Shown here piece by piece: positions 1-64,000 of a DNA stretch of 64,000 nucleotides. Every line of letters starts with the position of its first letter. Position 1 is the first letter of the stretch. Origin of the DNA: Anaerolinea thermophila (lineage in GTDB: Bacteria; Chloroflexota; Anaerolineae; Anaerolineales; Anaerolineaceae); contig NZ_DYHZ01000001.1 of the NCBI RefSeq assembly GCF_020723905.1, positions 179,501-243,500 on the forward strand, written 5' to 3'. The translations under genes and the position numbers were made by a program. The notes beneath the pieces were generated by a model. It was not told where the DNA came from, did not search any database, and saw only the letters and a list, made by a program, of their open reading frames with translations.

Positions 1-459
1 GTTATCGGCGCTGACCAGAATCATCATCATGGCGATGAAGAGGTTAAAGTACACAAAGAAACGACGATAGCGTCCCGGGTCTCCATTGTGACGCACGTCT
101 TCATGCATGTACCCTGTGGCGTAAATGTGGATAAGCAACCCCACCCCTGAAACCACCAGCATCATGGTCACCGAAAGGGTATCCACGCGGAACGCCCAGT
201 TGACCACAAAATCACCCACCTGAATCCACTGCAGGAACGGCACGCTGGCTCCCTCTGGATGGGCTTGCAGGGCAAAGAAGAGAGACAAGGCAACCCCGAA
301 GGACGCCAGCGTAGCCAGACTGGCTACTGCACCGGAGAACTTCTCACCAAAGCGTTTTCCAAACAGCAGATTCAAAATCAAGCCGATGAGAGGAAAGAAA
401 ACCACCCACGGGACGGCTTGAAAGGCAGGCAAAATTTCATTCGCAGTTGAAAGCGGCAT
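1..459 (-). CDS. nuoL: NADH-quinone oxidoreductase subunit L, N-terminal part (cut by window edge)
   Basis: This is the first 153 codons of the large antiporter-like membrane subunit of complex I, which helps couple quinone reduction to proton translocation. The reading frame is open from the ATG at 459 to position 1 and shows hydrophobic segments near residues 17-33 and 43-63. The NuoL-typical block with VDTLSVTMM, the ATGYM stretch and RYRRFFVYFNLF follows. An AGGA-type ribosome site (GGGAGGAATC) lies directly before the start. It follows nuoK by 19 nt and is the last nuo gene visible; nuoM and nuoN would be expected beyond the edge. Family assignment is firm; the rest of the gene is not seen. 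Confidence 0.93.
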   Translation of the reverse strand, partial: MPLSTANEILPAFQAVPWVVFFPLIGLILNLLFGKRFGEKFSGAVASLATLASFGVALSLFFALQAHPEGASVPFLQWIQVGDFVVNWAFRVDTLSVTMMLVVSGVGLLIHIYATGYMHEDVRHNGDPGRYRRFFVYFNLFIAMMMILVSADN

Positions 460-478
460 GATTCCTCCCAAAATTGCC

Positions 479-781
479 TTATCCCTTGAGGGTATTCATC
501 TGGTCAATGTCCACACTGCGTTTAGAGCGGAAAATTTCCACCATCAACGCCAAGCCAATGGCAACTTCTGCCGCTGCCACCGTCATTACAAAGAACACTA
601 CCACCTGAGCCGAAAGGGCGTTGTACATGCGAGCAAAGGTGATGAAAGCCAGATTGGAGGCGTTAAACATCATTTCAAGCGACATGAAAACCACCAGCGC
701 GTTTCGTCGTAAAAGGACGCCCAGCGCCCCCAACACAAAAAGCACGACAGAGAGGATGAGATAATAAGATGCGGGTACCAT
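479..781 (-). CDS. nuoK: NADH-quinone oxidoreductase subunit K
   Basis: A 100-residue membrane subunit of complex I with three predicted transmembrane helices, the usual NuoK size. The second helix holds the conserved glutamate block ([12 protein letters not shown]) and the third carries another buried glutamate ([12 protein letters not shown]). Both are known proton-channel residues in this MrpC-like family. The start at 781 is one base from the nuoJ stop, so the two are likely translationally coupled. It sits in the canonical nuo order between nuoJ and nuoL. Confidence 0.96.
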
Positions 782-782
782 G

Positions 783-1322
783 TCACTCCTTTGCCTCCGG
801 TTTTCGATAGAGTTCCCGTCTGTGTGAAATTTCTTCTGAACGGGAAAGCACCACAGCGCCCACCACGGCTACCAGCAAGATGAACGCCACAATTTGAACC
901 GGCAATACATATTGCGAGAACAAGACGCGCCCCACTTCAACCGGTGCGCCAAAGCCTTTTTCCGGCGCCGCCAGCATTCCCAGATCACCCGCCTGTTGGG
1001 TGATCGCCAAACCCAAATTTACTGCCAGCACCAGTCCCAGCGCCATGGCAATAAACCGCTGCCAGCGCAACGGTTCTCCCCCGGGCAGACGTTCTGCTCC
1101 CAGAAGCATCACCACAAAAAGGAAAAGCACGATCACCGAACCGGCATACACGGTGATTTGAGACAGCGCAATAAACGGAGCCCCCAGAATCAGGTACAAA
1201 ATGGCGACGGTAGCAAAATTCAGCACCAAAAACAGCGCGGAGTAGATCGCGTTGCGGGTAATCAGCATGCTGATGGCACAACCAACCGCTACAAACGCCA
1301 GAACAAAGAAAACGATGATCAT
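783..1322 (-). CDS. nuoJ: NADH-quinone oxidoreductase subunit J
   Basis: A 179-residue hydrophobic protein with about five transmembrane helices, matching the NuoJ/ND6 subunit of the complex I membrane arm. The helix containing [18 protein letters not shown] is the characteristic NuoJ segment with the pi-bulge region. The C-terminal tail is charged and presumably cytoplasmic. A GGAGGGG ribosome site lies about 8 nt before the ATG. It is followed almost directly by nuoK and is part of the single nuo transcription unit. Confidence 0.95.
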
Positions 1323-1352
1323 TCCATTCCCCTCCTGAAGGAGATACCCCGC

Positions 1353-1844
1353 CTAATCTTGCGGGTCTTGCATGGCAGGAACTGCGCGCACATAAACCCC
1401 CGGCGGCGTTTGCTGAGGGGTGGGTTTTCCACCCTCCGGCACCGGCTCAAGCAACATCTCTTTGGTGTAAATAGACTGATGCCGGTCGGTAAAAGACAAC
1501 TCATAATTATCGCCCAGCACAATGGCTTCGGTTGGACAGGCATCTTCGCAGAAACCGCAGAAGATACAGCGAAGCATGTTGATTTCATAAACCCGCGCAT
1601 ACCGTTCACCGGGAGAATAGCGCTCTTCGTCGGTGTTCTCCGCTGCCTCAACGAAAATTGCATCTGCAGGGCATGCCGCGGCGCATAACGAGCACCCGAT
1701 ACATTTCTCCAGACCGTTTTCGTAGCGTTTAAGCACATGGCGTCCTTTAAAGCGGGTGCGTACCGGGCGTTTTTCTTCCGGATATTGAATGGTCACTGGC
1801 TTTCCAGCCCATTCTTTCAACGTGGTCAGCAAACCTTTGAACAT
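1353..1844 (-). CDS. nuoI: NADH-quinone oxidoreductase subunit I (2x[4Fe-4S] ferredoxin-like)
   Basis: A 163-residue peripheral-arm subunit that holds the N6a and N6b clusters and passes electrons to NuoB. Two ferredoxin motifs of the CxxCxxCxxxCP type are visible, one beginning [12 protein letters not shown] (about residue 47) and one beginning [12 protein letters not shown] (about residue 92). The N-terminal part (residues 1-25) is the amphipathic anchor segment. The C-terminal 40 residues are a proline-rich tail. The gene lies between nuoH and nuoJ, as in most 14-gene nuo operons. Confidence 0.96.
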
Positions 1845-1858
1845 CCACCACCTCCTGA

Positions 1859-2872
1859 TTACTTAACCAGTAAAACCATCGCCGCTGTGACCAGCACTGA
1901 AAGCAGAGAAAGCGGGAAAAGCACCTTCCAGCCAAATGCCATCAGACGGTCGTAACGGATCCGCGGCAGAGTTGCTCGAACCCAGATGAACCCAAATAAC
2001 AACACCAGCGTCTTTGCCAGCAGAACAAAGGGACCCAGGTAAGGTCCAATGACCGGGATCTGATCCACAAAGGGGAAGTGGTAGCCCCCCAGGAACAGAG
2101 TGGCGAAGATCATCGAAACAGCAATCATCTTGATGTATTCTGCCATGAAGAACAGGGCAAACTTCATACCGGAATATTCCGAGTGATACCCGGCAGTGAG
2201 TTCCTGCTCTGCCTCAGGCATGTCAAACGGCGCCCGGTTGACCTCGGCGTACATGGTAATTGCGAGAATGATTGCCGCTCCCGGCTGGAGAAAGATGAAC
2301 CAGATTTTCTTCTGCGCTTCAACGATATCCACCAGACTCAGGGAACCAGCCAGCAAAACCGGTACAACGAAACAAAAACCCATCGCGATTTCGTAGGAAA
2401 TCATCTGTGCAGTGGAACGCAAACCGCCCAGCGTGGCATATTTGTTGTTTGAAGCCCAACCCGCCAGCGTGATGCCATAAACTGAAATCGAAGTAACCGC
2501 CATGATATACAGCAAGCCAACATTCACATCCGCCAGATAAAGGGGGACTTTCCTGCCAAATAAATCCACCACCCCACCCCACGGTACCACAGCGGTGACA
2601 ATCAGCGAGGGAATCACCGTGATAACCGGAGCAAGCACAAACATCACCTTATCGGCATGTGCCGGGATGAGTTCCTCTTTGAAGATGAGTTTCAAGCCAT
2701 CGGCTACGGGTTGGAGCAAGCCCCATGGTCCGGCGCGGTTCGGCCCAATGCGCGCCTGAAACTTGGCAATCATGCGCCGTTCGAACAGGGTAGTATAGGC
2801 AAACCCTGCGGTCATGAACAGCAAAATAAAAACCGATTTCAACACCCACTCAAGGATCATTGCGCCATCCAT
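1859..2872 (-). CDS. nuoH: NADH-quinone oxidoreductase subunit H
   Basis: A 337-residue membrane subunit with about eight helices that forms much of the quinone-binding chamber of complex I. Diagnostic stretches include [20 protein letters not shown] near residues 30-50, the [13 protein letters not shown] loop near 215, and the acidic segment following it. The length is normal for the family. A second possible start (Met5) exists, but an AAGGG site about 8 nt upstream supports the ATG at 2872. The stop of nuoG is 5 nt upstream. Confidence 0.96.
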
Positions 2873-2877
2873 GTCTG

Positions 2878-5367
<2,490 letters not shown>

Positions 5368-5383
5368 GAAGCCCTCGCAATCC

Positions 5384-6661
5384 TCAGTCGCCCTGTGTTG
5401 CAGGCGCTGTTTGTTTCACCTGATTGAGAAAATCCACACGGAATTGCCCAATACCTGTCTGCACCGCCATGACGGAAAACTCACCCAGCGCGCACAGACA
5501 TTTTCCGGCAATTTGATTGGCTACGGTTTCCAGTAAATCCACATCGCTTTCGGTGGCTTTACCCGCCATCATGCGCTGAGCAATACGGTTCATCCAGAAC
5601 GTTCCTTCGCGACAGGGGGTGCACTTTCCACAGGATTCGTGCTTGAAGAAATTGACCGTTCTGGCAACCAGCCATGCCATATTGACCGTTTCGTCGGCAA
5701 CAATGACCGAAGCCGAACCCAGTTGCGAGCCTATAGCCGCCACGGATTCGTAATCCATGGGGGTATCCAGAATGGTATCATCATTGACAGCAATGATGGC
5801 GGAAGAAGCGCCCGCAGGCAATATGGCTTTGACCTTTCTGCCTTCCGGAATGCCGCCGCCGTGAGTGTAAATTAATTCGCGGAAGGTGGTACCCAGCGGC
5901 AGTTCGTAATTGCCGGGGCGATTGACATTGCCGGAGAGGCAGAAAATCTTCATTCCGGGGCTTTTCTCGGTGCCAAACCTGCGGTACCACTGCGCCCCGT
6001 TTTCCAGAATCGGGGGCAGATTGGCCAGTGTTTCCACATTGTTAACCACCGTGGGCTTACCGTATAATCCATACACCGCCGGAAAAGGCGGGCGAAGGCG
6101 AGGTTGCCCCAGTTTTCCTTCCAGCGATTCCAGCAGAGCGGTTTCTTCGCCGCAGATGTATGCCCCTGCACCCAGATGGGTGTAAATACGCAAACTATAG
6201 GCTGTGCCAAACAGGTTATCCCCTAACAAGCCGGCTTTTTCCAGTTCGGCAATCTTCTCATCCAGTTGATGAGCAATCTGCCAGAATTCTCCGCGCAGGT
6301 AAATATAGGCTACATTTGCCTGCACGGCATAACTGGCAATCATCAGTCCTTCAAGCAACTGGAAAGGGTTGCTTTCCAGAATCTCACGGTCTTTGAACGT
6401 GCCCGGCTCAGACTCATCAGCGTTACACACCACGTAATGGGGCCAGATGTTGTTCGGCAGGAAGGACCACTTCACACCGGTCGGGAAACCTGCTCCACCC
6501 CGTCCACGCAGTCCGGAGGCTTTGACCTCATTGACCACATCGGCGGGCTGCATTTGAGTGACTACTTTTTTAAGTGCCTCAAAACCGCCGTGTTTCAGGT
6601 ACACATCCAGTTGATCCAGATTGGGAATCTCGCGATGGCGTAAGAGGATATACTGGCTCAT
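5384..6661 (-). CDS. nuoF: NADH-quinone oxidoreductase subunit F (NADH- and FMN-binding)
   Basis: A 425-residue subunit where NADH reduces FMN, the electron entry point of complex I. It shows the glycine-rich FMN/NADH motif RGRGGAGFPTGVKW near residue 60 and the CGEETAL stretch. The N3 cluster motif is SCGKCTPCREG near residue 345, with the fourth Cys in CLCALGEF. Its ATG overlaps the nuoE stop by 4 nt (ATGA), which suggests coupled translation and 1:1 stoichiometry. Length is standard. Confidence 0.97.
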   Translation of the reverse strand: MSQYILLRHREIPNLDQLDVYLKHGGFEALKKVVTQMQPADVVNEVKASGLRGRGGAGFPTGVKWSFLPNNIWPHYVVCNADESEPGTFKDREILESNPFQLLEGLMIASYAVQANVAYIYLRGEFWQIAHQLDEKIAELEKAGLLGDNLFGTAYSLRIYTHLGAGAYICGEETALLESLEGKLGQPRLRPPFPAVYGLYGKPTVVNNVETLANLPPILENGAQWYRRFGTEKSPGMKIFCLSGNVNRPGNYELPLGTTFRELIYTHGGGIPEGRKVKAILPAGASSAIIAVNDDTILDTPMDYESVAAIGSQLGSASVIVADETVNMAWLVARTVNFFKHESCGKCTPCREGTFWMNRIAQRMMAGKATESDVDLLETVANQIAGKCLCALGEFSVMAVQTGIGQFRVDFLNQVKQTAPATQGD

Positions 6662-7179
6662 GATTGCGCCTCCTTCTCAGCGCGCACTTTCTCACGCACC
6701 TGTTCCATCCACGCCAGGGTCAGTTCCACCGTCTGATTCTCGTGGTATTCGATTTCTCCATCGCCCTGAACCTGAAAGACCGGCGCGCGATGGCATGCCG
6801 CCAGACACTTCACCGCTTCCACAGTAAACAGCCCATCCGGGGTGGTTTCCCCTTCGCGGATGCCCAGACGCTGACACAGTTCCTCCAGGAAACGATCAGC
6901 ACCGCGCAGGGCGCAGGGCAGGTCCGTACAGACCTGAATGCGGTAGCGTCCGGCAGGTTGATCATAATAGAGGGTGTAAAAGCCCACAATCGAGGCGACT
7001 TCAGTGGGAGTGATTTCGAGGATTTCAGCGATATCCTCCAACGCCTGACGGGGCACATACCCTTCCTTGCGTTGAGCCAGATACAATAACGGCATGACGG
7101 CTGAACGCTTATATTCAGCCGGATACTTTGCCAGAATTTGTTTTACTTCTTCAGGGTAGGTCTGCAATAACTCGTTCAC
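6658..7179 (-). CDS. nuoE: NADH-quinone oxidoreductase subunit E ([2Fe-2S] thioredoxin-like)
   Basis: A 173-residue 24-kDa-type subunit binding cluster N1a. The four ligand cysteines are visible as CTDLPC near residues 78-83 and CLAAC near residues 119-123. The N-terminal helical domain contains the family stretch GYVP...L..IAE. The ATG overlaps the nuoD stop by 4 nt and its own stop overlaps nuoF. The E-F pair forms the NADH dehydrogenase module of complex I. Confidence 0.96.
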   Translation of the reverse strand: MNELLQTYPEEVKQILAKYPAEYKRSAVMPLLYLAQRKEGYVPRQALEDIAEILEITPTEVASIVGFYTLYYDQPAGRYRIQVCTDLPCALRGADRFLEELCQRLGIREGETTPDGLFTVEAVKCLAACHRAPVFQVQGDGEIEYHENQTVELTLAWMEQVREKVRAEKEAQS

Positions 7180-8411
7180 CGGTCCGCATCTCCCAGAACA
7201 ATGTCAATGCTTCCAATTGCCGCAACCACATCGGCAATGAACTGTCCACGGGTCAAAATGGGCATGACCTGCAAATTGGCAAAAGTCGGCGTGCGGTAAT
7301 GCACCCGATACGGTTTGGGGCTGCCATCGCTTTCCAGGAAGACTCCCAATTCCCCACGGGGTGATTCGGTTGCCACATACACGCTCCCCCTGGGTGGATA
7401 AAAGCCTTCCGTCCAGAGTTTGAAGTGATGAATGAGTGCCTCCATGCTCACGCCAATTTCCGAGCGCGGCGGCGGCACATATTTTCGGTTGTTGCTGCGT
7501 ACGGGACCATAGGGAAGTTTATCCAGCGCCTGACGGATGATCTTCAGCGATTCATCCATCTCGTCCATGCGCACGGCGTAACGGGCGTACACATCGCCTT
7601 CTGTGCGGGTTGGGATGTTGAAATCGTACTGATCATACCCCGAGTAAGGAATGGCTTTACGGATATCATAAGCCATTCCCGCCGCCCGCAATACCGGTCC
7701 TGTGACGCCGTAGGCGAGGCACTCTTCCTTCGTAATCACCGCAACGCCTTTGGTGCGATCCAGGAAAAGTTCATTCTCATCCAGCAAGTCATGGTACTTC
7801 TCAATTTCGCGGGGCAGTTCATCAATAAATTTGTACACCGCGTCTTCAAACTCCACCGGCACATCCCGCCACAAGCCACCGGGGCGGATGTAGGTGGTCA
7901 TCATGCGCTGTCCGGAGACCATCTCGAAGATATCCAGAATTTTCTCGCGTTCGCGCATGGTGTAAAGGAAGACGGACATCGCCGCGAGATCGAGTGCCGA
8001 GGTACCCAGCCAGAGCAAATGAGAACCAATGCGGGTCAACTCTGCCAGAATAACCCGAATGGCTTGCGCGCGGGGAGGCACATCCAGATCCAGTAGTTTT
8101 TCCACCGCCAGGCAGTACACCAGGTTGTTTCCAATCGGGTTGAGGTAATCCAGCCGATCGGTCATTACCTCGGCTTTTTGATAGGTCTTGCTTTCCATTG
8201 ATTTCTCCACCCCTGTGTGGAGAAAGCCAATGTCGGGAATGCAGTTGACCACGATTTCCCCATCCAGTTCCAGCAACAGACGCAAAACCCCGTGCGTTGA
8301 GGGGTGCTGAGGTCCCATGTTCAGCAACATGGTTTCGCCCTGCAATGCCCGCTCGGAAACCAGATGCCTGAGTTCGTCCACCGATACTTCACGGATATTC
8401 GTCATAACCAC
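7176..8411 (-). CDS. nuoD: NADH-quinone oxidoreductase subunit D
   Basis: A 411-residue 49-kDa-type subunit, related to the large subunit of NiFe hydrogenases, that lines the quinone site. The N-terminal loop NMGPQHPSTHGVLRL (about residues 31-45) with the quinone-contacting histidines is intact. The LHTGVEKSME block and the C-terminal IVLGDADR end are also typical. It is separate from NuoC here, not fused as in enterobacteria. It overlaps nuoE by 4 nt. Confidence 0.97.
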   Translation of the reverse strand: MVMTNIREVSVDELRHLVSERALQGETMLLNMGPQHPSTHGVLRLLLELDGEIVVNCIPDIGFLHTGVEKSMESKTYQKAEVMTDRLDYLNPIGNNLVYCLAVEKLLDLDVPPRAQAIRVILAELTRIGSHLLWLGTSALDLAAMSVFLYTMREREKILDIFEMVSGQRMMTTYIRPGGLWRDVPVEFEDAVYKFIDELPREIEKYHDLLDENELFLDRTKGVAVITKEECLAYGVTGPVLRAAGMAYDIRKAIPYSGYDQYDFNIPTRTEGDVYARYAVRMDEMDESLKIIRQALDKLPYGPVRSNNRKYVPPPRSEIGVSMEALIHHFKLWTEGFYPPRGSVYVATESPRGELGVFLESDGSPKPYRVHYRTPTFANLQVMPILTRGQFIADVVAAIGSIDIVLGDADR

Positions 8412-8421
8412 TCTCCGCGAT

Positions 8422-8934
8422 TCATTCCTGAGGGCGTAATTTCCGCTTCAGGACTTCGTCAATATTGAATGAGAACTGCACTTCCTCATATCCCAGAGGA
8501 TAGTCCTTGCGCAACGGGTGTCCCTGCCAGTCATAGGGCATGAGGATGCGGCGTAAATCGGAATGTCCTTCAAAGGTGATGCCAAACATGTCATACACTT
8601 CGCGCTCATACCAGTTGGCGCCCGGGTACACCTTCTCTACCGTCGAAACCGAGGGGTAGTTGCCATTCAGCGGCACACGCAGGCAGATGATGAGCGTTTG
8701 AGCCAGTGAGCGAATGTGATACACCACGTGGAAACGCGGCTCCAGTTGCGGGAAGTAATCCACCGCAGTCACATCCACCAGTTGCTCAAATCCATAGTCA
8801 TCCCGCAAAGACTGTGCCACAGAAACAATGTGCTCGGGAGGCACAATCAGGGTCACCTCGCCCCGGAATTCCTGCACGTCAAGGTTAAAACGGCTCTGTA
8901 AGCCTTCTACCACAGTGCGCATTTTCTCGTCCAT
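8422..8934 (-). CDS. nuoC: NADH-quinone oxidoreductase subunit C
   Basis: A 30-kDa-type peripheral subunit of complex I. The signature near the C-terminus (WYEREVYDMFGITFEGH, followed by RRILMPYDW and HPLRKDYP) is diagnostic. I chose the ATG at 8934 (170 residues) because a strong AAGGAAGG site sits 6 nt upstream. An in-frame GTG at 8970 would give 182 residues and overlap nuoB by 10 nt, but it has no comparable site. It stands between nuoB and nuoD in the standard order. Confidence 0.94.
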   Translation of the reverse strand: MDEKMRTVVEGLQSRFNLDVQEFRGEVTLIVPPEHIVSVAQSLRDDYGFEQLVDVTAVDYFPQLEPRFHVVYHIRSLAQTLIICLRVPLNGNYPSVSTVEKVYPGANWYEREVYDMFGITFEGHSDLRRILMPYDWQGHPLRKDYPLGYEEVQFSFNIDEVLKRKLRPQE

Positions 8935-8960
8935 TCTCAGCCTTCCTTGTCCCTCAGGCC

Positions 8961-9443
8961 TTAAGCCCACTTGGTCAGTTTTTCTTTGCTTACTTTATCG
9001 TGCAGGGTCAACACGCCGTGAATCAATCCTTCAGGGCGGGGGGGACAACCCGCCACGTACACATCCACAGGCACAATTTCATCCACGCCCTGGAGAATGG
9101 CATAGTTGTTGAAAACTCCACCACAGGACGCACAATCGCCCATGGCAATCACCCACTTGGGATATGGCATCTGGTCATACAACTGACGCAAAACGGGTGC
9201 CATCTTACGACTCACCCGTCCCGCCACAATCATCAAATCCGACTGACGCGGACTGGCACGCATCAGTTCCATACCAAAACGGCTCATGTCGTAATTCGAC
9301 GCTTGAGCCGCCATCATTTCAATTGCACAGCACGCCAGACCGAACAGCATGGGCCACATGGCATTGGTGCGTGCCCAGTTGACCGCTTCTTCCAGTTTGA
9401 GGGTCACCACACCGGCATTTCCAAGTTTTTGCTCTACTCCCAT
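8961..9443 (-). CDS. nuoB: NADH-quinone oxidoreductase subunit B (cluster N2)
   Basis: A 160-residue subunit that binds the terminal cluster N2, which reduces quinone. The ligand cysteines are visible as the adjacent pair CCAIEMM (about residues 43-44), then [10 protein letters not shown] and VAGCPPRPE. The ATG at 9443 is preferred because AAAGGAG lies 7 nt upstream. A GTG at 9464 would add seven residues and lacks a site. The start overlaps the end of nuoA by 10 nt. Confidence 0.96.
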
Positions 9444-9790
9444 TCCAGCGCTCCTTTCTTCCACGCATACAAATGCGCGACCTCTAAGACCACCACAAAC
9501 GCAACCATTAAGAGAAAACCGGGAAGACCCAGGTCGCGGAAGGCTACCGCCCAGGGCAGGAAAAACACCACTTCAATGTCAAACAGGATGAACAAAACGG
9601 CAATCAGGTAGTAACGCACCGTCATGCGCCGCTGCCCGGGACCGTAGGGCACCATACCCGATTCATAAGGCATGGATTTCTTCTCGCTCGGTCGTTTGGG
9701 ACCAAATAAGTGTCCCAATGCCACAACCAGAAAAGCGAGAATGACAGAAAACACAATGATGACAACAAGGGGGAGATAATCGGTGAGCAT
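9434..9790 (-). CDS. nuoA: NADH-quinone oxidoreductase subunit A
   Basis: The first gene of the nuo operon: a 118-residue membrane subunit with three helices. The matrix-loop segment [15 protein letters not shown] and the acidic second helix [16 protein letters not shown] are characteristic of NuoA/ND3. AAGGA lies 5 nt before the ATG. A promoter with an extended -10 is 42 nt upstream, so the whole operon nuoA to nuoL (and likely M and N) can be read from here. Confidence 0.96.
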
Positions 9791-9831
9791 GAAAATCCTT
9801 CCAAGCCTTACCCAAATTCTCTACACCAGCA

Positions 9832-9861
9832 AGTATAACACAGGAATAAATCTGGTGGCAA
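9832..9861 (-). promoter_or_regulatory. Predicted promoter of the nuo operon
   Basis: On the minus strand, TTGCCA (9861-9856) is followed by an 18-bp spacer and TATACT (9837-9832), with a TG dinucleotide one base before the -10 (extended -10). The expected transcript start is about 35 nt upstream of the nuoA ATG. Confidence 0.6.
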
Positions 9862-9958
9862 ATTTCACAATGATACGCAGTTCTTATGATGAACAATCAG
9901 ATTTTTTGAATATGATAAAGAGAATCCTTATGGGTGCAAGCACATGTAGAAAGAAGAC

Positions 9959-9987
9959 TTGCCTTTTTCCCGGGTTGAGTCTATAAC
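9959..9987 (+). promoter_or_regulatory. Predicted promoter of the oxidoreductase/MFS cluster
   Basis: TTGCCT (9959-9964), a 17-bp spacer and TATAAC (9982-9987) lie about 84 nt upstream of the oxidoreductase ATG at 10071. The 9791-10070 intergenic stretch otherwise holds only the divergent nuo promoter. Confidence 0.45.
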
Positions 9988-10070
9988 CAATCCTGGGTTC
10001 CTCAAGCACACAGGGATCAGCAGGCTTTTCAGGGTGCAGGGATTGGAAAAATTCACAGGAGGATTCTGCC

Positions 10071-11177
10071 ATGAAGAATACAGTACGTGTTGGAGTCATT
10101 GGAGTTGGACAGATTGGCAAACGTCATCTCGACCTGTACACCAGAGAAATTCAAGGAGTAGAAGTAATTGCCATTGCCGACATAAATGAAAATGAAGCCC
10201 GCAAGGTGGCGGAAACCTATCGGATTCCGTATGTGTACACCGATTTCCGTAAACTGCTGGAACGGGACGACATTGAAGCCGTAGATGTATGCCTGCACAA
10301 TAATTTCCACATGCCGGTGACAGTTGCGGCTTTGCGTGCGGGCAAGCATGTGTACTGTGAAAAGCCCATGGCTGGCGCTTACGTGGATGCCCTGCAGATG
10401 TACCGCACCGCCCAGGAAACCGGCAAGATGCTTTCCATTCAACTCAACACCCTGTTTGAAGATGAAGCCAAAGCCGCCCGGTCCCTGATCGATCAGGGCT
10501 TGCTGGGACACATTTATCACGCCCGTTCGGTGGGCTTTCGCCGCCGTGGACGCCCATATGTGGATGGATATGGCTCGGCGCAGTTCGTCCAGAAAGCGGT
10601 TTGCTCGGGCGGAGCGCTGTACGACCTGGGGGTGTATCACATTGCCGCCATGTTGTGGTTGATTGGGAATCCGCGCGTCCTGCGCGTTTCCGGGGCAACC
10701 TATCAGGAAACGGAGATGGATACCGAACGCCGCACAAAGAGCGGGTACGATGTAGAAGAACTGGGTCTGGGGCTCGTGCGCTTTGAGAACAACCTGACCA
10801 TGGATATCTTCGAAGCATGGGCAGTACACATGGACGGGATGCAGGGTTCAATGATCTTTGGATCGAAAGCCGGCATTTGTCTGCATCCATTTGGCTTTTT
10901 CTACAGTCTGGGCGACCTGGACATCAACGCCACTGCCAATATGGGGGGATTCAACTGGCGCCTGCACACCCTGCGAGAAAATGCCGATGGCTACGACAGC
11001 GCTCAACATCACTGGGTGGCGGCGCTTCAGGGGCGGGTCCCGCTCCTGCCGACCGCCGAACTGGCACTGAACACCATGTTGATTTCAGAAGGCATTTACC
11101 TGTCCCAGAAATGGGGACGGGAAGTCACTGCAGAAGAGGTGGTTGCCGAATCGGTATCTACCGCTGTACCGGTGTAA
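10071..11177 (+). CDS. Gfo/Idh/MocA family NAD(P)-dependent oxidoreductase
   Basis: A 368-residue cytoplasmic oxidoreductase of the glucose-fructose/inositol dehydrogenase family. It begins with a Rossmann fold (GVGQIG at residues 11-16) and the family EKP motif (CEKPMAG, residues 96-102), whose lysine is catalytic. The C-terminal alpha/beta domain follows, with a D...H pair in the YDLGVYHI stretch. AGGAGG lies 8 nt before the ATG. The substrate is probably a sugar, cyclitol or related polyol but cannot be fixed from sequence. The gene is followed by two MFS permeases, which suggests a small uptake/oxidation unit, although the first MFS gene may also have its own start signal. Confidence 0.88.
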
Positions 11178-11221
11178 TCTCTGTGTGGAAAATTGCCCGG
11201 AAAATCCAGAGGTCTTCATAG

Positions 11222-11227
11222 TAAAAT
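11222..11227 (+). promoter_or_regulatory. Candidate -10 element for a leaderless MFS transcript
   Basis: TAAAAT ends exactly 8 nt before the ATG at 11236, and no ribosome site precedes that ATG. The same hexamer-8nt-start spacing occurs at 52913 and 63915. No good -35 is visible. Confidence 0.35.
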
Positions 11228-11235
11228 TTGTGGAT

Positions 11236-12408
11236 ATGAACTCTCACAACGCCGCCGCTCATCCCAATCAAAAACCCTTGCGCACCCTGTGGTGGCTTTT
11301 CTTCCTGCTGTATGCAAGCATTGGGGTCAGTTTTACGTTTATCAACGTCTACTACGCCTCGATTGGACTTACGGGCACACAGATTGGCTTGCTCAGCACC
11401 ATCGGCGCTCTGACCAGCATGCTGGGAGCAACACTCTGGGGATACCTGAGCGACCGCACCGGGCAGGCGCGCTTGATTTTATCCATTGGCGGGTTCCTGG
11501 CCGGTGGGTTATTTTTTCTTACCCCCTATATGAGAACCTTCACGGCACTCCTGGCACTCACCATTGGCATCGGCGTTTTTACTTCCTCGGCTTTTACCCT
11601 GACCGATGCCCTCACCCTTACCCTCCTGGGCGATCAGCGCGGTCACTACGGGCGCTATCGTCTGGGTGGTTCACTGGGATACATCCTGACCGCCTCGCTG
11701 GGAGGGTTTGTTTACCAGCGGTTTGGCTTGACGCTGATTTTCCCGGTTTATCTGGTGATCATGATTCTGCTGGGGATCATCGCCCTGCGCCTGCCGGTCA
11801 TTCAAATTCCTGCCGCTACCCGGCAGAAAGCCTCGCTGAAAGGCATGGTGACCCAGCCAGCCTGGCTGTTATTCATCCTGTGCGTCTTTCTGGTATGGAC
11901 AGCCAGCGCGGGCTTCCTCAACTTTCTGGGTGTAACCATTCAGGACATGGGCGGAACCAGCAGTTTGATTGGTCTGGCAGGAACCATCGCCGCCATCATG
12001 GAAATCCCCTTCATGTACTATAGCGGATGGTTTCTGCAACGCTTTGGGGTCACCCGCATCCTGTGGATTTCCATGGCGTTCTATGCACTGCGGCTGGGAT
12101 TGTACTCAATCATGCCCTCACCTTACTGGGTGCTGGGAATCAGCGCTTTGAACGGTCCAACCTACGTATTTTTCTGGAACAGTGCTATCAGTTACGCGTT
12201 CCAACTGTCTCCGGCGGAGTATAAAGCCACCGCTCAGGGCTTGTTTGTCGCCACCACCAATTTATCTGCCATGGTGGGAGCCCTGCTAAGTGGATGGTTG
12301 TATGACACCGCTGGACCCTCGGGGATGTTCCGGATACTGACCCTGTTTTGTTTAGCCGCGTTTGTCCTGTTTGCCTTCAATCGTTCACCCCGGATATCCA
12401 CTGTATGA
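11236..12408 (+). CDS. MFS transporter (first of two tandem paralogues)
   Basis: A 390-residue, 12-helix major facilitator protein in the plasma membrane. The loop between helices 2 and 3 holds the MFS signature in the form [11 protein letters not shown] (around residue 70), and an RLGGSLGY stretch follows at mid-protein. The frame is open upstream, but I place the start at the ATG at 11236 because the upstream residues are polar, Cys-rich and unlike a transporter N-terminus. Its stop overlaps the next gene's start (ATGA), and the two proteins are clear paralogues. Substrate unknown; sugars or nucleosides are typical for similar MFS_1-like proteins. Confidence 0.85.
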   Translation: MNSHNAAAHPNQKPLRTLWWLFFLLYASIGVSFTFINVYYASIGLTGTQIGLLSTIGALTSMLGATLWGYLSDRTGQARLILSIGGFLAGGLFFLTPYMRTFTALLALTIGIGVFTSSAFTLTDALTLTLLGDQRGHYGRYRLGGSLGYILTASLGGFVYQRFGLTLIFPVYLVIMILLGIIALRLPVIQIPAATRQKASLKGMVTQPAWLLFILCVFLVWTASAGFLNFLGVTIQDMGGTSSLIGLAGTIAAIMEIPFMYYSGWFLQRFGVTRILWISMAFYALRLGLYSIMPSPYWVLGISALNGPTYVFFWNSAISYAFQLSPAEYKATAQGLFVATTNLSAMVGALLSGWLYDTAGPSGMFRILTLFCLAAFVLFAFNRSPRISTV

Positions 12409-13613
12409 GCATTTCACGGACTTCTTCCAACAGTCCAAATATTCTCTTTGCTCTGTACTTTTTAATGTTTGCGGCAGGAGGGATTTACTTCACCTACTTT
12501 CTCATTTTCCTGCGGCAAGCCGGATTAGCCAGCCCGCAAATCGGGATTATCAACATGTGCGGCGGGCTGGTAGCGTTTTTTGCCTCGACGTTGTGGGGGT
12601 ATCTCAGCGACCGCACTGGCAAGGCACGCCTGTTACTGGCTTTTGCCATTGCGACAAATGGCGCGATTTCTTTGCTGTACCCGCTCGCGAAGGCGTTTCC
12701 GGCTTTTCTGGCAATTGCCTGCACATTTGCCTTCTTCAATGCCGCCATCATGACCCTGATGGACAGTCTGGCATTAAACTTACTGGGCGACCGCCGTCAT
12801 GAGTATGGGAAATTCCGTCTTGGCGGCACCTTCGGTTACATCTCTACCACATTGACAATTGGATTTCTCTTTGAGCGCGTGGGACTGCGCTGGATGTTTC
12901 CCGTGTATTGCGTCATCATGGGATTGTACGCCCTGCTCACACTGCGTTTACCCGATACCAGCGCCAGCGCGTCCCGTTCGGCTTTGCCCTCGTTCAAAAC
13001 CCTGGGTACACTCCTGCACCAGCCTGGCTGGGGGGTGTTTCTCATCACCACCTTTCTCATCTGGCTCGCCAGCAGCGGAGCCATCAGTTTTCTGGGCATT
13101 AAACTCAAAGGGATGGGAGCCAGCGACAGCCTGGTTGGGATTGTAGCCTCGGCGGCAGCCATTTTTGAGATTCCGTTCATGCTCTACTCCGGCAACATCA
13201 TGCGCCGGCTGGGTATTACCCGCACCCTCTGGTTTGCTATCATCGGGTATATCGCGCGGGTGTCTTTATACACAGTCATCCCCACCCCGGAATGGGCAAT
13301 TGCGGTCAATGGGCTGAACGGGGTTTCGTACGTGCTGTACTGGAACGCCGCTCTGCAATTTAACAATCAAAATGCCCCGGAAAATTTGAAAGCCACCGCG
13401 CAGGGCATTCTGGTTTCCACCATGAATCTGGCATCTGTTGTCAGCGCCCTGCTGACCGGCGGCTTGTACGACACCCTTGGGGCTAATCCCGTTTATGGCT
13501 TGCTGGCAGGTATTTGCGTGCTGGCGTTTATCCTTTTCACCACTGGCAACCACAAGATTTTATTTCCACCGAAAACAGAACCTCAAGCCGTTTCTTTATC
13601 CGACCGCACCTGA
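12405..13613 (+). CDS. MFS transporter (second tandem paralogue)
   Basis: A 402-residue, 12-helix MFS protein. It repeats the landmark segments of its neighbour: [11 protein letters not shown] in the first cytoplasmic loop, FRLGGTFGY at mid-protein and [18 protein letters not shown] near the C-terminus. This indicates tandem gene duplication. The ATG at 12405 overlaps the upstream stop by 4 nt. The last 31 bp overlap the 3' end of lysX on the other strand, an unusually tight convergent arrangement. Substrate unknown. Confidence 0.86.
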
Positions 13614-14443
13614 GCAAGCACATAATCCACCATGCGGGCGGGAATGTTCACTCCGGTGGTGGCAATGCTGTTGCGGAATTCCATGGTGTGGTTGACCTCG
13701 TTGACCGTCAACCCCTTTGGGGTTTCGAACAGGTCAATTGCCAGTAATCCCCTGCCCATAGCATGAGCAACCTTGGCGCAAATCTCCGCCAGTTCCGGGG
13801 TTACCGGGCAGTTGGTTGCCTGTCCGCCGCGAGCAGTGTTGGTGATCCAGTTTTCCGAATGCCGGTAAATTGCGCCAATGGTATCATCTCCCACCACAAA
13901 GGCGCGGATATCCCTGCCGGGTTTTTCGATGTATTCCTGAATGTAGAAAATTTGATGGTGAACCCCGCCAAGCGTGGCTTTATGCTCAATAAAGGCTTCC
14001 GCGGAAGAGCGGTCATTCACTTTTGCCAGCAACCTGCCCCAGGAACCCACCACGGGCTTCAGGACACAGGGGTATCCGACTGCCTCGCACGCCGCCAGAG
14101 CGGCTTCCTCCGAAAATGCCATCAGCACCCTTGGGGTAGGAATACCTGCCTGCACCAGAATCTGGCTGGTAACGTATTTATCGCCACAACGCTCGGCAAC
14201 CTCAGGTGTGTTGACCACCGGCACCCCGTGTGCGGCGTAAATTCGGGAAATGTATAAGCCCCGGGAATACGAAACCGAGCGCTCAAACAGCACATCCATT
14301 TTCAACGGAGGATGAGCAATATCAAAGAACAAATCCCCATCATTGATCGGGACAACCTCCACATCCGGTCGGCGTGAAAGTTCCTCCAGCAGGTATTTTT
14401 CTTCCACCCGCAGACGAGTGTATAAGAAGCCCACCCTGATCAT
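13583..14443 (-). CDS. lysX: LysX: alpha-aminoadipate--LysW ligase (RimK-like ATP-grasp)
   Basis: A 286-residue ATP-grasp ligase. In the alpha-aminoadipate pathway LysX attaches aminoadipate to the C-terminal glutamate of the carrier protein LysW, protecting its amino group. Visible features are the ATP-grasp segments [11 protein letters not shown] and [20 protein letters not shown], the NTARGGQA loop, and the metal-binding [10 protein letters not shown] near the C-terminus. The start overlaps the dehydrogenase stop (ATGA). ArgX or glutamate-ligase paralogues look similar, but the neighbouring homocitrate and homoaconitase genes favour LysX. No lysW, lysZ, lysY, lysJ or lysK is in the window. 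Confidence 0.88.
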
Positions 14444-15465
14444 TCCTGCACCTCTTCTTCTAACAGCAATTGTTGAATCACCGCTTCAGCCACTGCCTGT
14501 GTGCCCAGCGTCCCGCCCAAATCGGGCGTCACCTGGCGGACTGCAATTACCCGATTGATGGCTTTTTCAAGACGCCGCGCCAACATACCTTCACCCAAAT
14601 ACTCCAGCATCATCGCGGCGCTACCAATTGTCGCCAGCGGATTGGCTTGATCCTTCCCCGCCAGAACAGGGGCACTGCCATGGACAGGCTCAAACACCGC
14701 CATTCGTTCTCCTATATTGGCGGAGCATGCCACTCCCAATCCCCCCACCAGCATGGAGGCTTCATCGCTGAGAATATCCCCAAAGAGATTGGTAGTAACG
14801 ATCACACCGAACGACTGGGGAGCGCGAATCAATTCCATGGCGCAGGTGTCCACCAGCATTTCATCCACCTGTAGGTCGGGATACGCCCTGCCTACCTCCA
14901 GGGCTACCCGGCGAAACAATCCACTGGTCTGGCGCATGACATTGGCTTTATGCACAACAGTCACACGGCGCAGATTGCGCTGGCGAGCCTGCTCACAGGC
15001 TACGCGCATGATCCGCGCAGACGCCCGACGGGTGATCACCATCTCCGCCACAGCCATCTCTCCATCCTCTTCGACACGTTCCCGTCCCACATACAGGTCT
15101 TCGGTATTTTCGCGCACCACCAGCAGATCCACATCCGGGCGGGAGATGGGATGAGGAATGGAACGGCACGGGCGCAAATTGGCAAATAAATCCAGTTCCT
15201 GGCGCAGACGCAATACCGGCGAACGGTAATCGGGCACATCGGGTGGAGTCGTTACAGCGCCAAACAGGGCAGCATCTGCCCGACGAATGCAGTCGAGAGT
15301 TTCTGCAGGCAGAGGATCACCCCACTGCTGATACGCCTGCCAGCCAATCTCACCCTCCAGCCATTCCCAGCCAATGGGAAGCGCCTCCAATACCCGACGG
15401 GCGGCATGAATTACCTCTGGACCAATTCCATCCCCGCCTAACAGGGCAATCCGGTAAGTCTTCAT
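14440..15465 (-). CDS. hicdh: Homoisocitrate dehydrogenase
   Basis: A 341-residue NAD-dependent beta-decarboxylating dehydrogenase that converts homoisocitrate to 2-oxoadipate. It starts with [11 protein letters not shown]. The substrate loop [18 protein letters not shown] (about residues 82-99) is of the homoisocitrate type. [11 protein letters not shown], the metal-binding [12 protein letters not shown] and the nucleotide-binding EPVHGSAP...GKDQANP follow. Isopropylmalate or isocitrate dehydrogenase are alternatives in this superfamily. The operon context with homocitrate synthase and homoaconitase decides for the lysine role, although bifunctional enzymes are known. It overlaps lysX by 4 nt and lysU by 4 nt. 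Confidence 0.88.
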
Positions 15466-15956
15466 GCCATCAATTCCTCGATATCGTGTTCGCGAAGAAA
15501 GCGCACCAGCCCGCCGGCATGGACAATTTTGAGCACAAAGTCTGGTAAGGCGTTGGTGTGGTACACCTTCCCCTGAGTGAGATTGTGAATCTCACCGCGG
15601 CTCAAGTCCACCTCCACCTCATCACCTTCCTCAATCTCGGTTGCCTGCGGACACTCGAGGATAGGCAAACCGATATTGATTGCATTGCGGAAGAAAATCC
15701 GCGCAAACGAAGGAGCAATGATACACTTCACGCCCGTACCGCGAATGGCTACTGCGGCATGCTCGCGAGAGGAGCCGCACCCAAAGTTCCCTCCCGCCAC
15801 AATGACATCTCCCGGCTGAACCTGCTGGGCAAAATCCGGACGGATTTCACAAAAGGCTTTTGCTGCCAGTTCGCGCTCGTCAATAGTGATGTTAAACCGT
15901 GCGGGGATAATTTCATCAGTATTCAGGTTTTCGCCAAATTTCCAGACTCTTCCCAT
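15462..15956 (-). CDS. lysU: Homoaconitase small subunit
   Basis: The 164-residue swivel-domain subunit that pairs with LysT to convert homocitrate to homoisocitrate through homoaconitate. Family landmarks are FGENLNTDEIIPARF near the N-terminus, the substrate-binding loop NFGCGSSREHA (about residues 58-68), and the IIAPSFARIFFRNAINIGLP segment. I chose the ATG at 15956 because GGAGG lies about 6 nt upstream and the protein then begins MGRVWKFG, as in Thermus-type LysU. An ATG at 15968 directly after the lysT stop would add four residues. Confidence 0.9.
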   Translation of the reverse strand: MGRVWKFGENLNTDEIIPARFNITIDERELAAKAFCEIRPDFAQQVQPGDVIVAGGNFGCGSSREHAAVAIRGTGVKCIIAPSFARIFFRNAINIGLPILECPQATEIEEGDEVEVDLSRGEIHNLTQGKVYHTNALPDFVLKIVHAGGLVRFLREHDIEELMA

Positions 15957-15968
15957 GTCTTCCTCCAT

Positions 15969-17216
15969 CTACAAATATTTGCGGGGATCAGCAATGCACC
16001 CTTCCAGCGCAGTCGCTGCCGCTGCGGCAGGACTGCCCAGATAAATTTCCGCTTCCGGACTTCCCATACGTCCAATGAAATTGCGGTTCATCGTGGTAAA
16101 CGCCCGCTCCCCCGGCGCAAGTACACCGCCGTGCCTGCCCAGGCAGGCACCACACCCCGGAGCGTTAACCGTACAACCGGCTTGCAGAAACACCTCGATG
16201 AGACCATTTGCCATGGCTTTTTCGTAAATTGTCTGACTGGCAGGTGTTACCAGCACGCGGGTAAAGCGATGAACCTGTTTACCGCGGAAAATTCCAGCGG
16301 CAATTTCCAAATCCTCATACCGCGCGTTGGTGCAGGTACCAATGTACACTTCATCAATGGGTAAGCCCTCTACCTCCCGCAACGGTTTGACCTGATCCAC
16401 GTCGGGATGACAGGCTACCTGCGGCTCTAAGGTGCTGACATCCAGTTCCACCACCCGTTCATAACGAGGATGTTCAGCGGCAAAGAGATCAAACGGGGGG
16501 CGAGCGCGAGTTTCCCTCATCAGGTACTGGATAGTAACCTCATCGGGGGCAATCAATCCGCATTTTGCGCCCAGTTCTACCGACATATTCGAAAACACCA
16601 GGCGCTCGTGAACAGGGAGATTCCGGATATACGAGCCCTCAAACTCCAGCGCGCGATAAGTAGCGCCATCCATTCCCAGCAAACCAGCCAGATACAGCAT
16701 TACATCTTTGCTGTAAACACCAGGGGCGGTCCTGCCCTCCAGACGAATTAAAATGGTCTCAGGGGTACGGAACCAGCACTTTCCGGTAATCCATGCTGCG
16801 CCAATCTCACTGGAACCCAGTCCCGTTGAAAAACAACCCAGGGCGCCATACGTCACCGTGTGAGAATCCGCACCAATCACCACTCCGCCGGGGCGGACAA
16901 AGCCCTCTTCGATCATCACCTGATGACACACCCCACGATGATAAAAATGACGAATCCCCTGTTCCCGTATGAAGCGCAGAATCTTTTGCTGGTTTTCAGC
17001 GGCTAACAAATTCGGCGCCGGGTAAGCGTGGTCAAAATGGATGACAATCTGATCCACATTGCGAACGGGTTTTCCAATCTCTCGGAAGGCTTTAATTGCC
17101 AGCGGAGTGGTGTTATCGTGGCTCATGATGTAGTCCACATCCAGCAAGACAATTTCACCGGCTCGTACCGGTCTACCCGCACGGCGGGAGAAAATTTCTT
17201 CCACTAACGTTCCCAT
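15969..17216 (-). CDS. lysT: Homoaconitase large subunit
   Basis: A 415-residue [4Fe-4S] hydro-lyase subunit of the aconitase/LeuC superfamily. The cluster ligands are visible as GTCTNAR in the middle and APGCGACLGRHGG near residue 350. The N-terminal VDYIMSHDNTTPLAI and the GADSHTVTYGALGCFSTG stretch are typical of the archaeal/Thermus-type enzyme. The ATG at 17216 is preferred because AGGAGGA is 6-7 nt upstream; another ATG 6 nt earlier is too close to it. It follows homocitrate synthase by 11 nt. LeuC-type activity is possible. Confidence 0.9.
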   Translation of the reverse strand: MGTLVEEIFSRRAGRPVRAGEIVLLDVDYIMSHDNTTPLAIKAFREIGKPVRNVDQIVIHFDHAYPAPNLLAAENQQKILRFIREQGIRHFYHRGVCHQVMIEEGFVRPGGVVIGADSHTVTYGALGCFSTGLGSSEIGAAWITGKCWFRTPETILIRLEGRTAPGVYSKDVMLYLAGLLGMDGATYRALEFEGSYIRNLPVHERLVFSNMSVELGAKCGLIAPDEVTIQYLMRETRARPPFDLFAAEHPRYERVVELDVSTLEPQVACHPDVDQVKPLREVEGLPIDEVYIGTCTNARYEDLEIAAGIFRGKQVHRFTRVLVTPASQTIYEKAMANGLIEVFLQAGCTVNAPGCGACLGRHGGVLAPGERAFTTMNRNFIGRMGSPEAEIYLGSPAAAAATALEGCIADPRKYL

Positions 17217-17227
17217 GACCATTCCTC

Positions 17228-18613
17228 CTAAGCAAAACCGTTTTCTGCATGTTTCTTCAGCACCACCCGGGTCTCAGTTTGTTTGACCCCCGACATCGCG
17301 CGCAGTTCTTCTATAAAGTTGTTCAGTTCCAGGGTGTTCGGTACCTTGATATAAGCGGCAATATCCTGATCACCGGTAATTTCGTACACGCTGGACACGT
17401 ATTTAAGGTTTTTCAAACGACGGACTACCGTCCCCGTGTAAACATGGGATTCTACGGAAATCATGACAATGGCATGGATATCTCGTGGAAAGATATCCAG
17501 GCGTTTGCCGGTCACCTGTTCGGCAATTTCAACGATATCGGCATCGTGGAGGATTTTGCGCTCATCCCCCACCCGTTTAATCTCTTCCACAATCTTCTCC
17601 AGCGATTCGTTGTCCACCTCCACCCCATACTCCGCCAGACGCGCCGCTACCGCCCGCTTTCCGGTATATTTGTCAATGACAATGCGTCGCTCACGTCCCA
17701 GAAGCGCCGGGTCAATGCTCTCATAGGTACGGGGGTCTTTCAGCACTCCATTCGTGTGCACTCCCGACTTATGGGAAAAGGCATTCAATCCCGTGACAGG
17801 TTTATTTGGGGCAAGGAAAAAACCGGAAACCCGCTCGACATACGCTGAAAGGTGAGGCAAAGCCTGTATATCGTAGTGCTGAACGCCCATCAAGTTGTGC
17901 AGGGCAAGGACGGTTTCCGCCAGATCCGGAATACCGGTACGTTCCCCCATACCGTTCACTGTGGTATGGATGCAATCTGCGCCAGCGCGAACGCCCTCCA
18001 GAGCATTGGCAAGCGCCAGCCCGTAATCGTTATGACAATGTAAATCCATTTTGCAGGGAAGCAGGCGCTGTTTCAGCGCCGTGATGCGTTCATACATTTC
18101 GTGCGGTCGAAGAATTCCCAGTGTGTCAGCAAAACTGATCCGGTCGGCTCCGGCTTCAATGGCGCTGTTGCAGGCACGCACAAGGAACTCAAAATCGGTA
18201 CGGGAAGCATCTTCCGGGGTATAACGCACCTTCAACCCCAGACTGCGGGCAAATCGAACATGTTCTACAATGACATGGAGTGCCTCCTCCTCGCCCTTGC
18301 CCATCTTGGCTTCCAGATGAATGCGCGAAGTCGGGTAAAACACCACCACCCGCTGAACACCGCAGGCATGGGCTTTTTCAATGCCTGAACGGGTTGCCAG
18401 AGAGTGAGCCACAATTTCAGCACGCAACCCCAGCGAAGCAATTCTCCGTACAGCTTCAAATACATTTGGAGAGACACTTGGATCGCCCGCCTCAATCATC
18501 TCGACCCCCACCCGATCGAGCCAGCGGGCAATCTCCACCTTTTCCTCAACGGTGAAGTTGACGTAAGGGGTTTGCTCTCCCTCTCTCAACGTACTGTCCA
18601 GAATTTCCACCAT
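17228..18613 (-). CDS. lys20: Homocitrate synthase with C-terminal RAM (Lrp/AsnC-like) domain
   Basis: A 461-residue first enzyme of the aminoadipate lysine pathway, condensing 2-oxoglutarate and acetyl-CoA. The catalytic TIM barrel starts with LDSTLREGEQTP. It has the metal-binding HCHND (about residue 194) and NGMGERTG loops, and a GVHTNGV segment downstream. Residues 378-461 form an extra domain resembling the effector-binding domain of Lrp/AsnC regulators, with the ITGDQD turn. Such fusions are known in archaeal homocitrate synthases and probably sense lysine; that role is inferred here. AAGGAGGA lies 7 nt before the ATG. The gene is preceded by a leader ORF and an intrinsic terminator. 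Confidence 0.9.
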   Translation of the reverse strand: MVEILDSTLREGEQTPYVNFTVEEKVEIARWLDRVGVEMIEAGDPSVSPNVFEAVRRIASLGLRAEIVAHSLATRSGIEKAHACGVQRVVVFYPTSRIHLEAKMGKGEEEALHVIVEHVRFARSLGLKVRYTPEDASRTDFEFLVRACNSAIEAGADRISFADTLGILRPHEMYERITALKQRLLPCKMDLHCHNDYGLALANALEGVRAGADCIHTTVNGMGERTGIPDLAETVLALHNLMGVQHYDIQALPHLSAYVERVSGFFLAPNKPVTGLNAFSHKSGVHTNGVLKDPRTYESIDPALLGRERRIVIDKYTGKRAVAARLAEYGVEVDNESLEKIVEEIKRVGDERKILHDADIVEIAEQVTGKRLDIFPRDIHAIVMISVESHVYTGTVVRRLKNLKYVSSVYEITGDQDIAAYIKVPNTLELNNFIEELRAMSGVKQTETRVVLKKHAENGFA

Positions 18614-18640
18614 CTCCGGTTCCTCCTTGGCGAGAAAATC

Positions 18641-18668
18641 AAAAAACTCCCCGGGCTTGGGGAGTTTT
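18641..18668 (-). terminator. Intrinsic terminator in the lys20 leader (attenuator)
   Basis: On the minus strand a perfect 10-bp stem (AAAACTCCCC pairing with GGGGAGTTTT, 6-nt loop) runs directly into a T-tract. It lies 28 nt upstream of the lys20 ATG and between the promoter and the gene, so transcription must read through it. This is the layout of an attenuator. Confidence 0.75.
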
Positions 18669-18710
18669 CGGCGTAAAAAGAAAGGTTCCTGCTAGTCTGC
18701 TTAAACGCCG

Positions 18711-18794
18711 CTAACCCACTCGCCCGAAGGGTGTGGGAAGGTTGCGCTTGGCGCGCTTATCGGCAGTCAGGCAAAACCAGTGAACCGGGAACAT
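18711..18794 (-). CDS. Putative leader peptide of the lysine operon
   Basis: A 27-residue ORF between the lys20 promoter and the attenuator. It starts 10 nt after the -10 box and has no ribosome site, so it would be read from an almost leaderless mRNA. Residues 12-18 read DKRAKRN, with lysine codons 13 and 16 (AAG) flanked by arginines. A CCCAC/GTGGG hairpin overlaps its 3' end, and a CGGCGT/ACGCCG pairing lies between it and the terminator. I infer ribosome-mediated attenuation by lysine (or charged tRNA) supply, as has been described for the Thermus lysine cluster. The remaining bases of the 18614-18942 gap hold the promoters of this operon and surE. Confidence 0.5.
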   Translation of the reverse strand: MFPVHWFCLTADKRAKRNLPTPFGRVG

Positions 18795-18804
18795 ATTGAA
18801 GGCA

Positions 18805-18832
18805 AGTATATCGTCTCTGAAGAGATCGTCAA
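18805..18832 (-). promoter_or_regulatory. Promoter of the lysine biosynthesis operon
   Basis: On the minus strand, TTGACG (18832-18827), a 16-bp spacer and TATACT (18810-18805) form a near-consensus sigma-70-type promoter upstream of the leader ORF and lys20. Confidence 0.7.
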
Positions 18833-18942
18833 GAGGGAAAAAGGGTCATTTTTAGGGCAATTTTTTACCCGTTGATAACCCACTCTTCACTTTTTGTTAA
18901 CAGGATAACGATAAACTTAAACAAAAGGATTGAGGATTTACT

Positions 18943-19731
18943 ATGCACATCATGGTTACAAACGACGACGGCATCAACGCTCCCGGCTTAGTGGCCCTGG
19001 CAAATGCTGTAACATCGCTGGGACAGGTGAGTGTGCTTGCCCCCGAACGCAACTGGTCTTCCTCCGGTCATGTGCGCACCCTGGATCGTCCTTTACGGGT
19101 CAAGTCTGTTCAAATGGATCATGAACTGGTTGGATTTGCCTGTGACGGCGCCCCTTCCGATTGTGTTGCGCTTGCCAATGCCGGTTTTTTTGATGAGAAA
19201 ATCAATCTGGTCATTTCGGGCATTAATTCTTCCGCCAATCTGGGGCATGACGTGACCTACTCCGGCACGGTCACCGCAGCCATGGAAGCCGCCATCTGGG
19301 GTATTCCAGCCATTGCCTTCAGTCTCGATATTCCAGAGACGCTGGAAACCCCACCCGATTTCTCCACCGCGGCGCAGGTTGCCCGGGAAATCGTTACTGC
19401 CACCCTTCAGTATGGGTTACCCCCACACCTTTTATTAAATGTAAACATCCCTTACCTGCCCTTTGATGAGATTCGCGGCGTGCAAATTACCCGTATGGGA
19501 CTGCGGGTCTATCACGATCAACTGGACAGGCGACTGGATCCACGCGGGCGCCCGTACTACTGGACCATCGGGAGCAGTCCCACCGGCGTACCTGAACGCG
19601 GCACCGACATTGGCGCTATCCACGAGGGGTATGTCAGTGTAACACCACTGCAACTGGACCTTACCGCTTTTCACTTCATTCCAGAGATGAACACCTGGCA
19701 GTGGAACGGGCTTTCTTCCAGAAAGTTGTAG
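18943..19731 (+). CDS. surE: 5'/3'-nucleotidase SurE
   Basis: A 262-residue metal-dependent nucleotidase that removes phosphate from nucleoside monophosphates and is linked to stationary-phase and stress survival. The N-terminal NDDG (residues 7-10) supplies the metal-binding aspartates. The serine-rich SSSGH (39-43), SGINSSANLGHDVTYSGTV and the C-terminal YVSVTPL are all family-typical. Length is normal. GAGG lies 7 nt before the ATG. It diverges from the lysine operon. No firm promoter could be chosen upstream. Confidence 0.94.
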   Translation: MHIMVTNDDGINAPGLVALANAVTSLGQVSVLAPERNWSSSGHVRTLDRPLRVKSVQMDHELVGFACDGAPSDCVALANAGFFDEKINLVISGINSSANLGHDVTYSGTVTAAMEAAIWGIPAIAFSLDIPETLETPPDFSTAAQVAREIVTATLQYGLPPHLLLNVNIPYLPFDEIRGVQITRMGLRVYHDQLDRRLDPRGRPYYWTIGSSPTGVPERGTDIGAIHEGYVSVTPLQLDLTAFHFIPEMNTWQWNGLSSRKL

Positions 19732-19771
19732 AAGGAATTTGACGAATTTGACACCAATTTCTCAAATTTCC

Positions 19772-19800
19772 TTGACTTAATTACAGAGGTGGTTTAGAAT
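19772..19800 (+). promoter_or_regulatory. Promoter of the cold-shock gene
   Basis: TTGACT (19772-19777), a 17-bp spacer and TAGAAT (19795-19800). The predicted start near 19807 gives an mRNA leader of almost 150 nt before the csp ATG. Confidence 0.7.
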
Positions 19801-19848
19801 ACTGTTCAGACAGATGCTGGTTCGTTCGCGTTGGGAAAGCAGGCGGTT

Positions 19849-19879
19849 CGAGGGCAGTTCATGTCCTCGGGCTTTTTTT
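19849..19879 (+). terminator. Terminator-like hairpin inside the csp leader
   Basis: CGAGGGCA and TGTCCTCG form an 8-bp stem (one G-U pair, 5-nt loop) followed after GGC by seven T. It lies between the csp promoter and the gene and could act as an attenuator, a temperature-sensitive element, or the end of a short RNA of about 70 nt. Confidence 0.45.
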
Positions 19880-19954
19880 ATGTAAGAAGGCAGTACCGAT
19901 GGAACACAAAAAGCATCACCCAATTTTTTTTTATGTCATAAGGAGACAAAAACA

Positions 19955-20164
19955 ATGTCAGAACGTATCCTCGGTACCGTCAAGTGGTTCAACAGCGAAA
20001 AAGGCTATGGCTTCATTTCCCGTGAAAACGGACCCGACGTCTTCGTCCACTACAGCGCCATTGAAGGTAATGGCTATCGCTCCCTCAACGAGGGTCAGAC
20101 CGTTGAATTCAAGGTCGAAAAAGGACCCAAGGGTCTGCAGGCTTCTCAGGTTGTAGTTCGCTAA
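19955..20164 (+). CDS. Cold-shock domain protein (CspA family)
   Basis: A 69-residue single-strand nucleic-acid-binding OB-fold protein that acts as an RNA chaperone. Both RNP motifs are intact: KGYGFISRE (about residues 16-24, RNP1) and DVFVHYSAI (about 28-36, RNP2). The conserved [11 protein letters not shown] lies at the start. AAGGAG sits 8-9 nt upstream of the ATG. It is monocistronic: its own promoter and leader precede it and a strong terminator follows. Confidence 0.96.
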
Positions 20165-20187
20165 GTCGAACCTTCCAAAACGGAACC

Positions 20188-20219
20188 AACACCCCGCCCC
20201 ACAGGCGGGGTGTTTTATT
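20188..20219 (+). terminator. Intrinsic terminator of the cold-shock gene
   Basis: An 11-bp GC-rich stem (AACACCCCGCC with GGCGGGGTGTT, 5-nt loop) runs into TTATTT, 24 nt after the csp stop. Confidence 0.85.
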
Positions 20220-20283
20220 TCACTCACCAAATCCAGCAAAATTCAGAGAGTTTTCTGCGTATCTATCGGGAAAACTGTGCTAG

Positions 20284-20302
20284 CATGGAATATCATTCCA
20301 TG
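20284..20302 (+). promoter_or_regulatory. Perfect 19-bp palindrome upstream of the SDR gene (possible operator)
   Basis: CATGGAAT-ATC-ATTCCATG is a perfect 8-bp inverted repeat with a 3-nt centre. It lies directly downstream of an extended -10-like TGCTAGCAT and 43 nt before the ATG at 20346, where a repressor could block transcription. Confidence 0.35.
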
Positions 20303-20345
20303 ATTGTGCGGATACTTTCACAATTTTTGGATCTGGAGGCATAGC

Positions 20346-21326
20346 ATGAAAGTTTGCGTAGTAGGTGGAAGCGGAAACATCAGCACCAGCATCGTGCGTC
20401 TGCTGGTTTCGCTGGGGCATGAAGTGTACTGTTTCAATCGCGGGAAAAGCCGCCCTGTTCCTGAAGGAGCAAAGACCATTATCGGCGACCGGAACGATCG
20501 CGAGACCTTTGAAACACTGATGCAATCCTATCGCTTTGATGCGGCAATTGACATGATGTGCTTTACCCGGGAGGACGCCGAGAGCAGTGTGCGCGCCTTC
20601 CGCGGGGTAAGCCATTTTGTCCAGTGCTCAACCGTATGCACTTACGGGATTGATTATGACTGGCTTCCTGTAAGCGAGGATCACCCGCTCCGCCCCATCA
20701 CGCCATACGGGCGCGGCAAGGTGGAAGCCGACCATGTCTTCCTGGAAGCCTACCATCGCGAGGGGTTTCCGGTGACCATCATCAAACCATCCACAACTTA
20801 CGGACCCATCATGGGATTGCCCCGGCAAATTGCCTGGGATTTTTCGTGGATTGGCCGCACCCGCAAGGGCAAACCCATCGTGGTGTGCGGCGATGGCAAT
20901 GCCCTGCATCAGTTCCTGCACGTAGATGACGCCGCACCTGCGTTTGTGTATGTGCTTGGGCGGGAACGGTGCCTGGGACAGGTATATAACATGGTAGCAC
21001 GGGGGTTCACCACCTGGGCAGAATTTCACCGCACCGCCGCAAAAGTATTTGGAAAAGAAGTCGAACTGGTGGGGATCCCGTTTGCCGATTTGAAACGCAT
21101 GAATGTCCCCGAATTTGGCATTTGCGAAGAAATTTTTGCCCATCACGTCATTTACAGCGCTGAAAAACTCTTCCGCGATGTGCCGGAATTCCAGCCGCGC
21201 ATCACTCTGGAAGAAGGAATGGCGCAGGTGTTCGAAGTCATGGAACGCGAAGGGCGCATCCCAAACTCGGATTCTTTAAAGTGGGAGGATGAAATCATCG
21301 CCCGCTGGAAGAAAATCTACTCGTAA
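20346..21326 (+). CDS. NAD-dependent epimerase/dehydratase family protein (extended SDR)
   Basis: A 326-residue cytoplasmic extended short-chain dehydrogenase. It begins with a Rossmann glycine motif (VVGGSGNIS, residues 5-13). The catalytic YxxxK is at Tyr121-Lys125 (PYGRGK) and SSCT-type residues sit around 95-99 (CSTVC). Related proteins act on nucleotide sugars, but the substrate is not evident. GGAGG lies 6 nt before the ATG at 20346; an upstream in-frame ATG at 20304 lacks a site and would extend through the palindrome. It is likely a single-gene unit, convergent with the ABC exporter genes. Confidence 0.87.
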   Translation: MKVCVVGGSGNISTSIVRLLVSLGHEVYCFNRGKSRPVPEGAKTIIGDRNDRETFETLMQSYRFDAAIDMMCFTREDAESSVRAFRGVSHFVQCSTVCTYGIDYDWLPVSEDHPLRPITPYGRGKVEADHVFLEAYHREGFPVTIIKPSTTYGPIMGLPRQIAWDFSWIGRTRKGKPIVVCGDGNALHQFLHVDDAAPAFVYVLGRERCLGQVYNMVARGFTTWAEFHRTAAKVFGKEVELVGIPFADLKRMNVPEFGICEEIFAHHVIYSAEKLFRDVPEFQPRITLEEGMAQVFEVMEREGRIPNSDSLKWEDEIIARWKKIYS

Positions 21327-21345
21327 GAGATGTTCTTTGATAACC

Positions 21346-21381
21346 AAAGGGCGGAGCGCAATCCAAAAGGCTCCGCTCTTT
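21346..21381. terminator. Bidirectional terminator-like hairpin between convergent genes
   Basis: AAAGGGCGGAGC pairs with GCTCCGCTCTTT (12 positions, one mismatch) across a 12-nt loop. It lies between the SDR gene (+) and the ABC permease gene (-). Neither side has a long T-tract. Confidence 0.4.
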
Positions 21382-21399
21382 GTCTATACCACCACAGCA

Positions 21400-22605
21400 C
21401 TATCTCAACTGACGGCGGAACCGCCAGATGCCCACCAGGAAGAATACCGCCGCAAACCCCAGTAAAACTCCGGATTCCAGCCAGATATCCCGTACACTTC
21501 CAGCCCGCAGGGTTAAATCCAGCATACCCTGCATTGCCCATGTGGTAGGGAGAATCTTCACCGCGGTCTGAACGGCTTGAGGGAACAGTTCCAGCGGATA
21601 CCAGCACCCACCCAGAAGCGCCATGACCATACCCAGCATGATGCTGAGGTTATTCGCCTGTGAAGTTGAGCGCACCATCGTTCCCAGCAAAGTGCCCAGC
21701 GCCGCAGCGGAAAGAGCGCTTGCAGTCAGCAACAACGCCAGTCCCAGCGGCTCTCTGCCCCACGGCACCTTCAAAACAACCATCCCAAAGCCAATCAGCA
21801 GTGCCATCTGCACAAGTGCCAGAAACACCTGCCCTAAAATTGTGCCCGCCAGAAAAGTCCCCGCGGAGGTAGGGGTGGTCATCAGACGGGCAAGTGTATG
21901 ACCTTCACGTTCTCCCACCATCAAAACAGAAATACCGAACAGAGGAATAAACACCCAGGTAATCAACTGACCGGCGGAAGAATTGGCGCGGGGATCATAA
22001 GGGACGGAGTCAGGCGTGTTTTCCCGAATGACCGCCAGCCGTTCAGGCGCTTCGTTCTGAAGGCGAATCGCCAGACTCCGCGCCTCTTGATAGTACGCCA
22101 GGCGCTGAGCCTCATTTTCAAACGGGCGCACCTCTTCTGCCTGTTCTACAGCGAACTGCGCCGCCTGCAGGCTCTGCGTCACCGCTCTTAAGGATTCCTG
22201 CACGGAACGACGAGCCGCCAGCGCAATGGTTTGATTGGGTTGTTCGTAAAAAGTCAAAGTAAGGTCTTCACCCTTTTGCTGACGCTCTTCGGTAACGCCC
22301 TCAGGGATGAGCATCCAGAACTCAACTTTGCGCTCGCGGAAACGCTGTTCGGCATCCTGGCGGTTTGTCTCTACCGGTCGCACAACAGACGACTTTTCCA
22401 GTTGCCGGAGAATCTCGCGCGAGAGAGAGGTTTGGGCTTCATCCACCACCAGTAAAACCGAGCGGTGATCCGCATTTTCAGAGGGCGTTCCCATAGAGAG
22501 AACAACTGTAAAAACAATGGGCAGGATCAGGAAGAACAACCACTCTGCCGGCGAAGAAAACCGCAAAAGGATATCTTTTCGAATGATTGCCAGGATCTTC
22601 TTCAT
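21400..22605 (-). CDS. ABC-2 type transporter permease (second in operon)
   Basis: A 401-residue membrane protein of the ABC-2 (DrrB/YhgE-like) exporter family. A transmembrane helix near residues 20-40 is followed by a large extracytoplasmic region (about 40-215) and then five to six helices to the C-terminus. The late block LLGGCWYPLELFPQ is a typical ABC-2 signature. It lies 9 nt downstream of a second permease, with which it probably forms a heterodimer served by the upstream ATPase. The substrate cannot be told; drugs, lipids or polysaccharides are usual. Confidence 0.85.
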   Translation of the reverse strand: MKKILAIIRKDILLRFSSPAEWLFFLILPIVFTVVLSMGTPSENADHRSVLLVVDEAQTSLSREILRQLEKSSVVRPVETNRQDAEQRFRERKVEFWMLIPEGVTEERQQKGEDLTLTFYEQPNQTIALAARRSVQESLRAVTQSLQAAQFAVEQAEEVRPFENEAQRLAYYQEARSLAIRLQNEAPERLAVIRENTPDSVPYDPRANSSAGQLITWVFIPLFGISVLMVGEREGHTLARLMTTPTSAGTFLAGTILGQVFLALVQMALLIGFGMVVLKVPWGREPLGLALLLTASALSAAALGTLLGTMVRSTSQANNLSIMLGMVMALLGGCWYPLELFPQAVQTAVKILPTTWAMQGMLDLTLRAGSVRDIWLESGVLLGFAAVFFLVGIWRFRRQLR

Positions 22606-22614
22606 ATCTCCCCC

Positions 22615-23883
22615 CTACGACTGTAGCAGTTGACGGTTTCGGGAAAACGCCCACACAGACACCGCAAAGAGAACGCCCCCCATGACCAGCAAACCGGTAA
22701 GGGTGTGTGAGAGATCCGCAAGCCTGCCGCCGTTTGCCAGAATGGCAAAGCCATCCAGCCCCCAGGCATTTGGCGTTACCCGGGAAAGCAAGAGGAGGAA
22801 CGGTGGGAATTGTTGGGTGTTGATAAAACTTCCCCCCAGAATGCCAAAGACCAGCATCATCACCGAGCCAACCACGCTCACCTGCCCCGGAGTGCGCGAA
22901 AATGCAGTGATCAGCAACCCCCAGCCGGTAGCGGCAAAAGTGGCACACAGGACAAGCGCCAGTACCCCCAGGGCATCGCCCCATTTCAAGCCAAAAATCA
23001 AAGTACTGGTTCCAATGAGAATGAGCACTTGAGCCACACCGGTAAGAAATATGCCCAGCATCTTGCCGCCAAAAATTTGTACCACGCTGGTGGGTGTGGT
23101 AAGCAGCCTCTGGAGAGTGTGCTGGCGGCGTTCCGCGAGAAACGAACGCCCCCCATAAGATGCAGTGAACATCAGGAACATCAATGCCATCCCCGGAGCC
23201 ATGTAGGACATGATGTCAAACTGTACCTCTTCCCGGCCCTTCTGATCGCCAATCTGGAGGATGAATCCACCGGTACTGTCGCTTGCCTCCAGCCCCTGGC
23301 TCATCTGCTGAGTAACCGTTTCTAACCGGTCATACGGAAGGATTCCAGATTGAAGCATTTGAACAATCGCTGTATTTCCCTTTATACGCTCTGCTTCCAC
23401 CCGGCTGAGAAATTCGCGCAAAATGGCTTCCACGATTCCTGCGCTGGTAGGGCGGGAAGGGTTGGCATAAAATTCAATCTGCACCGGCTCGGCAAATTGC
23501 CATGTGTTGCCACTCTGCGCCGGAATGATACTGCGGGTAAACCCGGCAGGGATGCGCACCACACCTGCGATCCGATCCTCATTGACTGCCTGGCGCGCCG
23601 CCTGGACATCCTGCACCACCTGCGGTTCCAGCAAATCTGCCAGTTCACTCGAGGTCATCATTTCGACCAGCGCATTTCCCAGTTCTGCCCCGTCCTCATT
23701 AATGATCCACACAGGGATATCGCGAATGCCGGTATTACTGCCTGAAGGCGTTGTCAGCCGACCGGAGATCAGCGCCATGCCCATAATCAGGGCAAAAGGC
23801 GCAACCAGCAAGAAAAGCAAGGCGGCGCGGTCACGGAACGCCAGTCGCAAATCTTTCACCGCAATCAACCAGAGGCGTTTCAT
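22615..23883 (-). CDS. ABC-2 type transporter permease (first in operon)
   Basis: A 422-residue membrane protein with the same plan as its neighbour: one N-terminal helix (about residues 20-42), a 220-residue extracytoplasmic domain, then about five helices. RRQHTLQRLLTTPTS (cytoplasmic coupling region) and GILGGSFINTQQFP near the end are ABC-2 family traits. I place the start at the ATG at 23883, with GGGAGGG upstream, not at the longer in-frame start at 23910. It follows the ATPase gene by 10 nt. Confidence 0.86.
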   Translation of the reverse strand: MKRLWLIAVKDLRLAFRDRAALLFLLVAPFALIMGMALISGRLTTPSGSNTGIRDIPVWIINEDGAELGNALVEMMTSSELADLLEPQVVQDVQAARQAVNEDRIAGVVRIPAGFTRSIIPAQSGNTWQFAEPVQIEFYANPSRPTSAGIVEAILREFLSRVEAERIKGNTAIVQMLQSGILPYDRLETVTQQMSQGLEASDSTGGFILQIGDQKGREEVQFDIMSYMAPGMALMFLMFTASYGGRSFLAERRQHTLQRLLTTPTSVVQIFGGKMLGIFLTGVAQVLILIGTSTLIFGLKWGDALGVLALVLCATFAATGWGLLITAFSRTPGQVSVVGSVMMLVFGILGGSFINTQQFPPFLLLLSRVTPNAWGLDGFAILANGGRLADLSHTLTGLLVMGGVLFAVSVWAFSRNRQLLQS

Positions 23884-23893
23884 GTTCCCTCCC

Positions 23894-24838
23894 TCAATCG
23901 CGAAGAGCACGACCGGTCAGATGAAGGAATACGGCTTCCAGGTCAGGTTCTTCTATCTGGAGAGAGCGAATCTTCAAACCGCGCTGGTGCCCCCATTGCA
24001 TGACTTCGGGCAGAATCTCTTCGGCTTTGTCCACGATCAGGGTCACGGAATGGTTTTCGGCAATGACATGATTCACACCGGCTAATGCATTGAGATCATC
24101 CACCAGAGGCGCCAGATGTTGATCTTCACTGAACGAGAGGATGATTTTTTCCTGCTCGCCAATCTGGCGAATCAGTTCAGACAGTGTCCCGATGGCAATC
24201 ATTTTTCCGTGATCAATAATGCCGATACGATGGGAAAGTTCCTGCGCCTCTTCCATGTAATGGGTGGTGTAGAGGATAGTCACGCCAGAACGATTCAAGT
24301 CTTTGACCATGTCCAGAATGGCACGCCGCGATTGGGGGTCAATGCCTACCGTAGGCTCATCCATAAACAGCAAACGGGGAGCATGCAACAATCCCACCCC
24401 AATATTCAGACGCCGTTTCATCCCCCCCGAATACGTCTTGACAGGCTGTCGGGCTTTTTCTACCAGCCCCACCCGTTCCAGAATTTCATCCACACGTTGT
24501 TTCAGGACTTTGCCTTCCAAGCCCACCATCTGTCCCCAGAAAAGCAGGTTTTCCCGGGCATTAAGATCTTCGTAAAGGGCAATCTCCTGCGGGATCACCC
24601 CAATCATGCGGCGAACCTGCATGGGCTCACGGGTGATGGAAAACCCGCCAATCCAGGCCTCGCCGCGTGTTGGGGGAAACAAAGTTGAAAGGATAGAAAT
24701 GGTGGTCGTCTTCCCTGCACCGTTGGGACCGAGAAGGCTGAAAATCTCTCCTTCTTCGATAGCAAAGGAAATGCCATCCACCGCAAGGACATTCCCATAG
24801 GTTTTCACCAGTTCCTGAACCAGAACAATGGCAGACAT
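23894..24838 (-). CDS. ABC transporter ATP-binding protein (DrrA/CcmA-like)
   Basis: A 314-residue ATPase that drives the two ABC-2 permeases encoded next to it. Walker A is GPNGAGKTT (about residues 38-46), the Q-loop lies in IPQEIALY, the signature is YSGGMKRRL, Walker B is LLFMDEPTVGID and the switch histidine is in TTHYMEEA. The C-terminal 90 residues form the extra domain often seen in DrrA-type exporters. A CAGGAGGA site precedes the ATG. The 70-nt gap to the upstream CPBP-like gene may contain a promoter, but I could not pick a convincing one. Confidence 0.93.
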   Translation of the reverse strand: MSAIVLVQELVKTYGNVLAVDGISFAIEEGEIFSLLGPNGAGKTTTISILSTLFPPTRGEAWIGGFSITREPMQVRRMIGVIPQEIALYEDLNARENLLFWGQMVGLEGKVLKQRVDEILERVGLVEKARQPVKTYSGGMKRRLNIGVGLLHAPRLLFMDEPTVGIDPQSRRAILDMVKDLNRSGVTILYTTHYMEEAQELSHRIGIIDHGKMIAIGTLSELIRQIGEQEKIILSFSEDQHLAPLVDDLNALAGVNHVIAENHSVTLIVDKAEEILPEVMQWGHQRGLKIRSLQIEEPDLEAVFLHLTGRALRD

Positions 24839-24907
24839 GGTTCCTCCTGTAACTTCTCCGTTTTTATATACGTAGGAGAGACCAAAAAGTTGTTCTGAAA
24901 TTTAGCC

Positions 24908-25897
24908 TTAGCCTGATTGAAACCCGGGAATGCGACGAACGTTCAGGGTTAATCCCAGTGCAAGAATGACAAGAAATCCTATACTCAGCGGCGTAAAATC
25001 AATAAACAGGGGTGTTACCAGCATCCCAGCGCGGAGCAACATGACTGGAAAAAGATTGCCCTGTAAACGCACGTACACCCACCCCAGCAGCACGGCATGA
25101 AGAAGAATCATCAATACCCGATACGCCAGTTCCTGCCACAGGGAACCAACTGCAGGATTCAACCCATTGAAAACCAGGGGCACCATCCAGAGGGCTTCCA
25201 ATCCACCTGTCATCAAGACTGCCGCCCAAAAGGGCTGATGTTTCAACAGACGCGAAAAATACCAGCCGCGCCAGCCGGGTTCGCTTCCCAGTGTTCCTCC
25301 AAACAGAAAAAGATAAACCCAGGAAGTGAGCACAGTCAACACAAATCTGCCTGCTCCGCCCTCAGGGGAATGAATCTGCGCCGAACCCGTCGCCAGCGCC
25401 CAAATGCCCCAGCCTGCCAGCATCAGGAGAGGATATGCCAGAGCGGCGGTAATCCAGATGAGCCAGCCTTTAACAGTTTGTGGCAAAGACACCTGGCGAA
25501 GGACCATCCATAAAACAGCGCCGCCAGCCACAAAGAGGATCACCCGCGCTCCCCATCCCAACAGGGAAACCTGAAATGGGGTACTGGAAGCATAAGGCAG
25601 ACAAATGAAGTACAGCGCGGCGACCGCAAGGATGCTGAGAAGAAGATCCTCCAGCCATCTGCCCTGCATCCAGCGCTGACGGGCTTGCTGATCTACGAAC
25701 TGAAGCACCAGAACCATCAAAGCCGGCGCAAACGAACCCAACGCCACCCAGTGGCGCAGTGCAATGGCATCCTGTAGATTCAGCCAGCGCGGCACCAGCC
25801 AGATAGCCCAGGCAAATAAAAACGTCCCCAGGATGAAAGCGGGCATGGCAAAGTGCTGAACGGTTGGACAAATATCCGGTTTAGAAGAATGTTCCAT
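24908..25897 (-). CDS. CPBP-like polytopic membrane protein with degenerate active site
   Basis: A 329-residue protein with about eight to nine transmembrane helices. It resembles CPBP/Abi intramembrane proteases in the SEPGWRGWYFSRLL segment (residues 205-218), which corresponds to the EExxxR motif of the family. The first catalytic glutamate is replaced by Ser, and the second motif reads LEALWMVPLVF with Met where a histidine is expected. I therefore infer a catalytically altered or inactive member. The ATG at 25897 has GGGAGG upstream, whereas the longer frame starts with TTG. It may be cotranscribed with the ABC exporter downstream, suggesting a role in export or self-protection. Low certainty on function. 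Confidence 0.6.
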   Translation of the reverse strand: MEHSSKPDICPTVQHFAMPAFILGTFLFAWAIWLVPRWLNLQDAIALRHWVALGSFAPALMVLVLQFVDQQARQRWMQGRWLEDLLLSILAVAALYFICLPYASSTPFQVSLLGWGARVILFVAGGAVLWMVLRQVSLPQTVKGWLIWITAALAYPLLMLAGWGIWALATGSAQIHSPEGGAGRFVLTVLTSWVYLFLFGGTLGSEPGWRGWYFSRLLKHQPFWAAVLMTGGLEALWMVPLVFNGLNPAVGSLWQELAYRVLMILLHAVLLGWVYVRLQGNLFPVMLLRAGMLVTPLFIDFTPLSIGFLVILALGLTLNVRRIPGFQSG

Positions 25898-25926
25898 CTT
25901 CCCACCCTCCCGCCTTTCTGACAAGG

Positions 25927-27399
25927 TTACGCTACCCGACGAATGTCATAAAAACGAACCCCGCAAGGAGGCAGCACATGAGACAGACGCAGCGTACCTT
26001 CCAGAACCAGTCGTTGATGGAAGCAGACATCCGGCTCCGCGGCTTGTTTTAATTGCTCCACCTGAACATGGGACAAATACTGCGGCGAGCCCATCGCCTG
26101 CCAGGCACGGAAGGCATTGCTGTGTTCTCGATCTACGCGATACCCGATGACTTCATATTCACCCCGCAAACCGTCCAGGATAATTTCCTCTTCGCGATCT
26201 CCGCCAGAAAGAGGGTAATCGGAATGGAAATCCGGGTTGACCGGCTCGACAAAATTCCAGGTCAGCACACGCACGTTCCCCTCGGGAGAACGGGTAACCC
26301 GCAAAGAAGGCGCCTCGCTCAGCAGTTCTTCATCGTACAACTGGCTGAGGAATCGAAAAGCATGATAAACAGGCTTCTTGATGCCATGCAGGTTGACCAG
26401 CCCGTACTTCCCGCTGAACGGCGTCAGTCCCGGACCGGACTCTTCGAAAACATCGGAAATCGCCCAGTAGGAATACACATCCAGTAAACCGCTCAGGTCT
26501 TTAATGGTTTGCAGGACAAATGCGGCAGTAAATTCAGAATCCTTGCCGTAGACATCTTCGTGAATGGGAGAGACATTCCACTCCGTGTAGAAGACGGGAA
26601 GATGAGGAAAAGCCGACTGACGCACCGCCTGCACGGTCCGCTGAACATCGCGGAGCATGGCTTTTTGCCCTCGCCAGTGAACGCCTGAAAATTCCCCCAT
26701 CTCAAAAGCGGCATCTGCACAATAATGATGGGTGGAGATAAAATCAATCGGCACCTGATGAGCGGCGCAGTAATCGAGCATCTCTTTCACCCACAGATTG
26801 CGGGAGGTTGCCGGTCCACCTACTTTGAGTGAGGGGTGCACCCCCTTCAACGCGCGAGCAGTGAGCGCATACAGGTCAAAGTAGTCTTCCATGCTCCCGG
26901 TCCAGAAAATTCCCTGCAGGTCAGGCTCGTTCCAGACCTCAAAATACCACGTCTGTACTTCTTCCAATCCATAGCGCTCTATCAGATGGGTGGCAAATGT
27001 GTGGATAAGCAGTTCCCACTCACCGCGATCTCTGGGTGGGGTGACATTGGCACCGTAATGGAATACCGTATGATCACCGCTTGCCAGCGCCCGCGGGGTG
27101 AAACTGAGTTCCACAAAAGGTTTTAAGCCAATGGAAAGCCAGAAATCGTAAATTTTATCCAGGTTTTGGAAGTTGAAGACCCGCTCACCCCCCCAGGGGA
27201 TCTGGTAAATACCAACCAGATCATGGAAAATGGCATGCGACCGTACCGCGCGGAAACCAATTTCTCGTTGAATGGCACGCGCATGCTCACGCCAGTCCTC
27301 TCGCAAGGTCAGATATGCATGACAGGAACCAATGCAATTCTGAAAATACCGATCCAGCGGCTGAGCCTCGCCATGAAGGTTGAGATGAATAGATTCCAT
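25927..27399 (-). CDS. Glycoside hydrolase family 39 (beta-xylosidase/iduronidase-like)
   Basis: A 490-residue TIM-barrel glycosidase without a signal peptide, so probably cytoplasmic. The acid/base glutamate is in WNEP (Glu158) and the nucleophile in FYTEWN (Glu273), the arrangement of clan A retaining enzymes. GH39 contains beta-xylosidases and alpha-L-iduronidases; the exact substrate is open. A beta-sandwich domain makes up roughly the last 130 residues. AAAGG lies 7 nt before the ATG at 27399; two further ATGs at 27405 and 27417 are poorly spaced. It diverges from the ROK regulator, and a TATAAT (27440-27435, minus) lies about 35 nt upstream. It is likely part of the same sugar regulon. 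Confidence 0.82.
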   Translation of the reverse strand: MESIHLNLHGEAQPLDRYFQNCIGSCHAYLTLREDWREHARAIQREIGFRAVRSHAIFHDLVGIYQIPWGGERVFNFQNLDKIYDFWLSIGLKPFVELSFTPRALASGDHTVFHYGANVTPPRDRGEWELLIHTFATHLIERYGLEEVQTWYFEVWNEPDLQGIFWTGSMEDYFDLYALTARALKGVHPSLKVGGPATSRNLWVKEMLDYCAAHQVPIDFISTHHYCADAAFEMGEFSGVHWRGQKAMLRDVQRTVQAVRQSAFPHLPVFYTEWNVSPIHEDVYGKDSEFTAAFVLQTIKDLSGLLDVYSYWAISDVFEESGPGLTPFSGKYGLVNLHGIKKPVYHAFRFLSQLYDEELLSEAPSLRVTRSPEGNVRVLTWNFVEPVNPDFHSDYPLSGGDREEEIILDGLRGEYEVIGYRVDREHSNAFRAWQAMGSPQYLSHVQVEQLKQAAEPDVCFHQRLVLEGTLRLSHVLPPCGVRFYDIRRVA

Positions 27400-27489
27400 A
27401 TCCATACCTTTCTGCATTGGGAATATCAGAGGTGATTATACTTGCTCTTCTATCGGGAAGAAAGAAATAGAGATTTTGTCAAAAACCTA

Positions 27490-27518
27490 TTGACTTTTTC
27501 CTGTATTTTTTATACAAT
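27490..27518 (+). promoter_or_regulatory. Promoter of the ROK/ABC sugar operon
   Basis: TTGACT (27490-27495), a 17-bp spacer and TACAAT (27513-27518), 36 nt before the ROK regulator ATG. ATTGACTT at this promoter and AAGTTCAAT just downstream (about 27527-27535) form an imperfect inverted repeat that could be a repressor site. Confidence 0.65.
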
Positions 27519-27554
27519 AACTTTGTAAGTTCAATAAACAAACAATAACCCCCT

Positions 27555-28700
27555 ATGGAAAAAGCCACCCATCAGCAAACCAAAGTCCATAATCGCAATC
27601 TGGTGCTCAAAACCATCTTTGAACACGATTCCATCAGCCGCGCCGAGATTGCCCGGAAAACGCAGTTAACTCGCGCAACGGTTTCGGAACTGGTGAATGA
27701 ATTGCTGGCTGAAGGGATTGTCGAAGAAGTGGGCACGGGGGCTTCTATAGGGGGAAAATCACCCATCCTGCTCAGCCTGGTGCCCGATTCGCGTTTTCTC
27801 ATCGGCGTCAATCTGGCGCAGGATCATTTCATCGCCTCAGTGGTGAACTTACGGGGAGATATTAAAGAGACCATTCAGGTTCCGGCTCTTCGACACAACC
27901 CCGAAGAAGCCCTGGCGCTGGTGATGAATCTGCTGGAAAGGCTGTTAGCGAAGAACTGGCGTCCCATTGTTGGCATTGGAATTGGCGCGCCCGGGTTGAT
28001 TCACACCCGACAGGGAATCGTACTGCGGGCAGTCAACCTTGACTGGGAGAATTTCCCGCTGGCACATCTGCTGGAAGAGCGCTTTCACCTGCCCGTTTCC
28101 ATTCTCAATGACAGCCAGGCGACCGCCATTGGAGAATTCGTTTACGGAAAACATGCCTCGCGCTCCAATCTGGTTGTGGTCAATATCCGCCACGGTATTG
28201 GTGCGGGGATTCTCATCAACGGGCGCCTGTTTCAGGGCGATGGCAGTGCGGCGGGGGAAATCGGTCATGTGGTGGTTCGTCCCGAGGGGGATATGTGCCG
28301 ATGCGGCAAACGGGGATGTCTGGAAACGATTGCCAGCGCAGGAGCAGTCATCCGTCGGTCTGGGGTATCCTCACTGTCTGAAGCGCTGGAACGATGGGGA
28401 GATGGAGACCCTGCCCTTCAGTCCATCGTTGCCGAGGCGGGCAATGCACTTGGCGAAGCGCTGGCGCATCTGGTGGGCGCGCTGAACATCCACTGTATCG
28501 TGCTGACAGGCGAAATGACCCGTTTTGGCGAAACCTGGCTGGACAATGTGCGTCAATCCATGCAGAAAGCCGCCTTCCATCCACTGGTACAGGATACCTG
28601 TCTGGAAATTGGATCCCTGGATTATCGTGCTTGCATTTTAGGAGCGGCAGCATTCATGGTGCTGGAAAATTACGATGTCTTGTTCTTACAGGAGCATTGA
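27555..28700 (+). CDS. ROK family transcriptional regulator (NagC/XylR type)
   Basis: A 381-residue DNA-binding ROK protein. Residues 12-60 form a winged helix-turn-helix (ISRAEIARKTQLTRATVSEL). Residues 80-380 are the ROK fold, with the zinc-binding CRCGKRGC (248-255) and the ROK signature EIGHVVVRP. The nucleotide-binding loop is GVNLAQD in place of the kinase-type DxGGT, so it is probably a sugar-sensing repressor, not a kinase. It is the first gene of the sugar operon and divergent from GH39, the usual location for a local repressor responding to a sugar or sugar phosphate. Confidence 0.88.
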   Translation: MEKATHQQTKVHNRNLVLKTIFEHDSISRAEIARKTQLTRATVSELVNELLAEGIVEEVGTGASIGGKSPILLSLVPDSRFLIGVNLAQDHFIASVVNLRGDIKETIQVPALRHNPEEALALVMNLLERLLAKNWRPIVGIGIGAPGLIHTRQGIVLRAVNLDWENFPLAHLLEERFHLPVSILNDSQATAIGEFVYGKHASRSNLVVVNIRHGIGAGILINGRLFQGDGSAAGEIGHVVVRPEGDMCRCGKRGCLETIASAGAVIRRSGVSSLSEALERWGDGDPALQSIVAEAGNALGEALAHLVGALNIHCIVLTGEMTRFGETWLDNVRQSMQKAAFHPLVQDTCLEIGSLDYRACILGAAAFMVLENYDVLFLQEH

Positions 28701-28704
28701 AAAG

Positions 28705-30111
28705 ATGAGTTCTACCCTGCCCTTTCCCGAGCCACTGATCAAACCGCCCCTGGATTCAGCCTTCCGACCGGCTGTGCTGGCAAACCATGCCTTTCAGAAA
28801 CGGCTGAGCGGAGCAGGTGTACCGCTGGCAATTGCTCTGGAGCGAGAAGACGGGCAGGTTTCGCGGTTTGAAACCCGCGTTTTCCCTGATGACCATCCCC
28901 TTGCCGTTCAGAACTATTTCTATGTCGAACGTTTATTGAAATTTTTACTGTGGCAAAGAGGCGCTCACACCGTGTACATTGGGGGAAATCTTTCTCTTGC
29001 GCAGGAACTTGCCCGTACATATGGAGAGAACGGATCCCGTCATTTCGATGCCCGATTTCTGGGGGAGAAAGTCTATGCTCAGCCATTTCGTCTGCTCCCC
29101 TGCGCCTTCGAGGAAGTGCCCACCAGCCGGGAAACCCGCAGATCTCTTGGAAGGCATCTGGAAGGATGCCGCATTGGATTTGACCTGGGTGCATCCGACC
29201 GCAAGGTAAGTGCGGTGGTGGACGGCGTGCCGGTGTACAGCGAAGAGGTGATCTGGGAACCGCGCAAACACGCCGATCCAGCGTATCACTACCGCGAAAT
29301 CCTCACTGCCCTGAAAACTGCCGCCAGCAAAATGCCACGTGTGGATGCCATTGGAGGAAGCGCGGCAGGCATTTATATCCACAACCGCCCACGGGTGGCA
29401 TCACTCTTTCGCAGTGTACCCGAGGAACACTCTGGAGAAATTTACACACTTTTTGAACGGCTTCAGGCGGAAATGGGCGTCCCGCTGGAAGTCATCAACG
29501 ATGGTGATGTGACCGCGCTGGCAGGATCCATGGCAATTGGCGAGAACGCTGTGCTGGGGATTGCGCTGGGTTCCAGCGAAGCCGCGGGATATGTGGATCC
29601 GCAGGGTGCCATTACAGGATGGTTGAACGAACTGGCATTTGCTCCCATTGATTACAGTCCTTCGGCTCCGGTCGAAGAGTGGTCGGGAGACCGGGGATGC
29701 GGCGCCAGTTATCTATCTCAACAGTGCGTATTCCGACTTGCTCCAATGGTGGGCATTGCCCTCCCTCCGGATGTTCCCGATGCCGAACGCCTTGCTTTCG
29801 TTCAGAAGTTTCTGCACGAAGGACACGAAGGAGCCGTCCGCATCTGGCAAACCATGGGCATCTATCTGGGATATGCGCTGGCGCATTATGCGGACTTTTA
29901 CGAGATTAAACACGTGCTCATCCTTGGGCGCTGTACCTCTGGGGAAGGTGGCAATCTGCTCATGGAAGGCGTTCGCTCGGTGTGGCAGGCAGAGTTTCCC
30001 CATCTGCTGGAACACATTCAGGTACATTTACCCGATGAAAAAATCCGCCGTGTAGGGCAATCGGTGGCTGCCGCCAGTTTACCCGAACTCATCAAGGAGG
30101 ACAAACCATGA
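28705..30111 (+). CDS. ROK-fold protein, probable sugar kinase with N-terminal extension
   Basis: A 468-residue protein. Residues 1-150 have no recognised domain. Residues 156-460 follow a ROK/hexokinase-like plan: FDLGASDRK (159-167) resembles the phosphate-1 loop, GGSAAGIYI the connecting loop, VINDGDVTA (263-271, Asp266) the catalytic Asp region, and ALGSSEAAGYVD the phosphate-2 loop. A zinc CxCGxxGC motif is absent. It starts 4 nt after the ROK repressor and overlaps the deacetylase gene (ATGA). I infer that it phosphorylates the imported (amino)sugar; a non-catalytic sensor is possible. Confidence 0.62.
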   Translation: MSSTLPFPEPLIKPPLDSAFRPAVLANHAFQKRLSGAGVPLAIALEREDGQVSRFETRVFPDDHPLAVQNYFYVERLLKFLLWQRGAHTVYIGGNLSLAQELARTYGENGSRHFDARFLGEKVYAQPFRLLPCAFEEVPTSRETRRSLGRHLEGCRIGFDLGASDRKVSAVVDGVPVYSEEVIWEPRKHADPAYHYREILTALKTAASKMPRVDAIGGSAAGIYIHNRPRVASLFRSVPEEHSGEIYTLFERLQAEMGVPLEVINDGDVTALAGSMAIGENAVLGIALGSSEAAGYVDPQGAITGWLNELAFAPIDYSPSAPVEEWSGDRGCGASYLSQQCVFRLAPMVGIALPPDVPDAERLAFVQKFLHEGHEGAVRIWQTMGIYLGYALAHYADFYEIKHVLILGRCTSGEGGNLLMEGVRSVWQAEFPHLLEHIQVHLPDEKIRRVGQSVAAASLPELIKEDKP

Positions 30112-30995
30112 AGTTCCATCAACCATCCGCAGAAATCTTCATTCCCGACGGTGCACCTGTGGAAGAGGCGCTCGCGCGCACCACGCATTTGTGCATTGCC
30201 GCGCATCAGGATGATGTGGAAATTATGGCGGCAGAACCGATTCTGTCCTGTTTTCAACGCCGCGATCAGTGGTTTACTGCCGTCATTGTCACCGATGGAC
30301 GCGGATCACCGCGCGATGGTATATACGCTCAGACCAGCGACGAGGACATGCGCCTCATTCGTTTCAAGGAACAACGCAAGGCGGCTGTGGTGGGGGAATA
30401 TTCGGCATTAATCTTCCTGGATTATCCCAGCAAAGCCATCAAAGACAGCACTCTGGAAGCGCCCGTTGCCGATTTGCTCGCTATCCTGCAAGCCACACAT
30501 CCTCAACAGGTATACACCCACAACCTGGCCGATAAACACGATACCCATGTGGCGGTGGCCCTGAGAACCCTCTCTGCCCTGCGGCGTTTGCCCGTCGAGC
30601 AACACCCTCAGCGAGTACTGGGGTGCGAGGTCTGGCGTGGGCTGGACTGGATGGAGGACAATGATAAAGTCGTGCTGGATGTGTCTCAGCATGAAAACCT
30701 GCAATATGCCCTCCTGGGGGTGTTTGATTCGCAAATTGCCGGCGGAAAGCGTTACGACCTTGCCACCATGGGACGCCGCCGCGCCAACGCCACCTATTTC
30801 GAATCTCATGGGGTGGATCTCTCCACGGGCATGTCCTTTGCTATGGATCTCACCCCATTGTTGCAACAACCCCAACTCTCTCCCACCGAACTGACGCTTA
30901 CGCTCATCCAGCACTTTCAGGAAGACGTGCTGAAGCGTCTGCAAAGACTGGGAGAATCCCCAACCCCGAAAGGAGGTGATTCCAGGCAACATTGA
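30108..30995 (+). CDS. PIG-L/LmbE family zinc deacetylase
   Basis: A 295-residue cytoplasmic protein of the PIG-L family, which removes acetyl groups from N-acetylglucosamine derivatives and related amides. The zinc site is visible as AHQDDVE (residues 32-38; the family usually has Pro in place of Gln) and the second ligand region HNLADKHDTH (138-147). A serine/glycine-rich TDGRGSPRDG loop follows the first strand. Its start overlaps the kinase stop. In this operon it probably deacetylates an N-acetylated sugar after import. Near its 3' end (30969-30980) lies an exceptionally complete Shine-Dalgarno sequence with no well-spaced start codon. Confidence 0.82.
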   Translation: MKFHQPSAEIFIPDGAPVEEALARTTHLCIAAHQDDVEIMAAEPILSCFQRRDQWFTAVIVTDGRGSPRDGIYAQTSDEDMRLIRFKEQRKAAVVGEYSALIFLDYPSKAIKDSTLEAPVADLLAILQATHPQQVYTHNLADKHDTHVAVALRTLSALRRLPVEQHPQRVLGCEVWRGLDWMEDNDKVVLDVSQHENLQYALLGVFDSQIAGGKRYDLATMGRRRANATYFESHGVDLSTGMSFAMDLTPLLQQPQLSPTELTLTLIQHFQEDVLKRLQRLGESPTPKGGDSRQH

Positions 30996-31060
30996 AGCGA
31001 TCCATCCACATTTATCTCATCCTTTCACCTGTAACAAGAGATTCAGAAGGAGAAGGAACC

Positions 31061-32428
31061 ATGAAAAAGCATTTGAGTGTTGGATTGACTCTGCTGGTGC
31101 TGTTGAGCCTGGTGCTCAGCGCCTGCGGTACGCCTGCCACTCCGACGGCAGAACAACCTGTTGAAAAGCCAGCCGAACCCACTAAAGTTCCTGAACAGCC
31201 CGCGGCGGGGGTAACCCTGAAAATTTACCTGCTGGACTACACTCCGGACACCATTGCATGGCTGAAGAGCGAAATCAACCCCGCCTTTGAAGCCGCTCAT
31301 CCGGGTGTGAAAGTGGAAATCACCGAAGGGTCCTGGTCCGGATGGGATACCACTTTCAGCGGCTTCTTTGCCGCCGGTCAGGGACCAGACATCATCAACC
31401 TGGGCTCAGAGATGAACACCCTCTACGGCGAAAGTCTTGCCGACATGGAACCCTACCTGGGCGAAGCCGCCTGGCCCGAGATTAAGAATTTTGGCCCGGC
31501 ACTGGAAAATGCAAAGTACAAGGGGAAATTACGCGGTTTGCCCATTTTCACCGCCCCGCGCTACGTCTTCTGCCGAACCGACCTGATGGAAAAATCCGGA
31601 TGGACTAAGGGCACACCCAGGAACTTTGCGGAATGGGTCGAGTTCGCCAAGAAAGCCACCATCATCGATCCAGCAACCAACTCGCTGGTTCAGCAAGCCC
31701 TTGTGCCCGTGGATGCCGGCTCCATGGCAGACTGGCAGTGGTGGCTGCTGGTATTCTTCTCGCTGGGCGGAGAACTGTATAAAGCCGACGGCACTCCGAA
31801 CTTTGACTCGCCAGAAGCCCTGGCAACCACCCGATGGATGCTGGAAATGCGTCAGGCAACTTACGGACCCTATGCCAATGCAGTGGGTTCCCTGCCTACC
31901 GGTCAGGGCTCTGTCATTGACGTAAACGATGAGACTGGAAAAGATAACGGTGCAGTCTGCCTGGCACACTCCGGCTGGGCAGCGCCCCCCTTCAACCGCC
32001 CGATCTGGGAGAAGATCAGCATTGATCCATTCTATGGCGATCCTGTGAACTTCCCCAAGAGCAAGCCGGTGGTTCTGGCGTTCAATGACTGGCTGGCAGT
32101 GCCGGAATACAGCCCCAACAAAGAACTGGCGGCAGACTGGCTCAAACTGGCGTTCACGAAAGAAGCCAACCACAAGTGGAATGAGACCATGGGCTTGATT
32201 CCTGCCCGCAACGATGCGCACTATGGCTACGTCACCGATACACCGCAATTGAAGCGGGAAGCCGAACTGGCATCGCAGTACGGGGTAGGATTTGCTGGTA
32301 TCCTCGAATCGGCGAAGTTGTCCACCATCATGCAAGATGCGCTGGGTAAACTCATCACAGAAGAATTGACCCCCGAGGAAGTGGTGGCGAAGATACAGGA
32401 AGAATACTCCGCCGCGTTAGGGAAATAA
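31061..32428 (+). CDS. Sugar ABC transporter, substrate-binding lipoprotein
   Basis: A 455-residue extracytoplasmic binding protein of the family 1 (MalE-like) type. Residues 1-22 form a lipoprotein signal with lipobox LSAC and the lipidated Cys at 22. A Pro/Glu/Thr-rich linker (about 24-50) precedes the binding domain. KIYLLDYTPDTIAWL, the SGFFAAGQGPDI segment and W-rich ligand regions are typical. AAGGAG precedes the ATG. A TTG-started extension from 30992 would bury the signal sequence and is rejected. It is followed by two permeases; the ATPase is not in the locus and may be a shared MsmK-like subunit. Confidence 0.9.
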   Translation: MKKHLSVGLTLLVLLSLVLSACGTPATPTAEQPVEKPAEPTKVPEQPAAGVTLKIYLLDYTPDTIAWLKSEINPAFEAAHPGVKVEITEGSWSGWDTTFSGFFAAGQGPDIINLGSEMNTLYGESLADMEPYLGEAAWPEIKNFGPALENAKYKGKLRGLPIFTAPRYVFCRTDLMEKSGWTKGTPRNFAEWVEFAKKATIIDPATNSLVQQALVPVDAGSMADWQWWLLVFFSLGGELYKADGTPNFDSPEALATTRWMLEMRQATYGPYANAVGSLPTGQGSVIDVNDETGKDNGAVCLAHSGWAAPPFNRPIWEKISIDPFYGDPVNFPKSKPVVLAFNDWLAVPEYSPNKELAADWLKLAFTKEANHKWNETMGLIPARNDAHYGYVTDTPQLKREAELASQYGVGFAGILESAKLSTIMQDALGKLITEELTPEEVVAKIQEEYSAALGK

Positions 32429-32441
32429 TCCCATGACCCTG

Positions 32442-32477
32442 ATCCGGTGGGAGCAGTTTTTCCTGTTCCCACCGGAT
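32442..32477 (+). terminator. Long stem-loop between binding protein and permease genes
   Basis: Fifteen base pairs (ATCCGGTGGGAGCAG with CTGTTCCCACCGGAT, one G-U) closed by a 6-nt loop, followed by TCTT. It is probably a partial terminator or mRNA stabiliser that keeps binding-protein levels above permease levels, as in many sugar ABC operons. Confidence 0.5.
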
Positions 32478-32504
32478 TCTTAACCCCGCAGGGAGGCTTG
32501 CCCC

Positions 32505-33659
32505 ATGATGAAAAACCCTTACCTGGACACTCTGATGACTGCAGGTTTAACGGTAGTCTTCATCGTCCTGACCAGTTACGGACTGGCAGTACTGGCGCGG
32601 CAAATTCAACGCTGGCGTGGTGCATCCCCAAAGGTTCAACAGGATACCTTTGCAGGATACTTATTTGCCGCCCCATGGATTACTGGCTTTCTAATTTTCG
32701 TGGTCTTTCCCCTGCTGGCTTCGCTGTACTGGTCATTCACCGATTTCCGGATTGCCTCCGGTGCCAGCCCACAGTGGGTTGGGTTCAGCAATTACGCCCG
32801 CTTGCTGTTGAAAGACACCAGTTTTCGAGCCTCCATTGTAAATACCCTTTTTCTGGTCGTCGTTGGTCTGCCGTTACAAATCGCCGTTGCCCTGTTCCTG
32901 GCGGTTATTCTGAACCAGAAAGCGCGCGGTGAAAAAATCTTCCGCATGGCATTCTACCTGCCGGTCATTCTCGGTTTTAACGCCGCTGTTTTGCTGTGCT
33001 GGCGGCTTATGTTGAACACAGGCACAGGCATTATCAATCAGATCCTGCGCGCTCTGAGCCGTGCCTTTCCGCCCTTTGATTATCTTTTGCGGGCAGGCAT
33101 CTTTATTCAGGAACTTATCAGCGCGGTTTTCCTCGGGATCGGGAGCGGAAAATTCAACCTGCTGATGAAAATCTGGGAAGCCGGATTCCCACCCCCTAAC
33201 CGCGTGCCCCTGTGGATTCAAAGCCCGCTGTGGTCAAAGACCTCAGTGATTCTGTTGATGATCTGGGGATGCGGCGCAATGATGATGATTTTTCTGGCAG
33301 GTTTAAATAACATCCCAAAAGAACTGCATGAGGCGGCTGAAGTTGATGGCGCCAACCGCTTCCAGCGCTTCTGGAAGATCACCTTCCCTTTGCTCACCCC
33401 CTATATTTTCTATAACCTTGTGGTTGGAACCATCAATACCCTGCAGATTTTCGAGCCGATTTACGTGCTGTATCGCGATAACCAGCCACTGGTATCGTCC
33501 GCTATTTCCATGGTGTATTATCTCTGGCAGGTCAGTTTCCGTCATTTTGAAATTGGCATGGGGTCTGCCATTTCATGGCTGATCATGCTCCTTATTTTGA
33601 TTGTCACCCTGATTCAGTTCCGCCTGCAAAACCGCTGGGTAACTTACGAACTTTATTAA
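32505..33659 (+). CDS. Sugar ABC transporter permease (MalF-like)
   Basis: A 384-residue inner-membrane permease with about seven to eight helices. The cytoplasmic EAA loop that contacts the ATPase reads EAAEVDGANRFQRFWKITFP (near residue 281). An N-terminal helix (about 10-30) precedes the usual core, and about 75 residues (roughly 180-250) are inserted between core helices 3 and 4, longer than in typical members. Together with the next gene it forms the transmembrane channel for the sugar delivered by the lipoprotein. Confidence 0.9.
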   Translation: MMKNPYLDTLMTAGLTVVFIVLTSYGLAVLARQIQRWRGASPKVQQDTFAGYLFAAPWITGFLIFVVFPLLASLYWSFTDFRIASGASPQWVGFSNYARLLLKDTSFRASIVNTLFLVVVGLPLQIAVALFLAVILNQKARGEKIFRMAFYLPVILGFNAAVLLCWRLMLNTGTGIINQILRALSRAFPPFDYLLRAGIFIQELISAVFLGIGSGKFNLLMKIWEAGFPPPNRVPLWIQSPLWSKTSVILLMIWGCGAMMMIFLAGLNNIPKELHEAAEVDGANRFQRFWKITFPLLTPYIFYNLVVGTINTLQIFEPIYVLYRDNQPLVSSAISMVYYLWQVSFRHFEIGMGSAISWLIMLLILIVTLIQFRLQNRWVTYELY

Positions 33660-33669
33660 GGGAGAAACC

Positions 33670-34512
33670 ATGCGCACCTCTACTCATATTTTCCAGCGAG
33701 TTCTGTTGTATTTCCTCCTCACCGGCATGACGGTGCTGATGAGTTTCCCCCTCCTGTGGATGATTTCTTCCTCACTAAAAACTCTGGAAGAAACCAACGC
33801 CCCAGGCATCATCTGGATTCCTGCACACCCCACCTTTCAGGCATACCTGCGCCTCTTCCAGAACAGTGATTTCCTGCGCGCATATTTCAACACCGTGTTC
33901 TATACCGCGCTGGCGCTCACCGGCACCCTGATTTCCATCGCCTTCGTGGCATATGCTTTCAGCCGGGTGGAGTGGCCCGGCAAGAATCTGGTGTTTTTCC
34001 TCATGCTCTCTACCATGATGATTCCCCCCCAGGCTCTGATTGTGCCTCAATATGTGTTCTTCAATAAACTGGGCTGGGTTGGCACCTTCAAACCACTGAT
34101 CATTCCGGGTTTCTTTGCGGGTGGTGCGGCAATGGTGTTTTTGCTCCGGCAAGCCATGGCGCAAATTCCCAAAGAGTTGGACGAAGCCGCCTTTGTGGAT
34201 GGCGCCAGTCACCTGCAAATCTGGTGGGAAATCGTCATGCCGTTGATGAAAACCCCGCTGGCAACCGTCGCCACATTCCTGTTTGTTGGTTTCTGGAACA
34301 ATCTGCTCACCCCGCTGATGTACCTGCAAACGGTGGACCTGTATACCCTGCCGGTGTACGTCTCCACGCTGTACAATATCAATCTGACCGTTCAGCAATG
34401 GCCCACCATCATGGCAGCAGCAGTGCTGACTACCGTCCCGCTGATGGTGGTATTTTTCTTCTCCCAGCGCTTCATCCTTGAGGGAGTCGTGGTATCTGGA
34501 TTGAAAGGGTAG
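33670..34512 (+). CDS. Sugar ABC transporter permease (MalG-like)
   Basis: A 280-residue permease with six helices, the standard MalG size. The EAA loop DEAAFVDGASHLQIWWEIVMP lies near residue 175. A ribosome site (GGGAG) precedes the ATG, 10 nt after the first permease. It partners with the MalF-like protein and the binding lipoprotein. Confidence 0.92.
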   Translation: MRTSTHIFQRVLLYFLLTGMTVLMSFPLLWMISSSLKTLEETNAPGIIWIPAHPTFQAYLRLFQNSDFLRAYFNTVFYTALALTGTLISIAFVAYAFSRVEWPGKNLVFFLMLSTMMIPPQALIVPQYVFFNKLGWVGTFKPLIIPGFFAGGAAMVFLLRQAMAQIPKELDEAAFVDGASHLQIWWEIVMPLMKTPLATVATFLFVGFWNNLLTPLMYLQTVDLYTLPVYVSTLYNINLTVQQWPTIMAAAVLTTVPLMVVFFFSQRFILEGVVVSGLKG

Positions 34513-34530
34513 AACACTGAAGAGAGTCGT

Positions 34531-35565
34531 ATGAATCTGCGAGAAGAAATTTTGGAACAACCCGAACGCCTCAGCCATCTGCTGGAAAGCCAGCAAGAGA
34601 CCGCCCGAAAAATTGCACAAACCATTCGGGAACGGCAGATCCATTATGTGGTCATCGCCGCAAGAGGAACTTCAGACAATGCCGCCCGTTACGCCACCTA
34701 TCTCTGGGGGGCGTTCAATGCCCTGCCGGTAGCGCTGGCAACGCCTTCCCTCTTCACGTACTATCAGAGTCCGCCGAAAATGCGCGCGGCGCTGGTGGTG
34801 GGCATTTCCCAGTCGGGACAATCTCCTGATATCGTGCAGGTTATCGAAGAAGGAAAACGCCAGGGATGCCTGACACTGGCAATCACCAATGCAGCCGATT
34901 CCCCCCTGGCACAAACGGCGGAATACCATTTTGACATTTGTGCGGGGGCAGAGAAAGCCGTTGCCGCAACCAAAACCTACACGGCACAGTTGATGGCAAT
35001 TGCCATGCTTTCTGCCGCGCTTGCCGGCGAGTCTGCCCTCTGGGATGATCTGCACCGTTTGCCTGAATGGTCACAGGCTGTCTTCCAAAACGAGGAAAAA
35101 ATCGAACAGGCGGTTCAGCGCTATCGCTACATGGAGCGCTGTGCGGTGCTGGGGCGTGGATATAACTATGCCACTGCCTTTGAATGGGCATTGAAACTGA
35201 AAGAACTGACTTATGTGGCAGCAGAACCCTATTCCTCCGCAGATTTCCTGCATGGTCCCATTGCCATGGTCCAGGAAGGCTTTCCTGTGCTCATTGCAGC
35301 CCCACAGGGAAAAATTTTTCCTTCGGTGTGGCAAACCTTCCAGCAACTGCAACATTTAAGGGCAGAGACGGTGATGATTTCCAACGATCGGCAAGCCCTG
35401 CGTCAGGCAACTACCGCCCTGCCCATTCCCGAGGGCGTGCCTGAATGGCTCTCCCCTCTGGTGAGCATCATTCCCGCTCAACTTTTTACTTTTTACCTCA
35501 CGCTCGCCAAAGGGTACAATCCCGACCGTCCCCGCACGATTTTTAAGGTAACCCGTACCGAATAA
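34531..35565 (+). CDS. SIS-domain aminosugar-6-phosphate deaminase/isomerase (NagB-II/AgaS-like)
   Basis: A 344-residue protein with two SIS domains, like the C-terminal half of GlmS without the glutaminase part. AARGTSDNAA (43-52) and GISQSGQSPD (91-100) form the sugar-phosphate site. ADFLHGPIAMV in the second domain matches the GlmS/NagB-II E-F-HGP region. Such proteins convert glucosamine-6-phosphate (or galactosamine-6-phosphate) to the ketose phosphate and ammonia. Coming last in an operon with a deacetylase, kinase and importer, it fits the final step of N-acetylaminosugar breakdown. FrlB-type deglycase activity is an alternative. Confidence 0.82.
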   Translation: MNLREEILEQPERLSHLLESQQETARKIAQTIRERQIHYVVIAARGTSDNAARYATYLWGAFNALPVALATPSLFTYYQSPPKMRAALVVGISQSGQSPDIVQVIEEGKRQGCLTLAITNAADSPLAQTAEYHFDICAGAEKAVAATKTYTAQLMAIAMLSAALAGESALWDDLHRLPEWSQAVFQNEEKIEQAVQRYRYMERCAVLGRGYNYATAFEWALKLKELTYVAAEPYSSADFLHGPIAMVQEGFPVLIAAPQGKIFPSVWQTFQQLQHLRAETVMISNDRQALRQATTALPIPEGVPEWLSPLVSIIPAQLFTFYLTLAKGYNPDRPRTIFKVTRTE

Positions 35566-35592
35566 AAAGCCCCGCGAGGCAGGTGCCAGGCA

Positions 35593-35964
35593 TCAGTGTG
35601 CATGGACACGGCGCAGGTCAGAATGAAGCGTTCCTTGCAGATACGCCTGCAATGCCTTTTCAATGGAGCGCTCCCCTGTCAGAATCACTTCCAGACCCTG
35701 TTCCTGGGCGCGGTTAAAGGCAGGAGTACCCATCCCGCCTGCTATTAATACCTCACAATCTTTCAGCAAATCGAACATGGCGTGGGAATGATGCCCACCG
35801 TGTTCGTGATGAGGCTCATCCTCATGGTGCAGATGGACTTCTTTTTCACGCAATTCCGCATTCACCACAACCCCATCCTTCACCTCAAGCACTTTGAAAA
35901 AGCGCGCCTGTCCAAAATGGGAAAAAATCGTCTCGCCGTCCTGTGTGGGAAAAGCCAGTTTCAT
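35593..35964 (-). CDS. NifX/NifB-C-domain-like protein with His-rich loop
   Basis: A 123-residue protein of the dinitrogenase iron-molybdenum cofactor-binding family (ribonuclease H-like fold). It shows the opening MKLAFPT...FSHFGQARFF and the late AGGMGTPAF. A loop at residues 45-62 is packed with histidines and acidic residues (HLHHEDEPHHEHGGHHSH), suggesting metal binding. The ATG at 35964 has GGAGG upstream; a longer frame to 35988 lacks a site. No nif genes are nearby, so a role in metal or cluster handling outside nitrogen fixation is more likely. It is convergent with the SIS gene. Confidence 0.82.
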   Translation of the reverse strand: MKLAFPTQDGETIFSHFGQARFFKVLEVKDGVVVNAELREKEVHLHHEDEPHHEHGGHHSHAMFDLLKDCEVLIAGGMGTPAFNRAQEQGLEVILTGERSIEKALQAYLQGTLHSDLRRVHAH

Positions 35965-36048
35965 GAAAACCTCCGTATATGTTTCCATAAATTGGATGCA
36001 ACTACCCTGACCTGGTTACATCATTCCTGGAAACACCCCCATAATGGA

Positions 36049-36077
36049 TTGAATCTCTCGCCTGAATATGCTATTCT
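36049..36077 (+). promoter_or_regulatory. Promoter of the cytidylate kinase-like gene
   Basis: TTGAAT (36049-36054), a 17-bp spacer and TATTCT (36072-36077) with an extended -10 TG one base upstream; about 130 nt of leader before the ATG. Confidence 0.6.
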
Positions 36078-36206
36078 ATGTATAGACAATTCCCCGGCAT
36101 AGCACGGCTACAAAATCGGGCGGAGAATCAGCGTCAAGCCTGATTTATCAAATTGCCCCCGCCTTCCTCTTGGGTTCTTGAGCAGTGACTCAAATGGAGG
36201 TGTGGT

Positions 36207-36911
36207 ATGGCAACGATCACCATTTCACGTCAGTTTGGCAGTGGTGGAGACGAAATCGCCCGCATGGTCGCAGACATGCTGAATTACCGCATGTTTGATA
36301 AATGGATGATTCTCAACGCGGCAAAAGAAAGCGGCCTTTCCGAACAGGAAATCATTGATTACAGTGAAGATAACTACCGGGTCCGCGGATTTCTGGAAAG
36401 ATTATTTGCTCGCACCGCTCCCATTTCGATTACCTACGGGATCGTTGAGGAGCCATACAATGTGCATCTGCTGGAGCAGGAATTAAGCGAAGAAACTGCC
36501 CTCCGCCTGGTGCAGAGAGCCGTCCAGAGCGCCCATGCCCAGGGCAATGTGGTGATTGTAGGACGCGGCGGGCAGGTGATCCTGCAAAGCGAACCCAATA
36601 CTCTGCATGTGCGCATTGAAGCCCCTCTGGAAGACCGCATCCTGCGCGTCAAACAGCAAATCCGTGAACAGAACCATCGTGGTTTTGCCGATATTCAACC
36701 CCGCCGTCAGGCGCAGAACCTGATTGAAGAGCGCGACGCGGCATCGGCAGATTATATCAAGCGCTTTTACGAAGCCAACTGGGCAGACCCCATGCTCTAT
36801 CACATGGTGCTGAACACGGGCAAACTCTCGCTGGAACAGGCGGCTCATCTCATCGTTCAGGCCGTTCATGAACTGGAAAGCCGCTCCCAACAGGCGGCTC
36901 AACCCGCCTGA
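36207..36911 (+). CDS. Cytidylate kinase-like family protein
   Basis: A 234-residue P-loop protein of the cytidylate-kinase-like family. The N-terminus ITISRQFGSGGDEIA (residues 4-18) is the family's variant P-loop, with Gly-rich GSGG in place of the classical GxxxxGK. VVIVGRGGQVIL and an RIEAPLEDRILRV stretch resemble the LID/NMP-binding region. Members are often annotated as nucleotide kinases, but their substrate is mostly untested. GGAGG lies 6 nt before the ATG. It is monocistronic, with its own promoter and a following hairpin. Confidence 0.85.
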   Translation: MATITISRQFGSGGDEIARMVADMLNYRMFDKWMILNAAKESGLSEQEIIDYSEDNYRVRGFLERLFARTAPISITYGIVEEPYNVHLLEQELSEETALRLVQRAVQSAHAQGNVVIVGRGGQVILQSEPNTLHVRIEAPLEDRILRVKQQIREQNHRGFADIQPRRQAQNLIEERDAASADYIKRFYEANWADPMLYHMVLNTGKLSLEQAAHLIVQAVHELESRSQQAAQPA

Positions 36912-36915
36912 TGTT

Positions 36916-36941
36916 ACGCCCCCCGCGATTGCGGGGGGCGT
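36916..36941 (+). terminator. GC-rich terminator hairpin
   Basis: A perfect 11-bp stem (ACGCCCCCCGC with GCGGGGGGCGT, 4-nt loop) begins 5 nt after the kinase-like gene's stop. The T-tract is short (TTCT). It may also stop transcripts from the giant gene on the other strand. Confidence 0.65.
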
Positions 36942-36990
36942 TCTACATGATTCAAAACCAGACTTCAGCCCGGAGTGATTTCTCCTGCAA

Positions 36991-39900
36991 TTACTTTACT
37001 TCTATCAGGACTGCCTGCACGACCACCCGGGAAGTATAGTCACGGGTGCGTTCATCATACCCCTGACAGGTAATGAGGGTCAACCACGCCCGTTCTTGAT
37101 GGCTGAGCACGCTCAGGTCGTTGGGCTGGACACGCTTGACCACCCGCACGGCGTAGCGGTATTCCTGTCCGGCATAGCGGATCGTAATTGTATCGCCCCA
37201 CTTGAGTTTGCCCAGATTCACGAAGGGACCGGGTTTTCCGTCTGGGCCATAGGCGTGCGCGGTCAAACCGCTATTGCCCTTCCAGGTCGGGAATGCCGTC
37301 CCTTCCAGATAGCCAACCTGACTGGTAAGCCAGGTCAAATCCCAGCCTTCCGCGGTCAACGGCACACCCATGATCGGCGCTTTCACTCCCAGCGAGGGGA
37401 TTTCCAGCACCATGCCCTGATCAGCGTATTGCTTCTCCTGCGGTTGTTCGGGCAGGCGGGTCACCTGTCCAGGCGTAAAGCCAGTCCGGGGCAAAACCAC
37501 CTCGGGTACCAGCAGAGAGACTTCTCCTGAAGCGCCATAGACATCCACCGACGAACCGGGGACATAAGAGCGTTCCGTCGAACGAGTATTGTACGGCGAC
37601 TGCGGAATCCCGACATTGCCCGGCAAACTGCTCCAAACCACCTGTGCCACGTTGGTCACACTGTTCCCGGGTTTGATTCCGGTCACCCGCGCACGGAATT
37701 GCAGAACAGTTGCCGGTGCATCAGCGGGGAAGACATCCCATGTCGCCACCAGCGTCGGCGCGCCGCTATCCGTCAGCGTCGTGGGCGCCAGACCGCTGAC
37801 AAACTGCCATGTACCGGGCACATAGGTCAAGCCATAAGGCACCACATCGCTCAATGTAACATCGTAGGCAGGACCTTCGTTATCGGGATGGCGGGAAAGG
37901 GTGATTGTGTAAGTCACTTCCTGTCCTTCCAGCGCTTCACGCGGGGTGACCGTCTTTTCCACCATCAGTTTCGGCTCAATGATGCGCACCGGTGTGGCTT
38001 CGGCTTCCAGCGATCCGCCTACCCAGGTCCACCGGGCATGGTTGTTGAGAGTCACACCACTCACGTTTTCTGCCGTGTTCAGCACCACCACGCGGTAACG
38101 CACCACCAGCGGTTGTGGATCGGGCGAGGTGTTGGTGACGTTGCCAAAATTCAACACCATCCTGCGTCCGGCATCGGCAGGATTGGCGCTTCCCGCCGGC
38201 TCAGTGACAATGCTGGCAGTATTGCAAATAGCCGTCAGCGGACCCGCAGAAGCCGTAACGGCGGGATCAGCAGTGATCGACTCACATCCGATGAAGGCAA
38301 GTCCGCGATCCAGGGTATCGGTCAGCACCAGATTCTGGACAGCACCGGAAGGAATGTCCAGCGCAATCTCGTAGGTCAGCACTTCGCCCACTGCAACTTC
38401 CGGATTCGTGGTAAAGTCCTGATTGGTTTCCACCAGCCGCTTGGCGCTCACCCCAATCTCATCCATATCCGTAGAGGTGTTGTTGTCAGGCGTGGGGTCA
38501 TCGCCGTTTTCGCCATCATCCCGAACGGTAGCCGTGTTCCAGATGCGCAGAACTTCCGGGTTCAGCGGATCGTCCACCGCCACAGCAAACTGCGCGGTGA
38601 AGGTCGCGCCTGCCGCCAGAGTGCCCACATTCAGGGTACACACGCTCCCGGCGCTGTTATCCGGCGTGCAACTCCAGCCTGCTGTGCTGGAGGAAGGTAC
38701 AAAAGTAGTGCCGCTCGGGACGGTTTCCTCAATCGCCACTCCGGTGGCATGCTGATTGCCCACATTGCGCACCGTCAGCGTGTACACCAGAGTTTCACCC
38801 GGTGAAACCAGATCCACGCCATCGCTCTTTTCAATGGTCAAATCGGGTGCTGCACCCAGGGGTGTTGTATCGTTTCCGGTGTTGTTCCCCGGCGTCGGGT
38901 CTGCCCCGTTTGCGCCGTCATCGGAGATCACCACCGTGTTCGCTATCTGCGTCACCCCCGCGGGCAGCGGATTGTCCACCGTCACCGCAAACACCGCCGT
39001 GCCACTGGCTCCACCCGCCAGCGTCCCCAGACTCAGCGTGCAGGTGCTCCCCGCATTGTTATCAGGCACACATGTCCATCCTGCCGTGCTCGCTCCCGCA
39101 TTGAACACGCTGTGCGCCGGTACCGTCTCCGTCAGCACCACATTCGTCGCCGCCTGGTTGCCCACGTTCGCATAACTCAACGTGTACGCCACCACATCCC
39201 CAGGCGACGCCGTCACCCCGCTGTCTGTCTTGCTCACCGTCAGATCCGGCGCCGCCTCCACCGGTGTGTCATCACTGCCCGTGTTGTTCCCCGGCGTCGG
39301 GTCTGTACCATTCGTGCCGTCATCGGAGATCACCACCGTGTTCGCTATCTGCGTCACCCCCGCGGGCAGCGGATTGTCCACCGTCACCGCAAACACCGCC
39401 GTGCCACTGGCTCCACCCGCCAGCGTCCCCAGACTCAGCGTGCAGGTGCTCCCCGCATTGTTATCAGGCACACATGTCCATCCTGCCGTGCTCGCTCCCG
39501 CATTGAACACGCTGTGCGCCGGTACCGTCTCCGTCAGCACCACATTCGTCGCCGCCTGGTTGCCCACGTTCGCATAACTCAACGTGTACGCCACCACATC
39601 CCCAGGCGACGCCGTCACCCCGCTGTCTGTCTTGCTCACCGTCAGATCCGGCGCCGCCTCCACCGGTGTGTCATCACTGCCCGTGTTGTTCCCCGGCGTC
39701 GGGTCTGTACCATTCGTGCCGTCATCGGAGATCACCACCGTGTTCGCTATCTGCGTCACCCCCGCGGGCAGCGGATTGTCCACCGTCACCGCAAACACCG
39801 CCGTGCCACTGGCTCCACCCGCCAGCGTCCCCAGACTCAGCGTGCAGGTGCTCCCCGCATTGTTATCAGGCACACATGTCCATCCTGCCGTGCTCGCTCC

Positions 39901-42900
39901 CGCATTGAACACGCTGTGCGCCGGTACCGTCTCCGTCAGCACCACATTCGTCGCCGCCTGGTTGCCCACGTTCGCATAACTCAACGTGTACGCCACCACA
40001 TCCCCAGGCGACGCCGTCACCCCGCTGTCTGTCTTGCTCACCGTCAGATCCGGCGCCGCCTCCACCGGTGTGTCATCACTGCCCGTGTTGTTCCCCGGCG
40101 TCGGGTCTGTACCATTCGTGCCGTCATCGGAGATCACCACCGTGTTCGCTATCTGCGTCACCCCCGCGGGCAGCGGATTGTCCACCGTCACCGCAAACAC
40201 CGCCGTGCCACTGGCTCCACCCGCCAGCGTCCCCAGACTCAGCGTGCAGGTGCTCCCCGCATTGTTATTGGGCACACATATCCATCCTGCCGTGCTCGCT
40301 CCTGCATTGAACACGCTGTGCGCCGGTACCGTCTCCGTCAGCACCACGTTCGTCGCCGCCTGGTTGCCCACATTCGCATAACTCAACGTGTACGCCACCA
40401 CATCCCCAGGCGTCGCCGTCACCCCGCCGTCTGTCTTGCTCACCGTCAGATCCGGCGCCGCGTCCACCGGTGTGTCATCACTCCCCGTGTTGTTCCCCGG
40501 CGTCGGGTCATTGCCATGGGTGCCATCGTCAGCGATATACACCACGTTCTGAATCTGCATTACCCCTGCGGGAAGCGGATTCACCACCTGTACCTGAACG
40601 GTCAACGTTCCAGATGCACCGGGATTCAAAGGGCCCAGGTTATATGTACACACACTGCCTGCATTGTTATCGGGCAAACAGGTCCAGCCTGCCGGACCCA
40701 CAAAGGTAGTGTGATCGGGCACCGTTTCAGAAACCACCACGCCGGTAGCAACACCGTTGCCGGTATTGCTGTAACTCAAGGTGTAGGTCACCGTACCACC
40801 CGGTGTGGCGGAAACATCTCCATCGGATTTGGAAATTTGCAGGTCAGGACCGGTGCTGGTCAGAGTGACCGCAGAAGCGCGCACGTAATCATTGACGCCG
40901 CCACTTCCGGTGCGTTCGCCGCTATCCGAACCGGAAAGCGAAGTCCACACCAGTCCGGCGTTATTGGTCATGGTTGTGCCAAAACCGGGGGTGGTTACCT
41001 GCGCCTGATAGGTAATGACGCCGGTTTGCCCCAGCGGGAGGGTATCCCAGCGCACCAGCAGGTTAGGCGCGCCACTGTCATCCAGCACAGTCGGCGCATA
41101 TCCGCTGGAAGACAGAGAACCCGGCACATAGGTCAACCCGGCGGGAATAACATCCGTCAAAACCACATCCTGGGCATCGGCAGTGCTGGCGGCGGAGTGC
41201 GCAATCGTCAGGGTAAACGTAACCACCTGCCCTAACCCCGGTGTGAGGGTGCTGGCAGTTTTGCTCAGGGCAAGGTCAGGTTCCACGAGCGTCATGGTCA
41301 CCGGCGTTGCCTGCACCACAGGACCGCTTCCTGCCTGCAGACTGGCAGCGTTGTTCAGGGTCACCCCGTTCTGGTTTGCCAGTTCATTAACCACCACAGC
41401 CGTCAAGCGCAAGCGCAGAACATTGTTCGCCGGATCGTTGTCCGGGGCAACCTGAATCGGCTGGTTAAAGGTAAATATCACATCATCGCCACTACTCCCT
41501 GCCGAGGCGACAGTCGGATCGGCGCTGTCCACCGTACCGTTGAAACCGGTGAGATCCAGCACACCGCTTCCGCTGACATAGGCAAGACCGGAGGGAAGAT
41601 CATCGGTAACCACCACAGGCGCCGGGATGGTGCCTTCAGGCAGGGAGACTGCCAGTTCGAAAGTGACCGTTTCTCCAATGGTCAGGCTGGCTCCAGAAGT
41701 GTGCCCGGCAGAAGTGGAGATCAATGCTTTGCTCAGGGAGTATCCGGCAGAGGTAAAGTTTGCTGAGGCGCTGGTTTGATAGTCATTAATGCCACCACTG
41801 CCATCCCGCTCCCCGCTCACCGTGCCGGAGAGAGAACTCCATACCCCATCGGCTGTATTGGCAACCGTCTGACCCGGGGTAAGTGTATCGTTAAGGGTGG
41901 CGGTAAAGGTCACCGTAGCGCTTCCTCCAGGCGGAATGACCGCAATGGTGATATCCAGTGTATTCCCGACAGAAGCATTGGTTACTCCAGAAGCGCCGCC
42001 CGCCAGGGTAACATTCACTGAGCCGGTATCCAGCGTCAAAACAGCAGGAAGGGTGTCGGTGAGACGGACATCATATGCCGGGCTGACGTTGGCGCCGCCT
42101 GGATTGCTCAGCACCAGAGTATAGGTTGCCACCCCACCGGCGTCGGCTGGCGTGGGCGGCACAACCGTTTTGCTCAGGGTAATGACCGGCTCCACCAGCG
42201 TGACCGGATCGCTGGCATTGAGCGTTCTGGATGCCCCGGAAGCGTCTGTGTACGTCAGCGAGGCAGTGTTATTCAAAGATACCCCCTGCTGATTACCCGA
42301 CACGTTTGCCACCTGAGCGGTGAAGGTCAGGGTCACCGGGCTGGAAGAAATCACCGCGTCGCCAAAGTCAATGCTCAGGGTTACCGGCGCACTGCCGTCA
42401 TTGGGTGAACTCACCGTAACGCTGACCGGTGCGGTGATTCCCGCACCCACGCTCAAACTGCCTGTCTGGTAAACCAACCCGGCAGGCAGCGTATCGGTGA
42501 TGGTCAGGTTGCGCAAGGTGCCCAGAGGAGATTGCACGGTAAGCGTGTAGGAAATCACCTGCCCGATGGTAGCCTGAGTCAGACCGCCATCGCTCTTGGT
42601 AAAGACAGGCGCCGGACTGGTGAAGGCTGCGGTGGCAGTATCCTGCGTACCATCGTTGGGATAGGGTGTGGTATCGTCATACACCCGTTCGAAAGCGTCA
42701 CTGCCGTCGTGAGACGACCAGTCAGCATCCACCGTATTGACATGCGCCCCATCCAGATGCAGAGAAGAAAGCGCCACCGCCTGGTAGGTGCACTCAATGA
42801 AAGCATCCGGATTCGTTGCCGGGATGTCCCAGGAGCCTGCCGGCACACCTTCAAAGAGCAAATTCGCGCCGTTATCCGTCACCGACACAGCAATGGGAGC

Positions 42901-45900
42901 AGTGCTTGTGCCATCAAAGAACTGGCAGGATGCCGAACCTGCCTGGTACGCCACCCCCTGCGCCAGCGTATCTACAGCAGTCACGTCATACGCAGGGCTG
43001 TTGCCGGTATTGGTGAAGCGCACCGTATAAGTCAATACGTCCCCTGCCTGCACATTTGCATTCGGTGTAACGCTCTTGGTAGTGGTAATGGTCGGTTCAA
43101 TGATGGTCATGTTCGCGGAAGAAGACGGCACCGCAGGACCATTATAGGTTACCGTGCCGGTGTTGGTGCGAATCACGCCGTCCACATTCCCGGCGATGTT
43201 CAGCACCCGTGCGGTGATCTGGATCAGGAAGGCGTTGTTATTCGCCACATTATCAGCGGTTGTGGGCGTATCGCCAAAGTTGAAGGTGATATCGCCGCCG
43301 CTTCCACCCGCCTGCGTCACCGTAGGCACAGGCAGAGCGCCATTGTAATCTGCCGCCAGCAAGCCGCCGCTGGACGCGGCAGAGGTGATGATCTGGTACG
43401 ACTCGACTTCCAAGCCCACAGGGATGTCATCTGTGACCACCAGCGCCTGCGTCACCCCTTCGGGGAGCGTTACCAGCAAGTTGTAAGTCACCAGATCGCC
43501 AATGGTGTAAGACGAGGGAGAGACGCTCTTGACAATTTGCGGCGAATTGGTTGCCACAATAACCGCCGTGCTGCTGGCGCGGTAATCATTGTTGGGGTTG
43601 GGCGTCTGTGAGCCATCGCGCTCCCCGTAATAATAACCGCCGGGTGGAACAGACCCCGCCAGGGGCGTGCCACTTCCGGGCAAACTGGTGTAGGTGAGGG
43701 TAGCCGTATTGTTGATGCTGAAGCCATTCGGCGCCGACGGGCTGATGGTAGCGTCTATGGTAATGGTAATGGTCTGACCGGGATCAAGACAGGTGGCATT
43801 CATCGTCATCACCTGTCCGGCAAAACTGGCAGTGGCATTGAAGGGCGTACCCCCTGCACAGGTTGCCCCCTGAGATGAAGTCACGCTGACCGTCCCCGGA
43901 ACCAGATAACCGTCCAGCGTATCGCTAACCACCAGGTCGAAAGCGGTGACACGATTGGCACCCGATTGTGCCCCAACCGTAATGGTAAAGGTGACGGGGT
44001 CACCGGCATCGCCGGAGGCAACCGAAGCGCTTTTGCTGATGGTCAACAAAGGCTCAGCCACCACCACGTTGACCGTGCCAGAGATGGAGTTCGAAGTCCC
44101 ATTGATATAAGTTCGGGCATAATTTCCTCGCGTATCTCCGGCATCATTCGAGCCGCCGCCGGTATTGTCCACAACAGCGTTGAATTCAATCACCACAAAC
44201 TCGTTATCGGAATCCGAATCGGCATTGACCAGATTGCCCAGTTTGAAGTAAACATCATTCCCCGTCTGCGATCCACCTGCCAGATCGGCAAAGTTATCCA
44301 CATTCGAAGAAGTGCTGGGCGTACTGCCGATATTCCCATCTGCCAGCGTGCAGGGCAAAGGCGAAGGCGGGTTTGTGGCATTGGCGGCATTACCGGTGAT
44401 GGTACAGCCCACAGGAATCGCCGGAACAATCCCCACCCCGGTGGAAGTGAACCCCGCCCCGTTGGACACAAAGGCAATCGTCGCCGTACCATCGTTCAGG
44501 AAGGTTAATCCGAGAGGCAGATCATCAAAAACCTGAAAATTGTTCTGGGTTCCTTCGGGGACCGACACCACCAGGCGATACCGCACAATTTCGCCGATTG
44601 CCACAGCATTGCCTGAAGTATGCCCCTCGGACGTTGCCACCAGGAATTTGGAGGTCACCGTACTGGCAAAGGAGACATTTGCGGATGCGGAAGACTGGTA
44701 ATCATTCAGCGGTGCGCCACTGCCATCGCGCTCTTCCGAACTGGTATTGTAGGGCGAGCGATCTCCCGGAGAGCCGCTCAGGCTCGTCCATGTGGTGACA
44801 GCCGTATTGGTCACTGCCGGGTTGCCTGCCCGCACCGTGTTATTGACTGTTGCCTGGAAGGTCAATTCACAGGAAGTGTTGCGAGGGAACACGGCAAAGG
44901 TCGCCGTCAGGGTAGGAGCCGCAGAATCGTTCAGCACCGGCGCGCCTGCCGAACAGGAAGCCACTGAAAAACTGCCGGGCACATAGGTTAACAGGGCGGG
45001 GACCACATCAGTCATGACCACATCGTAGGCATCAGTATCAGTGGCACCGTTGGGATTGGTCAGAGTAATGGTAAAGGTGACCACGTCGCCGGCATCCCGA
45101 TTACCAGAAGGGAGGCGTGATTTTCCGGTAATAATGTTCGGTTCAATCACGGTCAGGTTGGGCGCAGAAACCGCCCCCAGACTGCCGCCGCTCCATGAAA
45201 GCCCGGCCAGGTTATTCAACTGCGTCCCGGATTGATTGCCGGTAACGTTCAACACCACTGCCGTGTAGCGGATGGTGAGCGTTTCCGCCTGAGCATTATC
45301 ACGATTGGCATTGGTGATGGTGCCCAAATTGAAAGTTACCGTTCCGCCCCCGGCACTCACAGTTGGGTTGGTAGGATCATTACATGCCGCAGCAAACCCA
45401 CCCGCCAGGTCGGTGGAGAGATCAGGCGAGGCGGCAATGCTGAGACAATCCACAAACGCCAGTCCGCTGTCCAGGGTATCGGTCAGCACCGCAGAGGGGA
45501 GCACCCCCTCAGGCACGGTCACAGTGACTTCGTAGGTGACCAGTTCACCGATCACTGCCTGGGTGTTGCCATTGGTCGCCGAATTGATCTCGGTCCCTAC
45601 CAGCGTTTTGGCTGTGGATGGGCGCGCCACCGAAACGGAAGCCGTTTCGCTCACCCCCGAGGGGACATGATTGGCACCGCCCTCTGAACCGGCAAACGCT
45701 GTAAGACGCCCGGTGTTTGTCAGGGTGCTTTGCGCCTGCACCGTACCATCCAGAGTCACATCGAAGGTGATGACCGCAATGTTGCGACCGCTGGTCAGGT
45801 CGTAGGGATCCAGTGCGCCTGCCGGATTTGCCGTAGGACCCGGATCATTCAGCACAATACCGGTGGCAAACAGATCGGTTTCCGCTCCGGTGTAACCAAT

Positions 45901-48456
45901 TGCCGCACCCGTTCCATCGGTTACACACAACGAACCCGGCACAAAGGTCATACCGACGGGCAGACTATCGGCTACACGCACATCAAAGGCGCCGTTCAAG
46001 CCGCTACCGGTGTTCTCCACCGTAATGGCAAAAGTCACGCGGTCGCCGGCATCCACTCCACCGGTGATATTGCTGTCTATGGGCTGAGAGGCAAGCCCGC
46101 TGGAATTCACCGTTCCAGTAAAGCGCGGGCATCCTGCACCGGAGAAGGTCACCCCTGCCGGGGCAACCTGCGCCGGGTTAAACACCGCGCCAGCGTTTTC
46201 GGACCAGACTACACCTTTGCGAACGTTCAGAACCGGCTCGGTGAGTTGAATCTGTACAACCGAATCCGCTACACTGTCACCTGCATTGGTTGCGCCTTCA
46301 TGCCCGCGGACCTGGTTGGTCAGGTACAATCCATCTGCAAAGGGATCAGACCGGACCGTCACGGTGAAGAGTAAATCCACCACGGTGGACTGATTTCGGG
46401 TATCATCATAACTGCCATAGGTAAAGCGCAGACTGTTCTCCGAACTGTTGGTGAGGAGCGTGGGAACGATTCCGGAGTAGACGTAGAATGTATCTGCGGG
46501 ACCAAACTTTGCCTGTCCCGGCGGCGGAGCCGCCGCGCTGACAGTGGGATCAAACGTGGTCACCTCGGTTGCCAGGAATACCGGCAGAGGGAGATAATCA
46601 ATCAGATACAGATTTTCCACATCACTGGTGGGCAAAACGTAGCGCAGGCGGTACGTTACCGTATCGGCAGGCGCAACCCGCACTGCGGTACACGGCTGAG
46701 GGGAACAAGCCACCCCGTTGACGGCGTAAATGGTTTTTTCCACAGTTCCCCGTGGAATAGAGGTTTCTACCTGACTTGAATCCTGTTCATCCTCGCCGGT
46801 GGGGGTCAGATTCGCCACATTCAGAACATTGGACATGACCGTAACCAGATTGTTCAGAATGTCACCCTGGTCCACAGAGGGATCGCCAGAAGGATAATTC
46901 ACCACGAAATTTTCCTGCACCACCGTGCGGAAACGCAGGGTCAATGTGGTGGCGCCGCCGTTAAAGGAGGCGCAATCTGGCGCAGGACCGCCCGTCCCAC
47001 CGTCGGGAACGCATCCACCCAGCAGGATACGGTCCAGTCCGCGGCTCTGGAGTTCAGAGGACACGCGGAAAGTTACCTCACTGAAGCCTAAAAAGACATT
47101 CGGCAGCACGGTGTAGTTGGCGGAGTTCATCGGCGCGCTGGTAGTAGCACCGTGCTCGGTCACCGAGAGCACCGGCGTAAAGGTAGCATCCCACGCCTGA
47201 CCATCAGAAAACAAATCGTCAATCACCAGATCGGTCAAGGCGAAGAAATCGGAGACCTGTACCTGTAAGGTGTACTCCAGGGTGTCACCGGGGGAGAGCG
47301 GCGCCGGAGAGAGATTGGACACTGATTTCTGGATGGCAATGGATTTCAAGGTCAGGGTGTAATCGCTGGGCGGCAGATTGGAGATCACCAATCCACTGGT
47401 ATCACGCGGGTCCAGCGGTGTCCAGTTGCCCTCTCCACGTGAATCGTTCAGAGAAGGAACATCATCGCCCGTAACGGGGTTGAGAACGGGGTTACCGCCA
47501 GCATCATTCAAGGGAGCGTAAAAAGTAAACTCCACTACCGCATCGGCAGTGCCTGCACCACCCGTCACCGATGCCCACTGCACCACCAGATCATTATTGG
47601 GGGGGAGTTGCGCACCCGGGGTCACCGGCTGGTCAAGAATCACGGCTCCGCCCGGCGAAATTGAGGTAACCGCCAGAAAAGCCAGATTGGGAGGGAGCAA
47701 ATCGGTCACCGTCAACCCCGTGATTGTTTGTCCAGCGGCAATGTCCACCGTAATGCGGTACGTACGAGGGAAGTTAGGTCCGGTAGCGGTTTCGTCTTCG
47801 GGGCCCAGGTAGGTTTTGGTCACCCGAATGAGAGTCGGAGTGGTGGAAGAGACAGTCCACGCGCCGATAATGGAAGGGTCAGTGGCAGGATCGGAGACAG
47901 GCGTCTCCCCAAATTGATAACCGCCGCGCGCCTGAATATTCAGGGGGGTACCCACATCGGCGTAATTGCTCATATTGACATTGACAACGACTTCTACCGG
48001 CGGCTGATCGGGAACAAAGGACCCAAACGGCAGAAGCAGCACCACCAGTTGATCGCCGGGGGTGCCGCACACCTGCACAGGTGCACCGCTGGTATCTACC
48101 GCATATGGATGTGCCACACATCCAGTCGGGGCAGGGAATGTCAGGACCACAGACGACAACGGCACACCCAGGTAGGTTGCGCCGTTGAATGTCAGTCCAT
48201 CATCTCCATCCGCTCCGGTTGCCGGAAAGATCAGGTCAATGAAGGGACCATATCCCGGGACTGTGCCATTATTGTCAAAAGTGACCGTGAAGGTAAAGGG
48301 CTGTCCCAACATGGTCTCTGCAGAGATATTCAGGGACACGTCGGTGGTAGGCTGAGCCAGAGGACGAGCCTCTACCACCCCCAAAGGCAACACGGTCAAC
48401 AGGATCAGGACGATTCCCCAGATTGACCCGATTCTCAAAACGGCTTTTCTGTCCAT
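36991..48456 (-). CDS. Giant secreted DUF11-repeat protein with LPRTG motif and C-terminal sortase domain
   Basis: A 3821-residue predicted surface protein. Residues 1-36 form a signal or anchor segment (basic start, then a hydrophobic stretch ending VVEARPLAQ). Most of the rest consists of DUF11-type beta-sandwich repeats, recognisable by YTLxYxNxGxxxATxVxxTxxxP and the DPTPGNN ends. Four nearly identical 134-residue units occupy about residues 2664-3199. An LPRTG motif (3655-3659) is followed by a full sortase domain (about 3682-3821) with His3734 (LTAHAYG), Cys3797 (TLITCQG) and Arg3810. No helix follows the sortase. The ATG at 48456 has GGGAGGGG upstream; a 48468 start adds four residues. 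It is probably a stalk or S-layer-associated cell-surface fibre. Whether the sortase acts in cis is inference. Confidence 0.85.
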   Translation of the reverse strand: MDRKAVLRIGSIWGIVLILLTVLPLGVVEARPLAQPTTDVSLNISAETMLGQPFTFTVTFDNNGTVPGYGPFIDLIFPATGADGDDGLTFNGATYLGVPLSSVVLTFPAPTGCVAHPYAVDTSGAPVQVCGTPGDQLVVLLLPFGSFVPDQPPVEVVVNVNMSNYADVGTPLNIQARGGYQFGETPVSDPATDPSIIGAWTVSSTTPTLIRVTKTYLGPEDETATGPNFPRTYRITVDIAAGQTITGLTVTDLLPPNLAFLAVTSISPGGAVILDQPVTPGAQLPPNNDLVVQWASVTGGAGTADAVVEFTFYAPLNDAGGNPVLNPVTGDDVPSLNDSRGEGNWTPLDPRDTSGLVISNLPPSDYTLTLKSIAIQKSVSNLSPAPLSPGDTLEYTLQVQVSDFFALTDLVIDDLFSDGQAWDATFTPVLSVTEHGATTSAPMNSANYTVLPNVFLGFSEVTFRVSSELQSRGLDRILLGGCVPDGGTGGPAPDCASFNGGATTLTLRFRTVVQENFVVNYPSGDPSVDQGDILNNLVTVMSNVLNVANLTPTGEDEQDSSQVETSIPRGTVEKTIYAVNGVACSPQPCTAVRVAPADTVTYRLRYVLPTSDVENLYLIDYLPLPVFLATEVTTFDPTVSAAAPPPGQAKFGPADTFYVYSGIVPTLLTNSSENSLRFTYGSYDDTRNQSTVVDLLFTVTVRSDPFADGLYLTNQVRGHEGATNAGDSVADSVVQIQLTEPVLNVRKGVVWSENAGAVFNPAQVAPAGVTFSGAGCPRFTGTVNSSGLASQPIDSNITGGVDAGDRVTFAITVENTGSGLNGAFDVRVADSLPVGMTFVPGSLCVTDGTGAAIGYTGAETDLFATGIVLNDPGPTANPAGALDPYDLTSGRNIAVITFDVTLDGTVQAQSTLTNTGRLTAFAGSEGGANHVPSGVSETASVSVARPSTAKTLVGTEINSATNGNTQAVIGELVTYEVTVTVPEGVLPSAVLTDTLDSGLAFVDCLSIAASPDLSTDLAGGFAAACNDPTNPTVSAGGGTVTFNLGTITNANRDNAQAETLTIRYTAVVLNVTGNQSGTQLNNLAGLSWSGGSLGAVSAPNLTVIEPNIITGKSRLPSGNRDAGDVVTFTITLTNPNGATDTDAYDVVMTDVVPALLTYVPGSFSVASCSAGAPVLNDSAAPTLTATFAVFPRNTSCELTFQATVNNTVRAGNPAVTNTAVTTWTSLSGSPGDRSPYNTSSEERDGSGAPLNDYQSSASANVSFASTVTSKFLVATSEGHTSGNAVAIGEIVRYRLVVSVPEGTQNNFQVFDDLPLGLTFLNDGTATIAFVSNGAGFTSTGVGIVPAIPVGCTITGNAANATNPPSPLPCTLADGNIGSTPSTSSNVDNFADLAGGSQTGNDVYFKLGNLVNADSDSDNEFVVIEFNAVVDNTGGGSNDAGDTRGNYARTYINGTSNSISGTVNVVVAEPLLTISKSASVASGDAGDPVTFTITVGAQSGANRVTAFDLVVSDTLDGYLVPGTVSVTSSQGATCAGGTPFNATASFAGQVMTMNATCLDPGQTITITIDATISPSAPNGFSINNTATLTYTSLPGSGTPLAGSVPPGGYYYGERDGSQTPNPNNDYRASSTAVIVATNSPQIVKSVSPSSYTIGDLVTYNLLVTLPEGVTQALVVTDDIPVGLEVESYQIITSAASSGGLLAADYNGALPVPTVTQAGGSGGDITFNFGDTPTTADNVANNNAFLIQITARVLNIAGNVDGVIRTNTGTVTYNGPAVPSSSANMTIIEPTITTTKSVTPNANVQAGDVLTYTVRFTNTGNSPAYDVTAVDTLAQGVAYQAGSASCQFFDGTSTAPIAVSVTDNGANLLFEGVPAGSWDIPATNPDAFIECTYQAVALSSLHLDGAHVNTVDADWSSHDGSDAFERVYDDTTPYPNDGTQDTATAAFTSPAPVFTKSDGGLTQATIGQVISYTLTVQSPLGTLRNLTITDTLPAGLVYQTGSLSVGAGITAPVSVTVSSPNDGSAPVTLSIDFGDAVISSSPVTLTFTAQVANVSGNQQGVSLNNTASLTYTDASGASRTLNASDPVTLVEPVITLSKTVVPPTPADAGGVATYTLVLSNPGGANVSPAYDVRLTDTLPAVLTLDTGSVNVTLAGGASGVTNASVGNTLDITIAVIPPGGSATVTFTATLNDTLTPGQTVANTADGVWSSLSGTVSGERDGSGGINDYQTSASANFTSAGYSLSKALISTSAGHTSGASLTIGETVTFELAVSLPEGTIPAPVVVTDDLPSGLAYVSGSGVLDLTGFNGTVDSADPTVASAGSSGDDVIFTFNQPIQVAPDNDPANNVLRLRLTAVVVNELANQNGVTLNNAASLQAGSGPVVQATPVTMTLVEPDLALSKTASTLTPGLGQVVTFTLTIAHSAASTADAQDVVLTDVIPAGLTYVPGSLSSSGYAPTVLDDSGAPNLLVRWDTLPLGQTGVITYQAQVTTPGFGTTMTNNAGLVWTSLSGSDSGERTGSGGVNDYVRASAVTLTSTGPDLQISKSDGDVSATPGGTVTYTLSYSNTGNGVATGVVVSETVPDHTTFVGPAGWTCLPDNNAGSVCTYNLGPLNPGASGTLTVQVQVVNPLPAGVMQIQNVVYIADDGTHGNDPTPGNNTGSDDTPVDAAPDLTVSKTDGGVTATPGDVVAYTLSYANVGNQAATNVVLTETVPAHSVFNAGASTAGWICVPNNNAGSTCTLSLGTLAGGASGTAVFAVTVDNPLPAGVTQIANTVVISDDGTNGTDPTPGNNTGSDDTPVEAAPDLTVSKTDSGVTASPGDVVAYTLSYANVGNQAATNVVLTETVPAHSVFNAGASTAGWTCVPDNNAGSTCTLSLGTLAGGASGTAVFAVTVDNPLPAGVTQIANTVVISDDGTNGTDPTPGNNTGSDDTPVEAAPDLTVSKTDSGVTASPGDVVAYTLSYANVGNQAATNVVLTETVPAHSVFNAGASTAGWTCVPDNNAGSTCTLSLGTLAGGASGTAVFAVTVDNPLPAGVTQIANTVVISDDGTNGTDPTPGNNTGSDDTPVEAAPDLTVSKTDSGVTASPGDVVAYTLSYANVGNQAATNVVLTETVPAHSVFNAGASTAGWTCVPDNNAGSTCTLSLGTLAGGASGTAVFAVTVDNPLPAGVTQIANTVVISDDGANGADPTPGNNTGNDTTPLGAAPDLTIEKSDGVDLVSPGETLVYTLTVRNVGNQHATGVAIEETVPSGTTFVPSSSTAGWSCTPDNSAGSVCTLNVGTLAAGATFTAQFAVAVDDPLNPEVLRIWNTATVRDDGENGDDPTPDNNTSTDMDEIGVSAKRLVETNQDFTTNPEVAVGEVLTYEIALDIPSGAVQNLVLTDTLDRGLAFIGCESITADPAVTASAGPLTAICNTASIVTEPAGSANPADAGRRMVLNFGNVTNTSPDPQPLVVRYRVVVLNTAENVSGVTLNNHARWTWVGGSLEAEATPVRIIEPKLMVEKTVTPREALEGQEVTYTITLSRHPDNEGPAYDVTLSDVVPYGLTYVPGTWQFVSGLAPTTLTDSGAPTLVATWDVFPADAPATVLQFRARVTGIKPGNSVTNVAQVVWSSLPGNVGIPQSPYNTRSTERSYVPGSSVDVYGASGEVSLLVPEVVLPRTGFTPGQVTRLPEQPQEKQYADQGMVLEIPSLGVKAPIMGVPLTAEGWDLTWLTSQVGYLEGTAFPTWKGNSGLTAHAYGPDGKPGPFVNLGKLKWGDTITIRYAGQEYRYAVRVVKRVQPNDLSVLSHQERAWLTLITCQGYDERTRDYTSRVVVQAVLIEVK
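36994..37413 (-). other. Sortase domain encoded at the 3' end of the giant gene
   Basis: Residues 3682-3821 of the giant protein match a class D/E/F-like sortase barrel. It opens with LEIPSLGVKAPIMGV. The catalytic histidine lies in NSGLTAHAYG (His3734), the cysteine in LTLITCQGYDE (Cys3797) and the arginine in TSRVVV (Arg3810). All three catalytic residues are present and in order, so the domain should be active. Confidence 0.85.
37480..37494 (-). other. LPRTG sortase-recognition motif within the giant protein
   Basis: Residues 3655-3659 read LPRTG and are followed by Phe, about 25 residues before the sortase domain. A classical sorting signal would be followed by a hydrophobic helix and basic tail; here the sortase domain takes that place. 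Confidence 0.7.
38860..40467 (-). repeat. Four tandem 402-bp coding repeats (134-aa DUF11 units)
   Basis: Units at 38860-39261, 39262-39663, 39664-40065 and 40066-40467 have an exact 402-bp period. The middle copies are identical or almost identical over long stretches; the outer ones carry scattered differences (for example near 38880-38900 and 40265-40290). Further diverged units flank them on both sides. The near-identity at DNA level, including third codon positions, points to recent amplification or gene conversion, and copy number may vary between strains. Confidence 0.92.
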
Positions 48457-48584
48457 ATCCCCTCCCAAGGCAGTTATAGTCTCTTCCGGACCGTATTCGA
48501 TTTGGCATTAACAATTCAAGTTTACATAAGAACACTCTCCCAAACAGCCAAGAAAAATTACAAAAATATTACAGATATAATTAC

Positions 48585-50678
48585 TTATTGACCTGAATTC
48601 ATCACAATAACCCTTACTTCATAAGGAGAAAGCGTCAGGGTCAGTTGTTCCTGTGAACGCTCCACGGGGAAATGAAGCAAATCCTCCACCTGCCGGGCAG
48701 GGACAGAGACCTGAACCGTGACCGTTTCACTGGTTGGATTGGTCAGGAACCAGGCTTCCTGATTTCCCAAAACACGGCGGCGCAGCAACAAGTCTCCCAC
48801 CCGTTGAGGACGCACCCCAAACCACCCCAGTAACCGGCGCACAAAGAGACGCGCCTCCGGTTCAATGTGAGCAAAGGCACTGTGCCCAACCGCTGTGCCA
48901 ATCAGCCATGCCTGTCCGCGCACCCCCACCCGGAAGGCACCCGCCGGACGCCCACGGTACCAGAACACCGGCTGACTGCCCTGATTTTCAATCTGCTGAA
49001 CCCATACGCTGGCACGCACACGCAAGCCCTCCATGGGTCCGCGCCCTTCGAGGTAGCCCGCTTCGTCCCTCTCCCGCCAATGATGCTCCAGAGGTGACCA
49101 GCGCGGAGACTCATCCGGCTCATCCACGAGACGTTGATTCACCACCCGCACGCCAAACAGGTAACGCAAGAGCGGAGAGAACTCGCCGGGAACTGCCCAT
49201 CCATCTTCCGTCAACATTCCTGTTCCGACTTCACTGACCAGATTGCCTCCTGCAGAGACGTACGCCGAAAGGCGGCGGGCAGTTTCATTTTCCAGAGCCA
49301 GCGGCAAAGGCAAAATCAGCGCACGATACCGTTCTGCCAGGGCTTCATCCACAGCCTCGGCAGGAACAAAATCCATTGGGAAGCCCTCCTCCCAGAGCAA
49401 CCGGTGCCACCCGCGCACACTGTAATGATAATGCTCTCCAAGACCGGGCAGGGTTTCACACACCCGCCGGTTGATATCATCCAGCACAATACCCACCTGT
49501 ACATCCGCAAGGCGTCCCTGCATGAACAACTCCGCCTGGGATTGAAGTGCCTTTCCCAGCGAAGCAACTTCCCGCATCCGCGGTGAGGACTCCCCCTCAC
49601 TCTCCAGCAAAGCAAAACCGCGCTCCAGAGGGTTCAGCCCGGGGCGCACCCCCGAAAGTCCTACCCCACTGGCCCCGGCGCTGAGGGCAGTCAGCACCCA
49701 GCGCCGCAATTCCTCCGGAGAGGGTGAACTTCCCTCCTGCCAGAGGGTTTGCTCAGGACCTGCCTGAAGCGGAACAACCCGGAACGGGCGGAGATCAGAT
49801 CCCCAACTGCGTGCGCGGTCGCCCGCATACGCTACGGAAAGCATCCCAGCAAGCGCGGTTCCTCTCTGACGAACGCGCTCTTCCGGGTGCGCTGCAGCAT
49901 CGTCCCAGCGATGTACAGCCTGACGCGAGGGAAAACAGGACACTCCCGGTAGATCAGCGGGCACACCGGGATGAGGGAACTGACCGGGTAGATCCAGCGA
50001 GAGCGCATGTACCGGTCGCTGGCGGGCATCGGCGGAGTGAACAGTCTGCATCAGCCGGTGGAACCACTCCAGACGCCAATTTTCCAGAAAGGCCTGCCAT
50101 GCCACCCGTTGAGGCACATCTTGCGGCCGCCAGTATTCTGGACGGATCTCTTCCCAGGCGGTGTAAGCCGTCTTCCAGCGCTCGTTGAGGGCATTCAAAT
50201 CTCCGTATTGTTTCTGGAGCCAGTGAGAGAAGGCTTCAACAGCACGGGCAGAGGGCAGGACATCCATCACGGCTTCGGTCTGGCGAAAATCGGGCACATC
50301 CACACCCCATCCGGCAATTTCATCCCAGGTGCTCCATCGCTCCACCACCCTTCCCACGAATTGCGCGAAGGATTCTACGGGGTCAGAGATGTGCCCGGAA
50401 ACGGTCATCCACCATCCCGACAGAGATGAGACCTGGAATACCGGCAACAGGTCCATGGATAACTGACGGGCTTTGTTCAGCCAGGATTCATACACCTCCC
50501 AGCGCCAGTCCTCCTCGCGCGGGGACAGGATGGCGCAGTTGACAGGAAAGTACACCAGATGAATACCCTGCTGGTGAAGAATTTGCAGATCACGATCCAG
50601 TTCGCCGGACAAAGGCATCGGTTCACGGTACAGAACCACCCCAAGTGGAAAAAGGGAAGACGGTTGAGATACAGGCAT
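48585..50678 (-). CDS. GH42-like beta-galactosidase homologue lacking both catalytic glutamates
   Basis: A 697-residue protein with the GH42 plan. A TIM barrel with the family stretch HWLQKQYGDLNALNERW...AYTAWEEI (about residues 152-178) is followed by a trimerisation (GATase-like) domain (about 385-600) and a small C-terminal beta domain. Where GH42 enzymes have GWQxDNE, this protein reads GWGVDVPD (123-130). Where the nucleophile Glu is expected before QPG...NW, it reads VPLQAGP (302-308). Both catalytic glutamates therefore appear lost. There is no signal peptide. GAGG lies before the ATG at 50678. I infer a non-hydrolytic sugar-binding or regulatory role, or an enzyme with relocated residues. 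It is 128 nt upstream of the giant gene on the same strand. Confidence 0.68.
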   Translation of the reverse strand: MPVSQPSSLFPLGVVLYREPMPLSGELDRDLQILHQQGIHLVYFPVNCAILSPREEDWRWEVYESWLNKARQLSMDLLPVFQVSSLSGWWMTVSGHISDPVESFAQFVGRVVERWSTWDEIAGWGVDVPDFRQTEAVMDVLPSARAVEAFSHWLQKQYGDLNALNERWKTAYTAWEEIRPEYWRPQDVPQRVAWQAFLENWRLEWFHRLMQTVHSADARQRPVHALSLDLPGQFPHPGVPADLPGVSCFPSRQAVHRWDDAAAHPEERVRQRGTALAGMLSVAYAGDRARSWGSDLRPFRVVPLQAGPEQTLWQEGSSPSPEELRRWVLTALSAGASGVGLSGVRPGLNPLERGFALLESEGESSPRMREVASLGKALQSQAELFMQGRLADVQVGIVLDDINRRVCETLPGLGEHYHYSVRGWHRLLWEEGFPMDFVPAEAVDEALAERYRALILPLPLALENETARRLSAYVSAGGNLVSEVGTGMLTEDGWAVPGEFSPLLRYLFGVRVVNQRLVDEPDESPRWSPLEHHWRERDEAGYLEGRGPMEGLRVRASVWVQQIENQGSQPVFWYRGRPAGAFRVGVRGQAWLIGTAVGHSAFAHIEPEARLFVRRLLGWFGVRPQRVGDLLLRRRVLGNQEAWFLTNPTSETVTVQVSVPARQVEDLLHFPVERSQEQLTLTLSPYEVRVIVMNSGQ

Positions 50679-50785
50679 GTTTTTTTCCTCGCGGCTAAGA
50701 TTGGGAGTATTTTACCCTGCTTGCGGTTCAAAATGCATGTATGATAAAGAATATCCTCAAGTCGAACCGCTACAGGAGGAACTCC

Positions 50786-52102
50786 ATGAGTCATTCTCCC
50801 ATCTCTCTCCCCTGGGGAAAGGACTCCCTCACCCTGGAATTGCCCCCTTCATGGAACCTGATGGGTGTACTGGGACCCTCTCCCCTGCCCGGTGTAGCCA
50901 GTGCGGAAGATGAAACCGCTCGCAGACTGCAGGAAGTCATCGGCAGCCCGTCGCTGGCAGAACTGGCGCGCGACGCCCGACATGTGGTTGTGGTGATTGA
51001 CGATGGCAGTCGTCCCACTCCCATTGCCCGGTTGTTCCCTGCGGTCATGGCAGAACTGGAGCGCGGCGGCGTTTCAGCAGAACAGGTCACCGTGATTCCG
51101 GCGCTGGGAGTGCACCGTCCCATGCAGGCAGAAGAAGTGGCTCAACGCATCGGCGGGGAGTGGATGAGCCGGGTGCAATGGGAAAGCCATGATTGCGATT
51201 CTCCAGAACGTCTTGCCTTTTTAGGGACAACCTCGCGGGGCACCCCTGTTTACCTGAACAGGACCGTTGCCGGGGCGGATTTAATTGTTTCCATTGGCTG
51301 TATTGAGCCGCACATCATCGCCAGTTTTGGCGGCGGTTATAAAAATCTCATTCCCGGGGTAGCCGGTCGTGCCACCATCGCTCACAATCATGCACTGAAC
51401 TGCCATCCCTCCACCTTCAACATGGTCGGACAACCCATCGAGCGCAATCCCATGCGCCTTGACCTGGAAGAAGGTGCGCAAATGCTTAAGGGGAAGGTGT
51501 TCATTGTCAACGCCGTGCTGAACAGCGCTCTGGAAGTCGTCAAAGTTGTCAGCGGGCACCCTATCCATGCTCACCGCGCGGGTACACAGGTGAGTGCGCA
51601 GATTTACGGCGTTCCCATCCCAGCCCCGGCTGATGTGTTGATCACCGCATCCTACCCCATGGATCAGGATCTGCGGCAGGGGGTGAAAGCGCTGGCAAAC
51701 ACCATCCGCGCGCTCAAGCCCGGCGGGGTTATGATCACCACAATCCGCGCCGAAGAAGGGGTAGGCGTATTTGGACTGGCAAACCGCAAATTACCGGTTG
51801 GACGCAAAGTCCTCAGACTGCTGGCACCGTTGCTCCTGCCGCGCGTTCCGAAACTTCGCCTGAAAGGCATGGGAGAAGAGGATAAATTCTTCCTTTACTT
51901 TGCCCTGCAAGCCATGCTTCAAGGCACGCTCCTGCTTTACGCTCCCACCATCCCGCTGGAAATTCATGAACGGTTGCCGTTCGTCTCCTTCGTCCCCGAT
52001 CTTCAGACGGCGCTTAACGTGGCAAAACAACGCTTCCCCGAAAAAGCCCATGTGCTGGTCTTCCCTCAGGGGGGAATGACCTATCCAATTCTTCCCGGGT
52101 AA
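50786..52102 (+). CDS. LarA-like nickel-dependent racemase family protein (DUF2088)
   Basis: A 438-residue cytoplasmic protein of the lactate racemase LarA family, whose members use a nickel-pincer nucleotide to racemise or epimerise alpha-hydroxy acids. Positions corresponding to LarA's key residues are present: IDDGSRPTP (Asp72/73, Arg76), GVH (His110), IEPH (His176), GGGYK (Lys186) and AHNH (His202). AGGAGG lies 6 nt before the ATG at 50786; the longer in-frame start at 50741 is not needed. No larB, larC or larE cofactor genes are in the window. The substrate is unknown; sugar acids or lactate are plausible. It diverges from the GH42-like gene. Confidence 0.85.
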   Translation: MSHSPISLPWGKDSLTLELPPSWNLMGVLGPSPLPGVASAEDETARRLQEVIGSPSLAELARDARHVVVVIDDGSRPTPIARLFPAVMAELERGGVSAEQVTVIPALGVHRPMQAEEVAQRIGGEWMSRVQWESHDCDSPERLAFLGTTSRGTPVYLNRTVAGADLIVSIGCIEPHIIASFGGGYKNLIPGVAGRATIAHNHALNCHPSTFNMVGQPIERNPMRLDLEEGAQMLKGKVFIVNAVLNSALEVVKVVSGHPIHAHRAGTQVSAQIYGVPIPAPADVLITASYPMDQDLRQGVKALANTIRALKPGGVMITTIRAEEGVGVFGLANRKLPVGRKVLRLLAPLLLPRVPKLRLKGMGEEDKFFLYFALQAMLQGTLLLYAPTIPLEIHERLPFVSFVPDLQTALNVAKQRFPEKAHVLVFPQGGMTYPILPG

Positions 52103-52127
52103 GGGTATTGCTACTGGTAAAAGGTCT

Positions 52128-52166
52128 TTCAGGCGGGGTGAAAAGTCTTATCCCGCCTGAAGTTTT
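52128..52166. terminator. Bidirectional terminator between larA-like and EEP genes
   Basis: TTCAGGCGGG (52128-52137) pairs with CCCGCCTGAA (52152-52161) across a 14-nt loop and is followed by GTTTTG on the plus strand and AGACCTTTT on the minus strand. It lies between two convergent genes. Confidence 0.6.
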
Positions 52167-52175
52167 GATGATCGG

Positions 52176-52904
52176 CTAAACCATGCTGTACGGGCTTCTG
52201 GGAACGAACTCCACCACCACCGGACAGTGATCGCTGTACTCCAGCCATTCTGCTGAGGCACCCACCTCCACCCGTTTAAGGCGTCGAATCCAGCGCGCCG
52301 GGAAAAATACATAATCAATATGCCCTGCCTGTTCGGCTTTACGCCCCCGAAAAAAAGTGGGGGTCTTCTCCATGCCAGTCTTCTCTCCGGTGGCAAAATG
52401 GTAGGCACTGACCAGCCCCAGCGTTTGCAGGTTCGCCGCCAGAACGGCATGATTGCCAATCCGTCCCCGGGGAGTGGAACGTTGATTGCTGTTGAAATCT
52501 CCCAGAATGACCGTATCGGCAGAAAGAATGAACTCCCGGTACACCCCCAGCGCCCGGTAAGCCTGCCCGCTGTATGCCAGCCGCCAGTCGGCATGCTTCA
52601 TTGTCCAGACGGCTATGAGATGAAAAGGGATCGGGGTTTTCACCTCAACCGGAATGGCATAGTGAATGGTGGGATCAAACATTTCGCTGACCTGAAACGA
52701 CACTCCCGTCCATGAGAAGATTCCGACCCCCCGGGTGGGCTTTTCGCCATACCAGGTTGCACTTATCGGCGCATTTCCCTGCTTCCAGGGAATGCGCTCA
52801 AGGCTCTCGCATTCCTGCACCACCGCCACATCGGGACGGAGAGCGGCAAGAGCCGGGTATTTCTTGCGAAACGCCCCCTGACAGTTCCAGGTAACCAGTT
52901 TCAT
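52176..52904 (-). CDS. Endonuclease/exonuclease/phosphatase family protein
   Basis: A 242-residue metal-dependent phosphoesterase of the EEP (DNase I-like) superfamily. The fold's motifs are visible in order: LVTWNCQGA at the start (Asn metal ligand), VVQECE (catalytic Glu), VILGDFNSN (about residues 132-140) and the C-terminal YSDHCPVVVEF with the catalytic His. It is somewhat shorter than ExoIII, and the substrate (DNA, lipid or other phosphoester) cannot be decided. No ribosome site precedes the ATG. A TATAAT ends exactly 8 nt upstream, so the mRNA is probably leaderless. Confidence 0.85.
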   Translation of the reverse strand: MKLVTWNCQGAFRKKYPALAALRPDVAVVQECESLERIPWKQGNAPISATWYGEKPTRGVGIFSWTGVSFQVSEMFDPTIHYAIPVEVKTPIPFHLIAVWTMKHADWRLAYSGQAYRALGVYREFILSADTVILGDFNSNQRSTPRGRIGNHAVLAANLQTLGLVSAYHFATGEKTGMEKTPTFFRGRKAEQAGHIDYVFFPARWIRRLKRVEVGASAEWLEYSDHCPVVVEFVPRSPYSMV

Positions 52905-52912
52905 CAAGGGCG

Positions 52913-52918
52913 ATTATA
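52913..52918 (-). promoter_or_regulatory. -10 element for a leaderless EEP transcript
   Basis: Consensus TATAAT on the minus strand (52918-52913), 8 nt before the ATG at 52904. The -35 region is weak. Transcription is predicted to start at or within a base or two of the start codon. Confidence 0.55.
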
Positions 52919-52981
52919 CCGGTTTTGCTTTTTTTCAGGCACAGGTGAGAAATATTCCCCATATCTATCTCTTAAATTTTG

Positions 52982-52990
52982 TGCTATTAT
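52982..52990 (+). promoter_or_regulatory. Extended -10 promoter of the 727-residue protein gene
   Basis: TG (52982-52983), one base, then TATTAT (52985-52990), inside an A/T-rich stretch about 80 nt upstream of the ATG at 53073. No clear -35. Confidence 0.35.
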
Positions 52991-53072
52991 GATAAAGTAA
53001 ATCAATTTTATTTATGTTTTCAGCCTTTTCTGAAGGTGAGAAAACAGCCAAGCCGCATAATGGAGGTGCTGG

Positions 53073-55256
53073 ATGGTTGAAGAATTGAACAAAAGTAAAT
53101 ACCGGACGCTCCGCGTCCACGTGCGATTCCCGGATCGAGCAGAAGGTGACAAGACCCCGCCGATCCGGGTTTATTTGTTTGACTCGCAGGGAGCCCTCGC
53201 CGACAGTCAGCCTCTCAGTGAAGAAACGGTGAGTTTACGCATCCTGCCCGAACAGAACTACCGTCTGTACGTAGGTCCTGATTTACTGGGAGGTGAAAAA
53301 ACCCCACCCCATGATTTGCTTTCTCAACTGGTCAAAGCCAGAGCCGTTTTACAGGATGTCATTGCCCCACTGAAGCCTTCTCTCATAGACATTGCCATCT
53401 CCAAAGCCATCTTTCGTTGCTGGTGGAAATACTGTGTGGTTGTGCGGGGAAACGTGCGCAAGCAACTCAGTGCGGGAAACTATACCACCATCTGCAAAGG
53501 CACAGTCAAAATCTACGAGGTAGATTTCCTGTGCTATATTCAACGCCTGCCCTTCCCCGAACTGGAGAAACTACGCGATGACCTGCTGGATCTGTTGCGG
53601 CCGCGTCCGTTCCCGCCCATTCCCGAACCATTTCCCTTCCCCATCCCCGAGCCTCAACCACCCATCCCGCCGATACCCGGACCCGGTCCCGACCCGGTGC
53701 CATTCCAGCGCATATCGCTGATTTCTCAGCCCGCAGCGGAAAGCGCACTGTCCAGCACAACCATGATGAAGGCTTCGGCAAATCTTTCAGAAGTAACCTC
53801 TCAACTTGCGGTTTTGAAAGGCGATGCCCTTCAACAGGCATTGGTTTCGAACAAGGCAATTCTGGCGCCATACCTTTGCCTCCTCCTGCCGGATTTCTGG
53901 TACTGCCTCAGACTGCTGGCAGAAGTGCCCATCCAATCTGATGGATCTTTTTACAAGGAATTGTGCTTCTGGTGCCCTTCGGACATCCCCGACCTGTACT
54001 TCCGGGTGACTCAAAACATCGGCGGTGTGGAGAAGACCGTTTACAGCCCGCCGATTTCGTGTAACACCTACTGGAACTACAACGGCACCCCGCCCATTCA
54101 AATCACCGTCACTGACCCCGAAGCGGTTGCCTGCCTGGAAGAACCCGACCGTCCTATCCCCGGCGATGAACTGTACGTCTGGCCCACCGCCATTGGCAAC
54201 ATTGACCTGCGCAACATCACCGACCTGGAAGGCAACCCTGCGGTCAGCACAGCCACCACCGGACTGGTCAATGGCACTACCCCCTGGGCGGGAACGCTGG
54301 CGTTGCAAATGGTGTTCGATCCACGTCTGAAGACCCACAGCAACGTGCGGTATTATCGCTGGTCTTACAAGTTTGAGGGCGACCCGGATTTCACCCCCAT
54401 CCGCACAACGGTCACCCACCGCTACATGGTGGTGACCTATGCGCCGCTCACCATTCACCTGGTTCCTGTCACCCTGGGACCCAAAAAGGTCAACGCGACT
54501 GATCATCTCTTCGAGGTACCCGATGCCCATCCGGGAGACGGCTGGGTGAACATCAATGACCCGATAGACCGCCCCTTTGCTTACTTTGACAGCACCGGAA
54601 ATCACCTGCCACCCTTTACCTATATTGACAGCGTCTCCGTGCCACGCCGCACAGGACTGGTGACCTTAATGCTGGAAATGTTTGACGCTAACGGCAATCT
54701 GGTATCCTGCTCCAACCTTGGCGGAAGCGGTCCGTTTAAGTTTGTCCTGCCCGACCTGACCACCCCGGACAAATACACCAGCGTCCTGACAGCCAACAAC
54801 ATTACCCCACAGGGTCAGTTGATATTCCGCGTACGGGTGGACAACAATGACACCATTGCACAACTGTCCAACGTGCGCACGCCTGCCGGAACGGCTGATT
54901 CCTGCGGCTTCCTGCGCTTCAATGCACTGACCGATCCGGTCAGCGTGGACTACGTGGCTCGCCACCCCAATTCCTTCCTGACATGGTCTTTGAGCATTTC
55001 ACGCGGTTTGTGCGGTGGAGTAGCCTCCACCAGCGGGTCGGGTAGTTCGCCTGCTCTCCCGCCGCCTCCAACCGCCACCTTTGCCAACGCGGCATCGTAC
55101 CTGTTGCGCAACCTTGGCGGCAGTTGCGCCGCCTGTAATGATGGCGCGGCGTTTGCCGTCAACCTCTTTACCTATGCCACTGCTACTGACGGGTACGGGC
55201 GTCAATCGCAATATGACCGTCACGCCGCCATCGCCTTTGCGCTCATGAAGAGTTAA
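53073..55256 (+). CDS. Large protein of unknown function with proline-rich linker
   Basis: A 727-residue protein that I do not recognise. There is no signal peptide or membrane helix. Residues 10-70 look like a beta-rich domain. Residues 115-155 contain four cysteines (116, 121, 141, 154) around a VRGNV...GTVKIYEVD stretch that resembles transthyretin-like or carboxypeptidase-regulatory folds. Residues 177-210 are a proline-rich linker of PxPEPxP type. The remaining 500 residues are beta-rich, with further Cys clusters near 290-320, 345-375 and the C-terminus (CAAC). GGAGG lies 6 nt before the ATG. It is monocistronic with its own terminator. It could be a cytoplasmic or non-classically exported structural protein; function open. 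Confidence 0.7.
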   Translation: MVEELNKSKYRTLRVHVRFPDRAEGDKTPPIRVYLFDSQGALADSQPLSEETVSLRILPEQNYRLYVGPDLLGGEKTPPHDLLSQLVKARAVLQDVIAPLKPSLIDIAISKAIFRCWWKYCVVVRGNVRKQLSAGNYTTICKGTVKIYEVDFLCYIQRLPFPELEKLRDDLLDLLRPRPFPPIPEPFPFPIPEPQPPIPPIPGPGPDPVPFQRISLISQPAAESALSSTTMMKASANLSEVTSQLAVLKGDALQQALVSNKAILAPYLCLLLPDFWYCLRLLAEVPIQSDGSFYKELCFWCPSDIPDLYFRVTQNIGGVEKTVYSPPISCNTYWNYNGTPPIQITVTDPEAVACLEEPDRPIPGDELYVWPTAIGNIDLRNITDLEGNPAVSTATTGLVNGTTPWAGTLALQMVFDPRLKTHSNVRYYRWSYKFEGDPDFTPIRTTVTHRYMVVTYAPLTIHLVPVTLGPKKVNATDHLFEVPDAHPGDGWVNINDPIDRPFAYFDSTGNHLPPFTYIDSVSVPRRTGLVTLMLEMFDANGNLVSCSNLGGSGPFKFVLPDLTTPDKYTSVLTANNITPQGQLIFRVRVDNNDTIAQLSNVRTPAGTADSCGFLRFNALTDPVSVDYVARHPNSFLTWSLSISRGLCGGVASTSGSGSSPALPPPPTATFANAASYLLRNLGGSCAACNDGAAFAVNLFTYATATDGYGRQSQYDRHAAIAFALMKS

Positions 55257-55276
55257 CAAAAAAAACCGATCAACGT

Positions 55277-55311
55277 GAAGCGACAGTCCTGTAAACAGGC
55301 AGGCTGTCGCT
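55277..55311 (+). terminator. Terminator after the 727-residue protein gene
   Basis: AAGCGACAG pairs with CTGTCGCTT, with an inner CCTGT/ACAGG stem, and is followed by TTG. It begins 21 nt after the stop codon. Confidence 0.6.
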
Positions 55312-55381
55312 TTGCATTCCGGTAAGAGGAGGAGATGATGAGTAATGAAGGGGATATCTATAAATATGAAAGGGGTAATGT

Positions 55382-55418
55382 TAAAATGGCTCAGCCTCCC
55401 GGACATAGGAGGCTGAGC
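55382..55418 (-). terminator. Terminator of the DUF4405 operon
   Basis: On the minus strand, GCTCAGCCTCC pairs perfectly with GGAGGCTGAGC (11 bp, 8-nt loop) and is followed by CATTTTAA. It lies 27 nt past the stop of the small membrane protein gene. Confidence 0.75.
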
Positions 55419-55444
55419 GTTCCGAAGGAGAGAGGAAAATTGGC

Positions 55445-55897
55445 TTAACTGGCTGGAGGTTCTTCTCCCTGAGAAGGCACAGGCGGTTCAACTGCTGGCT
55501 GAGATGACGATCCCGGAGAACCATTTCTGGATGAAGCCGGTTTGCGTTTCCCCAGCAAATACCCGGCGAGGAAGACTGCCGCGGTGACCAGCGCGAAAAC
55601 CAGCAGACGGGAAGCAAATTGCAGTACACCCAGCCCAAAGGGGAGCGGACTGCCATGGAATCCGCCCTCACGACCGCCGCGGGGGCGCACACCATTCCCA
55701 TCAGGAACGCCATCAAAGCGTCGGAATTCATCGCCATCCCAGCCACGCATGCGGTATCCTTCCTGCAGAGCAGGGCGCCCTGCCCGGAGCATTGAACCTG
55801 CCCAACCGCGATTAACGACCCAGATCACTGCACCTGCGATGACGATGATAGATGCCAGCACCACTAAAATTTTTCCAACCCATTTCAAGACTTTCAT
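55445..55897 (-). CDS. Small membrane protein of unknown function
   Basis: A 150-residue protein with two predicted transmembrane helices (about residues 7-29 and 92-116). Between them is a loop rich in Arg, Gly and Asp. The C-terminal tail of about 35 residues is rich in Pro, Ser and Glu. No known domain is recognised. AGGAGG precedes the ATG. It follows the DUF4405 gene by 22 nt and ends before a strong terminator, so the two form a two-gene operon controlled by the repeat-box promoter at 56476-56520. Confidence 0.75.
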   Translation of the reverse strand: MKVLKWVGKILVVLASIIVIAGAVIWVVNRGWAGSMLRAGRPALQEGYRMRGWDGDEFRRFDGVPDGNGVRPRGGREGGFHGSPLPFGLGVLQFASRLLVFALVTAAVFLAGYLLGKRKPASSRNGSPGSSSQPAVEPPVPSQGEEPPAS

Positions 55898-55919
55898 GTT
55901 TTTTACCTCCTGTTGTAAG

Positions 55920-56438
55920 TTATGATTTCCGAACCCGTTCCACTTCCACCATCACCGGTTGCGCCTGCGGGGTTGTGCCACGAAGACGCAGTGAGGCAAT
56001 GGGCGAAACGATATACCGCTTGAACATGGAGACCACCCATTTCCAGTTGAGCGCAAAATGCAAAGCAGTCAGCCATAACACCAGATCTGCCGAGAGCGAA
56101 TGCAGGATACGCCAGTCCTGATTTTCAATGACGGATACTCCCAGGGCAGGGAAAACCACCCGTGAGATCATCAGTCCACTGACCATCACCGTGACCATTG
56201 CCACGAGCAAAAGCGCATCCACCACAAATTTCAGCCGTGAGATATGGAAGAGTTTGCGGAAGAAGGTCTTCAGCACCCCAATCACCCAGTCCCAGTGAAG
56301 CAACATATGCACAATCAAAGTGCCCGCCAGCGCCACAGAAAGCCACTCATGAATCTCCAGTCCGGTGACCTCAGGTTCCAGTGCCATAAGGAAAGCGGCA
56401 AAAATTCCGGCATCAAGGATAAAGTTAGTTTTGTTCAT
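55920..56438 (-). CDS. DUF4405 (cytochrome b561-like) membrane protein
   Basis: A 172-residue protein with four predicted helices. Conserved histidines lie in the membrane segments (IHEWLS, HMLLHWDW, ILHSLSADL, LHFALNWKW), a pattern typical of DUF4405, where they probably bind heme. The W-x-x-x-HxxLHW arrangement fits a b-type cytochrome of the inner membrane. It may transfer electrons for an unknown partner. Its promoter carries the same three 11-bp-spaced boxes found upstream of the two-component genes, which indicates co-regulation with the exporter. Confidence 0.82.
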   Translation of the reverse strand: MNKTNFILDAGIFAAFLMALEPEVTGLEIHEWLSVALAGTLIVHMLLHWDWVIGVLKTFFRKLFHISRLKFVVDALLLVAMVTVMVSGLMISRVVFPALGVSVIENQDWRILHSLSADLVLWLTALHFALNWKWVVSMFKRYIVSPIASLRLRGTTPQAQPVMVEVERVRKS

Positions 56439-56475
56439 TGTTTACACTCCTGAATTTTTTATCTGGTTCTGGCTC

Positions 56476-56520
56476 ATCATACAGGCTGAAGATTTAAATT
56501 TCATTTAGAACCGATTCAGA
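56476..56520 (-). promoter_or_regulatory. Promoter with three response-regulator boxes (DUF4405 operon)
   Basis: Read on the minus strand: TCTGAATC, TCTAAATG and TTTAAATC start every 11 bp (56520, 56509, 56498). After 9 nt comes the -10 TATGAT (56481-56476). The geometry is the same as at 60719-60752 and 60799-60843. There is no independent -35, as expected for an activator-dependent promoter. Confidence 0.65.
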
Positions 56521-56565
56521 TTCAAGCAATTCTGGATAAAAACTCTCTTAATCTCTTTGGCAAGA

Positions 56566-57261
56566 TCACCCCCCGGCAGCGCGGGTTTCCAGAAGTTGAA
56601 TCAGTGGGTCCAGAAACAACCGATTCATCCCCAAACCGCGGCGCTGTGCCATGCGCGTGGGATCGGGTGTAATTTGCTGTCTACCCTCTCCCATCGTTCC
56701 CGGCGGCGCCCCGGCACCACCCAAACCGCCCTCCGGCGGTATGCCGCCCGCTCCTCCCGGAAAACCACCGCTACTTTGAACGCGCTGGGCAACGCGGGTG
56801 GCCATTTGATCCTGTGTCAATGTCCCGTTTTCTCCCATGGGAGCATTGAAAGAGATACCATATTGCTCCATTAAGGCGCGGAAATCGTCCTGTGTGAGAC
56901 TCATCGCCTGAATCTGTTGAATCTGTTCTGCAGTCAGGACTTCCTGAATCTGCTCATAGAGTGCCTGAATCTCTTCCGAAGAGGCAGTATCGCTACTGCT
57001 GAGCGTTTTCACCGCTTTCCATAAAGGGAGCAATGTCTGGGCTTGCTCAGCGGTGACTGCCCACCGGGTTCCTTCCAGTTTCAGAATTCCAACCGCCAGA
57101 CGCGTTTCTAAAGACATCTGGGCTGCGTTTTCGTTCCCTGCGGCAAGCGGTGTTTCCATAGCGCTAGACGGTTCCGATGCCCCCCCTGTCGTCGAACAGG
57201 CACTCAAGGCAATCTGCAAAGCCAGAACCAAACCCAACCAGACAAACCATTTTTTCGACAT
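56566..57261 (-). CDS. Lipoprotein of the MacAB-like operon, unknown function
   Basis: A 231-residue predicted lipoprotein. Residues 1-22 are a signal with lipobox LSAC (lipidated Cys22). The middle (about 50-140) is helical, with Gln/Glu-rich stretches around EQAQTLLPLW and LTAEQIQQIQAM reminiscent of Spy/CpxP-like periplasmic proteins. The C-terminal part is Gly/Pro-rich. GGAGG lies 4 nt before the ATG at 57261, 19 nt after the permease stop. It may be a stress-sensing or chaperone-like component of the exporter; this is inferred from position only. Confidence 0.78.
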   Translation of the reverse strand: MSKKWFVWLGLVLALQIALSACSTTGGASEPSSAMETPLAAGNENAAQMSLETRLAVGILKLEGTRWAVTAEQAQTLLPLWKAVKTLSSSDTASSEEIQALYEQIQEVLTAEQIQQIQAMSLTQDDFRALMEQYGISFNAPMGENGTLTQDQMATRVAQRVQSSGGFPGGAGGIPPEGGLGGAGAPPGTMGEGRQQITPDPTRMAQRRGLGMNRLFLDPLIQLLETRAAGG

Positions 57262-57280
57262 TTTTCCTCCAGAGATACAG

Positions 57281-58516
57281 TTATTCATGGCGCAAGGCTA
57301 CAATGGGATCCAGATCGGCAGCCTGCTTTGCAGGCAGAAAACCAAAGAAAACACCCACCAGCGCCGCAGACAGGAATGAGAATCCAATCGAGTAAGGCAA
57401 AACCACCGTGCGCATCCCGCCCAAGCGTTCGAACAGATAGGCACCGCCGATACCTGCCAGAATTCCCAGCAACCCGCCTACCAGGCTGAGCAACAAGGCT
57501 TCCATGAGAAACTGCACCTGAATATCCGCAGGCGCCGCGCCTACTGCCTGACGTAAGCCGATTTCCCTGGTGCGCTCGGTGACGCTGACCAGCATGATAT
57601 TCATAATGCCAATCCCGCCGACAATCAGCGAGACGCCGGCAACCCACGCCAGCAGGGTGCGGAACGATTCTGTAGTGGATTCCTGCGTGGCGATGATGTC
57701 CGCCTGAGTACGGATGGTAAAGTCCAGAGAGTCCAGCGTGACTCCATGGCGGTTTGCCAGCAAGAGAGTTATCTGTTCAATTACTTTATCCATGTCGGCA
57801 TCCGGGTCCACGGATACAATGATCTGGCGCACGCGATCGCCCATGATCCGGGCAAACTGCGCTGGCATGAACTTTTTGAACACCAGAGTAATGGGTACGT
57901 AAATCTGCTGGTCAAAATCCACCCCGGCAACCAGCCCTTTTTCCGCCATCACCCCAATGACAGTCAGTTTGATGGAATTAACCGATACCGTCTGCCCAAT
58001 GGGATCAGTTTCGCCAAAAAGTTCTCCGGCAACCGTTTTTCCCAACACCACCACCTTGGAGGCACGCTCCAGTTCCGTATCGTTGTAAAATCTGCCCTGT
58101 TCCACCCGCACATCGCGGACGGTTGGGAAGTCCGGCGTGGCACCGACCATCATGACATCTTCCAGCGAGGTGTTTTCATACTTGACCGTCACACTGGTCT
58201 GCTGTTCTACCGTCACCCCAGCCACACCAGAGATCCGTTCTCGAATAGCCGTCATATCCTCATATACCAGTCCGCCGCGCATGGTTTGAGGTCCGCCGGT
58301 AGGACCACCCCGGCTGAAGGCTGAAGAAATAAACACCAGATTGCTCCCCAGACCATTAATGGCTTCAGAGATGGCGGCTTCTGTACCGGCGCTGATGGCA
58401 ACCATGACAATCACCGCTGCCACACCAATGATGACCCCCAGCATGGTGAGGAAAGAGCGCAGTTTGTTTGCCATCAAACTGTCCCAGGCAATCTTGAGCA
58501 CTTCGCCGAATATCAT
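57281..58516 (-). CDS. MacB-like ABC transporter permease (FtsX family)
   Basis: A 411-residue permease. It has one N-terminal helix (about residues 20-43), a 230-residue extracytoplasmic MacB_PCD domain, and three C-terminal helices (about 285-305, 335-360, 373-395). ALRSF-type start (WDSLMANKLRSFLTMLGVIIG) and the ERTREIGLRQAVGA motif of the FtsX domain are clear. The start overlaps the ATPase gene (ATGA). It works as a dimer with the ATPase and the MacA-like adaptor to move a peptide, antibiotic or lipoprotein across or out of the membrane. Confidence 0.92.
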   Translation of the reverse strand: MIFGEVLKIAWDSLMANKLRSFLTMLGVIIGVAAVIVMVAISAGTEAAISEAINGLGSNLVFISSAFSRGGPTGGPQTMRGGLVYEDMTAIRERISGVAGVTVEQQTSVTVKYENTSLEDVMMVGATPDFPTVRDVRVEQGRFYNDTELERASKVVVLGKTVAGELFGETDPIGQTVSVNSIKLTVIGVMAEKGLVAGVDFDQQIYVPITLVFKKFMPAQFARIMGDRVRQIIVSVDPDADMDKVIEQITLLLANRHGVTLDSLDFTIRTQADIIATQESTTESFRTLLAWVAGVSLIVGGIGIMNIMLVSVTERTREIGLRQAVGAAPADIQVQFLMEALLLSLVGGLLGILAGIGGAYLFERLGGMRTVVLPYSIGFSFLSAALVGVFFGFLPAKQAADLDPIVALRHE

Positions 58517-59268
58517 GATGACCTCCCTTCACCGGAAGCAAGGCTTTGAGTTTCCCGATGATGACCATTTTTGCGATCTGAGGCTAATTTCCCGTCGCGA
58601 ATCATCAGCACTCTCCGGGCATGGCGCGCCATATCGGGTTCGTGGGTGACCATGACAATGGTGCGTCCGCGTGAATTCAGGTTGATGAGTAACTGGATGA
58701 TTTCCTCACTGGCATGGCTATCCAGATTTCCTGTGGGTTCATCCGCCAGAATGAGCAGAGGATCATTGATCAGCGCCCGCGCAATGGCAACCCGTTGTTG
58801 CTGACCACCCGATAACTGATTGGGGTAATGATGAGCCCGGTCCGCCAGTCCCACGCTTTCCAAAACGGCAAGGGCTTTTTCTTTCCTTTCGGTATGGCTC
58901 AAACGCTCTTCTCGCCGGTACAGCAAAGGCAGGAGAACATTTTCCAGGGCTGTGAGGCGGGGAAGCAGATTGTAAGACTGAAACACAAACCCCAGTTGCC
59001 GGCTGCGAATTTCCGCCAGTTGCGCGCGTTTATAGCCACTGACATCCTCACCTGCCAGAATGTACTGTCCCCTGGTCGGGCGGTCCAGGCAGGCAAGGAT
59101 ATTGAGCAAGGTACTCTTCCCGGAACCGCTTGGTCCCATGATGGCAACAAACTCCCCGGAATCGATGGTCAGGTCAATCCCATCCAGCGCAACCACCTGG
59201 TTTTCGCCCGAACCGTAAATTTTGACCAGTTGAACAGTCTGGATAATCGGCACGGACTCGCTCATCAT
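58513..59268 (-). CDS. MacB/LolD-like ABC transporter ATP-binding protein
   Basis: A 251-residue ATPase. Walker A is GPSGSGKS (residues 45-52), the Q-loop is in FVFQSYNLLPRL, the signature is LSGGQQQR, Walker B is LILADEPTGNLD and the switch His is in VTHEPD. This is the MacB/LolD/FtsE branch. The start overlaps the adaptor gene by 4 nt and its stop overlaps the permease by 4 nt, so the three are translated together. Confidence 0.95.
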   Translation of the reverse strand: MMSESVPIIQTVQLVKIYGSGENQVVALDGIDLTIDSGEFVAIMGPSGSGKSTLLNILACLDRPTRGQYILAGEDVSGYKRAQLAEIRSRQLGFVFQSYNLLPRLTALENVLLPLLYRREERLSHTERKEKALAVLESVGLADRAHHYPNQLSGGQQQRVAIARALINDPLLILADEPTGNLDSHASEEIIQLLINLNSRGRTIVMVTHEPDMARHARRVLMIRDGKLASDRKNGHHRETQSLASGEGRSS

Positions 59269-60680
59269 TTCGTCTCCACAGTACCGGTGGTTACCACTTC
59301 ACCCACTGCGATTCCCTCAAGGATCTGAGCATAGGTGGCGTCTTTAATCCCAACCTTCACAACCCGCAAGCGGGGTTTGCCGTCTGTCCCAACCACAAAG
59401 ACACCGTAGTTGCCATCTCCCAGATCGCGCAGGGCTTCCACAGGAACCAGCACCGCGTCATCCGCGCGGGCAGCGATGATATCCACAGCAGCGTTTAAAC
59501 CTGCCAGCAGGGGCTGGTTCAAGGTGACCTTGCTCAAATCCAGCGCCACAACCCCTTTCAGCACTTTGTAACCACCTTCGGTGACCAGACTGGGGGAAAC
59601 CTGCTGAACCGTACCCGGGAAGGTTATGTCTGGCAGGGCATCAAAAATCACTTCAGCAGGATATCCCACTGCCACTTTATCCATATCGGTCTCATCCACA
59701 GCAAATTCCACCAGCGGATGGAACAGGTCAATCAGGGTGATGAACGTGCCCGTACCTGCCGGGTCTCCCACTTCACCAGCCACCGAAAGCACCGTACCTG
59801 CAAATGGCGCCCGCAGGATTGCTCCTTCGTAGTTCTTTTTCGCCTGCTCGTAGGCAACCTGTGCATTGAGCACCTTACTTTCTGCCTGTGCCAGGGTCGT
59901 GGGGTCTATGCCACTGTTGGCTTCCAGTGTTGCCAGTGTGACTCTGGCTTTTTCCAGATTACTCTTAGCAATGACGTATTCCGCCTGTGAAGCGGTGATC
60001 TCGTAATCGTAATATCCTGAGCAGTAACGGTAATTGGCATAAGCCTGATCCATGCTTTGTCTGGCTGGTAAAACGCGGGTCAGGTAATCCGCCCCACTGG
60101 ATTTAAGATCTTCATATCGTTCTTTGGCTTTGAGATAACTATCGTAATAAGCCGTCGTGGTTTCCTCGGAACAGCGGCTCTGTCCCGACTGTTTGAGCGA
60201 TGCCTGCGCCGTTTGCAAAGCCTTCTCCGCATCCGAAACTGCCAGACGCGCTTTCGCCAGGTTTTCTTCTCCGCTGGCTTTGAGCGTTTCCAGTTCCTGC
60301 CGGGCAAGCAAAAGGGTCACCTCGGCAGATTTCATTACCGCTTCCAGCGAGGTGCGGTCTGCCAGTTCAGCCAGCACCTGTCCCTCTTCCACCTGCTGTC
60401 CCACAGAGACGTAAACTGCTCCCACAGTCCCACTGACCGGGAAAGACAGTTCGGCAGTTTTTCCAGCGGTGAGGATTCCGGTACCCGAAGCCGAAACCAC
60501 CAGACTTCCCCGGCGTGCCTGCGCTGTCTGTGTCTGCGGGGTAGCGGCGGCGCTGGCGGTTTGCGTACGGGGCACCCAAACAGCAAAATAGCCCCACCCT
60601 GCCAGAACCAGTACAATCACGATAATCAACCCGATGACGAACGGTGGAAGGCGCTTCTTCCCTTGAGACGTGGTTTTCAT
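59265..60680 (-). CDS. MacA-like periplasmic adaptor (HlyD/RND-type membrane fusion protein)
   Basis: A 471-residue membrane fusion protein. A transmembrane anchor lies at about residues 15-37, followed by an Ala/Thr/Gln-rich linker. Next come a biotinyl-lipoyl half (VSGTVGAVYVSVGQQVEEGQVL), a long coiled-coil hairpin (about 110-270) with several Tyr residues, and the second lipoyl half (GAILRAPFAGTV). Beta-barrel and membrane-proximal domains follow. AAGGG supports the ATG at 60680 over one at 60686. It is first in the operon MacA-ATPase-permease-lipoprotein, which diverges from the two-component genes and has its own box-containing promoter. Confidence 0.92.
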   Translation of the reverse strand: MKTTSQGKKRLPPFVIGLIIVIVLVLAGWGYFAVWVPRTQTASAAATPQTQTAQARRGSLVVSASGTGILTAGKTAELSFPVSGTVGAVYVSVGQQVEEGQVLAELADRTSLEAVMKSAEVTLLLARQELETLKASGEENLAKARLAVSDAEKALQTAQASLKQSGQSRCSEETTTAYYDSYLKAKERYEDLKSSGADYLTRVLPARQSMDQAYANYRYCSGYYDYEITASQAEYVIAKSNLEKARVTLATLEANSGIDPTTLAQAESKVLNAQVAYEQAKKNYEGAILRAPFAGTVLSVAGEVGDPAGTGTFITLIDLFHPLVEFAVDETDMDKVAVGYPAEVIFDALPDITFPGTVQQVSPSLVTEGGYKVLKGVVALDLSKVTLNQPLLAGLNAAVDIIAARADDAVLVPVEALRDLGDGNYGVFVVGTDGKPRLRVVKVGIKDATYAQILEGIAVGEVVTTGTVETK

Positions 60681-60718
60681 GGTCATTCCCTTTTCTCAGA
60701 TTGCGAAATTTCGCCCTC

Positions 60719-60752
60719 ATCATAGCGAGAAGAGATTTAGAATGGATTTAGA
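60719..60752 (-). promoter_or_regulatory. Promoter with response-regulator boxes (MacAB-like operon)
   Basis: On the minus strand two identical boxes TCTAAATC start at 60752 and 60741 (11-bp spacing). They are followed by 9 nt and the -10 TATGAT (60724-60719). A third, weak T-rich match lies 11 bp further upstream. Same spacing as at the other two promoters. Confidence 0.7.
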
Positions 60753-60798
60753 AAAAATGAATTTTTGATGTATAAGAAAGGGGAGAAACTTGTTCAGA

Positions 60799-60843
60799 TC
60801 TAAACCGCTTCTAAACCAGATTTAAATTTTCGTGTGGTATCTT
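60799..60843 (+). promoter_or_regulatory. Promoter with response-regulator boxes (two-component operon, autoregulation)
   Basis: TCTAAACC at 60799 and 60810 and TTTAAATT at 60821 (11-bp steps), then 9 nt and TATCTT (60838-60843), 37 nt before the regulator ATG. The boxes have the same orientation relative to transcription as in the two minus-strand promoters. Confidence 0.7.
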
Positions 60844-60880
60844 CGGGACTGACCAAGATTCATGTACAGGAAGGAACAGA

Positions 60881-61570
60881 ATGAGCAAGACCATTTTGGT
60901 TGTGGATGACCAGTCCAGCGTACGGCAACTGCTTCAGGAATATCTGACCGAACAGGGATATCGGGTGCTCACCACTACCGATGGTCAGAGTGCTCTGTAT
61001 CTGGCACGCCACGAAAACCCTGATTTAATCCTGCTGGATATCATGATGCCGCGCATGGACGGATATCAATTTCTGCGACAATTTCGACAGGAACGCCAGA
61101 CCCCAGTGATCATTATCACCGCGCGCGAAGAAGAAACGGACGCGGTGCTGGGGCTGGATCTCGGCGCGGATGATTACATCATCAAACCCTTCCGCATGCG
61201 CGAACTGGCGGCACGCATCCGTGCGATTCTTCGCCGGGGAGAGGAACGTCCCGAACGGCAGGAGACCCTGCGAGCAGGGGATATTGTTCTGGATGAAAGC
61301 ACCCACACCGTGACGGTAAAAGATCAGCCTGTGTCCCTCACCCCGATTGAATTTGACCTGCTGGCAACCCTGATGCGCTCTCCGGGTAGAGTGTACACCC
61401 GTGCCGAACTGGTGGAAATCCTTGCCGACAGTGGATTTGCAGGCATTGATACCACGCTCAACGTTCACGTGCGCAACTTACGCCTTAAGATCGAGCCAGA
61501 CCCCAAAAATCCCCGTTACATCGAAACCATCTTTGGGGTGGGTTACCGCTTTCGCAAACAACAGGACTGA
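60881..61570 (+). CDS. OmpR/PhoB-family response regulator
   Basis: A 229-residue two-component regulator. Residues 1-120 are the receiver domain with acidic Asp9/Asp10, the phosphoacceptor Asp53 (LLDIMMP) and the KPF motif. Residues 130-225 are the winged-helix DNA-binding domain (LTPIEFDLLATLMRSPGRV...VHVRNLRLKI...VGYRF). Regulators of this family bind direct repeats with 11-bp steps, exactly what the three nearby promoters show. AAGGAA lies before the ATG. It is cotranscribed with the histidine kinase 6 nt downstream and divergent from the exporter operon. Confidence 0.96.
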   Translation: MSKTILVVDDQSSVRQLLQEYLTEQGYRVLTTTDGQSALYLARHENPDLILLDIMMPRMDGYQFLRQFRQERQTPVIIITAREEETDAVLGLDLGADDYIIKPFRMRELAARIRAILRRGEERPERQETLRAGDIVLDESTHTVTVKDQPVSLTPIEFDLLATLMRSPGRVYTRAELVEILADSGFAGIDTTLNVHVRNLRLKIEPDPKNPRYIETIFGVGYRFRKQQD

Positions 61571-61576
61571 TGCACC

Positions 61577-62983
61577 ATGATGCGTTCGCTTTACTGGAAA
61601 CTCTCTCTGGCAATCCTTCTGGCAGCGTTTACCACTGCCGGGCTGTTCGCTATTTTCATCCGCGTGACCAGCGCTGACCGGTTAATGCAGTTTGTCATTG
61701 ACCAGCAACGCACCAAACTGGTGCAGTCGCTGAGCGAGTACTATCAAACTCATGGCTCATGGAAAGACATTCGCCAGAACTGGGGCAATGTGGAACGCCA
61801 AACCCTGCCCGAAGAATGGCAACACCCCATCGGCGAGGGGGAAAATCGCGACCCGCTGCCCCCTCAAGTCCGGGAACGTCGGGGATTATTCAGCCTGGCA
61901 GATTCCAGCGGGTACGTGCTGGTTTCTGGCGCTCCGGGATATCCAGAAGGCATCCTGCTCGATGAGCAGATGCTGAAGGAAGGCACTCCAATTACCGTGA
62001 ATGGACAGACGGTGGGCATTCTTCTCTCTCCTCAACGGCTGGTCAATTTTCGTCCGGAAGAAGCCCGCTTTCTCAACCGCGTCAATCAGGCACTGGTAAT
62101 CGGCGGGGCTGGCGCGTTGCTGATTGCCCTGATCATCGGCGTGTTCCTGGCGCGCACATTGACCCGTCCCATCAAAGATCTGACCCTTGCCGCCACCCGT
62201 ATGGCGCAGGGGGAACTGGAACAGCAGGTGCAGGTACGTTCCAGGGACGAAATCGGGCAACTGGCACAGGCCTTTAATTTAATGAGCCAGCAAATCGCCC
62301 GCGCCAATCAACTGCGCCGACAGATGACCGCAGACATTGCCCATGACCTGCGCACCCCGTTGACAGTCATTGCCGGGTACATCGAATCCATGCGAGACGG
62401 CGTCCTGCAACCCACTCCCCAGCGGCTGGACCTGATTTATCAGGAAATCGAGCGTTTGCAGAAGATGGTCAACGACCTGCGGATGCTCTCACAAGCCGAT
62501 GCGGGGGAACTCAACCTGCACCCACAGCCGGTTCAACCGGTTGCCCTGCTGGAACGCGCGGCGCAACTGTTTCAACACCATGCCAGCCAGGCAGGCATTA
62601 CCCTCAAGGTGGATGTCCATGAACATACCGATTCCATTCTGGTAGATGAAGACCGCATGATGCAGGTACTGGACAATCTCATCAGCAATGCCTTGCGCTA
62701 CACTCCTTCTGGGGGGGAAGTGACCCTGCGCGCCAGACAGGACGGCAAACGGGTGCTCTTGCAGGTTGCCGATACCGGTTCCGGGATTCCTGCGGAAGAA
62801 CTGCCACACATCTTCGAACGCTTTCATCGCGTAGATCCATCCCGGCACAGCGAAAGCGGGGGAAGTGGACTGGGGCTTGCCATCGTGCGGGCGCTGGTTG
62901 AAGCACAGGGCGGCAGGGTGAGTGCAGAGTCGGAACCGGGGAAAGGCACCACCATTTCTGTCGAATTTCCCGCTCTGGATTGA
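61577..62983 (+). CDS. Sensor histidine kinase (HAMP, HisKA, HATPase)
   Basis: A 468-residue membrane kinase. TM1 lies at about residues 8-30, an extracytoplasmic sensor domain of about 140 residues follows, and TM2 lies at 172-193. A HAMP domain (about 194-246) comes next. The dimerisation domain carries the phosphorylated His256 in IAHDLRTPL, and the ATPase domain has N-box NLISNALRYTP, DTGSGIP and GSGLGLAIV. It pairs with the regulator encoded 6 nt upstream. The signal is unknown; the adjacent MacAB-like exporter suggests envelope stress or a toxic peptide. Confidence 0.95.
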   Translation: MMRSLYWKLSLAILLAAFTTAGLFAIFIRVTSADRLMQFVIDQQRTKLVQSLSEYYQTHGSWKDIRQNWGNVERQTLPEEWQHPIGEGENRDPLPPQVRERRGLFSLADSSGYVLVSGAPGYPEGILLDEQMLKEGTPITVNGQTVGILLSPQRLVNFRPEEARFLNRVNQALVIGGAGALLIALIIGVFLARTLTRPIKDLTLAATRMAQGELEQQVQVRSRDEIGQLAQAFNLMSQQIARANQLRRQMTADIAHDLRTPLTVIAGYIESMRDGVLQPTPQRLDLIYQEIERLQKMVNDLRMLSQADAGELNLHPQPVQPVALLERAAQLFQHHASQAGITLKVDVHEHTDSILVDEDRMMQVLDNLISNALRYTPSGGEVTLRARQDGKRVLLQVADTGSGIPAEELPHIFERFHRVDPSRHSESGGSGLGLAIVRALVEAQGGRVSAESEPGKGTTISVEFPALD

Positions 62984-63031
62984 GGGCTGAGCCTGTGGTA
63001 TGATGAGCCGCAAAAGCATTGAGGATTCTTC

Positions 63032-63919
63032 ATGGGCGAAATTGCGGCACTGCTGACATCGGTTTTCTGGGCTTTTTCATCTATTATCCACACATTTGCA
63101 GGGCGCAGGGTCGGACCGGGGGTATTGAACCGTGCCCGTTTGCTCTTCGCAGTGATCTGGATTCTGCTAACCCACTGGATTCTACAGGGAACCCCCTTTC
63201 CCTTTCACGCCACACCCGAGCGATGGTTCTGGCTGGGGCTTTCTGGCGTGGTGGGGCTGGTGCTGGGAGACTGGTTCCTGTTCTATTCTTACGTCACCAT
63301 CGGCGCCCGGATGGGTACACTCATCATGGCAAGCGTCCCTATGCTCAGCGCCGTGCTGGCATGGATTTTCCTCGGCGAGACGCTTACGCCCGCCGAAATT
63401 TTCGGCATGGTGCTGGTTGTAGCGGGAATCTCCATGGTGATTCTGGACCGCACCAATGGCAATACCCATCTGCCACGGCGGGCATACTGGCTGGGGGTAC
63501 TGGCAGGGTTTGGCGGCGCACTGGGACAGGCGGGCAACCTCATCCTTGCCAAACCGGGTCTGGCGGGCGATTTTCCTTCCATTTCAGGGGTAGCAATTCG
63601 CATGGTCACCGCCACAGTTGTTCTATGGGGGATAACCTTCATAAAGAAAGAGGTGCGCCCTACCCTTGACGCCTTGAAAGATCGGCGTGCCCTGGGACTC
63701 ATTCTGCTGGGCAGCATGATTGGACCATTTGCCGGGGTGTGGCTTTCCATGGTAGCCATCCAGAACACACTGGTAGGAATTGCCTCTACTTTGATGGCGC
63801 TAAGTCCGGTGATTCTTCTGCCGCTCTCACGCTGGTTCTTCCATGAAAGCATTTCCTGGCGGGCGATTGCCGGAACCTTCATCTGCATGGCGGGCACAGC
63901 GGCGTTATTTTTGTTATAA
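63032..63919 (+). CDS. EamA/DMT family transporter
   Basis: A 295-residue membrane protein with ten predicted helices in two EamA repeats (about residues 4-135 and 150-290), the usual drug/metabolite transporter layout. Landmarks are the helix GALIMASVPMLSAVLAW-like region of the first repeat (here GTLIMASVPML) and TLMALSPVILLPLSR of the second. GAGG lies 7 nt before the ATG. Substrate unknown. It lies 48 nt after the kinase gene and may be cotranscribed or read from a weak TATGAT at 62999-63004. Confidence 0.88.
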   Translation: MGEIAALLTSVFWAFSSIIHTFAGRRVGPGVLNRARLLFAVIWILLTHWILQGTPFPFHATPERWFWLGLSGVVGLVLGDWFLFYSYVTIGARMGTLIMASVPMLSAVLAWIFLGETLTPAEIFGMVLVVAGISMVILDRTNGNTHLPRRAYWLGVLAGFGGALGQAGNLILAKPGLAGDFPSISGVAIRMVTATVVLWGITFIKKEVRPTLDALKDRRALGLILLGSMIGPFAGVWLSMVAIQNTLVGIASTLMALSPVILLPLSRWFFHESISWRAIAGTFICMAGTAALFLL

Positions 63920-63920
63920 T
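63915..63920 (+). promoter_or_regulatory. -10 element overlapping the EamA stop codon
   Basis: Consensus TATAAT with an extended -10 TG one base upstream, overlapping the EamA stop and ending 8 nt before a GTG at 63929. Same spacing as the leaderless gene at 52904. Confidence 0.45.
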
Positions 63921-63928
63921 TGCCTCTC

Positions 63929-64000
63929 GTGCATACACAACCTTCAGAGATTGTATTTTCTTCTACCCAGGAAGTCATTGTATATACGCGTCCGCGGGGA
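63929..64000 (+). CDS. Possible 5' end of a leaderless gene (cut by window edge)
   Basis: A GTG-started frame stays open for 24 codons to the end of the window (beginning MHTQPSEIVFSS). It has no ribosome site, but a TATAAT ends 8 nt before it. Too short to identify. Its reality rests on the promoter spacing and the open frame. Confidence 0.35.
   Translation, partial: MHTQPSEIVFSSTQEVIVYTRPRG

Follow-up and report, generated by a model that had tools for sequence, protein, structure and literature searches.

A putative two-component regulon that would join an export pump to a membrane cytochrome in Anaerolinea thermophila

The window, i.e. the whole stretch of 64,000 nucleotides from Anaerolinea thermophila that was analysed, contains a cluster of eight genes and three promoters, in which a response regulator and a sensor kinase stand back to back with an exporter operon and a DUF4405 gene pair:

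55445..55897, minus strand: small protein with two transmembrane helices, the usual DUF4405 partner, with a polar loop rich in G, D, E, R and H
55920..56438, minus strand: DUF4405 membrane protein (PF14358)
56520-56476, minus strand: promoter P1, 37 nt 5' of the DUF4405 start codon; half-sites TCTGAAT (56520), TCTAAAT (56509) and TTTAAAT (56498); -10 TATGAT (56481-56476)
56566..57288, minus strand: lipoprotein, final gene of the exporter operon, with modelled helices between 60 and 142
57281..58516, minus strand: permease (MacB_PCD and FtsX)
58513..59268, minus strand: ABC ATPase of MacB/LolD type
59265..60686, minus strand: periplasmic adaptor of MacA/HlyD type
60752-60719, minus strand: promoter P2, 32 nt 5' of the macA-like start codon; half-sites TCTAAAT (60752) and TCTAAAT (60741); -10 TATGAT (60724-60719)
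60799-60843, plus strand: promoter P3, 37 nt 5' of the regulator start codon; half-sites TCTAAAC (60799), TCTAAAC (60810) and TTTAAAT (60821); -10 TATCTT (60838-60843)
60881..61570, plus strand: OmpR/PhoB-type response regulator (Response_reg and Trans_reg_C; presumed acceptor Asp53)
61577..62983, plus strand: sensor histidine kinase (HAMP, HisKA, HATPase_c)

Both domains of the regulator exceed their cut-offs (PF00072, 119.4 bits; PF00486, 85.3 bits), and its recognition-helix region reads TTLNVHVRNLR. The original prediction had placed the regulator gene in the middle of 56476-60843, which proved incorrect, as the gene is located just past P3. The protein stays below the NCBIfam equivalog cut-offs for MtrA (225.5 vs 300) and BaeR (194.4 vs 380), while the best NCBIfam match of the kinase is BaeS (325.4 vs a cut-off of 500). 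Encoded by separate genes, the ATPase and the permease reach 264.7 and 246.2 bits and miss the MacB equivalog cut-off of 966, and no match to an outer-membrane factor family was found among the genes of the exporter operon. The lipoprotein belongs to a family conserved in relatives (alignment A2) to which nothing in Pfam matches up to E 1; its profile gave a best E of 0.0074 against solved structures, covering 34 positions of an Hsp70 fragment, and its model (mean pLDDT 61) a best Foldseek match of E 2.1. A relationship of the lipoprotein to Spy/CpxP was considered and dropped for want of support.

Reading the sequence directly, we found TYTAAAY half-sites at a pitch of 11 bp in all three promoters, the last one at a constant distance before a TAnnnT hexamer. 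The shared boxes proposed originally are thus present with every step being 11 bp, all boxes of P1-P3 face downstream, and the final 8-nt box of each promoter ends 9 nt before the -10, as predicted. Two details required adjustment. The proposed form T[CT]TAAA[TC]C is matched literally by 5/8 boxes, while 7/8 fit T[CT]TAAA[TC]. As to the claim that none of the promoters has a separate -35, none was listed for P2 and P3; P1 contains a weak sigma-70-like pairing, ATGAAA-17-TATGAT, which scores 9 of 12 and is located within the box array.

The arrangement is rare. TYTAAA-N5-TYTAAA occurs four times in the window and was absent from 100 dinucleotide shuffles. The genome-wide scan that had been suggested as a check, performed with the box pair plus -10 on 3.29 Mb, returned three exact matches, which are P1, P2 and P3 themselves, and no exact match of the reversed pattern. 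With at most one mismatch, the forward pattern matched four times and the reversed pattern three times; with at most two, the counts were 21 and 62. As the reversed pattern is similarly or more frequent once mismatches are allowed, the scan of this genome is unusable beyond exact matches. One site with a single mismatch (C10:40732-40765) faces an unlikely ORF and was not counted as a target.

Lack of the boxes before orthologous operons had been named as an outcome that would speak against the prediction; the prediction withstood this check, as relatives have kept the boxes. We analysed a protein-led set of 38 regulator upstream regions, comprising 40 loci minus L120 (fetched for DUF4405, without regulator) and L109 (7 bp of upstream sequence). 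The element, at up to two mismatches of 17, is present on either strand in 25 of them and faces the regulator in 22, compared to 9/1754 control tiles and 0/190 shuffled upstream regions. The remaining 13 have no element inside 300 bp; three of these (L087, L111, L112) have a site before another upstream gene on the same strand, and most of the others are distant regulator matches (52-62%). On the coding strand and at the same stringency, the element precedes 14/36 MacA-like and 9/24 DUF4405 genes, but 0/13 lipoprotein and 1/41 kinase genes. The latter two are operon-internal, the single positive kinase gene standing first after the site, and 20 of the 22 MacA-like genes that lack the element are second or third copies within an operon. 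These four counts are not independent, since some loci were chosen by motif match (7/14 MacA positives and 3/9 DUF4405 positives were fetched for holding one). Besides macA operons, the element in relatives lies before genes for glycosyltransferases of YkcB type, for a GtrA protein and for secreted proteins; Pfam identified PMT_2 plus YkcB_C genes at L107 and L160 and a GtrA gene at L115. Look-alikes of YkcB/GtrA-type genes were seen at L100, L114, L159 and L143, at loci outside the Pfam scan.

A logo of 43 sites, which include close relatives and 20 of the 22 regulator-facing sites (flanking bases were required), gave the consensus TCTAAAY-N4-TCTAAAY. The final C of the box as originally proposed does not belong to the half-site, since that position holds C in 23/43 sites after the first box and A in 30/43 after the second. 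Outside the selecting pattern, the logo holds extra information as T.T..A at -11 (0.7 bits each) and, more weakly, at -20 and -17 (0.46), pointing to further weak half-sites upstream. The pitch also emerged from a consensus-free test: with a -10 at fixed distance, repeats at pitch 11 were found in 11/38 regulator and 13/79 DUF4405 upstream regions, while every other pitch from 6 to 20 gave at most one. Without the -10 requirement the peak at pitch 11 is modest (23/38 vs 4-19; 43/79 vs 16-30). At pitch 11, the offset to the -10 peaks at 17, with 16 or 18 close behind. Boxes of similar sequence also accompany more distant regulators whose helix reads TIDVH, so the motif extends beyond a single group of orthologues.

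But does the neighbouring regulator bind these boxes? A different OmpR-family regulator of the same cell could do so, the neighbouring one being just one of its targets; indeed, the regulator query finds 54 matches in the genome, of which 10 or more are paralogues of almost full length, and a relative (G061) with a best match of just 47% identity carries an exact site in front of a PMT-type gene. We consider this improbable, given that the window's genome has no exact site beyond P1-P3, that the next paralogue is 47% identical and differs in its recognition-helix region (TIDAHIKNLR), and that exact sites cluster where a close orthologue exists: they occur in 12/36 genomes with a regulator match of at least 59% identity (16 sites) vs 3/65 others (3 sites), with 4 and 7 matches, respectively, of the reversed pattern. 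All 16 sites stand before a regulator, macA-like, DUF4405, secreted-protein or PMT-type gene. At up to one mismatch the pattern is present in 65/101 genomes, with similar counts for the reversed pattern. It is less probable still that the boxes are no operator half-sites but the signature of a sigma factor (an ECF-type -35) or DNA-bending, phased A-tracts. Their position upstream of a bare -10 and the helical phase of the AAA runs would fit such a view; a sigma element, however, is not repeated two to four times at 11 bp, and 41/43 and 36/43 sites retain C behind the first T, where the pattern would also have permitted T. Moreover, both half-sites change in step in other lineages, e.g. to TCTCCAY twice (L225) or TTTTCAC twice (L248).

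The DUF4405 pair, in turn, might be an unrelated neighbour hitchhiking on the exporter operon, as the lipoprotein gene immediately precedes it, and read-through is possible since the scan listed no terminator between the two. Yet the pair has its own exact site, and exact sites are also found in relatives where the DUF4405 gene is transcribed divergently from the regulator gene (L102, L106), stands beside a kinase (L141) or lies on another contig (L149, and L151, whose contig ends are close enough for linkage). Levilinea saccharolytica has an exact site before a DUF4405 gene on a long contig, while its regulator is encoded on a different one (G024, C45 vs C1). In a protein-led set of 79 DUF4405 upstream regions (80 minus L227, which has no upstream sequence; the set shares genomes with the gene counts above), the element occurs in 12 at up to two and in 24 at up to three mismatches, compared to 4 and 8 of 1419 random windows. 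Hitchhiking is thus hardly credible. As the element precedes DUF4405 genes in relatives, in Levilinea far from the regulator, the suggestion that the cytochrome-like pair belongs to the same response gained support, and the exact sites of this genome together with the macA and DUF4405 sites of relatives speak for the link between exporter, lipoprotein, regulator and DUF4405 pair.

What is the DUF4405 protein? It scores 55.6 bits against PF14358 (cut-off 26.7), and H30, H44, H113 and H127 are invariant in 52 aligned sequences, forming two pairs, each 14 residues apart, on modelled helices 27-47 and 107-130, where they could serve as axial pairs. A profile search of solved structures yielded no relative at E 1, and Foldseek with the model yielded a best E of 1.9 and no match under 0.001. 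VIA aligned it, among others, with 1kqf_C at Z 8.6 (rmsd 7.9 over 151) and with cytochrome b6f 4h0l_A at Z 6.8 (rmsd 4.1 over 115), but these matches are interspersed with unrelated bundles, one of which ranks first. The protein encoded here has four helices and its partner two, and the partner profile matches the C-terminus of a fused DUF4405 form, which occurs in Bacillus relatives, with a probability of 93.7. For 58 partner ORFs, loop composition was assessed without a threshold, and a few loops (e.g. L229, L253) are barely polar; alignment A5 leaves out L218, for which an ORF in the wrong frame had been picked. The small protein hence resembles the C-terminal third of a DUF4405 cytochrome of six helices that has become a protein of its own. 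Division of such a cytochrome between two genes would account for an otherwise orphan small protein that Pfam does not match.

Taken together, the sequence evidence makes it very probable that a single sensor-regulator pair turns on its own genes along with those of an export pump and a membrane cytochrome. We assign a probability of about 0.82 to the reading that an autoregulated OmpR/PhoB-type activator controls its own, the exporter and the DUF4405 units via TCTAAAY half-sites at 11-bp spacing. The phosphorylated regulator would bind these half-sites head-to-tail, two strong ones beside the promoter and at most two weaker ones further upstream, occupy the place of the -35 and recruit RNA polymerase to the bare -10 (class II activation). 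It would thereby activate its own operon including the kinase, the MacA-ATPase-MacB-lipoprotein operon and the DUF4405 gene pair, the two products of which may assemble into a membrane cytochrome of six helices, probably with two haems b. Judged by gene content, a role of this small regulon in the envelope is conceivable, at somewhat less than even odds: the response would most likely counter cell-envelope damage or remodel the envelope, with the pump moving either a harmful compound or some component of the envelope, and with electrons crossing the membrane through the cytochrome as part of the same response. More tentatively still, the regulon might be old and in outline common to Chloroflexota and Bacillota, coupling a MacB-type exporter, envelope glycosylation and a transmembrane electron-transfer module; DUF4405 and its partner would then amount to a di-haem cytochrome of six helices, divided between two genes in Chloroflexota but fused in Bacillus relatives, and its task would be to power or repair a redox step outside the cytoplasm that belongs to this envelope response.

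The proposed sequence-level regulatory code for this group comprises TCTAAAY at 11 bp and a fixed distance to the -10; among the papers listed by a literature search, none reports the motif or the regulon, nor such a code for the group. The regulon would assign a haem membrane protein that is widespread, but whose role is unclear, to a defined response beside an export pump. Relatives with isolate genomes, namely Anaerolinea thermolimosa, Levilinea saccharolytica and Thermanaerothrix daxensis, make the prediction testable.

In Bacillus subtilis, YclJ and YrkP are OmpR-type regulators, and yclHI presumably adjoins yclJK. The published YclJ consensus is reportedly TTCATANTTTNTTCATA. YclJK (with YclHI) and YrkPQ are likewise two-component systems with small envelope regulons, which the regulon proposed here resembles. 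According to the source excerpts, ykcBC (YkcB being of GT-C type) is in the YclJ and YrkP regulons (PMC5836110), YngA (GtrA-type) is controlled by YclJ (PMC7961091), the YrkP regulon comprises about eight genes with mainly lipid or membrane functions (PMC10128005), and YclHI has a predicted MacB-type fold (PMC11466899). Similarly, the element in relatives precedes YkcB_C, GtrA and MacA/MacB-type genes, whereas the window's own genome has no YkcB_C match; the likeness is one of gene content, and DUF4405 is not named for the YclJ and YrkP regulons in these excerpts.

With E. coli BaeSR and MacAB-TolC, the system shares a kinase that best matches BaeS and an exporter with MacA- and MacB-like parts, but all scores are under the equivalog cut-offs and ATPase and permease are separate. 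PmrA (BasR) of enterobacteria, of which the envelope-modifying ArnT is a target, is also an OmpR-family regulator with direct-repeat hexamers. The YTTAAK direct repeat described in excerpt for Salmonella PmrA (PMC10927774) differs from the TCTAAAY of our 43 sites, and the regulator scores nearer to RegX3, MtrA and BaeR than to BasR. Repeats of 11 bp centre-to-centre, mostly three to five, are described for ArcA sites in the excerpted PMC3798270, according to which some promoters of PhoB and OmpR also carry multiple repeats; ArcA/PhoB operators thus share the 11-bp direct repeats, while the half-site differs and the ArcA regulon is far larger. Finally, a purified DUF4405 protein binds haem b and a modelled family member has six helices, as stated in the excerpt of PMC11334425. 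PF14358 and the conserved histidines are common to the DUF4405 cytochromes, FezC and the protein described here, which, unlike these, would be split into four plus two helices and would serve in an exporter regulon instead of flavinylation or ferrosomes.

The original prediction had placed boxes in 11-bp steps at a fixed distance to the -10s of three promoters (P1 to P3). On re-reading we found all eight boxes, their steps and their distance to the -10s (TATGAT, TATGAT and TATCTT) as described, with three half-sites at P1 and at P3. Its literal 8-mer T[CT]TAAA[TC]C holds for five of the eight boxes and fails in the remainder; TYTAAAY fits seven. The genes concerned are as follows.

60686-59265, minus strand: macA-like adaptor, first gene of the exporter row
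59268-58513, minus strand: ABC ATPase
58516-57281, minus strand: MacB_PCD/FtsX permease
57288-56566, minus strand: lipoprotein
56438-55920, minus strand: DUF4405 protein, 127 nt past the lipoprotein gene
55897-55445, minus strand: small two-TM protein, 22 nt past the DUF4405 gene
60881-61570, plus strand: OmpR-type response regulator, divergent from macA
61577-62983, plus strand: histidine kinase, divergent from macA

P2 and P3 are positioned in the divergent gap between macA and the regulator gene, P1 between the lipoprotein and DUF4405 genes. Because the macA-like, ATPase, permease and lipoprotein genes overlap end to start, we read them as one operon. The lipoprotein belongs to a conserved family (13 sequences aligned; invariant residues include L64, G67, Q82, A83, L86, L89 and W90), for which we found no relative in Pfam or NCBIfam and no clear one in the PDB. 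While the window has one macA-like gene, ten relatives' loci (L082, L091, L094, L095, L098, L146, L147, L150, L152, L158) carry three in tandem, possibly encoding a hetero-oligomeric adaptor.

Within the window we counted four copies of the paired box, compared to none across 100 shuffles. Scanning the genome for paired boxes plus a -10, as had been proposed, gave three exact matches in 3.29 Mb, every one at this locus; with mismatches allowed, the scan was no better than a reversed-pattern control. We then defined the element as TYTAAAY-N4-TYTAAAY-N10-TAnnnT (mismatches counted over 17 positions) and sought the regulator by protein in 101 genomes. From these we retrieved 39 loci surrounding the best regulator matches (identity 52-81%), plus one DUF4405 locus; 38 had a usable regulator upstream, scored by its best element match on either strand. 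The boxes turned out to be conserved upstream of orthologous operons, as the regulon idea implied: the element is present at ≤2 mismatches in 25 of 38 upstreams (none in 5, one in 11, two in 9) compared to 9 of 1754 300-bp control tiles from the same loci and 0 of 190 shuffled upstreams. It is oriented toward the regulator in 22/38; in L098, L102 and L107 the sole such site points at the divergent gene, and in three regulator misses (L087, L111, L112) a site precedes another same-strand gene upstream. Upstreams of operon-internal genes are devoid of it (lipoprotein 0/13, kinase 1/41), the single positive kinase standing first behind a site. In genome G005, a kinase gene (58% to that of the window) and a DUF4405 gene diverge with a site each (L141:3682-5970); a separate regulator-kinase locus lies on contig C322 (L100).

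A protein-led search over GTDB species yielded 80 DUF4405 loci, of which 79 upstreams were scored. On the coding strand, the element was found at ≤3 mismatches in 24/79 compared to 8 of 1419 random windows. In Levilinea saccharolytica, the DUF4405 gene has an exact site and lies >80 kb from both ends of its contig, with the regulator on a different one. Both observations support the suggestion that the cytochrome-like pair belongs to the same response.

A consensus-free test accepted any 7-mer repeated with ≤1 difference at a pitch of 6 to 20, provided that TAnnnT stood 17 nt downstream of where the second copy begins. A pitch of 11 was found in 11/38 regulator and 13/79 DUF4405 upstreams, every other pitch in ≤1; without the -10 condition it leads less sharply (23/38 versus 4-19; 43/79 versus 16-30). 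At pitch 11, both sets most often have the -10 at an offset of 17, followed by 18 (8/38, regulator) and 16 (11/79, DUF4405). Some lineages changed both copies jointly, to TCTCCAY (Chloroflexaceae, L225, 212 nt away from the DUF4405 gene) or TTTTCAC (Anoxybacillus thermarum, L248), keeping pitch and -10 distance, which suggests co-evolution of operator and regulator. In a 43-site logo, including some close relatives, T.T..A recurs at -11 with about 0.7 bits each and a fainter trace at -20 and -17. This signal falls outside the selecting pattern, and the full element thus appears to comprise up to four arrayed half-sites.

Which regulator recognises these boxes? Among the matches listed, in order of E-value, 36 of 101 genomes have a regulator match of at least 59% identity (one partial). 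Exact sites number 16 in 12 of these genomes and 3 in 3 of the remaining 65; the corresponding totals for the reversed pattern are 4 and 7. The closest paralogue in the own genome has 47% identity and a different recognition-helix region. We infer that the neighbouring regulator probably binds the boxes. Distant regulators with a TIDVH helix accompany slightly altered boxes (TCTTAAC, L117; TCTTCAT, L205), so that related regulators would share the general code.

In relatives' loci, sites at ≤2 mismatches precede MacA-like and DUF4405 genes besides the regulator. The element also stands before PMT_2/YkcB_C glycosyltransferases (L107, L160 by Pfam; L100, L114, L159 by visible similarity), GtrA (L115 by Pfam; L143 by similarity) and PAP2 proteins (Pfam for L111, similarity for L112), and before secreted proteins that carry ALGxSxDEL segments (L085, L117; DUF2680 match below cut-off). 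All 16 exact sites in close-regulator genomes face such gene kinds. YkcB_C has no match in the window's own genome, so by exact sites its regulon would comprise P1 to P3. Same-type sites also precede an Lcl_C-domain lipoprotein-like gene (L113:4444-6204) and the gene of a membrane protein whose methyltransferase match is below threshold (L138:1411-3425). L145:773-1036 holds two divergent sites, of which one points at a secreted ALGxSxDEL protein and the second at a receiver-like protein that matches the regulator at 31% over 116 residues.

Four histidines are retained across DUF4405 orthologues, as the pairs H30/H44 and H113/H127 with a 14-residue spacing in each; a high-confidence model (mean pLDDT 87) places them on two long helices. 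Di-haem b bundles usually have two histidine pairs spaced like this. In 58/74 loci, DUF4405 is directly followed by a separate ORF of 80-200 aa with two TM segments, 12/74 have a two-TM C-terminal extension instead (Bacillus relatives, Maribacter and another Bacteroidota genome), and 4/74 have neither. In the first set of orthologues, such an ORF follows in 22/23. Profile comparison of 23 separate partners with 8 fused tails gave a probability of 93.7 (E 1.8e-7 for one comparison), a score which two hydrophobic helices could inflate; the control, the lipoprotein family (9.7), is not a two-TM family. Since the available part of a published report describes a six-helix DUF4405 model and haem b binding by a purified member (PMC11334425), the window's pair is plausibly a split form of this cytochrome. 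Fictibacillus gelatini (L232, 159-4362) has a row of regulator, kinase, secreted-looking protein and fused DUF4405, a Bacillota counterpart of the regulator-DUF4405 association.

In the mechanism we propose, the kinase would phosphorylate the regulator, whose dimers would fill adjacent half-sites and replace a -35, allowing polymerase to initiate at a bare -10. The regulator loop would be autoregulated, and the output would be an export pump with its lipoprotein plus a transmembrane electron carrier.

Among systems that have been studied, YclJK and YrkPQ of Bacillus subtilis come closest. As far as the available portions of the cited reports go, both regulons include ykcBC (PMC5836110) and that of YclJ a GtrA-type gene (PMC7961091), resembling the element's targets in relatives. 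The YclJK regulon is raised under low oxygen (PMC7961091). Clostridioides difficile depends on HexRK, a system with a YrkQ-homologous kinase, to resist daptomycin and bacitracin; HexRK and YrkPQ are described as lacking a known signal (PMC10128005). Our best guess, at a probability of about 0.4, is therefore an envelope response that also has a redox component.
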